From Nocardioidaceae bacterium (GTDB taxonomy: Bacteria > Actinomycetota > Actinomycetes > Propionibacteriales > Nocardioidaceae): a stretch of DNA of 39,554 nt. This document shows, piece after piece, positions 1 to 39,554 of this stretch. How positions within the stretch are numbered: the first letter of the stretch is position 1; each line of letters opens with the position of its first letter. The position numbers and the translations under genes were made by a program. A model generated the notes under the pieces. The model did no database searches. It saw only the letters and a list, made by a program, of their open reading frames with translations, and was not told where the DNA came from. Location of the stretch: contig JAICWH010000013.1 in assembly GCA_025934895.1 (NCBI GenBank), positions 1 through 39,554 on the forward strand. Reading direction: 5' to 3'.

Positions 1-290
1 CTCGAGTCGTGCCCAGATCGTCTCGGCCATGCGATGACCTTCGCCGACAAGTGCCAATGGCATGCCCCGGATCGCGCATTGGCTCACCGCCCGCAGTGGT
101 CCTTGGCGGCCGGATCATGCTGTTGCTTGCTTGCCGTCTAGGCCTGGAGGGTTTGCACATCGCCGCTTTCCGACACCCGCGGGGAGCCATTTGTGCACGT
201 CAGGACTGGTCGGAGCGGTCTACGGCGAGCCAGCAACGCCAGTTCACCGATGTCCCGCATCAGGATCCGCTACCGGCGAGTGGCGGCAGG
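1..290. other. no recognised gene left of the toxin
   Basis: I see no convincing gene here. On the minus strand a frame without stops runs from about 114 off the left edge and reads in part PLALVGEGHRMAETIWARLE. It could be the tail end of a gene outside the window, but I do not recognise a family and the frame closes with a TGA at about 115-117. The stretch lies downstream of the MazF-like toxin and distal to tRNA-Leu, so it is probably accessory DNA. Confidence 0.3.
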
Positions 291-620
291 TCAGTTTGAG
301 CAGTCGACCGCGACTGCGAGCGCGGCGCAGATCTCTCGCATCCGGGCCTCGGCCACCCGTCCCAGCCGTTCGACCAAGATCGCGGTCGAGACGCTTTCGA
401 TCGAGTCGAGATTGACCGCCGAGCGAAGTGGCACCGGGTCGTCACCGGGGTCGAGGACAACTTCACTCCGGAGGCCTCGGATGGTGGTCGTGCAGGGGGC
501 GATGAGTGCGCGGCGATGGCGCGGGATGACGGCGTCGCGAGACAGGACGACGACGGGTCTGCGGCCGATCTCCGCCATCTCACACCACCACATCTCCCCA
601 CGTGTGGGGAAGTCGGTCAT
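291..620 (-). CDS. MazF/PemK-like endoribonuclease toxin
   Basis: This 109-residue protein has the layout of type II MazF/PemK toxins, which cleave mRNA. The N-terminal strand reads RGEMWWCEM, followed by [10 protein letters not shown], then a strand ending in APCTTTIRG with the conserved Thr stretch, and [11 protein letters not shown] near the usual NLDxI(Q/E)xV motif. The start at 620 is chosen because its ATG overlaps the antitoxin TGA in an ATGA junction (617-620), the usual translational coupling of such pairs; a longer frame begins at 662 inside the antitoxin gene. Length fits the family. Function is by family resemblance only; activity and cleavage site cannot be read from the sequence. 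Confidence 0.85.
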
Positions 621-850
621 GACCTCGCGACCGCCCGTCGGAACGAGGCCAAGTCCCCCCATTCGTCTGGCTCATCGAGCGGATGCGCGTCGTACGCGGC
701 GTAGCTAGCGTCCACTTCGGCCGAGCGGTGGCGCGCCAGTAGGGCAGCGAGGGCTTCGTCCACAAGAGCGGAGTCAGGCTTCCCGGATGCCTTGCGAGCG
801 CTCTCGAGGAGGCGGGCGTCCACCGTGGTGCTCAAGCGTGTGCGACTCAT
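617..850 (-). CDS. MazE-like ribbon-helix-helix antitoxin
   Basis: This 77-residue protein precedes the toxin on the same strand and shares four bases with it. The N-terminus, [17 protein letters not shown], looks like a ribbon-helix-helix DNA-binding domain. It is followed by the helix [16 protein letters not shown] and an acidic Asp/Glu/Pro-rich tail ([12 protein letters not shown]) that would occupy the toxin groove. The ATG at 850 is chosen because the DNA-binding domain begins right after it; a longer frame to 940 adds an unrelated-looking extension. A CATGAT hexamer lies six bases upstream of that ATG on the minus strand, so the mRNA may be leaderless. Autoregulation by the antitoxin is usual in the family but is inferred here. 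Confidence 0.8.
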
Positions 851-1315
851 GCCACAATCATGCCATGCAGAGGCCTCGGCTCGGGTTGGCGTGCGGGTGT
901 CGCCGCAATGCACACCAGCGGCCGGGGTGCGTGACCTCATAGGAGCCTGTGCGAGAGGCGCCCATCACTGGCCTGTCCGCTCTGCCCGACCGCTGTCTGA
1001 ATTTCACCGTGGACGGTGAAGCAAGGAACCAAACGCTCCCTGCTCACGGACGGGGCCGGAATGCCGCTGGGCTGCGTGAGCGCACCCCCCAACCGTCATG
1101 ACTCACCGCTGCTCCGGCCGAGTGCGCCCAAGCGTCGCGAGACATCTTCGGTACCGACGCCGGTCCCGCCGATTTGTACGAATTCTTCTCCGGGATCGAC
1201 CTGTCGCTGCTCTTTGACCAGCCCGGTGGGCGGCTCGACGCGGAGATCAACCTAGGCCCGGATGCGCCGTTCCCTCACGCTCTCGACGTGTTGACGGAAG
1301 CTGGGGTAAAGACGG
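851..1315. other. unassigned stretch between antitoxin and tRNA-Leu
   Basis: I find no full gene here. A plus-strand frame open from about 1102 reads into the tRNA-Leu gene and includes LYEFFSGIDLSLLFDQPGG, but it lacks a good start and its last part is only the tRNA read as protein. It may be a gene remnant. The stretch also contains the perfect 18-bp palindrome at 1003-1020, listed separately. Confidence 0.35.
1003..1020. repeat. perfect 18-bp palindrome
   Basis: The arms TTCACCGT and ACGGTGAA are perfect reverse complements separated by GG. It lies in gene-poor DNA between the toxin-antitoxin pair and tRNA-Leu. It could be a regulator operator or a remnant of a mobile element end; there is no adjacent gene start to assign it to. 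Confidence 0.6.
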
Positions 1316-1401
1316 TGTCCGAGGGGGGACTTGAACCCCCACGCCCGATAAAGGGCACTAGCACCTCAAGCTAGCGCGTCTACCTATTCCGCCACCCGGA
1401 C
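1316..1401 (-). tRNA. tRNA-Leu (GAG anticodon)
   Basis: On the minus strand the acceptor arm GTCCGGG (from 1401) pairs with CTCGGAC ending at 1317, followed by discriminator A at 1316. The D-loop region reads GGCGGAATAGGTAGAC, the anticodon loop CTTGAGG gives GAG, a long variable arm follows as expected for tRNA-Leu, and the T-arm contains GGTTCAAGTCC. Length is 86 bases. CCA is not encoded (the next genomic bases are CCG). The 3' end faces the accessory segment with the toxin-antitoxin pair. Confidence 0.95.
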
Positions 1402-1511
1402 CGGGTCGCTGGGCAGGCTTCGACGAACCTGACAGCGGGCGTCACTCTAGCAAAGGGAAGCCGGACGCGACGCATGGGGACTCTGGGGGCGGCGCCTGTC
1501 AGGATGGGTCC

Positions 1512-2828
1512 ATGACCGGGTGTTCCGAGGACCACGCATACGACCCCGCGGCCGAGGTGGTCGACATCTGTCGCGACCTGATCCGCGTGGACACCACCAA
1601 CTACGGCGACGGCTCGGGGCCCGGCGAGCGCAAGGCCGCCGAGCACGTGGCGACGCTGCTCGACGAGGTCGGGATCGAGTCAGAGCTGTTCGAGGGTGTG
1701 GAGGGGCGCACCAACGTGGTGGCCCGGTGGGGCTCCGGATCCGGTGACCCGCTGCTGTTGCACGGGCACCTCGACGTGGTGCCCGCCCAGGCCGACGACT
1801 GGAAGGTGCATCCGTTCTCGGGGGAGGTGCAGGACGGCTACCTGTGGGGTCGCGGAGCAGTCGACATGAAGGACTTCGACGCGATGCTGCTGTCCGTCGT
1901 ACGCGCCCGGGCCCGGGCTGCCGCTGAGCCCCGGCGCCCGGTGGTGCTGTGCTTCACGGCGGATGAAGAGGCCGGCGGCCACCAGGGTGCGGAGCAGATC
2001 GTGCGGAAGCGGCCGGACCTGCTGGAGGGGTGCACCGAGGCGATCGGGGAGGTCGGCGGGTTCAGTGCGACGGTCCGCGGCAGGCGGGTCTACTTGATCG
2101 AGGCGGCCGAGAAGGGGATGGCCTGGATGCGGCTGACCGCGACGGGCAATGCGGGCCACGGGTCGATGCGGCATCCGGACAACGCGGTGACAGCCCTGGC
2201 GACCGCGGTGGCGCGGATCGGCGCGCATGAATGGCCGGTCCGGCTGACGCCTTCCATGAAGGTGCTGCTGTCCGCGATCGGGGAGCTCGCCGGTGTGGAG
2301 GCGACCCCGGAGAACGCCGAGGAGCTGGTCGGGGAGTTCGGTTCGGGCGCGCGGATGCTCGGTGCGGTGATCAAGAACACCACGAACCCGACGATGCTCA
2401 GCGCGGGCTACAAGGTCAACGTGGTGCCCGCAGAGGCCACCGCCCATGTGGATGGGCGGTTCTTGCCCGGCTACGAGGACGAGTTCTTCGACACGCTGGC
2501 GGAGCTGGTCGGCGACCGGGTCCGGCTGGACTACGTCAGCAAGCAGCACGGCCTGGAGACCACCTTCGACGGTGACCTCGTGGACGCGATGACGGCCTCG
2601 TTGCTGGCGGAGGACCCGGACGCCATCGTGGCTCCCTACCTGATGTCCGGCGGCACGGACGCCAAGCACTGGCACAAGCTCGGGATCCGCTGCTTCGGGT
2701 TCGCGCCGTTGAGACTGCCCGCGAACCTCGACTTCACCGCGCTCTTCCACGGCGTGGACGAGCGGGTGCCCACCGATGCCCTACGGTTCGGGTCGCGGGT
2801 CTTCGACCGTTTCCTGGCCCGTGCGTAG
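1512..2828 (+). CDS. M20/M25/M40 family metallopeptidase
   Basis: This 438-residue zinc hydrolase of the M20 family would be a cytosolic peptidase or amidohydrolase of the dipeptidase/ArgE/DapE type. The first metal motif is HGHLDVVP with His86 and Asp88, the bridging Asp118 lies in GRGAVDMKD, and the catalytic Glu pair is DEE (151-153). The dimerisation lid follows (about 200-330), with NAGHGSMRHPDNAV, and the chain ends in a second catalytic part containing MSGGTDAKHW. No signal peptide is visible. The ATG at 1512 is preceded by CAGGAT (1500-1505) at a spacing of six, consistent with a leaderless mRNA. It converges on the universal stress protein gene ten bases later. Substrate cannot be told from sequence. 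Confidence 0.93.
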   Translation: MTGCSEDHAYDPAAEVVDICRDLIRVDTTNYGDGSGPGERKAAEHVATLLDEVGIESELFEGVEGRTNVVARWGSGSGDPLLLHGHLDVVPAQADDWKVHPFSGEVQDGYLWGRGAVDMKDFDAMLLSVVRARARAAAEPRRPVVLCFTADEEAGGHQGAEQIVRKRPDLLEGCTEAIGEVGGFSATVRGRRVYLIEAAEKGMAWMRLTATGNAGHGSMRHPDNAVTALATAVARIGAHEWPVRLTPSMKVLLSAIGELAGVEATPENAEELVGEFGSGARMLGAVIKNTTNPTMLSAGYKVNVVPAEATAHVDGRFLPGYEDEFFDTLAELVGDRVRLDYVSKQHGLETTFDGDLVDAMTASLLAEDPDAIVAPYLMSGGTDAKHWHKLGIRCFGFAPLRLPANLDFTALFHGVDERVPTDALRFGSRVFDRFLARA

Positions 2829-2837
2829 CTCGGCTCG

Positions 2838-3341
2838 TCAGGACCTGCCCAGCCCCACGTCGAGGTCGGCGGGTTCGTCCTGACCGGGGACCGGCACCAC
2901 CACCACGGGGCACTGGGCGTGTCCGACCAGCTGGGTGGCGGTGGACCCGAGCAACAGGCCGCGGAAGCCGCCGATGCCGCGTGAGCCGACGACGAGCATC
3001 TCGGCGCCCCGCGAGACCTCGAACAACCGGCGTCCCGCAGACCCGTGCAGCACGTGGCAGCTGACCTCGGCGCCCTCGGGGAGCTTCAGCGACGCGATGT
3101 CGCGCCGCAAGCGCTGGAGGACGGCGTCCTCGAAATCGCTCAGCGGAGGGACGTAGCCCGCCGACCAGGTGGCAGGGCGTGGGGCCGACGACAGCGCCCA
3201 GGTGCGGACCACCAGGAGCCTGGTTCCCAGCCGGGCCGCCAGGCGGGCCGCCCACCGCACAGCCGTCCCGGACGGGTCCGAGCCGTCGTGCCCGACGAGC
3301 ACGGCCCCGGTGGCGTCCAGGGTGGTGCTGACCTTCTGCAC
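2838..3341 (-). CDS. universal stress protein (UspA family)
   Basis: This 167-residue single Usp domain has an alpha/beta Rossmann-like nucleotide-binding fold. It opens with AVLVGHDGSDPSGTAVRWAA and carries the ATP-binding signature GSRGIGGFRGLLLGS (G-2x-G-9x-G-S) about residues 118-132, followed by ATQLVGHAQCPVVVVP. ATP binding is therefore likely. The start is GTG at 3341, preceded by GGAGGG at short spacing. It sits 12 bases downstream of the DUF5703 gene, so the two are probably cotranscribed. Usp proteins act in stress and dormancy responses; the specific role here is unknown. Confidence 0.92.
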   Translation of the reverse strand: MQKVSTTLDATGAVLVGHDGSDPSGTAVRWAARLAARLGTRLLVVRTWALSSAPRPATWSAGYVPPLSDFEDAVLQRLRRDIASLKLPEGAEVSCHVLHGSAGRRLFEVSRGAEMLVVGSRGIGGFRGLLLGSTATQLVGHAQCPVVVVPVPGQDEPADLDVGLGRS

Positions 3342-3353
3342 TGGCCCTCCGGC

Positions 3354-3605
3354 TCAGACGAGGTACGTCGACCGTTGGCGGATGATCTTGCGACGCAGCA
3401 CCACCCGGCGGGTCCCGTCGGCCGACAGCCGTAGCCGGTCGAGCTCCCAGCCGCCATGCTCGGCGCGGTCGACGAGCATCCGGGTCACGGCGCTGCGGGA
3501 GAGCTCGCGGGAGATGGTGAGCCGCTCGAACTCGTACTCGACGCCTGGGCGGAGTGCGGTGCGTCGCGAGATCGTGTCCAGTGGAGCGCGAGACATGCGG
3601 ACCAT
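3354..3605 (-). CDS. DUF5703 family small protein
   Basis: This 83-residue protein resembles the actinobacterial DUF5703 family: YEFERLTISRELSRSAVTRML, then GGWELDRLRLSADGTRRVVLRRKIIR. The family is conserved but uncharacterised. The strongly basic C-terminal half with alternating strand pattern suggests a small beta-rich domain. ATG codons at 3605 and 3596 are both possible starts. The gene precedes the Usp gene by 12 bases on the same strand, suggesting a two-gene operon. No function is claimed. Confidence 0.8.
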   Translation of the reverse strand: MVRMSRAPLDTISRRTALRPGVEYEFERLTISRELSRSAVTRMLVDRAEHGGWELDRLRLSADGTRRVVLRRKIIRQRSTYLV

Positions 3606-3664
3606 GGTGACACGCCGTTCCAGCCTCGCGCCCTGCCCGGGTCGCATGTCGGTCCGCGGACCGC

Positions 3665-4624
3665 TCAGATCCGCAACGGGCCGCCGGACACATCGTCGAG
3701 CGCGGTGACGATCTGGGCCGGAAGCGCCACGTCGTCCACCATCAGCGAACCCCGGAGCTGAGCAGCGGTCCGGGCGCCGATGATCGGCGCGGTGACGCCG
3801 GGGCGGTCGCGGACCCAGAGCAGCGCCACCTCGAGCGGAGACCAGTCCAACCCCTCGGCCGCGCGGGCCACGGCCTCCACGACCCGGGAGCTGCGCTCGC
3901 CGAGGTAGCCAGCCACGAAGCTGGCGAAGTGGGTCGACGCGCCTCGGGAGTCGGCTGGCGTGCCGCGACGGTACTTGCCGGTGAGCACGCCTCGACCCAG
4001 TGGCGACCATGGCAGGATGCCCAGCCCGAGAGCGGCCGCTGCGGGCAGCACCTCGGCCTCGACGCTGCGGTTCACCAGGGAGTACTCCACCTGGTTCGAG
4101 GCCAACAGGGCCCGGCCCGGCAGGGCGCACTGCCAGGTCGCGGCCTGCGCGCTCTGCCAGCCCGAGTAGTTCGACACCCCGACGTACGCCGCCCGGCCGG
4201 TCGTGACCGCGTAGTCGAGCGCTGTCAGGGTCTCCTCGAGGGGCACCTCGTCGGACCAGGCGTGCACCTGCCACAGGTCGACATGGTCGACTCCGAGCCG
4301 CCGGAGCGACGCGTCCAGGGTGGCGAGGAGGTGGCCGCGTGAGGTGTTCGTCTCCCGGGTCCCGCGGTTGCGGCCGATGCCCGCCTTCGTCGCGATGACC
4401 AGGTCGTCGCGCGGCACCACGTCGCCGATGAGCGACCCGATGAGCTCCTCGGACGCGCCGTCGCCGTACCCCGCGGCCGTGTCCAGCAGGGTGCCTCCGG
4501 CCTCGGTGAAGGCGACGAGTTGCTCCCGTGCCTCGTGCTCGTCGGTGTCACGGCCCCAGGTGAGCGTCCCGAGGCCCAGACGCGAGACCTTGAGCCCGGT
4601 CCGACCGAGGTAGCGCTGCTGCAT
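3665..4624 (-). CDS. aldo/keto reductase
   Basis: This 319-residue NADPH-dependent oxidoreductase belongs to the aldo/keto reductase (TIM barrel) superfamily. It starts MQQRYLGRTGLKVSRLGLG, typical of the AKR11/13-like group. The catalytic tetrad is visible: Asp and Tyr in LLDTAAGYGDG, Lys in VIATKAG and His in LWQVHAW. The cofactor segment is near PIIGARTAAQL at the C-terminus. The ATG at 4624 is preceded on the minus strand by TACCGT six bases upstream, consistent with leaderless expression. Substrate is unknown. It is divergent from uppP. Confidence 0.93.
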   Translation of the reverse strand: MQQRYLGRTGLKVSRLGLGTLTWGRDTDEHEAREQLVAFTEAGGTLLDTAAGYGDGASEELIGSLIGDVVPRDDLVIATKAGIGRNRGTRETNTSRGHLLATLDASLRRLGVDHVDLWQVHAWSDEVPLEETLTALDYAVTTGRAAYVGVSNYSGWQSAQAATWQCALPGRALLASNQVEYSLVNRSVEAEVLPAAAALGLGILPWSPLGRGVLTGKYRRGTPADSRGASTHFASFVAGYLGERSSRVVEAVARAAEGLDWSPLEVALLWVRDRPGVTAPIIGARTAAQLRGSLMVDDVALPAQIVTALDDVSGGPLRI

Positions 4625-4681
4625 GCGCTCACGGTAGCGAGCATGTGTGCCGAAGTCAGGCTGCGTTCATCTGTCCCCCCG

Positions 4682-4687
4682 TAGTCT
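4682..4687 (+). promoter_or_regulatory. candidate -10 hexamer of uppP
   Basis: TAGTCT fits the actinobacterial TANNNT -10 consensus and lies 33 bases before the uppP ATG, leaving a short leader. I see no clear -35 element. Confidence 0.4.
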
Positions 4688-4720
4688 GTGCCCGGCCGTC
4701 CCCTCACCAGAATTGAACCC

Positions 4721-5548
4721 ATGGACTACATCCAGGCAGTCGTGCTCGGCCTCGTCGAGGGGCTCACTGAGTTCCTCCCGGTCTCGAGCACCGGCCACCT
4801 CACGATCGCGGAGAAGCTGCTCGGGCTCGACGTGGCCGACACCACCGTCACGGCCTACACCGCGGTCATCCAGATGGGGGCGATCCTCGCGGTCGTGGTC
4901 TACTTCTGGGCCGACATCTGGCGGATCGCGAAGGCCTGGGCCCAGGGCCTGGTGAAGCCCGAGCTCCGCGGCAGGCTGGACCACCGGATGGGCTGGTACA
5001 TCATCCTCGGGTCCGTCCCGATCGGCGTTGTCGGGCTGCTCGCCAAGGACGTGATCACCGGTCCGCTCCGCTCGCTGTGGGTGGTTGCGGCCGCGCTGAT
5101 CGCGTGGAGCGCCGTGATGCTGTACGCCGAGCGCCGGGGGCGTCAGGTGCGAGGGGAGAAGGACCTCACGCTCAAGGACGCGCTGGTCGTCGGACTCGTC
5201 CAGTGCGTGGCCCTGGTCCCCGGGGTCTCCAGGTCCGGTGCCACCATCTCGACCGGTCTGCTGGTCGGCCTGGACCGGGTCACCGCCACCCGGTTGTCCT
5301 TCTTCCTGTCCATCCCGGCCCTGTTCGCGGCCGGACTCTTCGAGCTGAAGGACGCCGTGGGAGGCAACATCGGGATCGGGCAGACGGTCGTCGGCACGGT
5401 GGTGAGCTTCGTCGTCGCCTACGCGACCGTCGCCTGGCTGCTCAGGTTCGTGGCCGGCAACTCGATCGGCAAGTTCGTGCCCTACCGTGTCGCTCTCGGC
5501 GTCGTGCTGCTCGTGCTCCTCGGGGTCGGCGCGATGGCACCGACCTGA
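4721..5548 (+). CDS. uppP: undecaprenyl-diphosphate phosphatase
   Basis: This 275-residue polytopic membrane enzyme dephosphorylates undecaprenyl diphosphate to recycle the lipid carrier for cell-wall synthesis (UppP/BacA family). Both family signatures are present: EGLTEFLPVSSTGHL near the N-terminus, with the catalytic Glu residues, and PGVSRSGATI about residues 173-182. Six to eight hydrophobic helices follow the expected pattern. The ATG at 4721 (MDYIQAVVLG) is the usual family start; an in-frame GTG at 4688 would begin directly at the -10 hexamer and is unlikely. In mycobacteria uppP also lies upstream of the phosphatase-DUF3090-mshC group, as here. Confidence 0.96.
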   Translation: MDYIQAVVLGLVEGLTEFLPVSSTGHLTIAEKLLGLDVADTTVTAYTAVIQMGAILAVVVYFWADIWRIAKAWAQGLVKPELRGRLDHRMGWYIILGSVPIGVVGLLAKDVITGPLRSLWVVAAALIAWSAVMLYAERRGRQVRGEKDLTLKDALVVGLVQCVALVPGVSRSGATISTGLLVGLDRVTATRLSFFLSIPALFAAGLFELKDAVGGNIGIGQTVVGTVVSFVVAYATVAWLLRFVAGNSIGKFVPYRVALGVVLLVLLGVGAMAPT

Positions 5549-5570
5549 GGTTGGCAGCCACAGCCGGCGG

Positions 5571-6551
5571 CTACAGCCAGCCGGACTTCTTGAACGCGCG
5601 GTAGAGCAGGAACGACGCGATGAGCATCAACGAGAGAGCGTAGAAGTAGCCGAAGTGCCAGTGCAGCTCGGGGATGTAGTCGAAGTTCATCCCGTAGATG
5701 CCGGCCACCAGGGTGCCGACCGCCGCGATCGCCACCCAGGCGGAGATCTTGCGCATGTCGGAGTTCTGCTGGACGCTGATCCGGGCCAGGTGGGCGTCGA
5801 ACGCCGCCGACAGCAGACCGTCGAGTGTCTCTACGTTCTCGGAGATCCGCAGCAGGTGGTCGGTCACGTCGCGGAAGAACGGGGCCGACTCCTGGGTGAT
5901 GAGGGGCACTGAGCCGGCCGCGAAGCGCTTCATCGGCTCGCGGAGCGGGTTCACGGCTCGTCGTACCTCGGCGAGCTCCCGCTTGAGGACGTAGATGCGC
6001 TGCGAGTCCTCGCTGCGCACCGGGGAGAACACCGAGGTCTCGACCTCGTCCACGTCCTCGGTCAGCGAGGTGGCGACCAGCTCATACTCGTCGACGACCC
6101 GGTCGCAGATCGCGTAGACCACAGCGGAGGGGCCGTGACCGAGCACCGCGGTCTGCTGCTCCAGGTTGATCCGGGCCTGGTGCAGCTCGGCACCCTCGCC
6201 GTGCCGCACGCTCACGATGTAGTTGCGACCGACGAAGAGGTTGATCTCGCCCGTCTCCACGGCGTCGAACTCGTCGACGTACCAGAGTGTCTTGAGCACC
6301 AGGAACAGCCCGTCGTCGTAGCGCTCGAGCTTAGGTCTCTGATGAGCCTTGAGGGCGTCCTCGACCGCGAGCGGGTGCAGGTCGAACACCTTCGCCACTC
6401 GGTTGAGCTCGTCCTCCGCCGGCTTGTGCAGCCCCACCCAGACGAAGTCGCCGTCGCCGATCGCAGCGTCACGCACGGTCGTCAGGTCGTCCTTGTCGCA
6501 CTGCACCTGGACCCGCACCCCGTCTCGGTACAACGCGCTGTCGACGATCAT
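5571..6551 (-). CDS. CorA-type magnesium/cobalt transporter
   Basis: This 326-residue CorA family protein is a pentameric Mg2+/Co2+ channel of the inner membrane. The long N-terminal cytoplasmic domain contains FVWVGLHKP and HPLAVEDALKAHQRPKLERYDD, both typical of the family. A long helical stalk leads to two C-terminal membrane helices, the first ending in the selectivity motif GMN (IYGMNF). The C-terminus is basic (RAFKKSGWL). The ATG at 6551 (MIVDSALYR) is chosen over a longer frame to 6776 because TACTCT lies seven bases upstream and the protein family begins there. It converges on uppP with only 22 bases between stops. Confidence 0.95.
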   Translation of the reverse strand: MIVDSALYRDGVRVQVQCDKDDLTTVRDAAIGDGDFVWVGLHKPAEDELNRVAKVFDLHPLAVEDALKAHQRPKLERYDDGLFLVLKTLWYVDEFDAVETGEINLFVGRNYIVSVRHGEGAELHQARINLEQQTAVLGHGPSAVVYAICDRVVDEYELVATSLTEDVDEVETSVFSPVRSEDSQRIYVLKRELAEVRRAVNPLREPMKRFAAGSVPLITQESAPFFRDVTDHLLRISENVETLDGLLSAAFDAHLARISVQQNSDMRKISAWVAIAAVGTLVAGIYGMNFDYIPELHWHFGYFYALSLMLIASFLLYRAFKKSGWL

Positions 6552-6603
6552 GTGGCTCAGAGTACGTCTCGCACGACCGGCGTCCGCCCACCGACGCGGG
6601 TCG

Positions 6604-6609
6604 TAGGGT
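6604..6609 (+). promoter_or_regulatory. -10 hexamer, leaderless type
   Basis: TAGGGT ends six bases before the ATG of the histidine phosphatase gene, placing the expected transcription start at or next to the start codon. It lies between divergent corA-type and phosphatase genes. Confidence 0.5.
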
Positions 6610-6615
6610 CGGGTC

Positions 6616-7338
6616 ATGGCGACCCTGATCCTGGCCCGGCACGGCCGCACGACCGCGAACGTCACAGGCGTGCTGGCCGGACGGAGCAGGGGCGTCCATC
6701 TCGACGACACCGGACGCGAGCAGGCGCGGGTGGCCGCCGGACGACTGGCCGGTGTGCCGCTGGCCGCGGTCGTCACCAGCCCGCTCGAGCGCTGCCGTGA
6801 GACGGCCCGCGAGATCGTCCGGCAGCAGGCGGACCCCCCGAGAGTGACCCGCGAGCGTGGGCTGCTGGAGTGCGACTACGGCTCGTGGACCGGCCGGGAG
6901 CTCAAGACCCTGGCGAAGGAGCCGCTGTGGCGGACGGTCCAGGGTCATCCGTCGGCGGCCCGGTTCCCCGAGGGTGAGTCGATGACCGCGATGTCGTCGC
7001 GAGCCGTGGGCGCGGTACGGCGGTGGGACGCGGGGGTCGAGGAGGACCACGGCCCCGGCGCCGTCTGGGTGGCGGTGAGCCACGGGGACGTGATCAAGGC
7101 GATCCTTGCCGACGCCCTCGGCATCCACCTCGACGCCTTCCAGCGGATCGTGGTCGACCCCGCCTCGCTGTCGGTCGTCCGTTACACCCCCGGGCGCCCG
7201 TTCGTAGTCACCATGAACAGCATCGCCGGCGACCTGTCCCACCTGAAGCCGCCCACCCGCAAGCGGCGCAGCCGCAAGGTCAGCAGCGACGCCGCCGTCG
7301 GGGGCGGTGCCGGTCCGGGGGCTGGGAGTACCGCCTAG
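6616..7338 (+). CDS. histidine phosphatase family protein (MSMEG_4193 type)
   Basis: This 240-residue protein of the histidine phosphatase (phosphoglycerate mutase-like) superfamily begins with the catalytic motif LARHGRTTAN. It has the second Arg in SPLERCRET, an acid in LLECDYGSWTGREL and the second catalytic His in AVSHGDVIKA. Length and sequence match the actinobacterial MSMEG_4193 subfamily, which typically lies beside DUF3090 and SCO1664-type genes and mshC. The basic C-terminal tail (TRKRRSRK) and Gly-rich end are probably disordered. The substrate is not known. It leads a colinear group of four genes ending with mshC. Confidence 0.92.
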   Translation: MATLILARHGRTTANVTGVLAGRSRGVHLDDTGREQARVAAGRLAGVPLAAVVTSPLERCRETAREIVRQQADPPRVTRERGLLECDYGSWTGRELKTLAKEPLWRTVQGHPSAARFPEGESMTAMSSRAVGAVRRWDAGVEEDHGPGAVWVAVSHGDVIKAILADALGIHLDAFQRIVVDPASLSVVRYTPGRPFVVTMNSIAGDLSHLKPPTRKRRSRKVSSDAAVGGGAGPGAGSTA

Positions 7339-7341
7339 GCT
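7336..7341 (+). promoter_or_regulatory. -10 hexamer, leaderless type
   Basis: TAGGCT overlaps the stop codon of the preceding phosphatase gene and ends seven bases before the ATG of the DUF3090 gene. This suggests an internal leaderless start inside the gene group. Confidence 0.5.
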
Positions 7342-7348
7342 CGTTGTC

Positions 7349-7939
7349 ATGGCATCGGTGATCCACAGGTTCGACCCGCCCGAGCGCTTCGTCGCCGGCA
7401 CGGTAGGGCCACCTGGGCAGCGCACCTTCTTCCTGCAGGCGCGCACCGGGCAGCGCGTGACCAGCGTCGCCCTGGAGAAGCAGCAGGTGCTGGTGCTGGC
7501 CGAGCGCATCGATGAGCTGCTCGACGAGCTGCTCAGTGCTGCCGAGGTCGAGACGCCGATCCCGGCTATCCCGCCCGTCGCCCTGGAGGACAACGCCCCG
7601 CTCGAGCAGCCCATCGTCGAGGAGTTCCGGGCCGGCACGATGACCCTGTCCTGGGACTCCGCAGACGAGCGGGTCGTGGTCGAGGTGTTCCCCTACACCG
7701 AGGACGCGGTGGTCGAGCCCGGCACGCCCGAGGAGGAGGTCGAGGAGACCGAGCCGGAGGAGGTGCTCGTCGTCCGACTGCCCGCGGGCCTGGCCCGGGC
7801 GTTCAGCAAGCGGGCCCAGGTCGTCGTCTCGGCCGGCCGCGAGCCCTGCCCGTTCTGCGGCGGCCCGCTGGACCCGGCCGGCCACCTCTGTCCGCGTGCG
7901 AACGGCTTCCGTCGGACCGCGGCGGCTCCGGAGGCATGA
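7349..7939 (+). CDS. DUF3090 family protein
   Basis: This 196-residue protein matches the conserved actinobacterial DUF3090 family: HRFDPPERFVAGTVGPPGQR, then FFLQARTGQRVTSVALEKQQ. The C-terminus carries [17 protein letters not shown], a CxxC pair plus a further His and Cys that looks like a small zinc-binding knuckle. Its ATG at 7349 is supported by the TAGGCT hexamer just upstream; a longer frame to 7307 overlaps the preceding gene. The stop overlaps the next start in ATGA (7936-7939), so it is coupled to the SCO1664-type gene. Biochemical function is unknown. Confidence 0.93.
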   Translation: MASVIHRFDPPERFVAGTVGPPGQRTFFLQARTGQRVTSVALEKQQVLVLAERIDELLDELLSAAEVETPIPAIPPVALEDNAPLEQPIVEEFRAGTMTLSWDSADERVVVEVFPYTEDAVVEPGTPEEEVEETEPEEVLVVRLPAGLARAFSKRAQVVVSAGREPCPFCGGPLDPAGHLCPRANGFRRTAAAPEA

Positions 7940-8766
7940 CCTCCTCCGTGGGCGGCATCGACCCGGGCGACGAGCCGGCCGAGCACGCGCTGCTGACCCG
8001 CGGCGAGATCGAGATCCGGGGGCGCATCATGCCGGCGTCCAACGCCACGTTCTACGCCACGGCCGCGCTCGGGGGCCAGAGCATGGAGGTCGTCTACAAG
8101 CCGGTGGCGGGGGAGCGGCCGCTGTGGGACTTCCCCGAGGGCACGTTGGCCGAGCGTGAGGTGGCGGCGTTCGCCGTGTCGCAGGCGCTCGGCTGGGACG
8201 TCGTGCCCCCGACGGTGCTGCGGGCGGACGGTCCCGCCGGGGTCGGGATGGTGCAGGCCTGGAGGGAGCCCGACGTCAGCCAGGACCCGGTCGACCTGGT
8301 GCCGACCCGAGCTGTCCCGGAGGGCTACCTGCATGTCCTGGACGCCTACGACGGGCGTGACCGGGAGGTGTCGCTGGTGCACGAGGACAGCGACCCGCTG
8401 CGCCGGATGGCGGTCTTCGACATCGTCGTCAACAACGCCGACCGCAAGGGCGGACATGTGCTGGCGATGCCCGACGGCCACCGCCACGGCGTCGACCACG
8501 GGTTGTCCTTCCACGTCGACCACAAGCTGCGGACGGTGCTGTGGGGCTGGGCGCGCGAGCCGTTGGCGCTCGAGGACGCGGCTGGCCTTCGAAGGCTCCT
8601 GGAGCAGCTCTGCACGGCTGACAGCGACCTCAACGTGCTGCTCGCCGAGCTCCTGATGGCCGACGAGGTGGCCGCGACCCGGACCCGGTGCGAGCTGCTG
8701 CTGAGGCGCAACAGGATGCCGGCTCCGTCCGGCGGCCGGCCCTCGATCCCGTGGCCGGCCTTCTAG
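7936..8766 (+). CDS. SCO1664-family protein, PI3/4-kinase-like fold
   Basis: This 276-residue protein resembles the SCO1664 family, which has a distant phosphatidylinositol 3/4-kinase-like fold. Visible features are a probable ATP lysine in MEVVYKPVAGERPLWDFP, a second element ERE(V)AAFAVSQALGWDVVP, and the catalytic-loop-like FDIVVNNADRKGGHVL followed by GVDHGLSFH. Family members always seem to accompany DUF3090 and mshC, and here translation is coupled to DUF3090 by an ATGA overlap. Whether it phosphorylates a small molecule, a lipid or a protein is unknown. The gene ends 23 bases before mshC. Confidence 0.9.
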   Translation: MTSSVGGIDPGDEPAEHALLTRGEIEIRGRIMPASNATFYATAALGGQSMEVVYKPVAGERPLWDFPEGTLAEREVAAFAVSQALGWDVVPPTVLRADGPAGVGMVQAWREPDVSQDPVDLVPTRAVPEGYLHVLDAYDGRDREVSLVHEDSDPLRRMAVFDIVVNNADRKGGHVLAMPDGHRHGVDHGLSFHVDHKLRTVLWGWAREPLALEDAAGLRRLLEQLCTADSDLNVLLAELLMADEVAATRTRCELLLRRNRMPAPSGGRPSIPWPAF

Positions 8767-8777
8767 CATCCGACCGT

Positions 8778-8783
8778 TAGGCT
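8778..8783 (+). promoter_or_regulatory. -10 hexamer of mshC, leaderless type
   Basis: TAGGCT ends six bases before the mshC ATG. No ribosome-binding site is visible in between, which fits a leaderless mRNA. Confidence 0.5.
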
Positions 8784-8789
8784 GCCCGC

Positions 8790-10103
8790 ATGCGTGCCTG
8801 GACGAGCCCCGTGGTGCCTCGGCTCGACCTCGAGCCGGCCGGCGCCGTCCACGTGCACGACACCGCGACGGATGCCCTGCGCGCCATCGAGCCCTCGGGG
8901 TCCGCGCGCCTGTACGTCTGCGGGATCACGCCCTACGACGCCACGCACATCGGTCACGCCGCGACCTACATCGGGTTCGACCTGCTGAACCGTGCCTGGC
9001 GCGACGCCGGGCTCGAGGTGCACTACGTCCAGAACGTCACCGATGTCGACGACCCGCTGCTCGAGCGGGCGACCGCGACCGGCGTGGACTGGGCCGAGCT
9101 CGCGGAGCGGGAGACGGAGCTGTTCCGCACCGACATGGCCGCCTTGCGGGTGCTCGCACCCGAGGACTACATCGGCGCGGTGGAGTCCATCCCGCTCGAC
9201 GTCGAGCTGATCGAGCGGCTGCTCGAGCGGGGGAGCGTCTACGAGGTGGAGGGCGACCTGTACTTCGACGTGCACTCCGACGTGCGGTTCGGCGGCGTCT
9301 CACGGCTCGACGAGGCGCAGATGCTCGAGGTGTTCGCCCAGCGCGGCGGCGACCCCGACCGGCCCGGCAAGAAGCACCCGCTGGACTGCGTGCTGTGGCA
9401 GGTGGAGCGTCCCGGCGAGCCGGCCTGGGACTCGCCGCTGGGTCGCGGCCGGCCCGGGTGGCACATCGAGTGCTCCTCGATCGCGCTGCGCTACCTCGGC
9501 CGGGACTTCGACGTGCAAGGGGGCGGGAGCGACCTGGCCTTCCCGCACCACGAGATGAGTGCGTCGCACGCCCAGGCGGCCTTCGACGGGCTCTCCTTCG
9601 CGCACGCCTACGTGCATGCCGGGATGGTGGGCTACCAGGGCGAGAAGATGTCGAAGTCCAAGGGCAACCTGGTGCTGGTGTCGCGGCTCCGGGAGTCCGG
9701 CGTGGACCCGATGGCGATCCGGTTGGCGATCCTGGCGCACCACTACCGCTCCGACTGGGAGTGGACCGACGACGACCTGGCTGCCGCCTCGACCCGCCTG
9801 GAGTCCTGGCGGCGGTCGGTCGAGCGGACGTCGTACGACGAGGTGGTGGATCTCGCCGGCGACGTCCGCCGGGCCCTCGCGAACGACCTGGACGCTCCCG
9901 CCGCACTGGCCGCGGTGGACGCCGTGGCGACCCGGACCTCGTGCATCGGCTCGGGGGCTGGGTCCGGGGACGGCTCGGGTGCTGGGTCCCGGGACGGCTC
10001 GGGTGCTGGGTCCCGGGACGGCTCGAGTGCTGGGTCCCGGGACGGCTCGGGTGCTGCCCTGCTGCGCGCCCTGCTCGACGCCCGCCTCGGCATCCTCCTC
10101 TAA
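8790..10103 (+). CDS. mshC: L-cysteine:1D-myo-inosityl 2-amino-2-deoxy-alpha-D-glucopyranoside ligase
   Basis: MshC ligates cysteine to GlcN-inositol in mycothiol biosynthesis and is a paralogue of cysteinyl-tRNA synthetase. This 437-residue protein has the zinc Cys44 in [10 protein letters not shown], the HIGH motif at 53-56 ([10 protein letters not shown]), [11 protein letters not shown], the ECSS/His zinc region, and KMSKS at 286-290. It lacks the tRNA-binding C-terminal domain of CysRS, as expected. An unusual Gly/Ser-rich insertion of four and a half 8-residue units (GSGAGSRD type), residues 387-423, lies just before the final helix and makes the protein some 20-25 residues longer than the usual about 412. 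Its presence implies the organism makes mycothiol. Confidence 0.96.
9948..10056 (+). repeat. 24-bp minisatellite inside mshC, 4.5 copies
   Basis: Units begin at 9948, 9972, 9996, 10020 and 10044 (partial). Units two and three are identical; unit one and unit four differ from them by two and one bases. The period is eight codons, so copy-number change keeps the frame. It encodes GSGAGS(R/G)D repeats. Confidence 0.95.
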
Positions 10104-10114
10104 GCGACCCCACA

Positions 10115-10172
10115 CCCGGCCGAGTCGGCGCATCCGCAGGGCGGAACCCGGCCGATTCGGCGCATCCGCAGG
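10115..10172 (+). repeat. two tandem copies of the 26-bp convergent-end repeat
   Basis: Copies at 10115-10140 (core GCCGAGTCGGC) and 10147-10172 (core GCCGATTCGGC), both followed by GCATCCGCAGG, are separated by six bases (period 32). They fill most of the 82-bp space between the convergent mshC and PAC2 genes. Confidence 0.9.
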
Positions 10173-10185
10173 GCGACGCCTCGGC

Positions 10186-11037
10186 TCAGTCCTGGTCGGT
10201 CTCGCGCCGCTTGAGGTAGCGCTCGAACTCGCGCGCGATCGCCTCGCCGCTGGCCTGCGGGTCGTCGGCGGTGTCCCGGGTCTGTTCCAGCGCCCGGACG
10301 TAGGCGCCGATCTCCTCGTCCTCCTCCGACAGCTCGTCGACGCCGCGCTCCCAGGCGCGTGCCTCCTCGGGAAGGTCGGCCAGCGGGATGCTCACCTCGA
10401 GCAGCTCCTCGACCTGGCCGATAAGCGCCAGCGTCGCCTTCGGGCACGGCGGCTGGGCCACGTAGTGCGGCACCGCCGCCCAGAATGAGACAGCCGGCAT
10501 GTCGCTCTGGGTGCAGGCGTCCTGGAAGACCCCGACGATGCCCGTGGGACCCTCGTAGTTGGACTGCTCCAGCTTGAGCCGGTCCACGATGTGCGGCTCG
10601 GTGGCCGTCCCGGAGACGGGGATCGGCCGGGTGTGCGGCGTGTCCGCGAGCAGGGCGCCCAGGGTGACCACGAGCTCGGCGCCCAGCTCCACCGATGCGG
10701 CGAGCAGCTCGGCGCAGAACTGACGCCACCGCATGTTGGGCTCGATGCCGCGCAACAGGATGACGTCACGCAACGAGCCGGGGGGCGAGCAGACCGAGAG
10801 CTGGGTCGAGGGCCAGGTGATCCTGCGGATGCCGTCCTCCCCTGCGGCCACGCTTGGCCGGTTGACCTGGAAGTCGTAGAAGTCCTCGGGGTCCATCGCT
10901 GCCACCACCCGGGCGTGCCAGACCTGGGCCAGGTGGTCCACCACCGACGACGCCGCGTCGGCCGCGTCGTTCCAGCCCTCGAAGGCCGCGATGAGGACAG
11001 GGGACCTCAGCTCGGGCACATCCTCGATCTCGATCAC
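10186..11037 (-). CDS. PAC2 family protein
   Basis: This 283-residue protein belongs to the PAC2 family, named after a eukaryotic proteasome assembly chaperone; actinobacterial members are conserved but not proven to be chaperones. Typical segments are LIAAFEGWNDAADAASSVV, the DFYDFQVNRP region, LLRGIEPNMRWRQF, VVTLGALLADTPHTRP and FWAAVPHYVAQPPCPKATLAL. The C-terminal about 60 residues are acidic and helical. The GTG start at 11037 lies six bases after TAGGCT on the minus strand (11044-11049), a leaderless arrangement. It is divergent from metH and is also present near the proteasome locus in mycobacteria. Function here is not established. Confidence 0.92.
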   Translation of the reverse strand: MIEIEDVPELRSPVLIAAFEGWNDAADAASSVVDHLAQVWHARVVAAMDPEDFYDFQVNRPSVAAGEDGIRRITWPSTQLSVCSPPGSLRDVILLRGIEPNMRWRQFCAELLAASVELGAELVVTLGALLADTPHTRPIPVSGTATEPHIVDRLKLEQSNYEGPTGIVGVFQDACTQSDMPAVSFWAAVPHYVAQPPCPKATLALIGQVEELLEVSIPLADLPEEARAWERGVDELSEEDEEIGAYVRALEQTRDTADDPQASGEAIAREFERYLKRRETDQD

Positions 11038-11043
11038 CTCCCC

Positions 11044-11049
11044 AGCCTA
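11044..11049 (-). promoter_or_regulatory. -10 hexamer of the PAC2 gene, leaderless type
   Basis: On the minus strand TAGGCT is followed by GGGGAG and then the GTG start, so transcription would begin at or next to the start codon. Confidence 0.5.
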
Positions 11050-11277
11050 GACCGCGGTCAGGCGGACGCGGGGACGACGGGCTCCAGGAGCTGCGGACCC
11101 CGGCTCGGGGGCGCGCACGCCCCTCTGTCGCAGCGCCGGAACTGCCAGACTAGGGCGCGTGCGCTCCCACGATGCGGGAATCGGGTCCGAGGCCCAGATG
11201 TTGGTCCCTAGGCTGTCCGGGCACCCGGCTGGCCCACTCACCGGTCGCCGTACCGACGACACCGACCCGAGGACTCC

Positions 11278-15000
<3,723 letters not shown>

Positions 15001-15002
15001 GC

Positions 15003-15674
15003 GTGCGCGGACTGCCCGGGGTCGCTGCGGTGCTCTGGGACATGGACGGCACCCTCGTCGACACCGAGCCGTACTGGATCGAGAGCGAGTTCGAGATCGT
15101 CGAGGAGCACGGCGGCACCTGGACCCACGAGCACGCGATGAACCTCGTCGGCAACGACCTGCTCGACTCCGGGCGCTACATCCACGAGCACGCCCGGATC
15201 GACCTCGAGCCGTCGGAGATCGTGGAGCTGCTCCTGGACCGGGTGATGACCAGGATGGGCCGCACCATGCCTTGGCGCCCGGGAGCGGTCGAGCTGCTCA
15301 CCGACCTGCGTGAGCGAGGGGTCCGCTGCGCGCTCGTCACGATGTCCTACCGCCGGTTCGTGGCGCCCATCCTCGGCGCCCTGCCCGAGGGCACCTTCGA
15401 GGTGGTCGTGACCGGTGACACGGTCAGCCAGGGCAAGCCGCACCCAGAGGCCTACCTTCACGCGGCGGCCAGCCTCGGGGTGGATCCGGCCTCGACCCTC
15501 GCGATCGAGGACTCCAACACGGGTGCGCGAGCCGCCGAGTCGGCGGGATGCACGGTCCTGGTGGTGGAGCACCACGTGCCGGTCCTGGCCAGCGAGCGCC
15601 GGGTCCTAGTGCAGTCGCTCGCCGGGATGACCGCGGACGATCTGCCTACCCTGCTGCCACCCACCCCTCGCTGA
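15003..15674 (+). CDS. HAD superfamily hydrolase
   Basis: This 223-residue haloacid dehalogenase-like phosphatase has motif I WDMDGTLVDTEP (nucleophile and acid Asp), an alpha-helical cap (about 20-85), motif II VTMSYR, motif III Lys in SQGKPHPEAY and motif IV AIEDSNTGARAA. It resembles beta-phosphoglucomutase or phosphoglycolate phosphatase-like family members. The GTG start at 15003 lies two bases after the metH stop, and the last codons of metH supply a GAGGAG ribosome site. Translation is therefore coupled. The substrate is unknown. Its stop overlaps the next start. Confidence 0.9.
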   Translation: MRGLPGVAAVLWDMDGTLVDTEPYWIESEFEIVEEHGGTWTHEHAMNLVGNDLLDSGRYIHEHARIDLEPSEIVELLLDRVMTRMGRTMPWRPGAVELLTDLRERGVRCALVTMSYRRFVAPILGALPEGTFEVVVTGDTVSQGKPHPEAYLHAAASLGVDPASTLAIEDSNTGARAAESAGCTVLVVEHHVPVLASERRVLVQSLAGMTADDLPTLLPPTPR

Positions 15675-16495
15675 TGGAAGGGGCAGCCGTCAGGGTCGTC
15701 CGGCTGGCCCGCTTCCCGGTCAAGGCCTGCGCCGCGGAGCTGCGTGACGAGGTCGAGGCCGGTGTGAGCGGCCTGCGCAACGACCGGGTGCTCGCAGTTG
15801 TGGCCGGCGACCGGATCCTGACCCAGCGCGAGGTGCCGGCGCTAGCCAGGGTGCGCCCGTCGCTCGACGACGCGACGGCCCGGTTGACGCTGGCGGTCGA
15901 GGGGCCCGCTGGAGTGGTGCAGGGCCGGGTCACCACCCAGGGCCCGGCCCGCGACGTGCTGCTCTTCGACGAGCCGGTAGCAGTCGTGGACCAGTCCGAG
16001 CTGTTTTCGCAGTGGCTCTCGGAGGTGCTCGGGCAACCGGTCCGGCTGGTAGCGGCCCCGGAGACGACGCGCCGGACGAGCCCGGGTGATGTGCACGGGT
16101 TGACGGTGCTCTCCGACGCGGCGAGCGTGTCCCTGCACTCGCTGGCGTCCGTGGCGCAGCTCAACGACGCCCTCGCCGAGCGTGGTCTGCCGCCGGTGCC
16201 GGCCGACCGTTTCAGGGCGAACATCGTCGTGGCCGGCTGCGACGCCCATGCCGAGGACGCGGCCGGCAGGGTGGAGGTGGGCGGGGTGGTGCTGAGGTTC
16301 GCCGCACTCGACTCCCGGTGCGTGGTCACGACGGTCGACCAGGTCTCCGGCGAGCGTGCGGGTCCTGAGCCGCTGCGCACGTTGACCCGCTACCGGCGGT
16401 CCGCCGGCGGTGGGGTGGCCTTCGGAACCTACCTGACCGTGGAGAGGTGCGGCGTGCTGCGGGTGGGTGACCCGGTCCGGCTCGGGACCTCGTGA
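15674..16495 (+). CDS. MOSC domain-containing protein
   Basis: This 273-residue protein has an N-terminal MOSC_N beta-barrel-like part (RLARFPVKACAAELRDEVEAG, ending near residue 120) and a MOSC domain with RFRANIVVAGCDAHAED and the sulphur/cofactor Cys in DSRCVVTTVDQ. This layout resembles the mARC/YcbX group of molybdenum cofactor-using reductases or sulphur carriers. The ATG at 15674 overlaps the stop of the HAD gene by one base (TGATG). It is the last gene of the probable metH operon and converges on the RecB-type nuclease gene. Substrate not known. Confidence 0.9.
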   Translation: MEGAAVRVVRLARFPVKACAAELRDEVEAGVSGLRNDRVLAVVAGDRILTQREVPALARVRPSLDDATARLTLAVEGPAGVVQGRVTTQGPARDVLLFDEPVAVVDQSELFSQWLSEVLGQPVRLVAAPETTRRTSPGDVHGLTVLSDAASVSLHSLASVAQLNDALAERGLPPVPADRFRANIVVAGCDAHAEDAAGRVEVGGVVLRFAALDSRCVVTTVDQVSGERAGPEPLRTLTRYRRSAGGGVAFGTYLTVERCGVLRVGDPVRLGTS

Positions 16496-16531
16496 CCCGA
16501 CGGCCCGCCGGCCGTGCCTCGACCCGGCCGG

Positions 16532-17410
16532 TCACGACGAGCGCTCCGGCGTCGGGATCGGCGGCGGGGTGCCACCCCACGCGGGACAGATCGACTGGTG
16601 GGCGCACCACCCGCACAGCGAGCTCTTGCTGGGTCGCCAGTCGCCGGTCTCCGTGGCCGAGACGATGGCCCGCCACAGCGCCTCGACCTTGCGCTCGGTG
16701 GCCAGCAGGTCCTGCTCGTCGGGGGTGTAGCGCAGCAGCTCGCCGCTGCCGAGGTAGATCAGCTGCAGCACCCGGGGGACGACGCCGCGCGTGCGCCAGA
16801 TCACCAGGGCGTAGAACTTCATCTGGAAGAGCGCCTTCGCCTCGAAGCTCTCACCGGGCGCCTTGCCCGTCTTGTAGTCGACGACCCGGATCTCCCCGGT
16901 CGGCGTCACGTCGAGCCGGTCGACGAAGCCGCGCAGCAGCAGCTTGGAGTCCAGCAGCGTCTCCACGTAGGCCTCGCGCTCGGCCGGCTCGAGCCGCGTC
17001 GGGTCCTCGAGGGTGAAGTAGCGCCCGAGGGACTCCCGGCAGGACGCCAGCCACGCCGCGATCTCCGGACCACCGCTGCTGTCGGCACCGAACATCTCCG
17101 CGATGTCCGGCTCGGCCGCGACCAGCTCGTCCCATGCCGGGCCCAGCAGGCTCGCCGCCCGGTCCGGTGTTCGGTCCGCGGCGGGCAGGTCGAAGAGGTT
17201 CTCCAGCACCCGGTGCACCACGGTGCCGCGGACGGCGTCCGGCGAGAACGGCTCCGGGAGGCGGTCCACCGTGCGGAACCGGAACAGCAGCGGGCAGGAC
17301 ATGAAGTCGCTGGCCCGGCTCGGGGACAGCGATCCCAGCACCTCGACCCCGTCAACCACCGTGCGGTCCGGCCGCTGCGTCGTGTCACTGCCCATCTCTG
17401 TGCGGAGCAC
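16532..17410 (-). CDS. RecB family exonuclease (PD-(D/E)XK nuclease)
   Basis: This 292-residue protein resembles the stand-alone RecB/Cas4-like nucleases. The fold begins SPSRASDFMSCPLLFRFR, with the conserved first Cys. GTVVHRVLENLF carries the helix His, LRGFVDRLDVTP and VVDYKTGKAP carry the catalytic Asp and Asp-x-Lys, and CGWCAHQSICP ends the four-Cys iron-sulphur set. The GTG at 17410 is preceded by AAGGA at good spacing; an ATG at 17395 is an alternative with a weaker site. A homologue lies near trmI and the proteasome genes in mycobacteria. It likely acts in DNA repair, which is inference. Confidence 0.92.
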   Translation of the reverse strand: MLRTEMGSDTTQRPDRTVVDGVEVLGSLSPSRASDFMSCPLLFRFRTVDRLPEPFSPDAVRGTVVHRVLENLFDLPAADRTPDRAASLLGPAWDELVAAEPDIAEMFGADSSGGPEIAAWLASCRESLGRYFTLEDPTRLEPAEREAYVETLLDSKLLLRGFVDRLDVTPTGEIRVVDYKTGKAPGESFEAKALFQMKFYALVIWRTRGVVPRVLQLIYLGSGELLRYTPDEQDLLATERKVEALWRAIVSATETGDWRPSKSSLCGWCAHQSICPAWGGTPPPIPTPERSS

Positions 17411-17498
17411 CTCTTCCTTGAGCCGTCGGTCGGAGATCCGACTTCGACGTACCCGACCCTAGGCGAGAGGACCGACAGTCCCGGCCGCGTCGCCGCGA

Positions 17499-17504
17499 TA
17501 GCCT
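17499..17504 (+). promoter_or_regulatory. -10 hexamer of the site-2 protease gene
   Basis: TAGCCT ends six bases before the GTG start at 17511, a leaderless arrangement in the divergent space from the RecB-type gene. Confidence 0.4.
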
Positions 17505-17510
17505 CGAGAG

Positions 17511-18662
17511 GTGAGGCACAGACCCGGTGAGCCCGGCCCGCCGGCGGCCAGGCGGCCAGGCGACACGCTGCGCATCGGTCAGATCGGAGGGGTCGACGTC
17601 CTCGTCAGGTCCTCGTGGCTGGTCGTGGCGGCGCTGCTGGCGGTGGTGCTCGCTCCCGAGGTCGAGATGGCCCAACCGGGCCTCGGAGCCTGGAAGTACG
17701 TCGCCGGGGTGGCGTTCGCCGTGCTGCTGTACCTGACCGTGCTCCTGCACGAGGCGTCCCATGCCCTGATGGCCCAGCACTACGGCCTGCCGGTGAAGTC
17801 GATCACGCTGCACTTCCTCGGTGGGGTCACCGAGATGGACGGCGAGCCGGACACCCCCGGGCGGGAGTTCGGCGTCTCCGTGGTCGGCCCCTTGACCTCG
17901 CTCGGGGTCGGGCTGGTGTTCCTCGGGCTGCACCAGCTGGTCACCTCCGGGGTGCTCGGGCTGGCGGTCTGGAGCCTGGCCTACGCCAACCTGGCCGTCG
18001 GTGTCCTCAACCTCGTTCCGGGTCTCCCGCTCGACGGGGGACGCGTGCTGCGCTCGGCAGTGTGGAAGGCGACCGGCAACCCCCACCAGGGGACCATCGT
18101 CGCCGGCTGGGGCGGCCGGGTGTTCGCCGTGGTCGTGCTCGTCTACTTCGTGGCGATCGCACCGGCGACCGGCCGCGCGACCTCGACCAGCAACTACGTC
18201 ATCGCGCTGATCATCGCGGCGTTCCTGTGGACGGGAGCGACCCAGTCGATCGTGTCCGCGCGGATCCGCCGTCGGCTGCCCTCGCTGCGGGCCCGGTCCC
18301 TGGCCCGTCGTACCCTCGCGGTCCCGCACGACCTGCCGCTGTCGGAGGCTGTACGACGGGCGCGGGAGCAGCAGGCCGGCAGCATCGTGGTGCTCGACGC
18401 AGCCGGGCTGCCGACGGCGATCGTCAACGAGGCGTCCGTGGTCGCCACGCCCGAGGACCGCAAGCCCTGGCTGCCGGTCAGTTCGGTCGCCCGGACCATC
18501 GAGCCGGGGCTCACCTTCTCGGCCAGCCTGTCCGGGGAGCCGCTCATCATGGCCATGCAGAAGGTCCCGGCCACGGAGTACCTCCTCGTCGACGACGACG
18601 GCACCATCTTCGGGGTGCTCGTCACCAAGGACGTGGACCAGGCCTTCGCCGCAGGTGGCTGA
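17511..18662 (+). CDS. site-2 protease family (M50) protein with CBS domains
   Basis: This 383-residue intramembrane zinc metalloprotease has the active-site HEASH in TVLLHEASHALMAQHYG (residues about 80-84) and the third ligand Asp in NLVPGLPLDGGRVLR. About five or six membrane helices lie in the first 240 residues. The C-terminal 130 residues contain a CBS pair (DLPLSEAVRRAREQQ, ATEYLLVDDDGTIFGVLVTKD) that may sense a nucleotide. Members cleave membrane-bound regulators or signal proteins; the substrate here is unknown. It is a conserved neighbour of trmI and the proteasome ATPase gene. The start is GTG. Confidence 0.93.
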   Translation: MRHRPGEPGPPAARRPGDTLRIGQIGGVDVLVRSSWLVVAALLAVVLAPEVEMAQPGLGAWKYVAGVAFAVLLYLTVLLHEASHALMAQHYGLPVKSITLHFLGGVTEMDGEPDTPGREFGVSVVGPLTSLGVGLVFLGLHQLVTSGVLGLAVWSLAYANLAVGVLNLVPGLPLDGGRVLRSAVWKATGNPHQGTIVAGWGGRVFAVVVLVYFVAIAPATGRATSTSNYVIALIIAAFLWTGATQSIVSARIRRRLPSLRARSLARRTLAVPHDLPLSEAVRRAREQQAGSIVVLDAAGLPTAIVNEASVVATPEDRKPWLPVSSVARTIEPGLTFSASLSGEPLIMAMQKVPATEYLLVDDDGTIFGVLVTKDVDQAFAAGG

Positions 18663-18702
18663 GCGGATCGGCCGCAACCTCCCGTCGTGAGAGGGTGCTC
18701 GC

Positions 18703-19635
18703 ATGTCGGCGAACACCTGGTCCGGAGTGCGCCGCGGGCCGTTGCGGGCCGGTGAGTGGGTCCGGCTCACCGACGCCAAAGGCCGCCGCCACAACATCTG
18801 CCTCACCGCCGGCAAGCAGTTCTTCACCAACCGTGGCTCCATCGACCACGACGACCTGATCGGGCGGCCGGAGGGGTTCAGCATCGCCTCGTCAGCGGGT
18901 GGGGAGTATCTCGTCTTCCGGCCGCTGCTCAGTGAGTTCGTCGTCTCGATGCCCCGGGGCGCGGCCGTGGTCTACCCCAAGGACGCCGCCCAGATCGTCG
19001 CGATGGCCGACATCTTCCCCGGTGCCCATGTCCTCGAGGCGGGCGTGGGGTCCGGCGCCCTCACCTGCTCGCTGCTCCGGGCAGTGGGACCGGCAGGCCG
19101 GCTGTCGTCGTACGAGAGGCGCCAGGAGTTCGCCGACGTCGCCGTGCAGAACGTCGACCAGTTCTTCGCCGGGCGTCATCCGGCCTGGTCGCTGAGGGTC
19201 GGGGACCTGGTGACCACGATGGCGGAGGACGCCGGCAGCGTGGACCGGGTGGTGCTCGACATGCTCGCACCCTGGGAGTGCGTCGAGCGGGTCGCCGAGG
19301 CGCTGACGCCGGGCGGGCTGGTCTGTGCCTACGTCGCCACCACCACCCAGCTGGCCAGGACGGTCGAGACGCTCCGGGCGCACGGCGGGTTCACCGAGCC
19401 CCGACCGTGGGAGTCGCTGGTTCGGGACTGGCACGTCGAGGGGCTCGCGGTCCGCCCCGCACACTCGATGGTCGGGCACACCGGCTTCCTCGTCACCGCC
19501 CGCCGGTTGGCCCGGGGGGAGACGGCCCCGGTGAAGAAGCGCCGCCCGTCCCCTGGTGCCTACGGTGTCGACTACGACGGCCCCCGTCCTGCCGGGCTGC
19601 CGCCGACCGCCGCCGAGGAGCCCTTCGGCGGCTGA
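18703..19635 (+). CDS. trmI: tRNA (adenine-58-N1)-methyltransferase
   Basis: This 310-residue TrmI-type enzyme uses SAM to make m1A58 in the tRNA T-loop. After a small N-terminal beta domain (GPLRAGEWVRLTDAKGRRHN), the Rossmann fold begins at VLEAGVGSGALTCSLLRAVG, the SAM motif I, with later motifs RVVLDMLAPWECV and VCAYVATTTQLARTVE. The C-terminal part carries RPWESLVRDWHVEGLAVRP and HTGFLVTARRL. The tail after about residue 270 is basic and probably disordered. It precedes the ATPase gene as in mycobacteria, with 172 bp between. Confidence 0.95.
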   Translation: MSANTWSGVRRGPLRAGEWVRLTDAKGRRHNICLTAGKQFFTNRGSIDHDDLIGRPEGFSIASSAGGEYLVFRPLLSEFVVSMPRGAAVVYPKDAAQIVAMADIFPGAHVLEAGVGSGALTCSLLRAVGPAGRLSSYERRQEFADVAVQNVDQFFAGRHPAWSLRVGDLVTTMAEDAGSVDRVVLDMLAPWECVERVAEALTPGGLVCAYVATTTQLARTVETLRAHGGFTEPRPWESLVRDWHVEGLAVRPAHSMVGHTGFLVTARRLARGETAPVKKRRPSPGAYGVDYDGPRPAGLPPTAAEEPFGG

Positions 19636-19669
19636 GCGCGGCCAGATCCTGCGGTCGCCGTGGCTGCGT

Positions 19670-19689
19670 TCCGGGGAGGTTTCCCGGAG
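19670..19689 (+). terminator. candidate hairpin after trmI
   Basis: TCCGGG and CCCGGA are perfect complements around an eight-base loop, 35 bases after the trmI stop. No T-tract follows, which is usual for high-GC actinobacterial terminators. Read-through to arc is possible. Confidence 0.35.
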
Positions 19690-19733
19690 GTCACGGTTGG
19701 GACAAATCGCTGCCGACACCTGGCCGGAACCCT

Positions 19734-19761
19734 TTGCATCCTTCAGCATCCGGGTAGGTTG
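19734..19761 (+). promoter_or_regulatory. candidate promoter of arc/mpa
   Basis: TTTGCA (19734-19739) and TAGGTT (19756-19761) are spaced by 16 bases, a fair match to actinobacterial housekeeping promoters. About 40 bases of leader follow, with a GGAGGTGG ribosome site before the ATG at 19808. Confidence 0.5.
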
Positions 19762-19807
19762 GCTCTAGGAATACTCGCGGTGTCCACAGCAGTGGAGGTG
19801 GCGCAAC

Positions 19808-21565
19808 ATGCCGACGTCAGACAGTGGTCCGAGTCGTTCGAGCTCCCGCACGCCAGAGGAGCTGCTGAGCCAGCTCGGGTTCCTCCAGGACGAGGTGTCC
19901 GAGCTGCGGCGCCGTCTTGCCGACAGCCCGCTGCACTCCCGCGCTGTCGAGCAGCGGCTCGCCGAGACCCAGCGCTCGCTCGCCGCGGTCACCTCGCAGA
20001 ACGAGCGCCTCGCGCAGACCCTGCGGGAGGCCCGTGACCAGATCATGACGCTGAAGGAGGAGGTCGACCGGCTCGCCCAGCCGCCGGCGGGGTTCGGCAC
20101 CTTCTTGGCGCGCAACGAGGACGACTCGATCGACGTGTTCACCGGCGGGCGGAAGCTCCGCGTCAACGTCAGTCCGTCGGTGGACCTCGACGAGCTGCAG
20201 CGCGGTCAGGAGGTGATGCTCAACGAGGCTCTCAACGTCGTCGCCGCGCTCGAGTTCGAGAAGGTCGGCGAGGTCGTGATGCTCAAGGAGGTGATGGCCG
20301 ACGGCGACCGGGTGCTCGTGATCGCGAACGCCGACGAGGAGCGGGTGGTCCGCATCGCCGAGCCGCTGCGCCGGGTGAAGATCAGGGCCGGGGACTCTCT
20401 CCTGCTGGACACGCGCTCCGGCTACGTCTACGAGAAGGTCCCGAAGTCCGAGGTCGAGGAGCTGGTCCTCGAGGAGGTCCCGGACATCGACTACGACGAC
20501 ATCGGCGGCCTCTTCGGTCAGATCGAGACGATCCGCGATGCCGTCGAGCTGCCCTACCTGCACCCTGAGCTGTTCATCGAGCACGAGCTCAAGCCACCCA
20601 AGGGCGTGCTCCTCTACGGCCCTCCCGGCTGCGGCAAGACGCTGATCGCCAAGGCGGTGGCCAACTCGCTCGCGAAGAAGGTCGCGGCCAAGACCGGCCA
20701 GGAGGGGAAGTCCTACTTCCTCAACATCAAGGGCCCCGAGCTGCTCAACAAGTACGTCGGTGAGACCGAGCGGCACATCCGGCTCGTCTTCCAGCGGGCG
20801 CGGGAGAAGGCCAGCGAGGGCACCCCGGTCATCGTGTTCTTCGACGAGATGGACTCGCTGTTCCGGACCCGTGGGTCCGGGGTCTCCTCCGACGTCGAGA
20901 ACACCATCGTCCCGCAGCTGCTCAGCGAGATCGACGGTGTGGAGACGCTGGAGAACGTGCTGGTCATCGGCGCCTCGAACCGCGAGGACATGATCGACCC
21001 GGCCATCCTCCGGCCCGGTCGCCTCGACGTGAAGATCAAGATCGAGCGGCCCGACGCCGAGTCGGCGCGGGACATCTTCTCCAAGTACCTCACCGCGCAC
21101 CTGCCGCTGCACGCCGAGGACCTAGCGGAGTTCGGCGGTGACCGGGCGGCCTGCGTCGGCGGGATGATCCGGGCAACGGTGGAGCGGATGTACACCGAGA
21201 CCGAGGAGAACCGCTTCCTCGAGGTGACCTACGCCAACGGCGACAAGGAGGTCCTCTACTTCAAGGACTTCAACTCAGGCGCCATGATCCAGAACATCGT
21301 GGACCGGGCCAAGAAGATGGCGATCAAGGACCTCCTGGACCTGAACCAGAAGGGCCTGCGGGTCACGCACCTCCTCCAGGCCTGCGTGGACGAGTTCAAG
21401 GAGAATGAGGACCTCCCGAACACCACGAACCCCGACGACTGGGCCCGGATCTCCGGCAAGAAGGGCGAGCGGATCGTGTTCATCCGGACCCTGATCACCG
21501 GCAAGCAGGGCACCGAGCCGGGCCGGTCCATCGACACGGTTGCGAACACGGGCCAGTACCTCTAG
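19808..21565 (+). CDS. arc: proteasome-associated AAA ATPase ARC/Mpa
   Basis: This hexameric AAA+ unfoldase captures pupylated proteins and feeds them into the 20S proteasome. The 585-residue chain starts with a coiled coil (about 15-85, [18 protein letters not shown] onward) that would bind Pup. Tandem OB domains follow, about 95-230. The AAA module has Walker A GPPGCGKT (271-278), Walker [12 protein letters not shown] and Arg-finger region [11 protein letters not shown]. The last residues, GQYL, form the gate-opening motif that docks on the PrcA ring. The ATG at 19808 is preceded by a strong GGAGGTGG. In mycobacteria the same gene is called mpa. Confidence 0.98.
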
Positions 21566-21568
21566 GTC

Positions 21569-21591
21569 GCTGAGTCGGCACAACCGCAGAG
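21569..21591 (+). repeat. degenerate copy of the convergent-end repeat
   Basis: GCTGAGTCGGC followed by ACAACCGCAG matches the family core and tail with a few changes. It fills the 42-bp space between the arc stop and the stop of the NUDIX/small membrane protein frame on the other strand. Confidence 0.55.
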
Positions 21592-21607
21592 CTGAACCGT
21601 CGGTGAC

Positions 21608-21724
21608 CTACTTCAAGCGTTGGGTGCCGGGCTTGTGCGCGCGGCCCTCGATGCCCCGCGCGCCCCACCTGAACAAGGCGATGAACACGATGGCAACCAC
21701 CACGAGACCGATCCAGAAGAACAT
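21608..21724 (-). CDS. small single-helix membrane protein (internal, in-frame start)
   Basis: Thirty-eight residues starting [20 protein letters not shown], then a basic, polar tail [16 protein letters not shown]. The ATG at 21724 is preceded by GTGGAGGC, a good ribosome site, although it lies in the same frame as the NUDIX ORF. It has the look of a free-standing small inner-membrane protein: one helix followed by a positive cytoplasmic tail. It may be made separately, only as part of the NUDIX fusion, or both. No function is known to me. Confidence 0.5.
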   Translation of the reverse strand: MFFWIGLVVVAIVFIALFRWGARGIEGRAHKPGTQRLK

Positions 21725-22324
21725 GCCTCCACGGTAGGTCACCACCGCAACGGCGCCCACTGCGCCTGCGGATGCGCCGGGTCGGCAGGTGAGGGAGGTG
21801 AGAGCCGCGTAGTCGGCCACCGCGTCGGTGGCCAGCCGGGTCAAGAGGGCCCGGGTGTCGGGAACGAACGCCCACAACCGGTCCGCCAAGCGGGCGTCCA
21901 GCTCGGCCAGGGACAGCCAGGCGCCCCACACCACCTCGCCGTCAGCATGCCGCACCGGGCCCGACCAGGTGGTCTCGAAGCAGTGCTCGACGCAGCGGGT
22001 GGTGTCGTCCTCGTAGACGTTGAGGCCCAGCGGCCGCAGGTGCGACCCGCTGATCCCGAGCTCCTCGGCGAGCTCCCTCGCGGCCGAGGCAGCGGGGTCC
22101 TCCCCGAAGGTCAGCACCCCTCCGGCCGCAGCATCGTGCTGGCCGGGCGCCCAGTCCTTGTCCGGTGACCGCCGATGCACGTAGATCCGGCCGTGCTCGT
22201 CGCGCACCAGGATGCCTGTCGTGGCGTGCATCAGGTTCTCGCGGCGTACGACGGCCCGCTCGGCGTGACCCACGACGACGCCGGAACGGTCCACCAGGGC
22301 GACCACCTCGGGGCTATTGGACAT
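21608..22324 (-). CDS. NUDIX hydrolase with a fused C-terminal membrane tail
   Basis: This 238-residue ORF has a NUDIX domain in residues 1-175. The NUDIX box is complete, from [17 protein letters not shown] to LAEELG, matching G-x5-E-x7-RE-U-x-EE-x-G-U. The domain resembles the IPP-isomerase-like/YfcD branch of NUDIX enzymes. The normal domain end is around residue 178. After it come TCRPGASAG, encoded by a copy of the dispersed repeat (21765-21790), a short linker and a 38-residue segment with one membrane helix that has its own ribosome site. The ORF thus looks like a NUDIX gene read through into a small downstream gene. The start at 22324 is divergent from dop with 40 bp between. Confidence 0.85.
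21765..21790 (-). repeat. convergent-end repeat copy inside the NUDIX ORF
   Basis: On the minus strand ACCTGCCGACCCGGC followed by GCATCCGCAGG, a near-consensus copy of the 26-bp family. It encodes TCRPGASAG at residues 179-187 of the NUDIX ORF, right at the end of the enzyme domain. Confidence 0.85.
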
Positions 22325-22351
22325 GCGTCCATCGTCTCAGGCCGGCCCGCG

Positions 22352-22357
22352 TAGGCT
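22352..22357 (+). promoter_or_regulatory. -10 hexamer of dop, leaderless type
   Basis: TAGGCT ends seven bases before the dop ATG. The divergent NUDIX gene has GACGAT six bases before its own start, so both transcripts of this 40-bp divergent region may be leaderless. Confidence 0.5.
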
Positions 22358-22364
22358 CGCCCCC

Positions 22365-23873
22365 ATGAGTGTGCGGCGGATCATGGGCACCGAGACCGAG
22401 TTCGGGATCTCGGTGCAGGGCCAGCCCACCGCCAACCCGATGGTGGCCTCCTCGCAGGTCGTGAACGCCTACGCCAGCAGCAACCTGCGCGCCCGCCGGG
22501 CCCGCTGGGACTTCGAGGAGGAGTCCCCGCTCCGTGACGCCCGCGGGTTCGACATGTCCCGGGAGAGCGCCGACCCGAGCCAGCTGACCGACGAGGACCT
22601 CGGCCTGGCAAACGTGATCCTCACCAACGGCGCACGGCTCTACGTCGACCACGCGCACCCGGAGTACAGCACCCCCGAGTGCACCAACCCCCGCGACGTC
22701 CTCAAGTGGGACAAGGCCGGTGAGCTGGTGGCCCTGGACGCCACCCGGTTCGCCGCCACGATTCCCGGGACCGCCCCGATCGTGCTCTACAAGAACAACA
22801 CCGACAACAAGGGCGCGTCCTACGGTGCGCACGAGAACTACCTGATGCGTCGCTCCACGCCGTTCAGCGAGATCGTCCGCCACCTGACACCGTTCTTCGT
22901 CAGCCGGCAGGTCGTCACCGGCGCCGGCCGGGTCGGGATCGGTCAGGACGGCCGCGAGCACGGCTTCCAGGTCAGCCAGCGGGCCGACTACTTCGAGGTG
23001 GAGGTAGGCCTGGAGACGACCCTCAAGCGGCCGATCATCAACACCCGCGACGAGCCGCACGCCGACCCCGAGAAGTACCGCCGCCTGCACGTCATCATCG
23101 GCGACGCCAACCTCGCCGAGGTCTCCGGCTACCTGAAGGTGGGCACCACCTCCCTGGTGCTGGCCATGATCGAGGATCGGTTCATCGGTCGTGACCTGGC
23201 CGTCGAGCAGCCGGTCCGCGGCCTGCGCGACGTCTCCCACGACCCGACCCTGAAGCACCTGCTCGGCATGGCCGACGGCAGGAGGCTGACCGCCGTACAG
23301 CTGCAGATGGAGTACCTCGACCTGGCGAGGAAGTACGTCGAGGACCGCCTCGGCTCCGACGCGGACGAGCAGACCGTCGACGTGCTGGCCCGCTGGGAGT
23401 CGGTGCTCACCCGGCTCGAGCGTGACCCGATGCTGTGCGCGCGCGAGCTGGACTGGGTCGCGAAGCTGCAGCTCCTCGAGCAGTACCGCGACCGGGACGG
23501 GCTGGAGTGGGACGACGCCAAGCTGCACGCGATCGACCTGCAGTACGCCGACCTCCGACCCGACAAGGGCCTCTACCACCGGCTGCTCCGGCTCGGCCGG
23601 CTGGACCGGCTGCTCAGCGACGACGAGGTCGCCGCAGCGATCCATCTGCCCCCGGTGGACACCCGCGCCTACTTCCGCGGCCGCTGCCTGGAGAAGTACT
23701 CCGACCAGATCGCGGCCGCCTCGTGGGACTCGGTGATCTTCGACCTCCCCGGTCGTGAGTCGCTCCAGCGGGTCCCCACGATCGACCCCATGCGAGGCAG
23801 CCGGGCCCACGTCGGGGAACTGCTGGACCGTTGTGACACGGCGGAGGACCTGTTTGCCGCCCTGACTCGGTAG
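22365..23873 (+). CDS. dop: Pup deamidase/depupylase
   Basis: Dop removes Pup from tagged proteins and, where Pup ends in Gln, deamidates it. The 502-residue protein has the glutamine-synthetase-like fold of the Dop/PafA family, starting [16 protein letters not shown] with the ATP/metal Glu residues. Asp95 in [16 protein letters not shown] is at the position of the catalytic Asp of the family. The segment around residues 40-80, between the first strands, is longer than in PafA, as is typical for the Dop loop. [18 protein letters not shown] and the [12 protein letters not shown] nucleotide region follow. Because the Pup gene here already encodes a terminal Glu, only depupylase activity should be needed. 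Confidence 0.97.
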
Positions 23874-23888
23874 GGTCGGACCTAGGCC

Positions 23889-23927
23889 GGTCGTCTGAGC
23901 GGCCCCGCACCGGGGCCGGTCACGACC
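23889..23927 (+). promoter_or_regulatory. nested hairpin in the pup leader
   Basis: GGTCGT (23889-23894) pairs with ACGACC (23922-23927), and inside it GGCCCCG (23901-23907) pairs with CGGGGCC (23911-23917) around a three-base loop. It sits between the dop stop and the pup ribosome site AGGAGG. It could stabilise the pup-prcBA mRNA, attenuate read-through from dop, or bind a regulator. Confidence 0.55.
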
Positions 23928-23946
23928 TTGCACCCAGGAGGGCCCG

Positions 23947-24144
23947 ATGGCACAGGAGCACAAGCAGCCCAAGAAGTCCTCGGAGACCGAGGACCAGGCC
24001 GAGGCTGCCTCGCAGAGCGATGTCTCCGAGCGCAAGGAACAGCTCGACGAGGACATCGACGCGATCCTCGGTGAGATCGACGACGTGCTCGAGACCAATG
24101 CCGAGGACTTCGTGAAGTCGTTCATCCAGAAGGGCGGGGAGTAG
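23947..24144 (+). CDS. pup: prokaryotic ubiquitin-like protein Pup (Glu-ended)
   Basis: Pup is a 65-residue intrinsically disordered tag that PafA joins through its C-terminal Glu to lysines of target proteins. The sequence is acidic and Gln/Glu/Lys-rich, with the helical ARC-binding segment about residues 30-55 (LDEDIDAILGEIDDVLETNA) and the conserved end DFVKSFIQKGGE. The last codon before the stop is GAG, so the protein ends GGE rather than GGQ and needs no deamidation. An AGGAGG site precedes the ATG. prcB starts three bases after the stop, so the genes are translationally linked. Confidence 0.98.
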   Translation: MAQEHKQPKKSSETEDQAEAASQSDVSERKEQLDEDIDAILGEIDDVLETNAEDFVKSFIQKGGE

Positions 24145-24147
24145 TCC

Positions 24148-24978
24148 TTGCACGAGCCCCGTCTGAGCCCGGCCTTCCTGGCGTCGGGCTCGTCCTCGTT
24201 CGCGGACTTCCTCTCCGACCAGGCGCCTGAGCTGCTGCCGAGCCGCCGTTCCCTGCCCGAGGGCAGCGCCGCGGGTCTCGCTCCGCACGGCACCACGATC
24301 GTCGCGGCCACCTTCCCGGGCGGGGTGCTGATGGCCGGCGACCGGCGCGCCACGATGGGCAACATCATCGCCCAGCGCGACATCGAGAAGGTCTTCCCGG
24401 CCGACGAGTTCTCGTGCGTCGGGATCGCCGGCAGCGCCGGCATCGCGGTCGAGATGGTCCGGTTGATCCAGACCGAGCTCGAGCACTACGAGAAGATCGA
24501 GGGCACGACGCTCTCCATGGACGGAAAGGCCAACCGCCTCGCCGCGCTGATCCGCTCGAACCTCGGGATGGCGATGCAGGGGCTGGCCGTCGTACCCCTG
24601 TTCGCTGGCTTCGACCTGGTGGCCCAGCAGGGCCGGATCTTCTCCTACGACGTCACCGGGGGCCGCTACGAGGAGACGGCGTTCCACTCGGTCGGCTCCG
24701 GCTCGCTGTTCGCCCGCGGCTCACTGAAGAAGCTCTACCGTGACGACCTCGACGAGGAGGGCTGCGTCACCGCCGTCGTGCAGGCGCTGTACGACGCAGC
24801 AGACGACGACTCGGCGACCGGCGGCCCCGACGTCACCAGGCGGATCTTCCCGGTCGTCGGGGTGATCACCGGCGACGGCTACCGCCGGCTGCCGGACGCA
24901 GCCGTCGCCGACGTCGCCGACCGGGTGATCGCGGCCCGGATGGGGCGCCCCGACGGGCCCGCCGCACCACTGACCTAG
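24148..24978 (+). CDS. prcB: proteasome subunit beta
   Basis: This is the catalytic ring subunit of the 20S proteasome, 276 residues as made. A 48-residue propeptide ends in APHG, after which cleavage would expose Thr49 ([11 protein letters not shown]) as the N-terminal nucleophile; Asp, Lys and Ser partners lie in [10 protein letters not shown] and the following helix. The mature subunit would be 228 residues. TTG at 24148 is the first start in frame after pup and lies three bases from its stop, with GGCGGGGAG upstream. A later start would remove part of the propeptide. Confidence 0.97.
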
Positions 24979-25012
24979 ACACCGGATCCGACGCGAGGAA
25001 GCCCGCACCGAT

Positions 25013-25834
25013 ATGAGCATGCCGTTCTACGTCTCCCCCGAGCAGCTGATGAAGGACCGGGCGGACTTCGCCCGCAAGGGCATCGCCCGTGGCCGGTCGC
25101 TCGTCGTGGTGCAGTACGCCGACGGCATCGTCTTCGTCTCGGAGAACCTGTCCCAGGCGCTGCACAAGGTCAGTGAGATCTACGACCGGATCGCGTTCGC
25201 CGCGGTCGGCCGCTACAACGAGTTCGAGAACCTCCGGATCGCCGGGGTCCGGCTGGCCGACATGCGCGGCTACGCCTACGACCGCGCCGACGTCACGGGG
25301 CGCGCCCTCGCCAACGCCTACGCACAGACCCTCGGGACCATCTTCTCCAGCGGCGGCGAGAAGCCCTACGAGGTCGAGCTGTTCGTCGCCGAGGTGGGGG
25401 AAACGGTCGAGGGGGACTCGATCTACCGGCTGACCTACGACGGGCAGGTCGCCGACGAGCACGGCTTCGCGGTGATGGGTGGGACGGTGGAGAAGGCCAC
25501 GAGCTACCTCAAGGAGCACTACCAGGCCGGCGCCTCCCTGGAGGACGCCATCCGGATCGCCGTCGAGGCACTCGGCCAGGGGGAGACCGAGAACCGCACG
25601 GTGCCCGCGGCGAACCTCGAGGTCGCGGTGCTGGACAGGACCCGCAGCCAGCAGCGGAAGTTCAAGCGGCTCAGCGCGGGTCAGCTCAGCCGGATCCTCG
25701 GCAACGGTCGGCCCGGGAGCGACGGCTCGGAGACGACCCACCCCCCCACTGACCCCGTGAGCGGGACGGATCCGCTGAGGGACCCGGTCTCCGGCGAGCC
25801 CGACGACCCACCGGTGGCGCCCCCCCTCTCGTGA
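25013..25834 (+). CDS. prcA: proteasome subunit alpha
   Basis: The alpha subunit forms the outer gated rings of the 20S proteasome. The N-terminus [20 protein letters not shown] is the gating helix, matching known PrcA proteins; [20 protein letters not shown] follows and no catalytic Thr is present. The core ends near residue 225. The last about 45 residues are Pro/Gly/Asp/Ser-rich with a repeated DPVSG, likely disordered, so the protein (273) is somewhat longer than typical. It follows prcB by 34 bases with GAGGAAG in the gap. A nested hairpin lies right after the stop. Confidence 0.97.
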
Positions 25835-25838
25835 CCTC

Positions 25839-25879
25839 GCCACCCGCTGGGGCGAGACCGGGTGCCCCGTGCGGGTGGC
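25839..25879 (+). terminator. nested GC hairpin after prcA
   Basis: GCCACCCG (25839-25846) pairs perfectly with CGGGTGGC (25872-25879), and inside it GGGGC (25849-25853) pairs with GCCCC (25864-25868). It starts five bases after the prcA stop. A smaller hairpin, GCCCG-CGAA-CGGGC, follows at 25885-25898. Together they look like the end of the pup-prcB-prcA transcript. No T-tract follows. Confidence 0.6.
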
Positions 25880-26027
25880 TCGGCGCCCGCGAACGGGCCA
25901 TCGTCGAAGGGACATCTCGGGGGGTACCCGACGCGTGCGTGCCGTTCTAGCGTCGTCGCAGCGGGTGGCCCGGCCGGGGGGCCGGCGTCGATGACGTCCA
26001 AGAAACACCCGCGGGCTGGTGATCTCC

Positions 26028-27656
26028 ATGGACGTGGCGGCACGCGCAGAAGGGTCCGTCGGGACCGCGATGGTCGACTACCGCTTCGTCGGGGCTGCGG
26101 CGGCTCTCGTCGCCCTGGCAGCGCACCTGCCGATCACCGGCCCCCACCTGCGCGAGGCGCCGTACGTCGGGGTGCTGTTCCTCGCGCTCGAGGCAGCCTG
26201 CCTGCTGCTCGCGGCCGGGCTGGTCGCCCATCCTCGACCGTGGCTGTGGCGGACCGCGGAGCTGGTCGGGGCGCTCGCGGTGGCAGCCTATCTGCTGAGC
26301 AGGGCCTTCGGGCTGCCGCAGATGGCCGAGGACCGCGGGGACTGGGCCAACCCCCTCGGCGTGGTGGCCGTGGCGGCGGAGTCGACCCTGGTCCTGGTCG
26401 CGGTCCGAGCCCGGCGCAGGCGGGTCGTCGGCCCGGCGTCCACCCGGCTGGTCCCACTCCTCGTCGGGGTGCTCGCCCTGGCCGTGGGGATGGGGTCGAC
26501 CGCCTGGGCCGCGACCACGCAGCGGATGGCCGCGGACAGCGGCCCCCGGGGCACCGCGGGCATGACCACGGGCACGATGACCGGCCAGGAGTACTGGTCC
26601 AAGGTGGCCGGTCGGCCGTTCGCCGCCACCGGAACCACCCGCACCTACTACATCAGCGCGGAGGAGGTGGCCTGGAACTACGCACCGAGCGGCAGGAACC
26701 AGATCACCGGAAAGCCCTTCGACGACGTGGCCGACGTGTTCGTCAGGTCCGGCCCCGGCCGGATCGGGTCGGTCTACCGCAAGTGCCTCTACCGCGGCTA
26801 CACCGATGCGGGCTTCCAGCATCGCACCCGGGTCGCCGCGCGGGACCGATACCTGGGGCTGCTCGGTCCGGTGATCCGTGCCGAGGTCGGGGACCGGATC
26901 AAGGTCGTCTTCCGCAACCGCTGCTCGTTCCCGACGTCGGTGCACCCGCACGGCGTGTTCTACGCGAAGAACAGCGAGGGAGCGCCGTACGCCGACGCGA
27001 CGAAGCGCCGCGACAAGACCGACGACCTGGTCCCGACCGGCGGCCGGCACACCTACCTGTGGAAGGTGCCCGAGCGCGCCGGGCCAGGTCCGGCAGAGGG
27101 GTCCTCGGTGATGTGGATGTACCACTCGCACGGCAACGAGGTGGCCGACACGAACGCCGGCCTGGTCGGCCCGATGGTCGTGACCCGCCAGGGGATGGCC
27201 CGCGCCGACGGCAGCCCGGTGGACGTCGACCGCGAGGTCTTCGAGTTGTTCTCGGTGCTCGACGAGAACCAGAGCCCCTACCTCGACGGGAACGAGGAGG
27301 AGTACGCCCAGGGCAAGCACAGCGAGGACGACGAGGAGGGCTTCGAGGAGTCCAACCTGATGCACTCGGTGAACGGCTACGTCTACGGCAACCAGCCGGT
27401 CCTCAGCCTGCGCCGCGGCGAGCACGTCCGCTGGTACGTGATGAGCATGGGCACGGAGGTGGACCTGCACACCCCCCACTGGCACGGCAACGACGTGACC
27501 GTGAACGGCATGCGGATGGACGTGGTCGACCTGCTGCCGGCGGCGATGGTGGCCGCCGACATGGTGCCGGACAACTCGGGCACCTGGCTGTTCCACTGCC
27601 ACGTCAACGACCACATCGTGGCCGGGATGATGACCCGCTACCGGGTCGTCTCGTGA
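26028..27656 (+). CDS. membrane-anchored multicopper oxidase, ceruloplasmin/hephaestin-like
   Basis: This 542-residue protein begins with about five hydrophobic helices in residues 15-160 (e.g. VGAAAALVALAAH, VGVLFLALEAACLLLAAG, LVPLLVGVLALAVGMG). A soluble two-cupredoxin part follows. The copper sites are complete: HPHG, MWMYHSHGN with DTNAGLVGP, HTPHWHGN and FHCHVNDHIVAGM, which provides the type 1 Cys, His and Met ligands. The order resembles ceruloplasmin/hephaestin-type oxidases rather than laccase. It would oxidise Cu(I), Fe(II) or organics outside the membrane; substrate unknown. The ATG at 26028 has GGTGAT upstream; a GTG at 26019 is possible. It is not part of the canonical cluster, sitting between prcA and pafA. 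Confidence 0.9.
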   Translation: MDVAARAEGSVGTAMVDYRFVGAAAALVALAAHLPITGPHLREAPYVGVLFLALEAACLLLAAGLVAHPRPWLWRTAELVGALAVAAYLLSRAFGLPQMAEDRGDWANPLGVVAVAAESTLVLVAVRARRRRVVGPASTRLVPLLVGVLALAVGMGSTAWAATTQRMAADSGPRGTAGMTTGTMTGQEYWSKVAGRPFAATGTTRTYYISAEEVAWNYAPSGRNQITGKPFDDVADVFVRSGPGRIGSVYRKCLYRGYTDAGFQHRTRVAARDRYLGLLGPVIRAEVGDRIKVVFRNRCSFPTSVHPHGVFYAKNSEGAPYADATKRRDKTDDLVPTGGRHTYLWKVPERAGPGPAEGSSVMWMYHSHGNEVADTNAGLVGPMVVTRQGMARADGSPVDVDREVFELFSVLDENQSPYLDGNEEEYAQGKHSEDDEEGFEESNLMHSVNGYVYGNQPVLSLRRGEHVRWYVMSMGTEVDLHTPHWHGNDVTVNGMRMDVVDLLPAAMVAADMVPDNSGTWLFHCHVNDHIVAGMMTRYRVVS

Positions 27657-27718
27657 CCGGGGCGTGGTCCGCGGCGCCGCGCCGCCCCGGTTGGCTGCAC
27701 AAGGTTGCGCCCTGCGCC

Positions 27719-27724
27719 TAGTCT
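27719..27724 (+). promoter_or_regulatory. -10 hexamer of pafA, leaderless type
   Basis: TAGTCT ends six bases before the pafA GTG, with no ribosome site between. Confidence 0.5.
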
Positions 27725-27730
27725 GAGGGT

Positions 27731-29092
27731 GTGGACCGCCGCATCTTCGGGATCGAGAACGAGTACGGCGTCACCTGCACGTTCCGCGGGCAGCGGCGCC
27801 TCTCGCCGGACGAGGTTGCCCGCTACCTGTTCCGCAAGGTCGTCTCCTGGGGCCGCAGCAGCAACGTCTTCCTCCGCAACGGCGCCCGGCTCTACCTCGA
27901 CGTCGGCAGTCACCCGGAGTACGCCACCCCGGAGTGCGACGACATCATCGACCTGGTCGCGCACGACAAGGCGGGGGAGCGGGTGCTCGAGGGCCTGCTC
28001 GTGGACGCCGAGCGCAGGCTGCACGACGAGGGCATCGCCGGCGACGTCTACCTGTTCAAGAACAACACCGACTCGGCCGGCAACTCCTACGGCTGCCACG
28101 AGAACTACCTGGTCAGCCGGCACGGGGAGTTCTCCAAGCTCGCCGACGTGCTGATCCCGTTCCTGGTCACCCGGCAGATCATCTGTGGCGCCGGCAAGGT
28201 GATCCAGACCCCGCGGGGCGCGATGTACTCCGTGAGCCAGCGCGCCGAGCACATCTGGGAGGGCGTGTCGAGCGCCACCACCCGGTCCCGGCCGATCATC
28301 AACACGCGCGACGAGCCGCACGCCGACGCGGAGCGCTACCGCCGCCTGCACGTGATCGTCGGCGACTCCAACATGTCCGAGACCACCACCATGCTCAAGG
28401 TCGCCACCTGTGACCTGGTGCTGCGGATGATCGAGGAGGGCGTGGTGATGCGCGACCTCACGATGGAGAACCCGATCCGGGCGATCCGGGAGATCTCCCA
28501 CGACATGACCGGGCGCCGCAAGGTTCGGCTCGCCAACGGTCGCGAGGCGAGCGCGCTGGACATCCAGCAGGAGTACCTCACCCGGGCCCGGGACTTCGTG
28601 GACCGCCGGGAGATCGAGACCCCGGTGGTCGCCCGCGCGCTGGACCTCTGGGAGCGCACCCTCAAGGCGGTCGAGTCCGAGGACTTCGGCCTCGTGGAGC
28701 GCGAGATCGACTGGGTCATCAAGTGGAAGCTCATCGATCGCTACCGCAGCCAGCACGGCCTGCCGCTGAGCCATCCCCGCATCGCCCAGCTGGACCTCGC
28801 CTACCACGACATCCACCGGGGACGCGGCCTCTACTACCTGCTGGAGAAGCGCGGGGCCGTGACCCGCGTCACCAGCGACCTGCGGGTGTTCGAGGCCAAG
28901 TCGGTGCCGCCGCAGACCACCCGGGCGCGGCTCCGCGGGGAGTTCATCAAACGGGCGCAGGAGCGGCGTCGCGACTTCACGGTGGACTGGGTCCACCTCA
29001 AGCTCAACGACCAGGCGCAGCGCACCGTGCTGTGCAAGGACCCCTTCCGCTCCCACGACGAGCGGGTGCACAAGCTCATCGAGGGCATGTAG
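27731..29092 (+). CDS. pafA: Pup-protein ligase
   Basis: PafA joins the C-terminal Glu of Pup to lysines of substrate proteins using ATP. The 453-residue protein starts with GTG and [19 protein letters not shown], the Glu-rich metal strand of the glutamine-synthetase-like fold. Asp57 in [17 protein letters not shown] matches the catalytic base of mycobacterial Paf[19 protein letters not shown] and [12 protein letters not shown] form the nucleotide site, and the C-terminal about 70 residues are the small Pup-binding domain. It lacks the Dop loop. The gene is separated from prcA by the oxidase gene and has its own leaderless-type promoter. Confidence 0.97.
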
Positions 29093-29114
29093 TCGCGATC
29101 ACAGCCGGCATCGG

Positions 29115-29132
29115 GCCCGTCGTACGGCGGGC
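29115..29132 (+). terminator. candidate hairpin after pafA
   Basis: GCCCG and CGGGC (ends at 29132) are complementary around an eight-base loop, 23 bases after the pafA stop. A TAAGGT hexamer at 29149 begins the next likely transcript. Weak evidence, no T-tract. Confidence 0.25.
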
Positions 29133-29207
29133 TCTCAGGTGTCGCGGCTAAGGTGGGCGGTCGAGCCACTCGCCCCCACCCCCACATGTCTTCGAGGTGT
29201 TCCTCTC

Positions 29208-30176
29208 GTGCGTCGCCTGCTTGCCCTGCTCCTGCCCGCCCTCCTGCTGACCGTCGCCGGCTGCGGTGGCGACTCGTCGAAGTCGACGTCGGACCCGAAG
29301 TCCAGCGTGGACATGGGCGACACGATCAAGGGTCTGAGCGTCAGCGGCGACTTCGGCAAGGAGCCGAAGCTCACGGTGAATCCGGCGGTCAAGGTCGACA
29401 AGCCGGTCACGCAGGTCATCTCCGCCGGCTCCGGCAACCCGGTGCTGGCCGGCAAGAAGGCGATGTTCAACATCTACCTCGCCAACGGCGCCGACGGGAA
29501 GAAGATCTACAGCGACCTCGACCAGGGCACCCCGATGCAGAAGCGGATGAAGGAGGACGAGTTCTTCAAGGTCCTCATCGACGCGATGACCGGCAAGCCC
29601 CGGGGCTCGAGGGTCGCGGTGGCCGCCACCGTGGAGGACGTCTGGGGGTCGGCGGGCGCTCCGCAGCTCAAGCTCAAGAAGACCGACACGGTCGTGTTCG
29701 TCATCGACATCCTCTCGGTGGAGCCGACGAAGGTGCTCAGCGGACCCAAGGGCAAGACCGTGAAGGCGCCGGCGACGGCTCCAGTCGTCAAGCAGACCGG
29801 TGCCAAGGTGACCGGCCTGGACTTCGCGAAGGCCCCCGCGAAGCCGCCGACGAAGCTGCAGGTCATCCCGCTCGTCCAGGGGACCGGCCCGAAGGCCGTC
29901 GCCGGGCGGCTGGTCACGTTCAACTACTACGGCGCCGTCTGGGGGGCCAAGGCGCCCTTCGACTCCTCGTTCTCGCGGGGGGTCCCCGAGCCCTTCGGGG
30001 TCGGCGTGAACGGCCTCATCCCGGCCTGGGACAAGACGATCCCCGGCCTGCGGGTCGGCAGCCGGGTGCTGATCATCGCGCCCCCCGCGGACGCCTACGG
30101 CTCGCGCGCCCAGGCGAAGATCCCGGCGAACTCGACGCTGGTGTTCGTCGTCGACGTGCTGGGGGTGGACTCCTGA
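29208..30176 (+). CDS. FKBP-type peptidyl-prolyl isomerase lipoprotein
   Basis: This 322-residue exported prolyl isomerase begins with a signal peptide, VRRLLALLLPALLLTVAGC, whose last Cys is in a lipobox (VAGC), so it should be lipid-anchored outside the membrane. A Ser/Lys/Asp-rich linker follows, then a degenerate FKBP-like domain (about 60-185) and a canonical one with FDSSFSRGVPEPFGVGV, LIPAWDKTIPGL and the end IPANSTLVFVVDVLGV. The GTG at 29208 is chosen because GAGGTG lies eight bases upstream and the signal peptide starts there; a longer frame to 29139 has no signal. It is common at this place beside pafA. Confidence 0.92.
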   Translation: MRRLLALLLPALLLTVAGCGGDSSKSTSDPKSSVDMGDTIKGLSVSGDFGKEPKLTVNPAVKVDKPVTQVISAGSGNPVLAGKKAMFNIYLANGADGKKIYSDLDQGTPMQKRMKEDEFFKVLIDAMTGKPRGSRVAVAATVEDVWGSAGAPQLKLKKTDTVVFVIDILSVEPTKVLSGPKGKTVKAPATAPVVKQTGAKVTGLDFAKAPAKPPTKLQVIPLVQGTGPKAVAGRLVTFNYYGAVWGAKAPFDSSFSRGVPEPFGVGVNGLIPAWDKTIPGLRVGSRVLIIAPPADAYGSRAQAKIPANSTLVFVVDVLGVDS

Positions 30177-30197
30177 GCCGGTCGGACCTGCTGAGGT

Positions 30198-30220
30198 AGG
30201 TTCACCTGCGAGGCGAACCT
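30198..30220. promoter_or_regulatory. operator-like inverted repeat before pafB
   Basis: AGGTTCACC and GGCGAACCT (nine-base arms, one mismatch, five-base spacer) overlap a TAGGTT -10-like hexamer (30197-30202) and end 13 bases before the pafB ATG. It could be an operator for this operon, or a hairpin ending the FKBP transcript. Confidence 0.45.
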
Positions 30221-30233
30221 GTCGAGAGGTGAC

Positions 30234-31214
30234 ATGACTGCGCGCAAGAGCGAGCGCCTGCTCAACCTGCTCATCACGCTCCTGGTGTCGCGCACCTACG
30301 TCACCAAGGAGCGGCTGCGCACCGTCGTCGAGGCCTACCGCGAGGCCGGCGACGAGGCCTTCGAGAAGATGTTCGAGCGGGACAAGGAGGAGCTGCGGTC
30401 CCTCGGGGTGCCGATCGAGGTCGGCTTCCTCGACCGTGCCTTCGAGGACGAGCCGGGATACCGCATCGAACGGTCGGCGTTCGAGCTCCCGGACATCGAC
30501 CTCACCCCCGAGGAGGCCGCGGTGATCGGGCTCGCCGCCCGGGTCTGGCAGCACGCCGGCCTCGCCGCCGCCACCTCGGATGCTCTGGTCAAGCTCAAGG
30601 CAGCCGGGGTCAGCGTGGACCGGGCCGCCCTGTCCGTCGTACAGCCGCAGCTCAGTGCCGAGGAGCCGGCCTTCGATCCGCTGTGGCACGCCACCCGGAC
30701 CCGCACGCCCGTCACCTTCGGCTACCGCACGTCATCGGCCACCCGGGCGGCGACCCGGCACCTGCAGCCCTGGGGGGTGGTGTCCTCGCGGGGCCGCTGG
30801 TACGTCGTGGGCCACGACACCGACCGCGGCGCGCCCCGGGTCTTCCGGCTGTCCCGTGTCCAGGGGGACGTGCTCCTCGACGGCCCGGCCGGCTCCTTCG
30901 AGGTCCCGGCCGGCACGGTGCTGCGCGAGGTCACCCGGTCCCTCGCGCCGCCGCCCGCCGACCGGACGGCCGAGGTCCTGGCCCGGCCCGGCACCGCCCA
31001 TGGGCTCCGGCGGCACGCACAGCCCGCGACCGGACCGGACCCCCGACCGGCCGGCTGGGACCGGCTGAGCGTCACGTACGGCGCCGGCGACGCGTTCGCC
31101 GACGAGGTGCTGGGGTACGGCGCGGACGTCGTCGTCCTGGCCCCGGACGAGGTCCGCGACTCGGTGCTGCGCCGGCTCCGCGAGGTCGCCGGAGCGCAGG
31201 AGGCGGCCTCGTGA
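30234..31214 (+). CDS. pafB: WYL domain transcriptional regulator PafB
   Basis: PafB and PafC form a heterodimeric activator of the RecA-independent DNA damage response in mycobacteria. This 326-residue protein has an N-terminal winged helix (RKSERLLNLLITLLVSRTYVTKERLRTVVEAYR), a middle helical linker and a WYL domain with HLQPWGVVSSRGRWYVVGHD, the ligand-binding module. A C-terminal WCX part follows. It has a GAGAGGTGAC ribosome site. Its stop overlaps the pafC start in GTGA, so the two proteins are made in equal amounts. Confidence 0.95.
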   Translation: MTARKSERLLNLLITLLVSRTYVTKERLRTVVEAYREAGDEAFEKMFERDKEELRSLGVPIEVGFLDRAFEDEPGYRIERSAFELPDIDLTPEEAAVIGLAARVWQHAGLAAATSDALVKLKAAGVSVDRAALSVVQPQLSAEEPAFDPLWHATRTRTPVTFGYRTSSATRAATRHLQPWGVVSSRGRWYVVGHDTDRGAPRVFRLSRVQGDVLLDGPAGSFEVPAGTVLREVTRSLAPPPADRTAEVLARPGTAHGLRRHAQPATGPDPRPAGWDRLSVTYGAGDAFADEVLGYGADVVVLAPDEVRDSVLRRLREVAGAQEAAS

Positions 31215-32182
31215 GTGGCGCTCGCGAGCAGGTGTCCAGGCTGTTGGCGCTGGTTCCCTACATCCAGGCCCGCAGCGAGGTCTCGCTGGAGCAGGCCGCC
31301 ACCGACTTCGGGGTGCGTCCGGAGCAGATCGCCAAGGACCTCAACGTCCTGTGGTTCTGCGGTCTGCCCGGGCTGGGGATGGGGGACCTCATCGACGTCG
31401 ACATGGAGGCGCTCGAGGGCGAGGGCGTGATCCGGGTGTCGAACGCCGACTACCTGTCCCGGCCGCTGCGGCTGGACAGCTCGGAGGCCTCGGCCCTGAT
31501 CGTCGCCCTGCGCGCGCTACGCGAGGGCAGCGACGACGACGTACGCCCGATCGTGGACCGCACGCTGCGCAAGCTCGAGGCGGCCGCCGGGGACGGGGCC
31601 GCGCTCGCCGCCCAGGTCGAGATCCGGCTGCCAGAGCAGCAGAGCCGGGTCGACGAGCTGCGGGAGCGCCTCACCGGGGCCGTCACCGCGAAGCGGCAGG
31701 TCAAGCTCGACTACTACGTGCCGACCCGCGACGAGTCCACCGCCCGGGTCGTGGACCCGCTGCGGGTGGTGAGCGCCGACGGCAACACCTATCTCGACGC
31801 CTACTGCCACCTCGCCGAGGACCAGCGGCTGTTCCGGCTGGACCGCATCTCCAGCGCCCAGGTGCTCGACTCGCCGGTCGACCGGCACGCCGGACTGCAG
31901 CCCCGCGACCTCGCCGCCGGCATCTTCCAGCCCTCGGGGGAGGAGCTGCTGGTCACCCTGCGACTGGACCGGTCGGCGCGCTGGGTGGCGGAGTACTACC
32001 CCGTCGAGAGGTCCCGCGACGAGCGCGGAGGAGGGCTCACCGTGTGGCTGCGGATCGGCGACCCGGCCCTGCTGACCCGGCTGATGCTGCGGCTCGGTGC
32101 CAGCGCAGAGCTGCTGGAGCCCGCCGGTCTCGCGGAGGAGGTCCGCACGGTCGCCAGGCAGGCGCTGCGCAACTACGGCTGA
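31211..32182 (+). CDS. pafC: WYL domain transcriptional regulator PafC
   Basis: The 323-residue partner of PafB begins with GTG and the segment REQVSRLLALVPYIQARSEV, a winged helix that continues in SLEQAATDFGVRPEQIAKDL. A WYL domain is present, with YYVPTRDESTARVVDPLRVV and the region NTYLDAYCHLAEDQRLFRLD, in which the canonical W-Y-L is replaced by L-D-A-Y, as is common in PafC. The C-terminal WCX-type domain ends it. The four-base overlap with pafB and shared neighbourhood support heterodimer function. The gene ends 71 bases before tatA, with a hairpin between. Confidence 0.94.
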   Translation: MSGAREQVSRLLALVPYIQARSEVSLEQAATDFGVRPEQIAKDLNVLWFCGLPGLGMGDLIDVDMEALEGEGVIRVSNADYLSRPLRLDSSEASALIVALRALREGSDDDVRPIVDRTLRKLEAAAGDGAALAAQVEIRLPEQQSRVDELRERLTGAVTAKRQVKLDYYVPTRDESTARVVDPLRVVSADGNTYLDAYCHLAEDQRLFRLDRISSAQVLDSPVDRHAGLQPRDLAAGIFQPSGEELLVTLRLDRSARWVAEYYPVERSRDERGGGLTVWLRIGDPALLTRLMLRLGASAELLEPAGLAEEVRTVARQALRNYG

Positions 32183-32192
32183 GGCGTCGTCC

Positions 32193-32209
32193 CACCGGGG
32201 TTCCCGGTG
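32193..32209 (+). terminator. candidate hairpin after pafC
   Basis: CACCGGG and CCCGGTG are perfect complements around a GTT loop, 11 bases after the pafC stop and just before the tatA -10 hexamer. It could end the pafBC transcript. Confidence 0.4.
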
Positions 32210-32215
32210 CGCGCG

Positions 32216-32221
32216 TACGAT
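32216..32221 (+). promoter_or_regulatory. candidate -10 hexamer of tatA
   Basis: TACGAT fits the TANNNT consensus and leaves a leader of about 25 bases that contains the GAAGGA ribosome site before the tatA ATG. Confidence 0.45.
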
Positions 32222-32253
32222 GATGGACGCAGCCAACCTCGAAGAAGGACGAC

Positions 32254-32556
32254 ATGGTTCCCGAAGCAGTTCCCCTCCTCGGCGACATCGGGCCGATGGA
32301 GATCATCTTGATCCTGCTGGTCATCGTGCTGCTCTTCGGTGCCAAGAAGCTCCCCGAGCTGGCTCGGGGCAGTGGGCGCGCGCTGCGGATCTTCAAGGCC
32401 GAGACCAAGGGCCTGCTCGATGACGACGAGGACATCACGGACTCGCAGAAGACCGAGGCGCAGCGCCAGCTCGACGCGCAGCGGCGCGCCGAGGCCGCCA
32501 AGCGCGTGGAGGACCCGACCCCGGTCGAGCGCCCTCGTCCCGACGTCGAGCGGTGA
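32254..32556 (+). CDS. tatA: Sec-independent translocase subunit TatA
   Basis: This 100-residue Tat pore-forming subunit has one N-terminal membrane helix ([20 protein letters not shown]), the FG-x-KK-LPEL hinge, an amphipathic helix ([19 protein letters not shown]) and an acidic, disordered tail. It exports folded proteins together with TatC, the next gene, 41 bases downstream. The ATG has GAAGGA upstream. The first residues [13 protein letters not shown] form a short periplasmic stretch. Confidence 0.96.
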
Positions 32557-32597
32557 GCTCGCCCTCAGCCGACCCATACCTGCCTGCCTGAGCTGTC

Positions 32598-33491
32598 ATG
32601 TCGGTCGCCGGAGTCCTGGGGCTGTTCCGCGCCAACCCTCAGCAGCCGCCCGGAGCCGACGGGCGGATGGCGCTCGTCGACCATCTGCGCGAGCTCCGCG
32701 CCCGGCTGCTGCGGGTGGTCCTGGTGCTCATCATCGGCGTGGTCGTCGCGCTCTTCTTCTACAACCAGCTGCTGGCCTTCGTCTACGACCCCTACCAGGT
32801 GGCGGCCTCCCGGCTCGCGCGCGGCACTCGCACGATCGCGACGATCAACGGGGTCGGTGGCCCCCTGCTGCTGCAGCTGAAGCTCTCCGGTCTGGCGGCG
32901 GTGATCGGCACCAGCCCCTACTGGCTCTACCAGATCTGGGCGTTCATCGTGCCCGGTCTGCACCCCCACGAGAAGAAGTGGACCCGGTTGTTCGCGGCCG
33001 TCGCGGGGCCACTGTTCATCCTCGGGGTCATCGTCGGCTACTACGTGCTCCCCAAGGGCCTGCAGGTCCTGATCTCCTTCACGCCGGCGAACCTGACGAA
33101 CCTCGTCGAGTTCGGCGAGTACTTCTCCTTCATGACCCGGATGCTGCTGGTGTTCGGGGTCGCGTTCGAGATCCCGCTGTTCGTCGTCCTCCTCAACCTG
33201 GCCGGGGTCGTGTCCGGGAAGGCCCTCAGCAACTACCGGCCGTGGATCATCGTCGGGACCTTCATCTTCGCCGCTGTCGCCACCCCGTCCACGGACCCGT
33301 TCTCGATGCTGATGCTGGCCGTGCCGATGACCGTGCTGTTCCTGGTCTCCGAGGTCATCGCCCGAGTGGTCGACCGACGCCGAGGCCGCCTGGCGTACGA
33401 CGGGCTGCCGGACGACGAGACCTCCAGCCTCGATCGCGAGCCGGGCTCGGGCGACGTACGGCCATCGGGCCTGTCCGAGGACGAGGACTGA
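32598..33491 (+). CDS. tatC: Sec-independent translocase subunit TatC
   Basis: TatC recognises twin-arginine signal peptides. The 297-residue protein has six predicted membrane helices after RMALVDHLRELRARLLRVV, the family's signature N-terminus. Further conserved parts are SPYWLYQIWAFIVPGLHPHEKKW and the loop FGEYFSFMTRMLLVFGVAFEIPLF. The C-terminal about 45 residues are charged and cytoplasmic. It follows tatA, and the next gene starts with a GTG just after its stop. Confidence 0.97.
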   Translation: MSVAGVLGLFRANPQQPPGADGRMALVDHLRELRARLLRVVLVLIIGVVVALFFYNQLLAFVYDPYQVAASRLARGTRTIATINGVGGPLLLQLKLSGLAAVIGTSPYWLYQIWAFIVPGLHPHEKKWTRLFAAVAGPLFILGVIVGYYVLPKGLQVLISFTPANLTNLVEFGEYFSFMTRMLLVFGVAFEIPLFVVLLNLAGVVSGKALSNYRPWIIVGTFIFAAVATPSTDPFSMLMLAVPMTVLFLVSEVIARVVDRRRGRLAYDGLPDDETSSLDREPGSGDVRPSGLSEDED

Positions 33492-33492
33492 G

Positions 33493-33894
33493 GTGCCCGT
33501 ACCGGTCGGGGTCGTCGACGCGTTCGAGCTGCCCGACTGGCTCGGCACGTCGGAGATCAGCTGGACGGCCAGCTCCAGCGTGCGCGGCGCGCAGCGGATC
33601 GAGGGCGTCCTGACCTCGGCCGGCTCATCCGGGTCGGCGCCCGAGCCGGTGCCGTGCGACCTGATGGCCGTCGACGTGGCGTTCCCCCAGCCGATCCTGC
33701 CGGAGTCGTGGCGGCGCCAGGCCCACCAGGCGTGGGAGTACGGCCAGGTGCTGCTGCTCACCTACGACTCCCGGCTGACCCTCGCGGTCCCCGGGACGGC
33801 GTACTCCGCCGACGGGGTCCTGGAGAGCATCGGGCGGCTGGCCAAGGCCCTCGGGGTGGCGCCGGGGCGGTTCGTGGTGTGCCTGCGCCTCTAG
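33493..33894 (+). CDS. conserved-looking hypothetical protein
   Basis: I do not recognise a family for this 133-residue protein. It starts with GTG one base after the tatC stop, so it is likely cotranscribed with tatAC. It contains an alternating beta-rich pattern (VRGAQRIEGVLTSAG, PCDLMAVDVAFPQPIL), a Trp/Gln-rich helix (SWRRQAHQAWEYGQVLLLTYD) and a C-terminal helix-strand (ESIGRLAKALGVAPGRFVVCLRL). No membrane helix or signal peptide is visible. The codon use resembles its neighbours. helY begins 122 bases later on the same strand. Confidence 0.8.
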   Translation: MPVPVGVVDAFELPDWLGTSEISWTASSSVRGAQRIEGVLTSAGSSGSAPEPVPCDLMAVDVAFPQPILPESWRRQAHQAWEYGQVLLLTYDSRLTLAVPGTAYSADGVLESIGRLAKALGVAPGRFVVCLRL

Positions 33895-33969
33895 ACTCCT
33901 CCGTCGTCGGAGGGCTCGGCGTGGTCCGGGGTCACTTTCTGACTCCGACATCGGGGTTCGAGGGTCGCG

Positions 33970-33975
33970 TAGGCT
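33970..33975 (+). promoter_or_regulatory. candidate -10 hexamer before helY
   Basis: TAGGCT lies 41 bases before the helY ATG. A GTG at 33983, out of the helY frame, is at leaderless distance and would give a 13-codon reading frame that ends just past the helY start. Confidence 0.4.
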
Positions 33976-34016
33976 CGCTGGCGTGGACCGAGAGATCGCC
34001 GGGGGTGCTGGTCCCC

Positions 34017-36818
34017 ATGGGTGAGTCCGCCTCGCCCGCTGAGCGGTACGCCCGGGCCCGGCGCGAGCGGACGTCGCCGGTCTTCTACGACTTCGCGCAG
34101 CTCTACGACTTCGAGCTCGACGACTTCCAGGTGCGCGCGTGCAAGGAGCTCGAAGCCGGGCGCGGGGTCCTGGTGGCGGCGCCGACCGGGTCGGGCAAGA
34201 CCCTGGTCGGCGAGTTCGCCGTCCACCTGGCGCTCGAGCAGGGCCGCAAGTGCTTCTACACCACGCCGATCAAGGCGCTGTCGAACCAGAAGTTCAACGA
34301 CCTGGTGCAGCGCTACGGTCCCGACCAGGTCGGCCTGCTCACCGGCGACAACACCATCAACGGCGAGGCGCCGGTCGTCGTGATGACCACCGAGGTGCTG
34401 CGCAACATGCTGTACGCCGGCTCCTCGACGCTGAGCGGGCTCGGCTTCGTGGTCATGGACGAGGTGCACTACCTCGCCGACCGGTTCCGCGGGGCGGTCT
34501 GGGAGGAGGTCATCATCCATCTGCCCGAGTCGGTCTCCCTGGTGTCCCTGTCGGCGACGGTCTCCAACGCCGAGGAGTTCGGGGAATGGCTGGAGACGGT
34601 GCGCGGGGAGACGGTGACGATCGTCGAGGAGCGCAGGCCGGTGCCGCTGTACCAGCACGTGATGGTCGGTCGGAAGATGTTCGACCTGTTCGCCGACGAC
34701 GGGGCGGAAGGCCCCGACGCCCAGGTGAACCCGGAGCTGATGCGGGTGGCGCGCGACGACTGGCGGACCGGCCGTACGTCGGACCGCCGCTCGCCACGCA
34801 GCCGGGCCAACGCCCCGCGCGGCCGCGCCGGTGCCCGCGGGCAGGGACCACGGGGCCACCAGACCCCGAGCCGCGTCGAGGTCGTGGACCGGCTCGAGCG
34901 CCAGGGCCTGCTGCCGGCCATCGTGTTCGTGTTCAGCCGGGTCGGGTGCGACGCGGCCGTGACCCAGTGCCTGGCCGCGAACCTGCGCCTCACCTCGGCC
35001 GCCGAGCGTGACGAGATCATCGCGTTCGTGGAGGACCGCTGCCGTGCCATCCCCGACGAGGACCTGCACGTGCTCGGCTACCACGACTTCCTCGGGGGAC
35101 TGTCCCGCGGCGTGGCGGCCCACCACGCCGGCATGCTGCCGACGTTCAAGGAGTGTGTCGAGCTGCTGTTCACCGCCGGTCGCTGCAAGGTGGTCTTCGC
35201 CACCGAGACGCTGGCGCTGGGGATCAACATGCCGGCCCGGTCGGTGGTGATCGAGAAGCTGGTCAAGTGGAACGGCGAGACCCACGCAGACATCACGCCG
35301 GGGGAGTACACCCAGCTCACCGGTCGCGCCGGTCGCCGCGGCATCGACGTCGAGGGGCACGGCGTGGTGCTGTGGTCCCAGGGGTTCGACCCCAAGGCGG
35401 TGGCCGGGCTGGCCTCGACACGCACCTACCCGCTGAGGTCGTCGTTCCGCCCGTCGTACAACATGGCGGTGAACCTGGTGCACCAGGTCGGCCGGGCGAC
35501 GGCCCGCGAGCTGCTCGAGTCGTCGTTCGCCCAGTTCCAGGCCGACAAGGCGGTGGTCGGGCTGGCCCGACAGCTGCGCAAGGCGGAGGAGGCGCTGCGC
35601 GGGTACGCCGAGGCGGCGACCTGCCACCTCGGCGACTTCATGGAGTACTCCGCTCTGCGGCGCCGGCTCATGGAGGTGGAGAGCGCGCAGGCCCGGCACA
35701 GGCGGGCCGACAAGCGCGACGCCGTCCTCACCTCCTTGGAGGCACTGCGGCCCGGCGACGTGATCGAGGTGCCGGCCGGTCGGTTCTCCGGCTTCGCCGT
35801 CGTCATCGACCCTGGGATGAAGTCGGACCGGGACGGCCCACGGCCCTACGTCCTGACGGCCGACAGGCACGCCCGGCGGCTGTCGATGGTCGACTTCCCG
35901 GTGCCGGTGGAGTCCTACACACGGCTGCGGATCCCCAAGACCTTCAACGGGCGCAACCCGCAGTCGCGTCGGGACCTGGCCTCCACGCTGCGTGCGCGCA
36001 CCCAGGGGTTCACCCCGCCTCCGCCGCGCCAGGGGAATGGCCCACCCCGACGACCGGGACGCAGGGACTCTGCGGAGCTGGCCGGCGAGCGCGAGATCGA
36101 CCGGATCCGCGCGGAGCTGCGTGCTCATCCGTGCCACGGCTGCCCGGACCGCGAGGACCACGCCCGGTGGGCGGAGCGGCACCACAAGCTGGCCCGGGAC
36201 ACCGCCACACTGGAGCGGCGGATCGAGCAGCGCACGAACACCATCGCGCGCCAGTTCGACCGGGTGTGCGAGGTGCTGTCCTCACTGGGCTACCTGGCCG
36301 AGGACGAGGTGACCGAGAACGGCGCCCGGCTGATGCGGATCTACACCGACATGGACCTGGTCGCGGCCGAGTCGCTGCGGCACAGGATCTGGGACGGGTT
36401 GTCGCCGAGCGAGCTCGCCGCGGCGCTGTCCGCGTTGGTCTTCGAGACCCGGCGACCCGACGACGCGGTGTCACCGCGACTGCCCGGGGGACGCGTCCGG
36501 CAGGTGCTCGCCGACACGGTGTCGCTGTGGGCGGACCTCGATGCCCTCGAGCGCCAGCACCACCTCGACTTCCTGCGCGAGCCCGACCTCGGGTTCGCCT
36601 GGGCCGCCTACCGGTGGGCCGAGGGTGCGACGCTCGACGACGTGCTCACCGAGACCGACCTCGCGGCCGGTGACTTCGTGCGGTGGGTCAAGCAGCTGCT
36701 CGACCTCACCGACCAGGTCGCGGACGCGGCCGATGACACGGACCTGCGGACGGCGGCGCGCGCGGCCTCCGCTGCCCTCCGCCGCGGCGTGGTGGCCTAC
36801 AGCTCGGTCTCCGACTGA
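34017..36818 (+). CDS. helY: Ski2-like DEAD/DEAH-box helicase
   Basis: This 933-residue RNA/DNA helicase of the Ski2/Mtr4 group has Walker A APTGSGKT at 55-62, motif Ia CFYTTPIKALSNQKFNDL, motif II DEVHYL, motif III SLSATVSN, motif V (ATETLALGINMPA) and motif VI QLTGRAGRRG. A Ser/Arg/Gly-rich insertion is found around residues 240-285, before VVDRLERQGLLPAIVFVFSRVGCD. The C-terminal half holds the DSHCT domain. The ATG at 34017 (MGESASPAERY) is the usual start, with GGGGGTG upstream. HelY follows tatC in mycobacteria too, although a small gene intervenes here. Confidence 0.96.
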   Translation: MGESASPAERYARARRERTSPVFYDFAQLYDFELDDFQVRACKELEAGRGVLVAAPTGSGKTLVGEFAVHLALEQGRKCFYTTPIKALSNQKFNDLVQRYGPDQVGLLTGDNTINGEAPVVVMTTEVLRNMLYAGSSTLSGLGFVVMDEVHYLADRFRGAVWEEVIIHLPESVSLVSLSATVSNAEEFGEWLETVRGETVTIVEERRPVPLYQHVMVGRKMFDLFADDGAEGPDAQVNPELMRVARDDWRTGRTSDRRSPRSRANAPRGRAGARGQGPRGHQTPSRVEVVDRLERQGLLPAIVFVFSRVGCDAAVTQCLAANLRLTSAAERDEIIAFVEDRCRAIPDEDLHVLGYHDFLGGLSRGVAAHHAGMLPTFKECVELLFTAGRCKVVFATETLALGINMPARSVVIEKLVKWNGETHADITPGEYTQLTGRAGRRGIDVEGHGVVLWSQGFDPKAVAGLASTRTYPLRSSFRPSYNMAVNLVHQVGRATARELLESSFAQFQADKAVVGLARQLRKAEEALRGYAEAATCHLGDFMEYSALRRRLMEVESAQARHRRADKRDAVLTSLEALRPGDVIEVPAGRFSGFAVVIDPGMKSDRDGPRPYVLTADRHARRLSMVDFPVPVESYTRLRIPKTFNGRNPQSRRDLASTLRARTQGFTPPPPRQGNGPPRRPGRRDSAELAGEREIDRIRAELRAHPCHGCPDREDHARWAERHHKLARDTATLERRIEQRTNTIARQFDRVCEVLSSLGYLAEDEVTENGARLMRIYTDMDLVAAESLRHRIWDGLSPSELAAALSALVFETRRPDDAVSPRLPGGRVRQVLADTVSLWADLDALERQHHLDFLREPDLGFAWAAYRWAEGATLDDVLTETDLAAGDFVRWVKQLLDLTDQVADAADDTDLRTAARAASAALRRGVVAYSSVSD

Positions 36819-36852
36819 CGACCTCGAGAAGATCAACCCCTCACGCCACCCG

Positions 36853-36918
36853 CCCCCCGGGACCTGCCGAGTCGGCGCGTCCGCAGGCCCCCAACCTGCC
36901 GAGTCGGCGCGTCCGCAG
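36853..36918 (+). repeat. left arm of a 66-bp perfect inverted repeat
   Basis: This block is the exact reverse complement of 38698-38763 and begins with CCCCCCGGG. It contains most of the first two copies of the left repeat array. Confidence 0.85.
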
Positions 36919-37013
36919 ACCCCCAACCTGCCGAGTCGGCGCGTCCGCAGGCTGGGACCGGGTCGAGTCGGCGCGTCCGCAGCCGCAACCGGGTCGAGTC
37001 GGCGGGTTGGCAG
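36862..37013 (+). repeat. array of five convergent-end repeats
   Basis: Copies start at 36862, 36894, 36926, 36957 and 36988 (period 31-32, 5-6 base gaps). The first three have core GCCGAGTCGGC and a CCTGC/GCAG(G/A) pair at the ends; the last two read GTCGAGTCGGC and the fifth has a diverged tail. The array fills the space between the convergent helY and AsnC genes. Confidence 0.95.
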
Positions 37014-37015
37014 GG

Positions 37016-37453
37016 TCAGCTGATCGGACGGCTCTCGTACGGCGTCGACAGCACGATCGTCGTACGCGTGGAGACGTTGGCGACGCCACGAACCCGGGCG
37101 AGCAGCTCCTCGAGATCGGTGGGGGAAGCCACGCGCACCTTGAGGATGTAGGACTCCTCCCCGGCGACCGACCAGCAGCTCTCGATCTCGGTGAGGCCAC
37201 GAAGCCGGTCCGGAGAGTCGTCGGGTTGTGAGGGGTCGATCGGGCGGATGGAGATGAACGCCGTCAGCGGCCGCCCCATCTCGGCGTAGTCGATGGCGGC
37301 CCCGTAGCCGGTGATCACGCCGCGCTGTTCGAGGCGCTTGACCCGCTGGTGGACTGCTGAGGTCGACAGTCCTGTCGCCTTGCCCAGATCCGTGAACGAC
37401 ATCCGCCCGTCGGCAGCAAGCAACGTGAGGATGCGCCGATCCAGGTCTTCCAC
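37016..37453 (-). CDS. Lrp/AsnC family transcriptional regulator
   Basis: This 145-residue protein has an N-terminal helix-turn-helix (EDLDRRILTLLAADGRMSFTDL, then SAVHQRVKRLEQRGVITGY) and a C-terminal RAM/ligand domain (ESYILKVRVASPTDLEELLARVR). It would bind DNA as an octamer or dimer and respond to an amino acid. The GTG at 37453 is chosen because TAGGGT on the minus strand lies seven bases upstream, a leaderless arrangement; a longer frame to 37549 has no support. It is divergent from the exonuclease gene. Targets are unknown; the array just downstream abuts its stop. Confidence 0.93.
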   Translation of the reverse strand: MEDLDRRILTLLAADGRMSFTDLGKATGLSTSAVHQRVKRLEQRGVITGYGAAIDYAEMGRPLTAFISIRPIDPSQPDDSPDRLRGLTEIESCWSVAGEESYILKVRVASPTDLEELLARVRGVANVSTRTTIVLSTPYESRPIS

Positions 37454-37460
37454 GGGGGTC

Positions 37461-37466
37461 ACCCTA
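37461..37466 (-). promoter_or_regulatory. -10 hexamer of the AsnC gene, leaderless type
   Basis: On the minus strand TAGGGT ends seven bases before the GTG start. Confidence 0.45.
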
Positions 37467-37560
37467 ACGCCCGGTCCGGACAGGTTTCGATGGTGTCGTC
37501 CCGGCGAGACGGCCCCTTGGGTCCCGGGCCAGACGGTCGCGCCGTGCAAGACTCGGCGCC

Positions 37561-38487
37561 GTGCCCTCGCGTCTGATGCTGCTCGACACCGCTTCGATGT
37601 ACTTCCGCGCCTTCTACGGCGTCCCGGACTCGTTCCACGCTCCCGACGGCACCCCCGTCAACGCCGTACGCGGCCTGCTGGACTTCATCTCCCGCCTGGT
37701 CACGGACTATCGCCCGACCCATCTCGCCTGCTGCTGGGACAACGACTGGCGCCCTCAGTGGCGCGTCGACCTGATCCCGTCGTACAAGGCACATCGGGTC
37801 GAGTACGTCGTGGCGGCCGGCCCCGATGTCGAGGTCGTCCCCGACCCGCTCGAGGTGCAGGTGCCGATCATCCGCGACGTGCTCGGCGCCGTGGGGATCG
37901 CGGTCGTGGGCGCGGACGGCTACGAGGCGGACGATGTCATCGGGACGCTGTCGCGCGACGCCGGGATGCCGGTCGACGTGGTCACCGGAGACCGTGACCT
38001 GTTCCAGCTGGTGGACGACGAGGCGGAGGTGCGGGTCCTCTACATCGCGCGTGGGGTCGGGCGCCATGAGCGAGTGACCAACGCGGTGCTCCGCGAGAAG
38101 TACGGCATCGACGGGGGGCAGTACGCCGACTTCGCAGCCCTTCGGGGCGATCCTTCCGACGGGCTGCCAGGGGTCAGCGGCATCGGTGAGAAGACCGCGA
38201 CGACTCTGCTGCAGCGGTTCGGGTCGATCGAAGGGCTGCGGACAGCCGCTGAGGACCCCGGCGCCAACATCGCGCCGAGCCCGCGACGGAAGATCATCGC
38301 GGCTGCGGACTACCTCGAGGTCGCGCCGAAGGTCACCGCGGTGGCTCGCGGCATCGACCTCGGCGAGCCCGACCTCCTGCTGCCCTTGACGCCGCGCGAC
38401 CCCGAGGAGCTGGTGCGGCTGGCGACGAAGTGGACCCTTGATTCGCCGGTGGCCCGGCTCGTCGAGGCCCTTACCAACCTCCGCTGA
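37561..38487 (+). CDS. 5'-3' exonuclease (FEN/PolI N-terminal type)
   Basis: This 308-residue protein is a stand-alone version of the DNA polymerase I 5' nuclease domain. It begins LMLLDTASMYFRAFYG with the first metal Asp. GYEADDVIGTL and VTGDRDLFQLV hold the acidic metal cluster, and the H3TH motif lies in GDPSDGLPGVSGIGEKTATTLL. It would remove 5' flaps or degrade RNA primers. The start is GTG at 37561, 107 bases from the divergent AsnC start. A repeat array lies right after the stop. Confidence 0.94.
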   Translation: MPSRLMLLDTASMYFRAFYGVPDSFHAPDGTPVNAVRGLLDFISRLVTDYRPTHLACCWDNDWRPQWRVDLIPSYKAHRVEYVVAAGPDVEVVPDPLEVQVPIIRDVLGAVGIAVVGADGYEADDVIGTLSRDAGMPVDVVTGDRDLFQLVDDEAEVRVLYIARGVGRHERVTNAVLREKYGIDGGQYADFAALRGDPSDGLPGVSGIGEKTATTLLQRFGSIEGLRTAAEDPGANIAPSPRRKIIAAADYLEVAPKVTAVARGIDLGEPDLLLPLTPRDPEELVRLATKWTLDSPVARLVEALTNLR

Positions 38488-38509
38488 ACGCCGTGTTGGC
38501 GCGCCGAAA

Positions 38510-38599
38510 ACCCGGCGAGTCGGCGCATCCGCAGGGGACGGCGCTCGAGACGGCAGGCCTGCGGGCCCAAACCCCTCGTCGACTCGGCGCATCCGCAGG
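38510..38599 (+). repeat. two direct copies of the convergent-end repeat
   Basis: Copies at 38510-38535 (core GGCGAGTCGGC) and 38574-38599 (core GTCGACTCGGC), both followed by GCATCCGCAGG, lie 64 bases apart, twice the usual period. The DNA between them may be a decayed copy. Confidence 0.85.
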
Positions 38600-38665
38600 T
38601 GGTGGTGACAGGCGCGGCTCCATGGACGACGTCGTACCAGGGAACCCGGCTCGACCCGGTTCCGG

Positions 38666-38754
38666 CCTGCGGGCGCGCCGGCTCGACCCGGTTCGGCCTG
38701 CGGACGCGCCGACTCGGCAGGTTGGGGGCCTGCGGACGCGCCGACTCGGCAGGT
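38666..38754 (-). repeat. three inverted copies of the convergent-end repeat
   Basis: Copies at 38666-38691, 38697-38722 and 38729-38754 point opposite to the copies at 38510-38599. A partial copy precedes them at about 38646-38660. The two right copies are identical to copies in the left array, and the gap TGGGGG is the complement of the CCCCCA gap there. Confidence 0.93.
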
Positions 38755-38763
38755 CCCGGGGGG
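38698..38763 (-). repeat. right arm of a 66-bp perfect inverted repeat
   Basis: Exact reverse complement of 36853-36918. The two arms bound a 1.9-kb segment carrying the AsnC and exonuclease genes. Confidence 0.85.
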
Positions 38764-38774
38764 GTGCCTCCCCG

Positions 38775-39554
38775 TCAGGCGATGGGGAGCAGCGTCTGCG
38801 CCTCGGCGGCCCGCCGTGACGCCGCCGCAGAACGCGATGTCTCGGCCAGCGCGGAGGGGTCGGTAGCCGCGTGCTTGCGCCACCAGTCCTGCCCGGCGGG
38901 CGGAAGCGTGTGGATCGGGTCGTAGTACTCGTACGTGCGGGTCAGCGCGTCGGGGTCCGAGGCCTCGATCGACGTACGGTAGTTCTTCGTCCAGTACGAG
39001 ATCCCGCGCTCGTGGTCGTAGTCGGCGAGCTGGTGCACCCACCGCTTGCCCACGAACGGCACGTCGCACACGATCCGCGGTGTGGCGAAGCCCGGCAGGT
39101 AGCCCATCAGGTGGTGCTGCAGCCGCTGGGCGTCCGCGACGGAGACGCGCCAGTGCTCGGCGAACGGGATCATGTCGCACATGTAGAAGTAGTAGGGCAT
39201 GATCTGCGCCCCGTCGAGCAGCGCGAAGCACAGGTCGAGCAGGGAGCCCGGGTCGGCGTTGACCCCGGCCAGCAGCACGCCCTGGTTGCGGACGTCGCGC
39301 ACTCCCGCGTCGAGCATCGCCTTGGTGGCCTTGGCGACCAGCGGGGTGACGGACGCAGCGTGGTTCACGTGGGTGTGGATCGCCAGCGAGACACCCCGCT
39401 CCCGAGCGGTCCGAGCGACGCGTTCCACACCGGCGCGTACGTCGTCCTGCAGCCAGTGCTGCGGCAGGCCGGCGAGCGCCTTGGTGGCCAGCCGGATGTC
39501 GCGGATGTTGTCGATCTCGAGCAGGGCGGTCAGGAACTCCTCGAGCCGCGGCCA
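38775..39554 (-). CDS. KamA-family radical SAM protein (lysine 2,3-aminomutase-like), 5' end cut off
   Basis: The last 259 residues of a KamA/lysine 2,3-aminomutase-like protein are in the window; the frame is open to the right edge, so the radical SAM CxxxCxxC motif would lie outside. Visible family features are RDIRLATKALAGLPQHWL, then IHTHVNHAASVTPLVAKATK, RNQGVLLAGVNADP and MPYYFYMCDMIPFAEHWRVS, plus RIVCDVPFVGKRWV near the end of the barrel, probably the PLP part. It may interconvert lysine or glutamate isomers, or be a relative of unknown substrate. It converges on the exonuclease gene. Confidence 0.88.
   Translation of the reverse strand, partial: WPRLEEFLTALLEIDNIRDIRLATKALAGLPQHWLQDDVRAGVERVARTARERGVSLAIHTHVNHAASVTPLVAKATKAMLDAGVRDVRNQGVLLAGVNADPGSLLDLCFALLDGAQIMPYYFYMCDMIPFAEHWRVSVADAQRLQHHLMGYLPGFATPRIVCDVPFVGKRWVHQLADYDHERGISYWTKNYRTSIEASDPDALTRTYEYYDPIHTLPPAGQDWWRKHAATDPSALAETSRSAAASRRAAEAQTLLPIA

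Follow-up and report, generated by a model that had tools for sequence, protein, structure and literature searches.

A NUDIX hydrolase gene that runs through a dispersed repeat into a probably inverted small membrane-protein gene

A NUDIX hydrolase gene of a Nocardioidaceae bacterium reads without a stop through a copy of a dispersed repeat and into the gene for a single-helix membrane protein. The fused gene lies in a stretch of 39,554 nucleotides, hereinafter the window, between two conserved neighbours, mpa and dop (Table 1). Both steps behind it, loss of the NUDIX stop at the repeat and inversion of the neighbouring small gene, are readable from relatives without them. On balance, we favor a reading in which stop loss was combined with a micro-inversion, probably at facing repeat copies; separate production of the small protein probably continues, and the fusion is probably a by-product. 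That a dispersed repeat can cost a gene its stop is already known; the neighbor gene flipped into the tail is the element added here.

Table 1. Features of the mpa-dop locus, in window coordinates
Feature	Position	Strand	Basis or remark
Fused ORF: NUDIX enzyme, repeat-encoded linker and membrane tail	21608..22324	-	238 aa; ORF, Pfam and model
NUDIX hydrolase part, residues 1-178	21791..22324	-	Nudix box intact by eye; nearest experimental structure YfcD 2fkb
38-aa single-helix membrane protein gene, starting at M201 of the fused ORF	21608..21724	-	flipped relative to 4/4 congeners having the gene
Repeat copy facing left, encoding residues 179-187, at the stop position of the orthologues	21765..21790	-	0 mismatches to core
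Degenerate facing repeat copy, 3 nt past the mpa stop	21569..21590	+	4 mismatches to core
GGTGACCTAC, left arm of perfect 10-bp inverted repeat	21602..21611	+	alternative break point
GGTGACCTAC, right arm of perfect 10-bp inverted repeat	21734..21743	-	alternative break point
TACCGT, -10-like box, 6 nt ahead of the ATG of the small gene	21731..21736	-	TANNNT in 5/5 small genes
mpa, proteasome ATPase, conserved left neighbor	19808..21565	+	similarity, congener synteny
dop, depupylase, conserved right neighbor	22365..23873	+	similarity, congener synteny

An earlier note, made from the letters of this DNA alone, had described one frame leading from a NUDIX domain through a repeat copy into a 38-residue single-helix protein. 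Consistent with that description, the minus-strand frame is open over its whole length of 238 residues, and the sequence confirms that the nine residues following the NUDIX part are encoded by the repeat copy. Pfam places the NUDIX domain at residues 33-153 (57.4 bits, against a cut-off of 21.1), and a Nudix box was found by eye in the fused ORF. The nearest curated family and structure to the NUDIX part is YfcD (2fkb). Specifically, the likeness to YfcD-like hydrolases extends over the sequence and fold of residues 4-158, whereas the window protein additionally carries a linker and a helix, and its NUDIX part falls below the YfcD NCBIfam equivalog cut-off (105.6 bits versus 152). The predicted structure of the 238-residue protein, built on an alignment of five sequences, has a mean pLDDT of 78.9. 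The NUDIX fold is confident up to about residue 180, residues 181-204 have low confidence, and a separate helix is predicted at residues 203-225. By reading, the residues after this helix include six Arg or Lys and one Glu.

A search for the NUDIX gene covered 149 sampled genomes of the family. The window genome and 34 others gave matches at an E value of 1.1e-27 or better, and the 29 of these 34 that came with loci were compared. In 25 of the 29, the stop falls at query residue 168-192, and the other four carry different, soluble C-terminal tails. Pfam identifies an aminoacyl-tRNA editing domain (tRNA_edit) in the tail at locus L018 and a phosphotransferase domain (APH) at L020 and L024, and the tail at L021 is assigned by resemblance to these. 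The nearest comparison, from congener G062, ends in LTSLG followed by the stop, whereas the window protein reads LTSL and then the repeat-encoded TCRPGASAG; the stop was thus lost exactly at the start of the repeat. The comparison supports the proposal of the earlier note that the repeat removed the stop of the enzyme gene: orthologues lacking the repeat end at the position where it starts, so that stop loss accompanies the repeat. By hydropathy, none of the 29 has a membrane helix in its tail, and none shares the tail encoded by the dispersed repeat. Because the repeat copy occupies the position of the former NUDIX stop, the enzyme frame runs through into the membrane protein, and a ribosome completing the NUDIX gene must now yield the membrane-tailed form.

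The same earlier account implies that the repeat joined the NUDIX gene to a separate small gene that already pointed the same way downstream of it. The first part is supported, as relatives do have a separate small gene. The second is not: in all four congeners with both genes, the small gene is on the opposite strand, in the order mpa(+) small(+) NUDIX(-) dop(+), so an inversion is needed besides the stop loss. In the two remaining genomes of the six others in the genus, the search found neither of the two genes. The intermediate state, with repeat present and small gene unflipped, does not occur among the four congeners with the small gene. The flip is confined to the small gene in the comparison with congener G046, in which order and strand are unchanged for all 29 other comparable genes; six of the 35 called window genes fall in gaps between stretches or are unmatched. 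The small gene has a single match in its own genome.

The small protein is identical to its congener copies at 20-24 of 38 residues. Compared with the four congeners, the window gene changes least at second codon positions in every case (7-10 of 38), with 11-14 changes at first and 12-16 at third positions, the third changing most in three of the four comparisons. Among the congener genes themselves, second positions differ at 4-8, lower than the 7-10 seen with the window gene, and selection may thus have slackened in the window. By eye, the mpa-dop interval of G046, G055 and G011 (L062, L064 and L145) holds other very small hydrophobic ORFs.

Four trees were built, from mpa plus dop and from eight genes, each with FastTree and IQ-TREE. 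Each of the four places the window genome next to or among plus-orientation congeners (G046, G068, G062). Support is uneven. In FastTree, the pairing with G046 receives 0.947 in the first tree, and the third tree has values of 0.658 (with G068) and 0.854; IQ-TREE bootstrap values for the pair with G046 are 64 and 55. One inversion on the window lineage would be the simplest reading of these sequence comparisons. The modest tree support leaves some room for the reverse, an ancestral minus orientation with the congeners flipped, but this would need more than one inversion given the placement in all four trees, and we regard it as highly improbable. An assembly or sequencing artefact is likewise very unlikely. 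The assembly is a draft of 247 contigs, several of which end in repeat arrays, but both repeat copies at the locus are single and dissimilar, making a misjoin there unlikely. Moreover, genome completeness is 99.91% and contamination 1.36%, the small gene and its promoter are intact, and the collinearity with G046 extends to all 29 other genes.

The repeat is abundant in the genome. Genome-wide, a 20-nt core has 472 matches with at most three mismatches, against 20 for the reversed pattern. Copies were surveyed in 41 stretches of the same genome (433 kb), picked for holding repeats and including the window. A 22-nt core with at most four mismatches gives 271 copies in 98 arrays, against 15 control matches; 160 of the copies have no mismatch (control, 0) and 17 have four (control, 14). 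The unit is about 22-26 nt long, units are spaced at 32-nt steps, and a variant of the consensus is free of stops in all six frames. With an array assigned to a same-strand gene end when the gene ends anywhere from a 60-nt overlap to 70 nt before it, 40 of the 98 arrays have such an end, 38 of them lying 3-52 nt past the stop and two overlapping the end of the gene.

Neighboring arrays tend to face each other. Pairs were counted among 82 of the 98 arrays, namely those with a copy of at most two mismatches, plus the degenerate copy at 21569, which was added by hand. Within 2 kb, 25 of 28 pairs are in facing orientation, locus pair included, and 24 of 27 without it. The 17-970 bp between paired arrays are mostly unrelated sequence (23 pairs compared, from loci L090-L129 and the window). 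All-against-all blastn of the 23 centers found four between-center matches (three among L099, L116 and L120, one between L102 and L110) and one self-match; a shared core that would make paired arrays one mobile element was rejected, there being no general core.

At the locus, the flipped piece sits between the copy at the NUDIX end and the facing copy next to mpa, the same layout as in the facing array pairs above. The mpa-side copy, which the earlier note had missed, is identical to the other at 16 of 22 positions and to a consensus variant at 18 of 22. Matches with four mismatches are, as the control counts above indicate, mostly chance in general; the position of this one just past the mpa stop makes a chance origin unlikely. 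For the 42 nt that separate the mpa stop from the small gene, the expected number of such copies on this strand is only 0.0004, a value computed post hoc. Just inside the two facing copies lies a perfect 10-bp inverted repeat; its arms have three matches in the window, against 0.04 expected.

These observations suggest a two-step origin. First, a repeat copy, of the high-copy type with a 32-nt period that often lies just 3' of stops, would have come to border the NUDIX gene at its 3' end, and the NUDIX stop, absent here by comparison with the orthologues, would have been lost at the repeat; this would have preceded the second step. Second, a piece of about 120-220 bp with the small gene and its own promoter, whose changed orientation is seen against the congeners, would have inverted, with recombination either at the two facing copies or at the 10-bp arms that lie immediately within them. 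The small gene would then have come to lie on the NUDIX strand and in frame with that gene. At 16/22 identity, the facing copies are now too divergent to recombine efficiently by homology. The recombination site is therefore a guess, and either the facing repeats or the 10-bp arms may have been the recombining pair.

The inversion could also have been unrelated to the repeats, with break points at the 10-bp arms, for instance, and the part of the repeat limited to the loss of the NUDIX stop. The weakness of the mpa-side copy, with its four mismatches, and the perfect GGTGACCTAC arms right at the ends of the small gene speak for this; we judge it unlikely, as the facing layout is usual in this genome and the mpa-side copy is so rarely expected by chance. 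A flanking by inverted repeats is also what a reversible switch between a fused and an unfused state would have. Phase variation of this kind is nevertheless extremely improbable: the repeat arms are far from identical and perfect homology is limited to 10 bp, gene calling finds nothing else, and hence no recombinase, in the mpa-dop interval, and the repeat copy stays put, so that the NUDIX stop would be missing in both states.

Stop loss at the repeat is not restricted to the NUDIX gene. When 81 arrays were scanned for coding frames entering them, four were found: the NUDIX gene, one mid-gene match, taken for chance, and two other gene ends, so that three of the 81 arrays are read as gene tails. 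A PhzF-like gene (L105:4201-5166, 321 aa) has a repeat-encoded end, PAESARPQA; its counterparts in all six congeners stop at about residue 309-315, and the repeat tail begins at 313. A UbiE-like gene (L123:4291-5034, 247 aa) ends in PADPARPQA, also encoded by a repeat copy; all six congeners stop at 229, leaving nine extra residues before the repeat tail. The stop loss at the NUDIX repeat is thus not a single accident, and the genus can serve as a natural series for studying how frequently repeats lengthen proteins and whether such additions are retained. The NUDIX gene reads the repeat in a different frame from the other two, and it alone of the three continues into another gene.

Extending this, paired facing stop-free repeats could be seen as a maker of protein ends, which tailed genes and flipped the small gene, with a functional membrane NUDIX enzyme and a small protein still made separately; as a whole, this broader scheme appears quite unlikely. 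In the window, the genes flanked by repeats at 36.9-38.8 kb are in congener order, indicating that flipping is not general. For one candidate second gene flipped between arrays (L097, 14622-15092), relatives occur in three of six congeners; they are 42-46% identical and lack its neighbors.

The small gene carries signals of its own. Its ATG, codon 201 of the fused frame, is at 21722-21724 with GTGGAGG directly ahead, which the earlier note had read as a ribosome site. One base separates GGAGG from the ATG, a spacing too short for a ribosome site, and that reading gives way to a conserved predicted leaderless-type promoter, which fits better. Specifically, each of the five small genes carries TANNNT with exactly 6 nt between the box and the start codon, against a background of 0.00045 per position in stretches of the same genome. 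In M. tuberculosis, where the title of the study reports an extensive leaderless transcriptome, TANNNT boxes are described as centered 7-12 bp before 73% of primary starts (Cortes et al., PMC3898074). Because the box moved along with the gene, the small protein is probably still made alone, most likely from this predicted leaderless promoter. The locus thereby suggests a route by which a leaderless gene could survive relocation inside the frame of another gene.

The fused protein itself could have been selected as a NUDIX hydrolase that the helix anchors in the membrane. Consistent with this, the frame is open without damage to the sequence, the catalytic domain is conserved, and members of the NUDIX family in other genera have gained C-terminal domains (the four tailed orthologues of the 29), indicating that the C-terminus tolerates fusion; a working membrane form may therefore exist. 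Against it, the linker and tail have low model confidence and no orthologue carries a membrane tail. The topology is also unfavorable. By the positive-inside rule, the Arg/Lys-rich end after the helix favors the cell interior, while a cytosolic NUDIX domain would force that end outside. Selection of the fusion is therefore unlikely in our judgment; given the lack of membrane-tailed orthologues, the low-confidence linker and the positive tail, we consider it most likely a by-product that is tolerated. The locus illustrates how repeats may give rise to new protein ends, the usefulness of the joined protein being only hypothetical.

The closest precedent for the stop loss is the Erwinia amidase gene ECA3499, where an intergenic ERIC/RU-1 repeat is described as fused at the 3' end, eliminating the normal stop (PMC2759123). 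As here, the tail described there lies past the conserved domain and is missing from the genes of other species (PMC2759123). In contrast, ERIC/RU-1 is a 127-bp element, longer than the units found here, and the passages on ECA3499 mention no flipped and joined neighbor gene such as the one at this locus (PMC2759123). Rickettsia palindromic elements are similarly described as read in frame within unrelated proteins, but they are about 150 bp long, encode a conserved peptide and lie in genomic ORFs, whereas the present repeat has a short unit and is read at gene ends in two frames (PMC10969869). As far as our partial coverage of the literature extends, no report was found of this repeat, including in Nocardioides, or of such a gene flip.

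The arrays also resemble REP/BIME arrays, described as high-copy extragenic repeats with regular spacing and opposed copies (PMC2817692). In contrast to these, the REP-type Y1 transposase family PF01797 has no match in the genome, with the control positive in 5 of 14 genomes, and a RAYT was accordingly rejected as the driver of the repeat. Folding z-scores of four repeat stretches (-0.24, 0.19, -0.50 and -1.27) are near the shuffled means, so the units are not markedly more foldable than shuffles.

The repeat is patchy in the family. With at most one mismatch, it has 322 matches in its own genome and 29, 14, 3 and 1 in four others, and it is absent at this threshold from 144 of the 149 sampled genomes. 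Viral contigs gave no exact match. Variants of the repeat, mostly with TCTGCAGG or TCCGCAGC ends, occur in G092, from another genus, and in the congener G033, and may reflect spread between lineages. In the window, 36853-36921 and 38695-38763 form a 69-nt inverted repeat, 99% complementary and built of the same repeat units, around 1773 nt with two called genes in congener order; recent copying between arrays is one possible reason for this near-identity.
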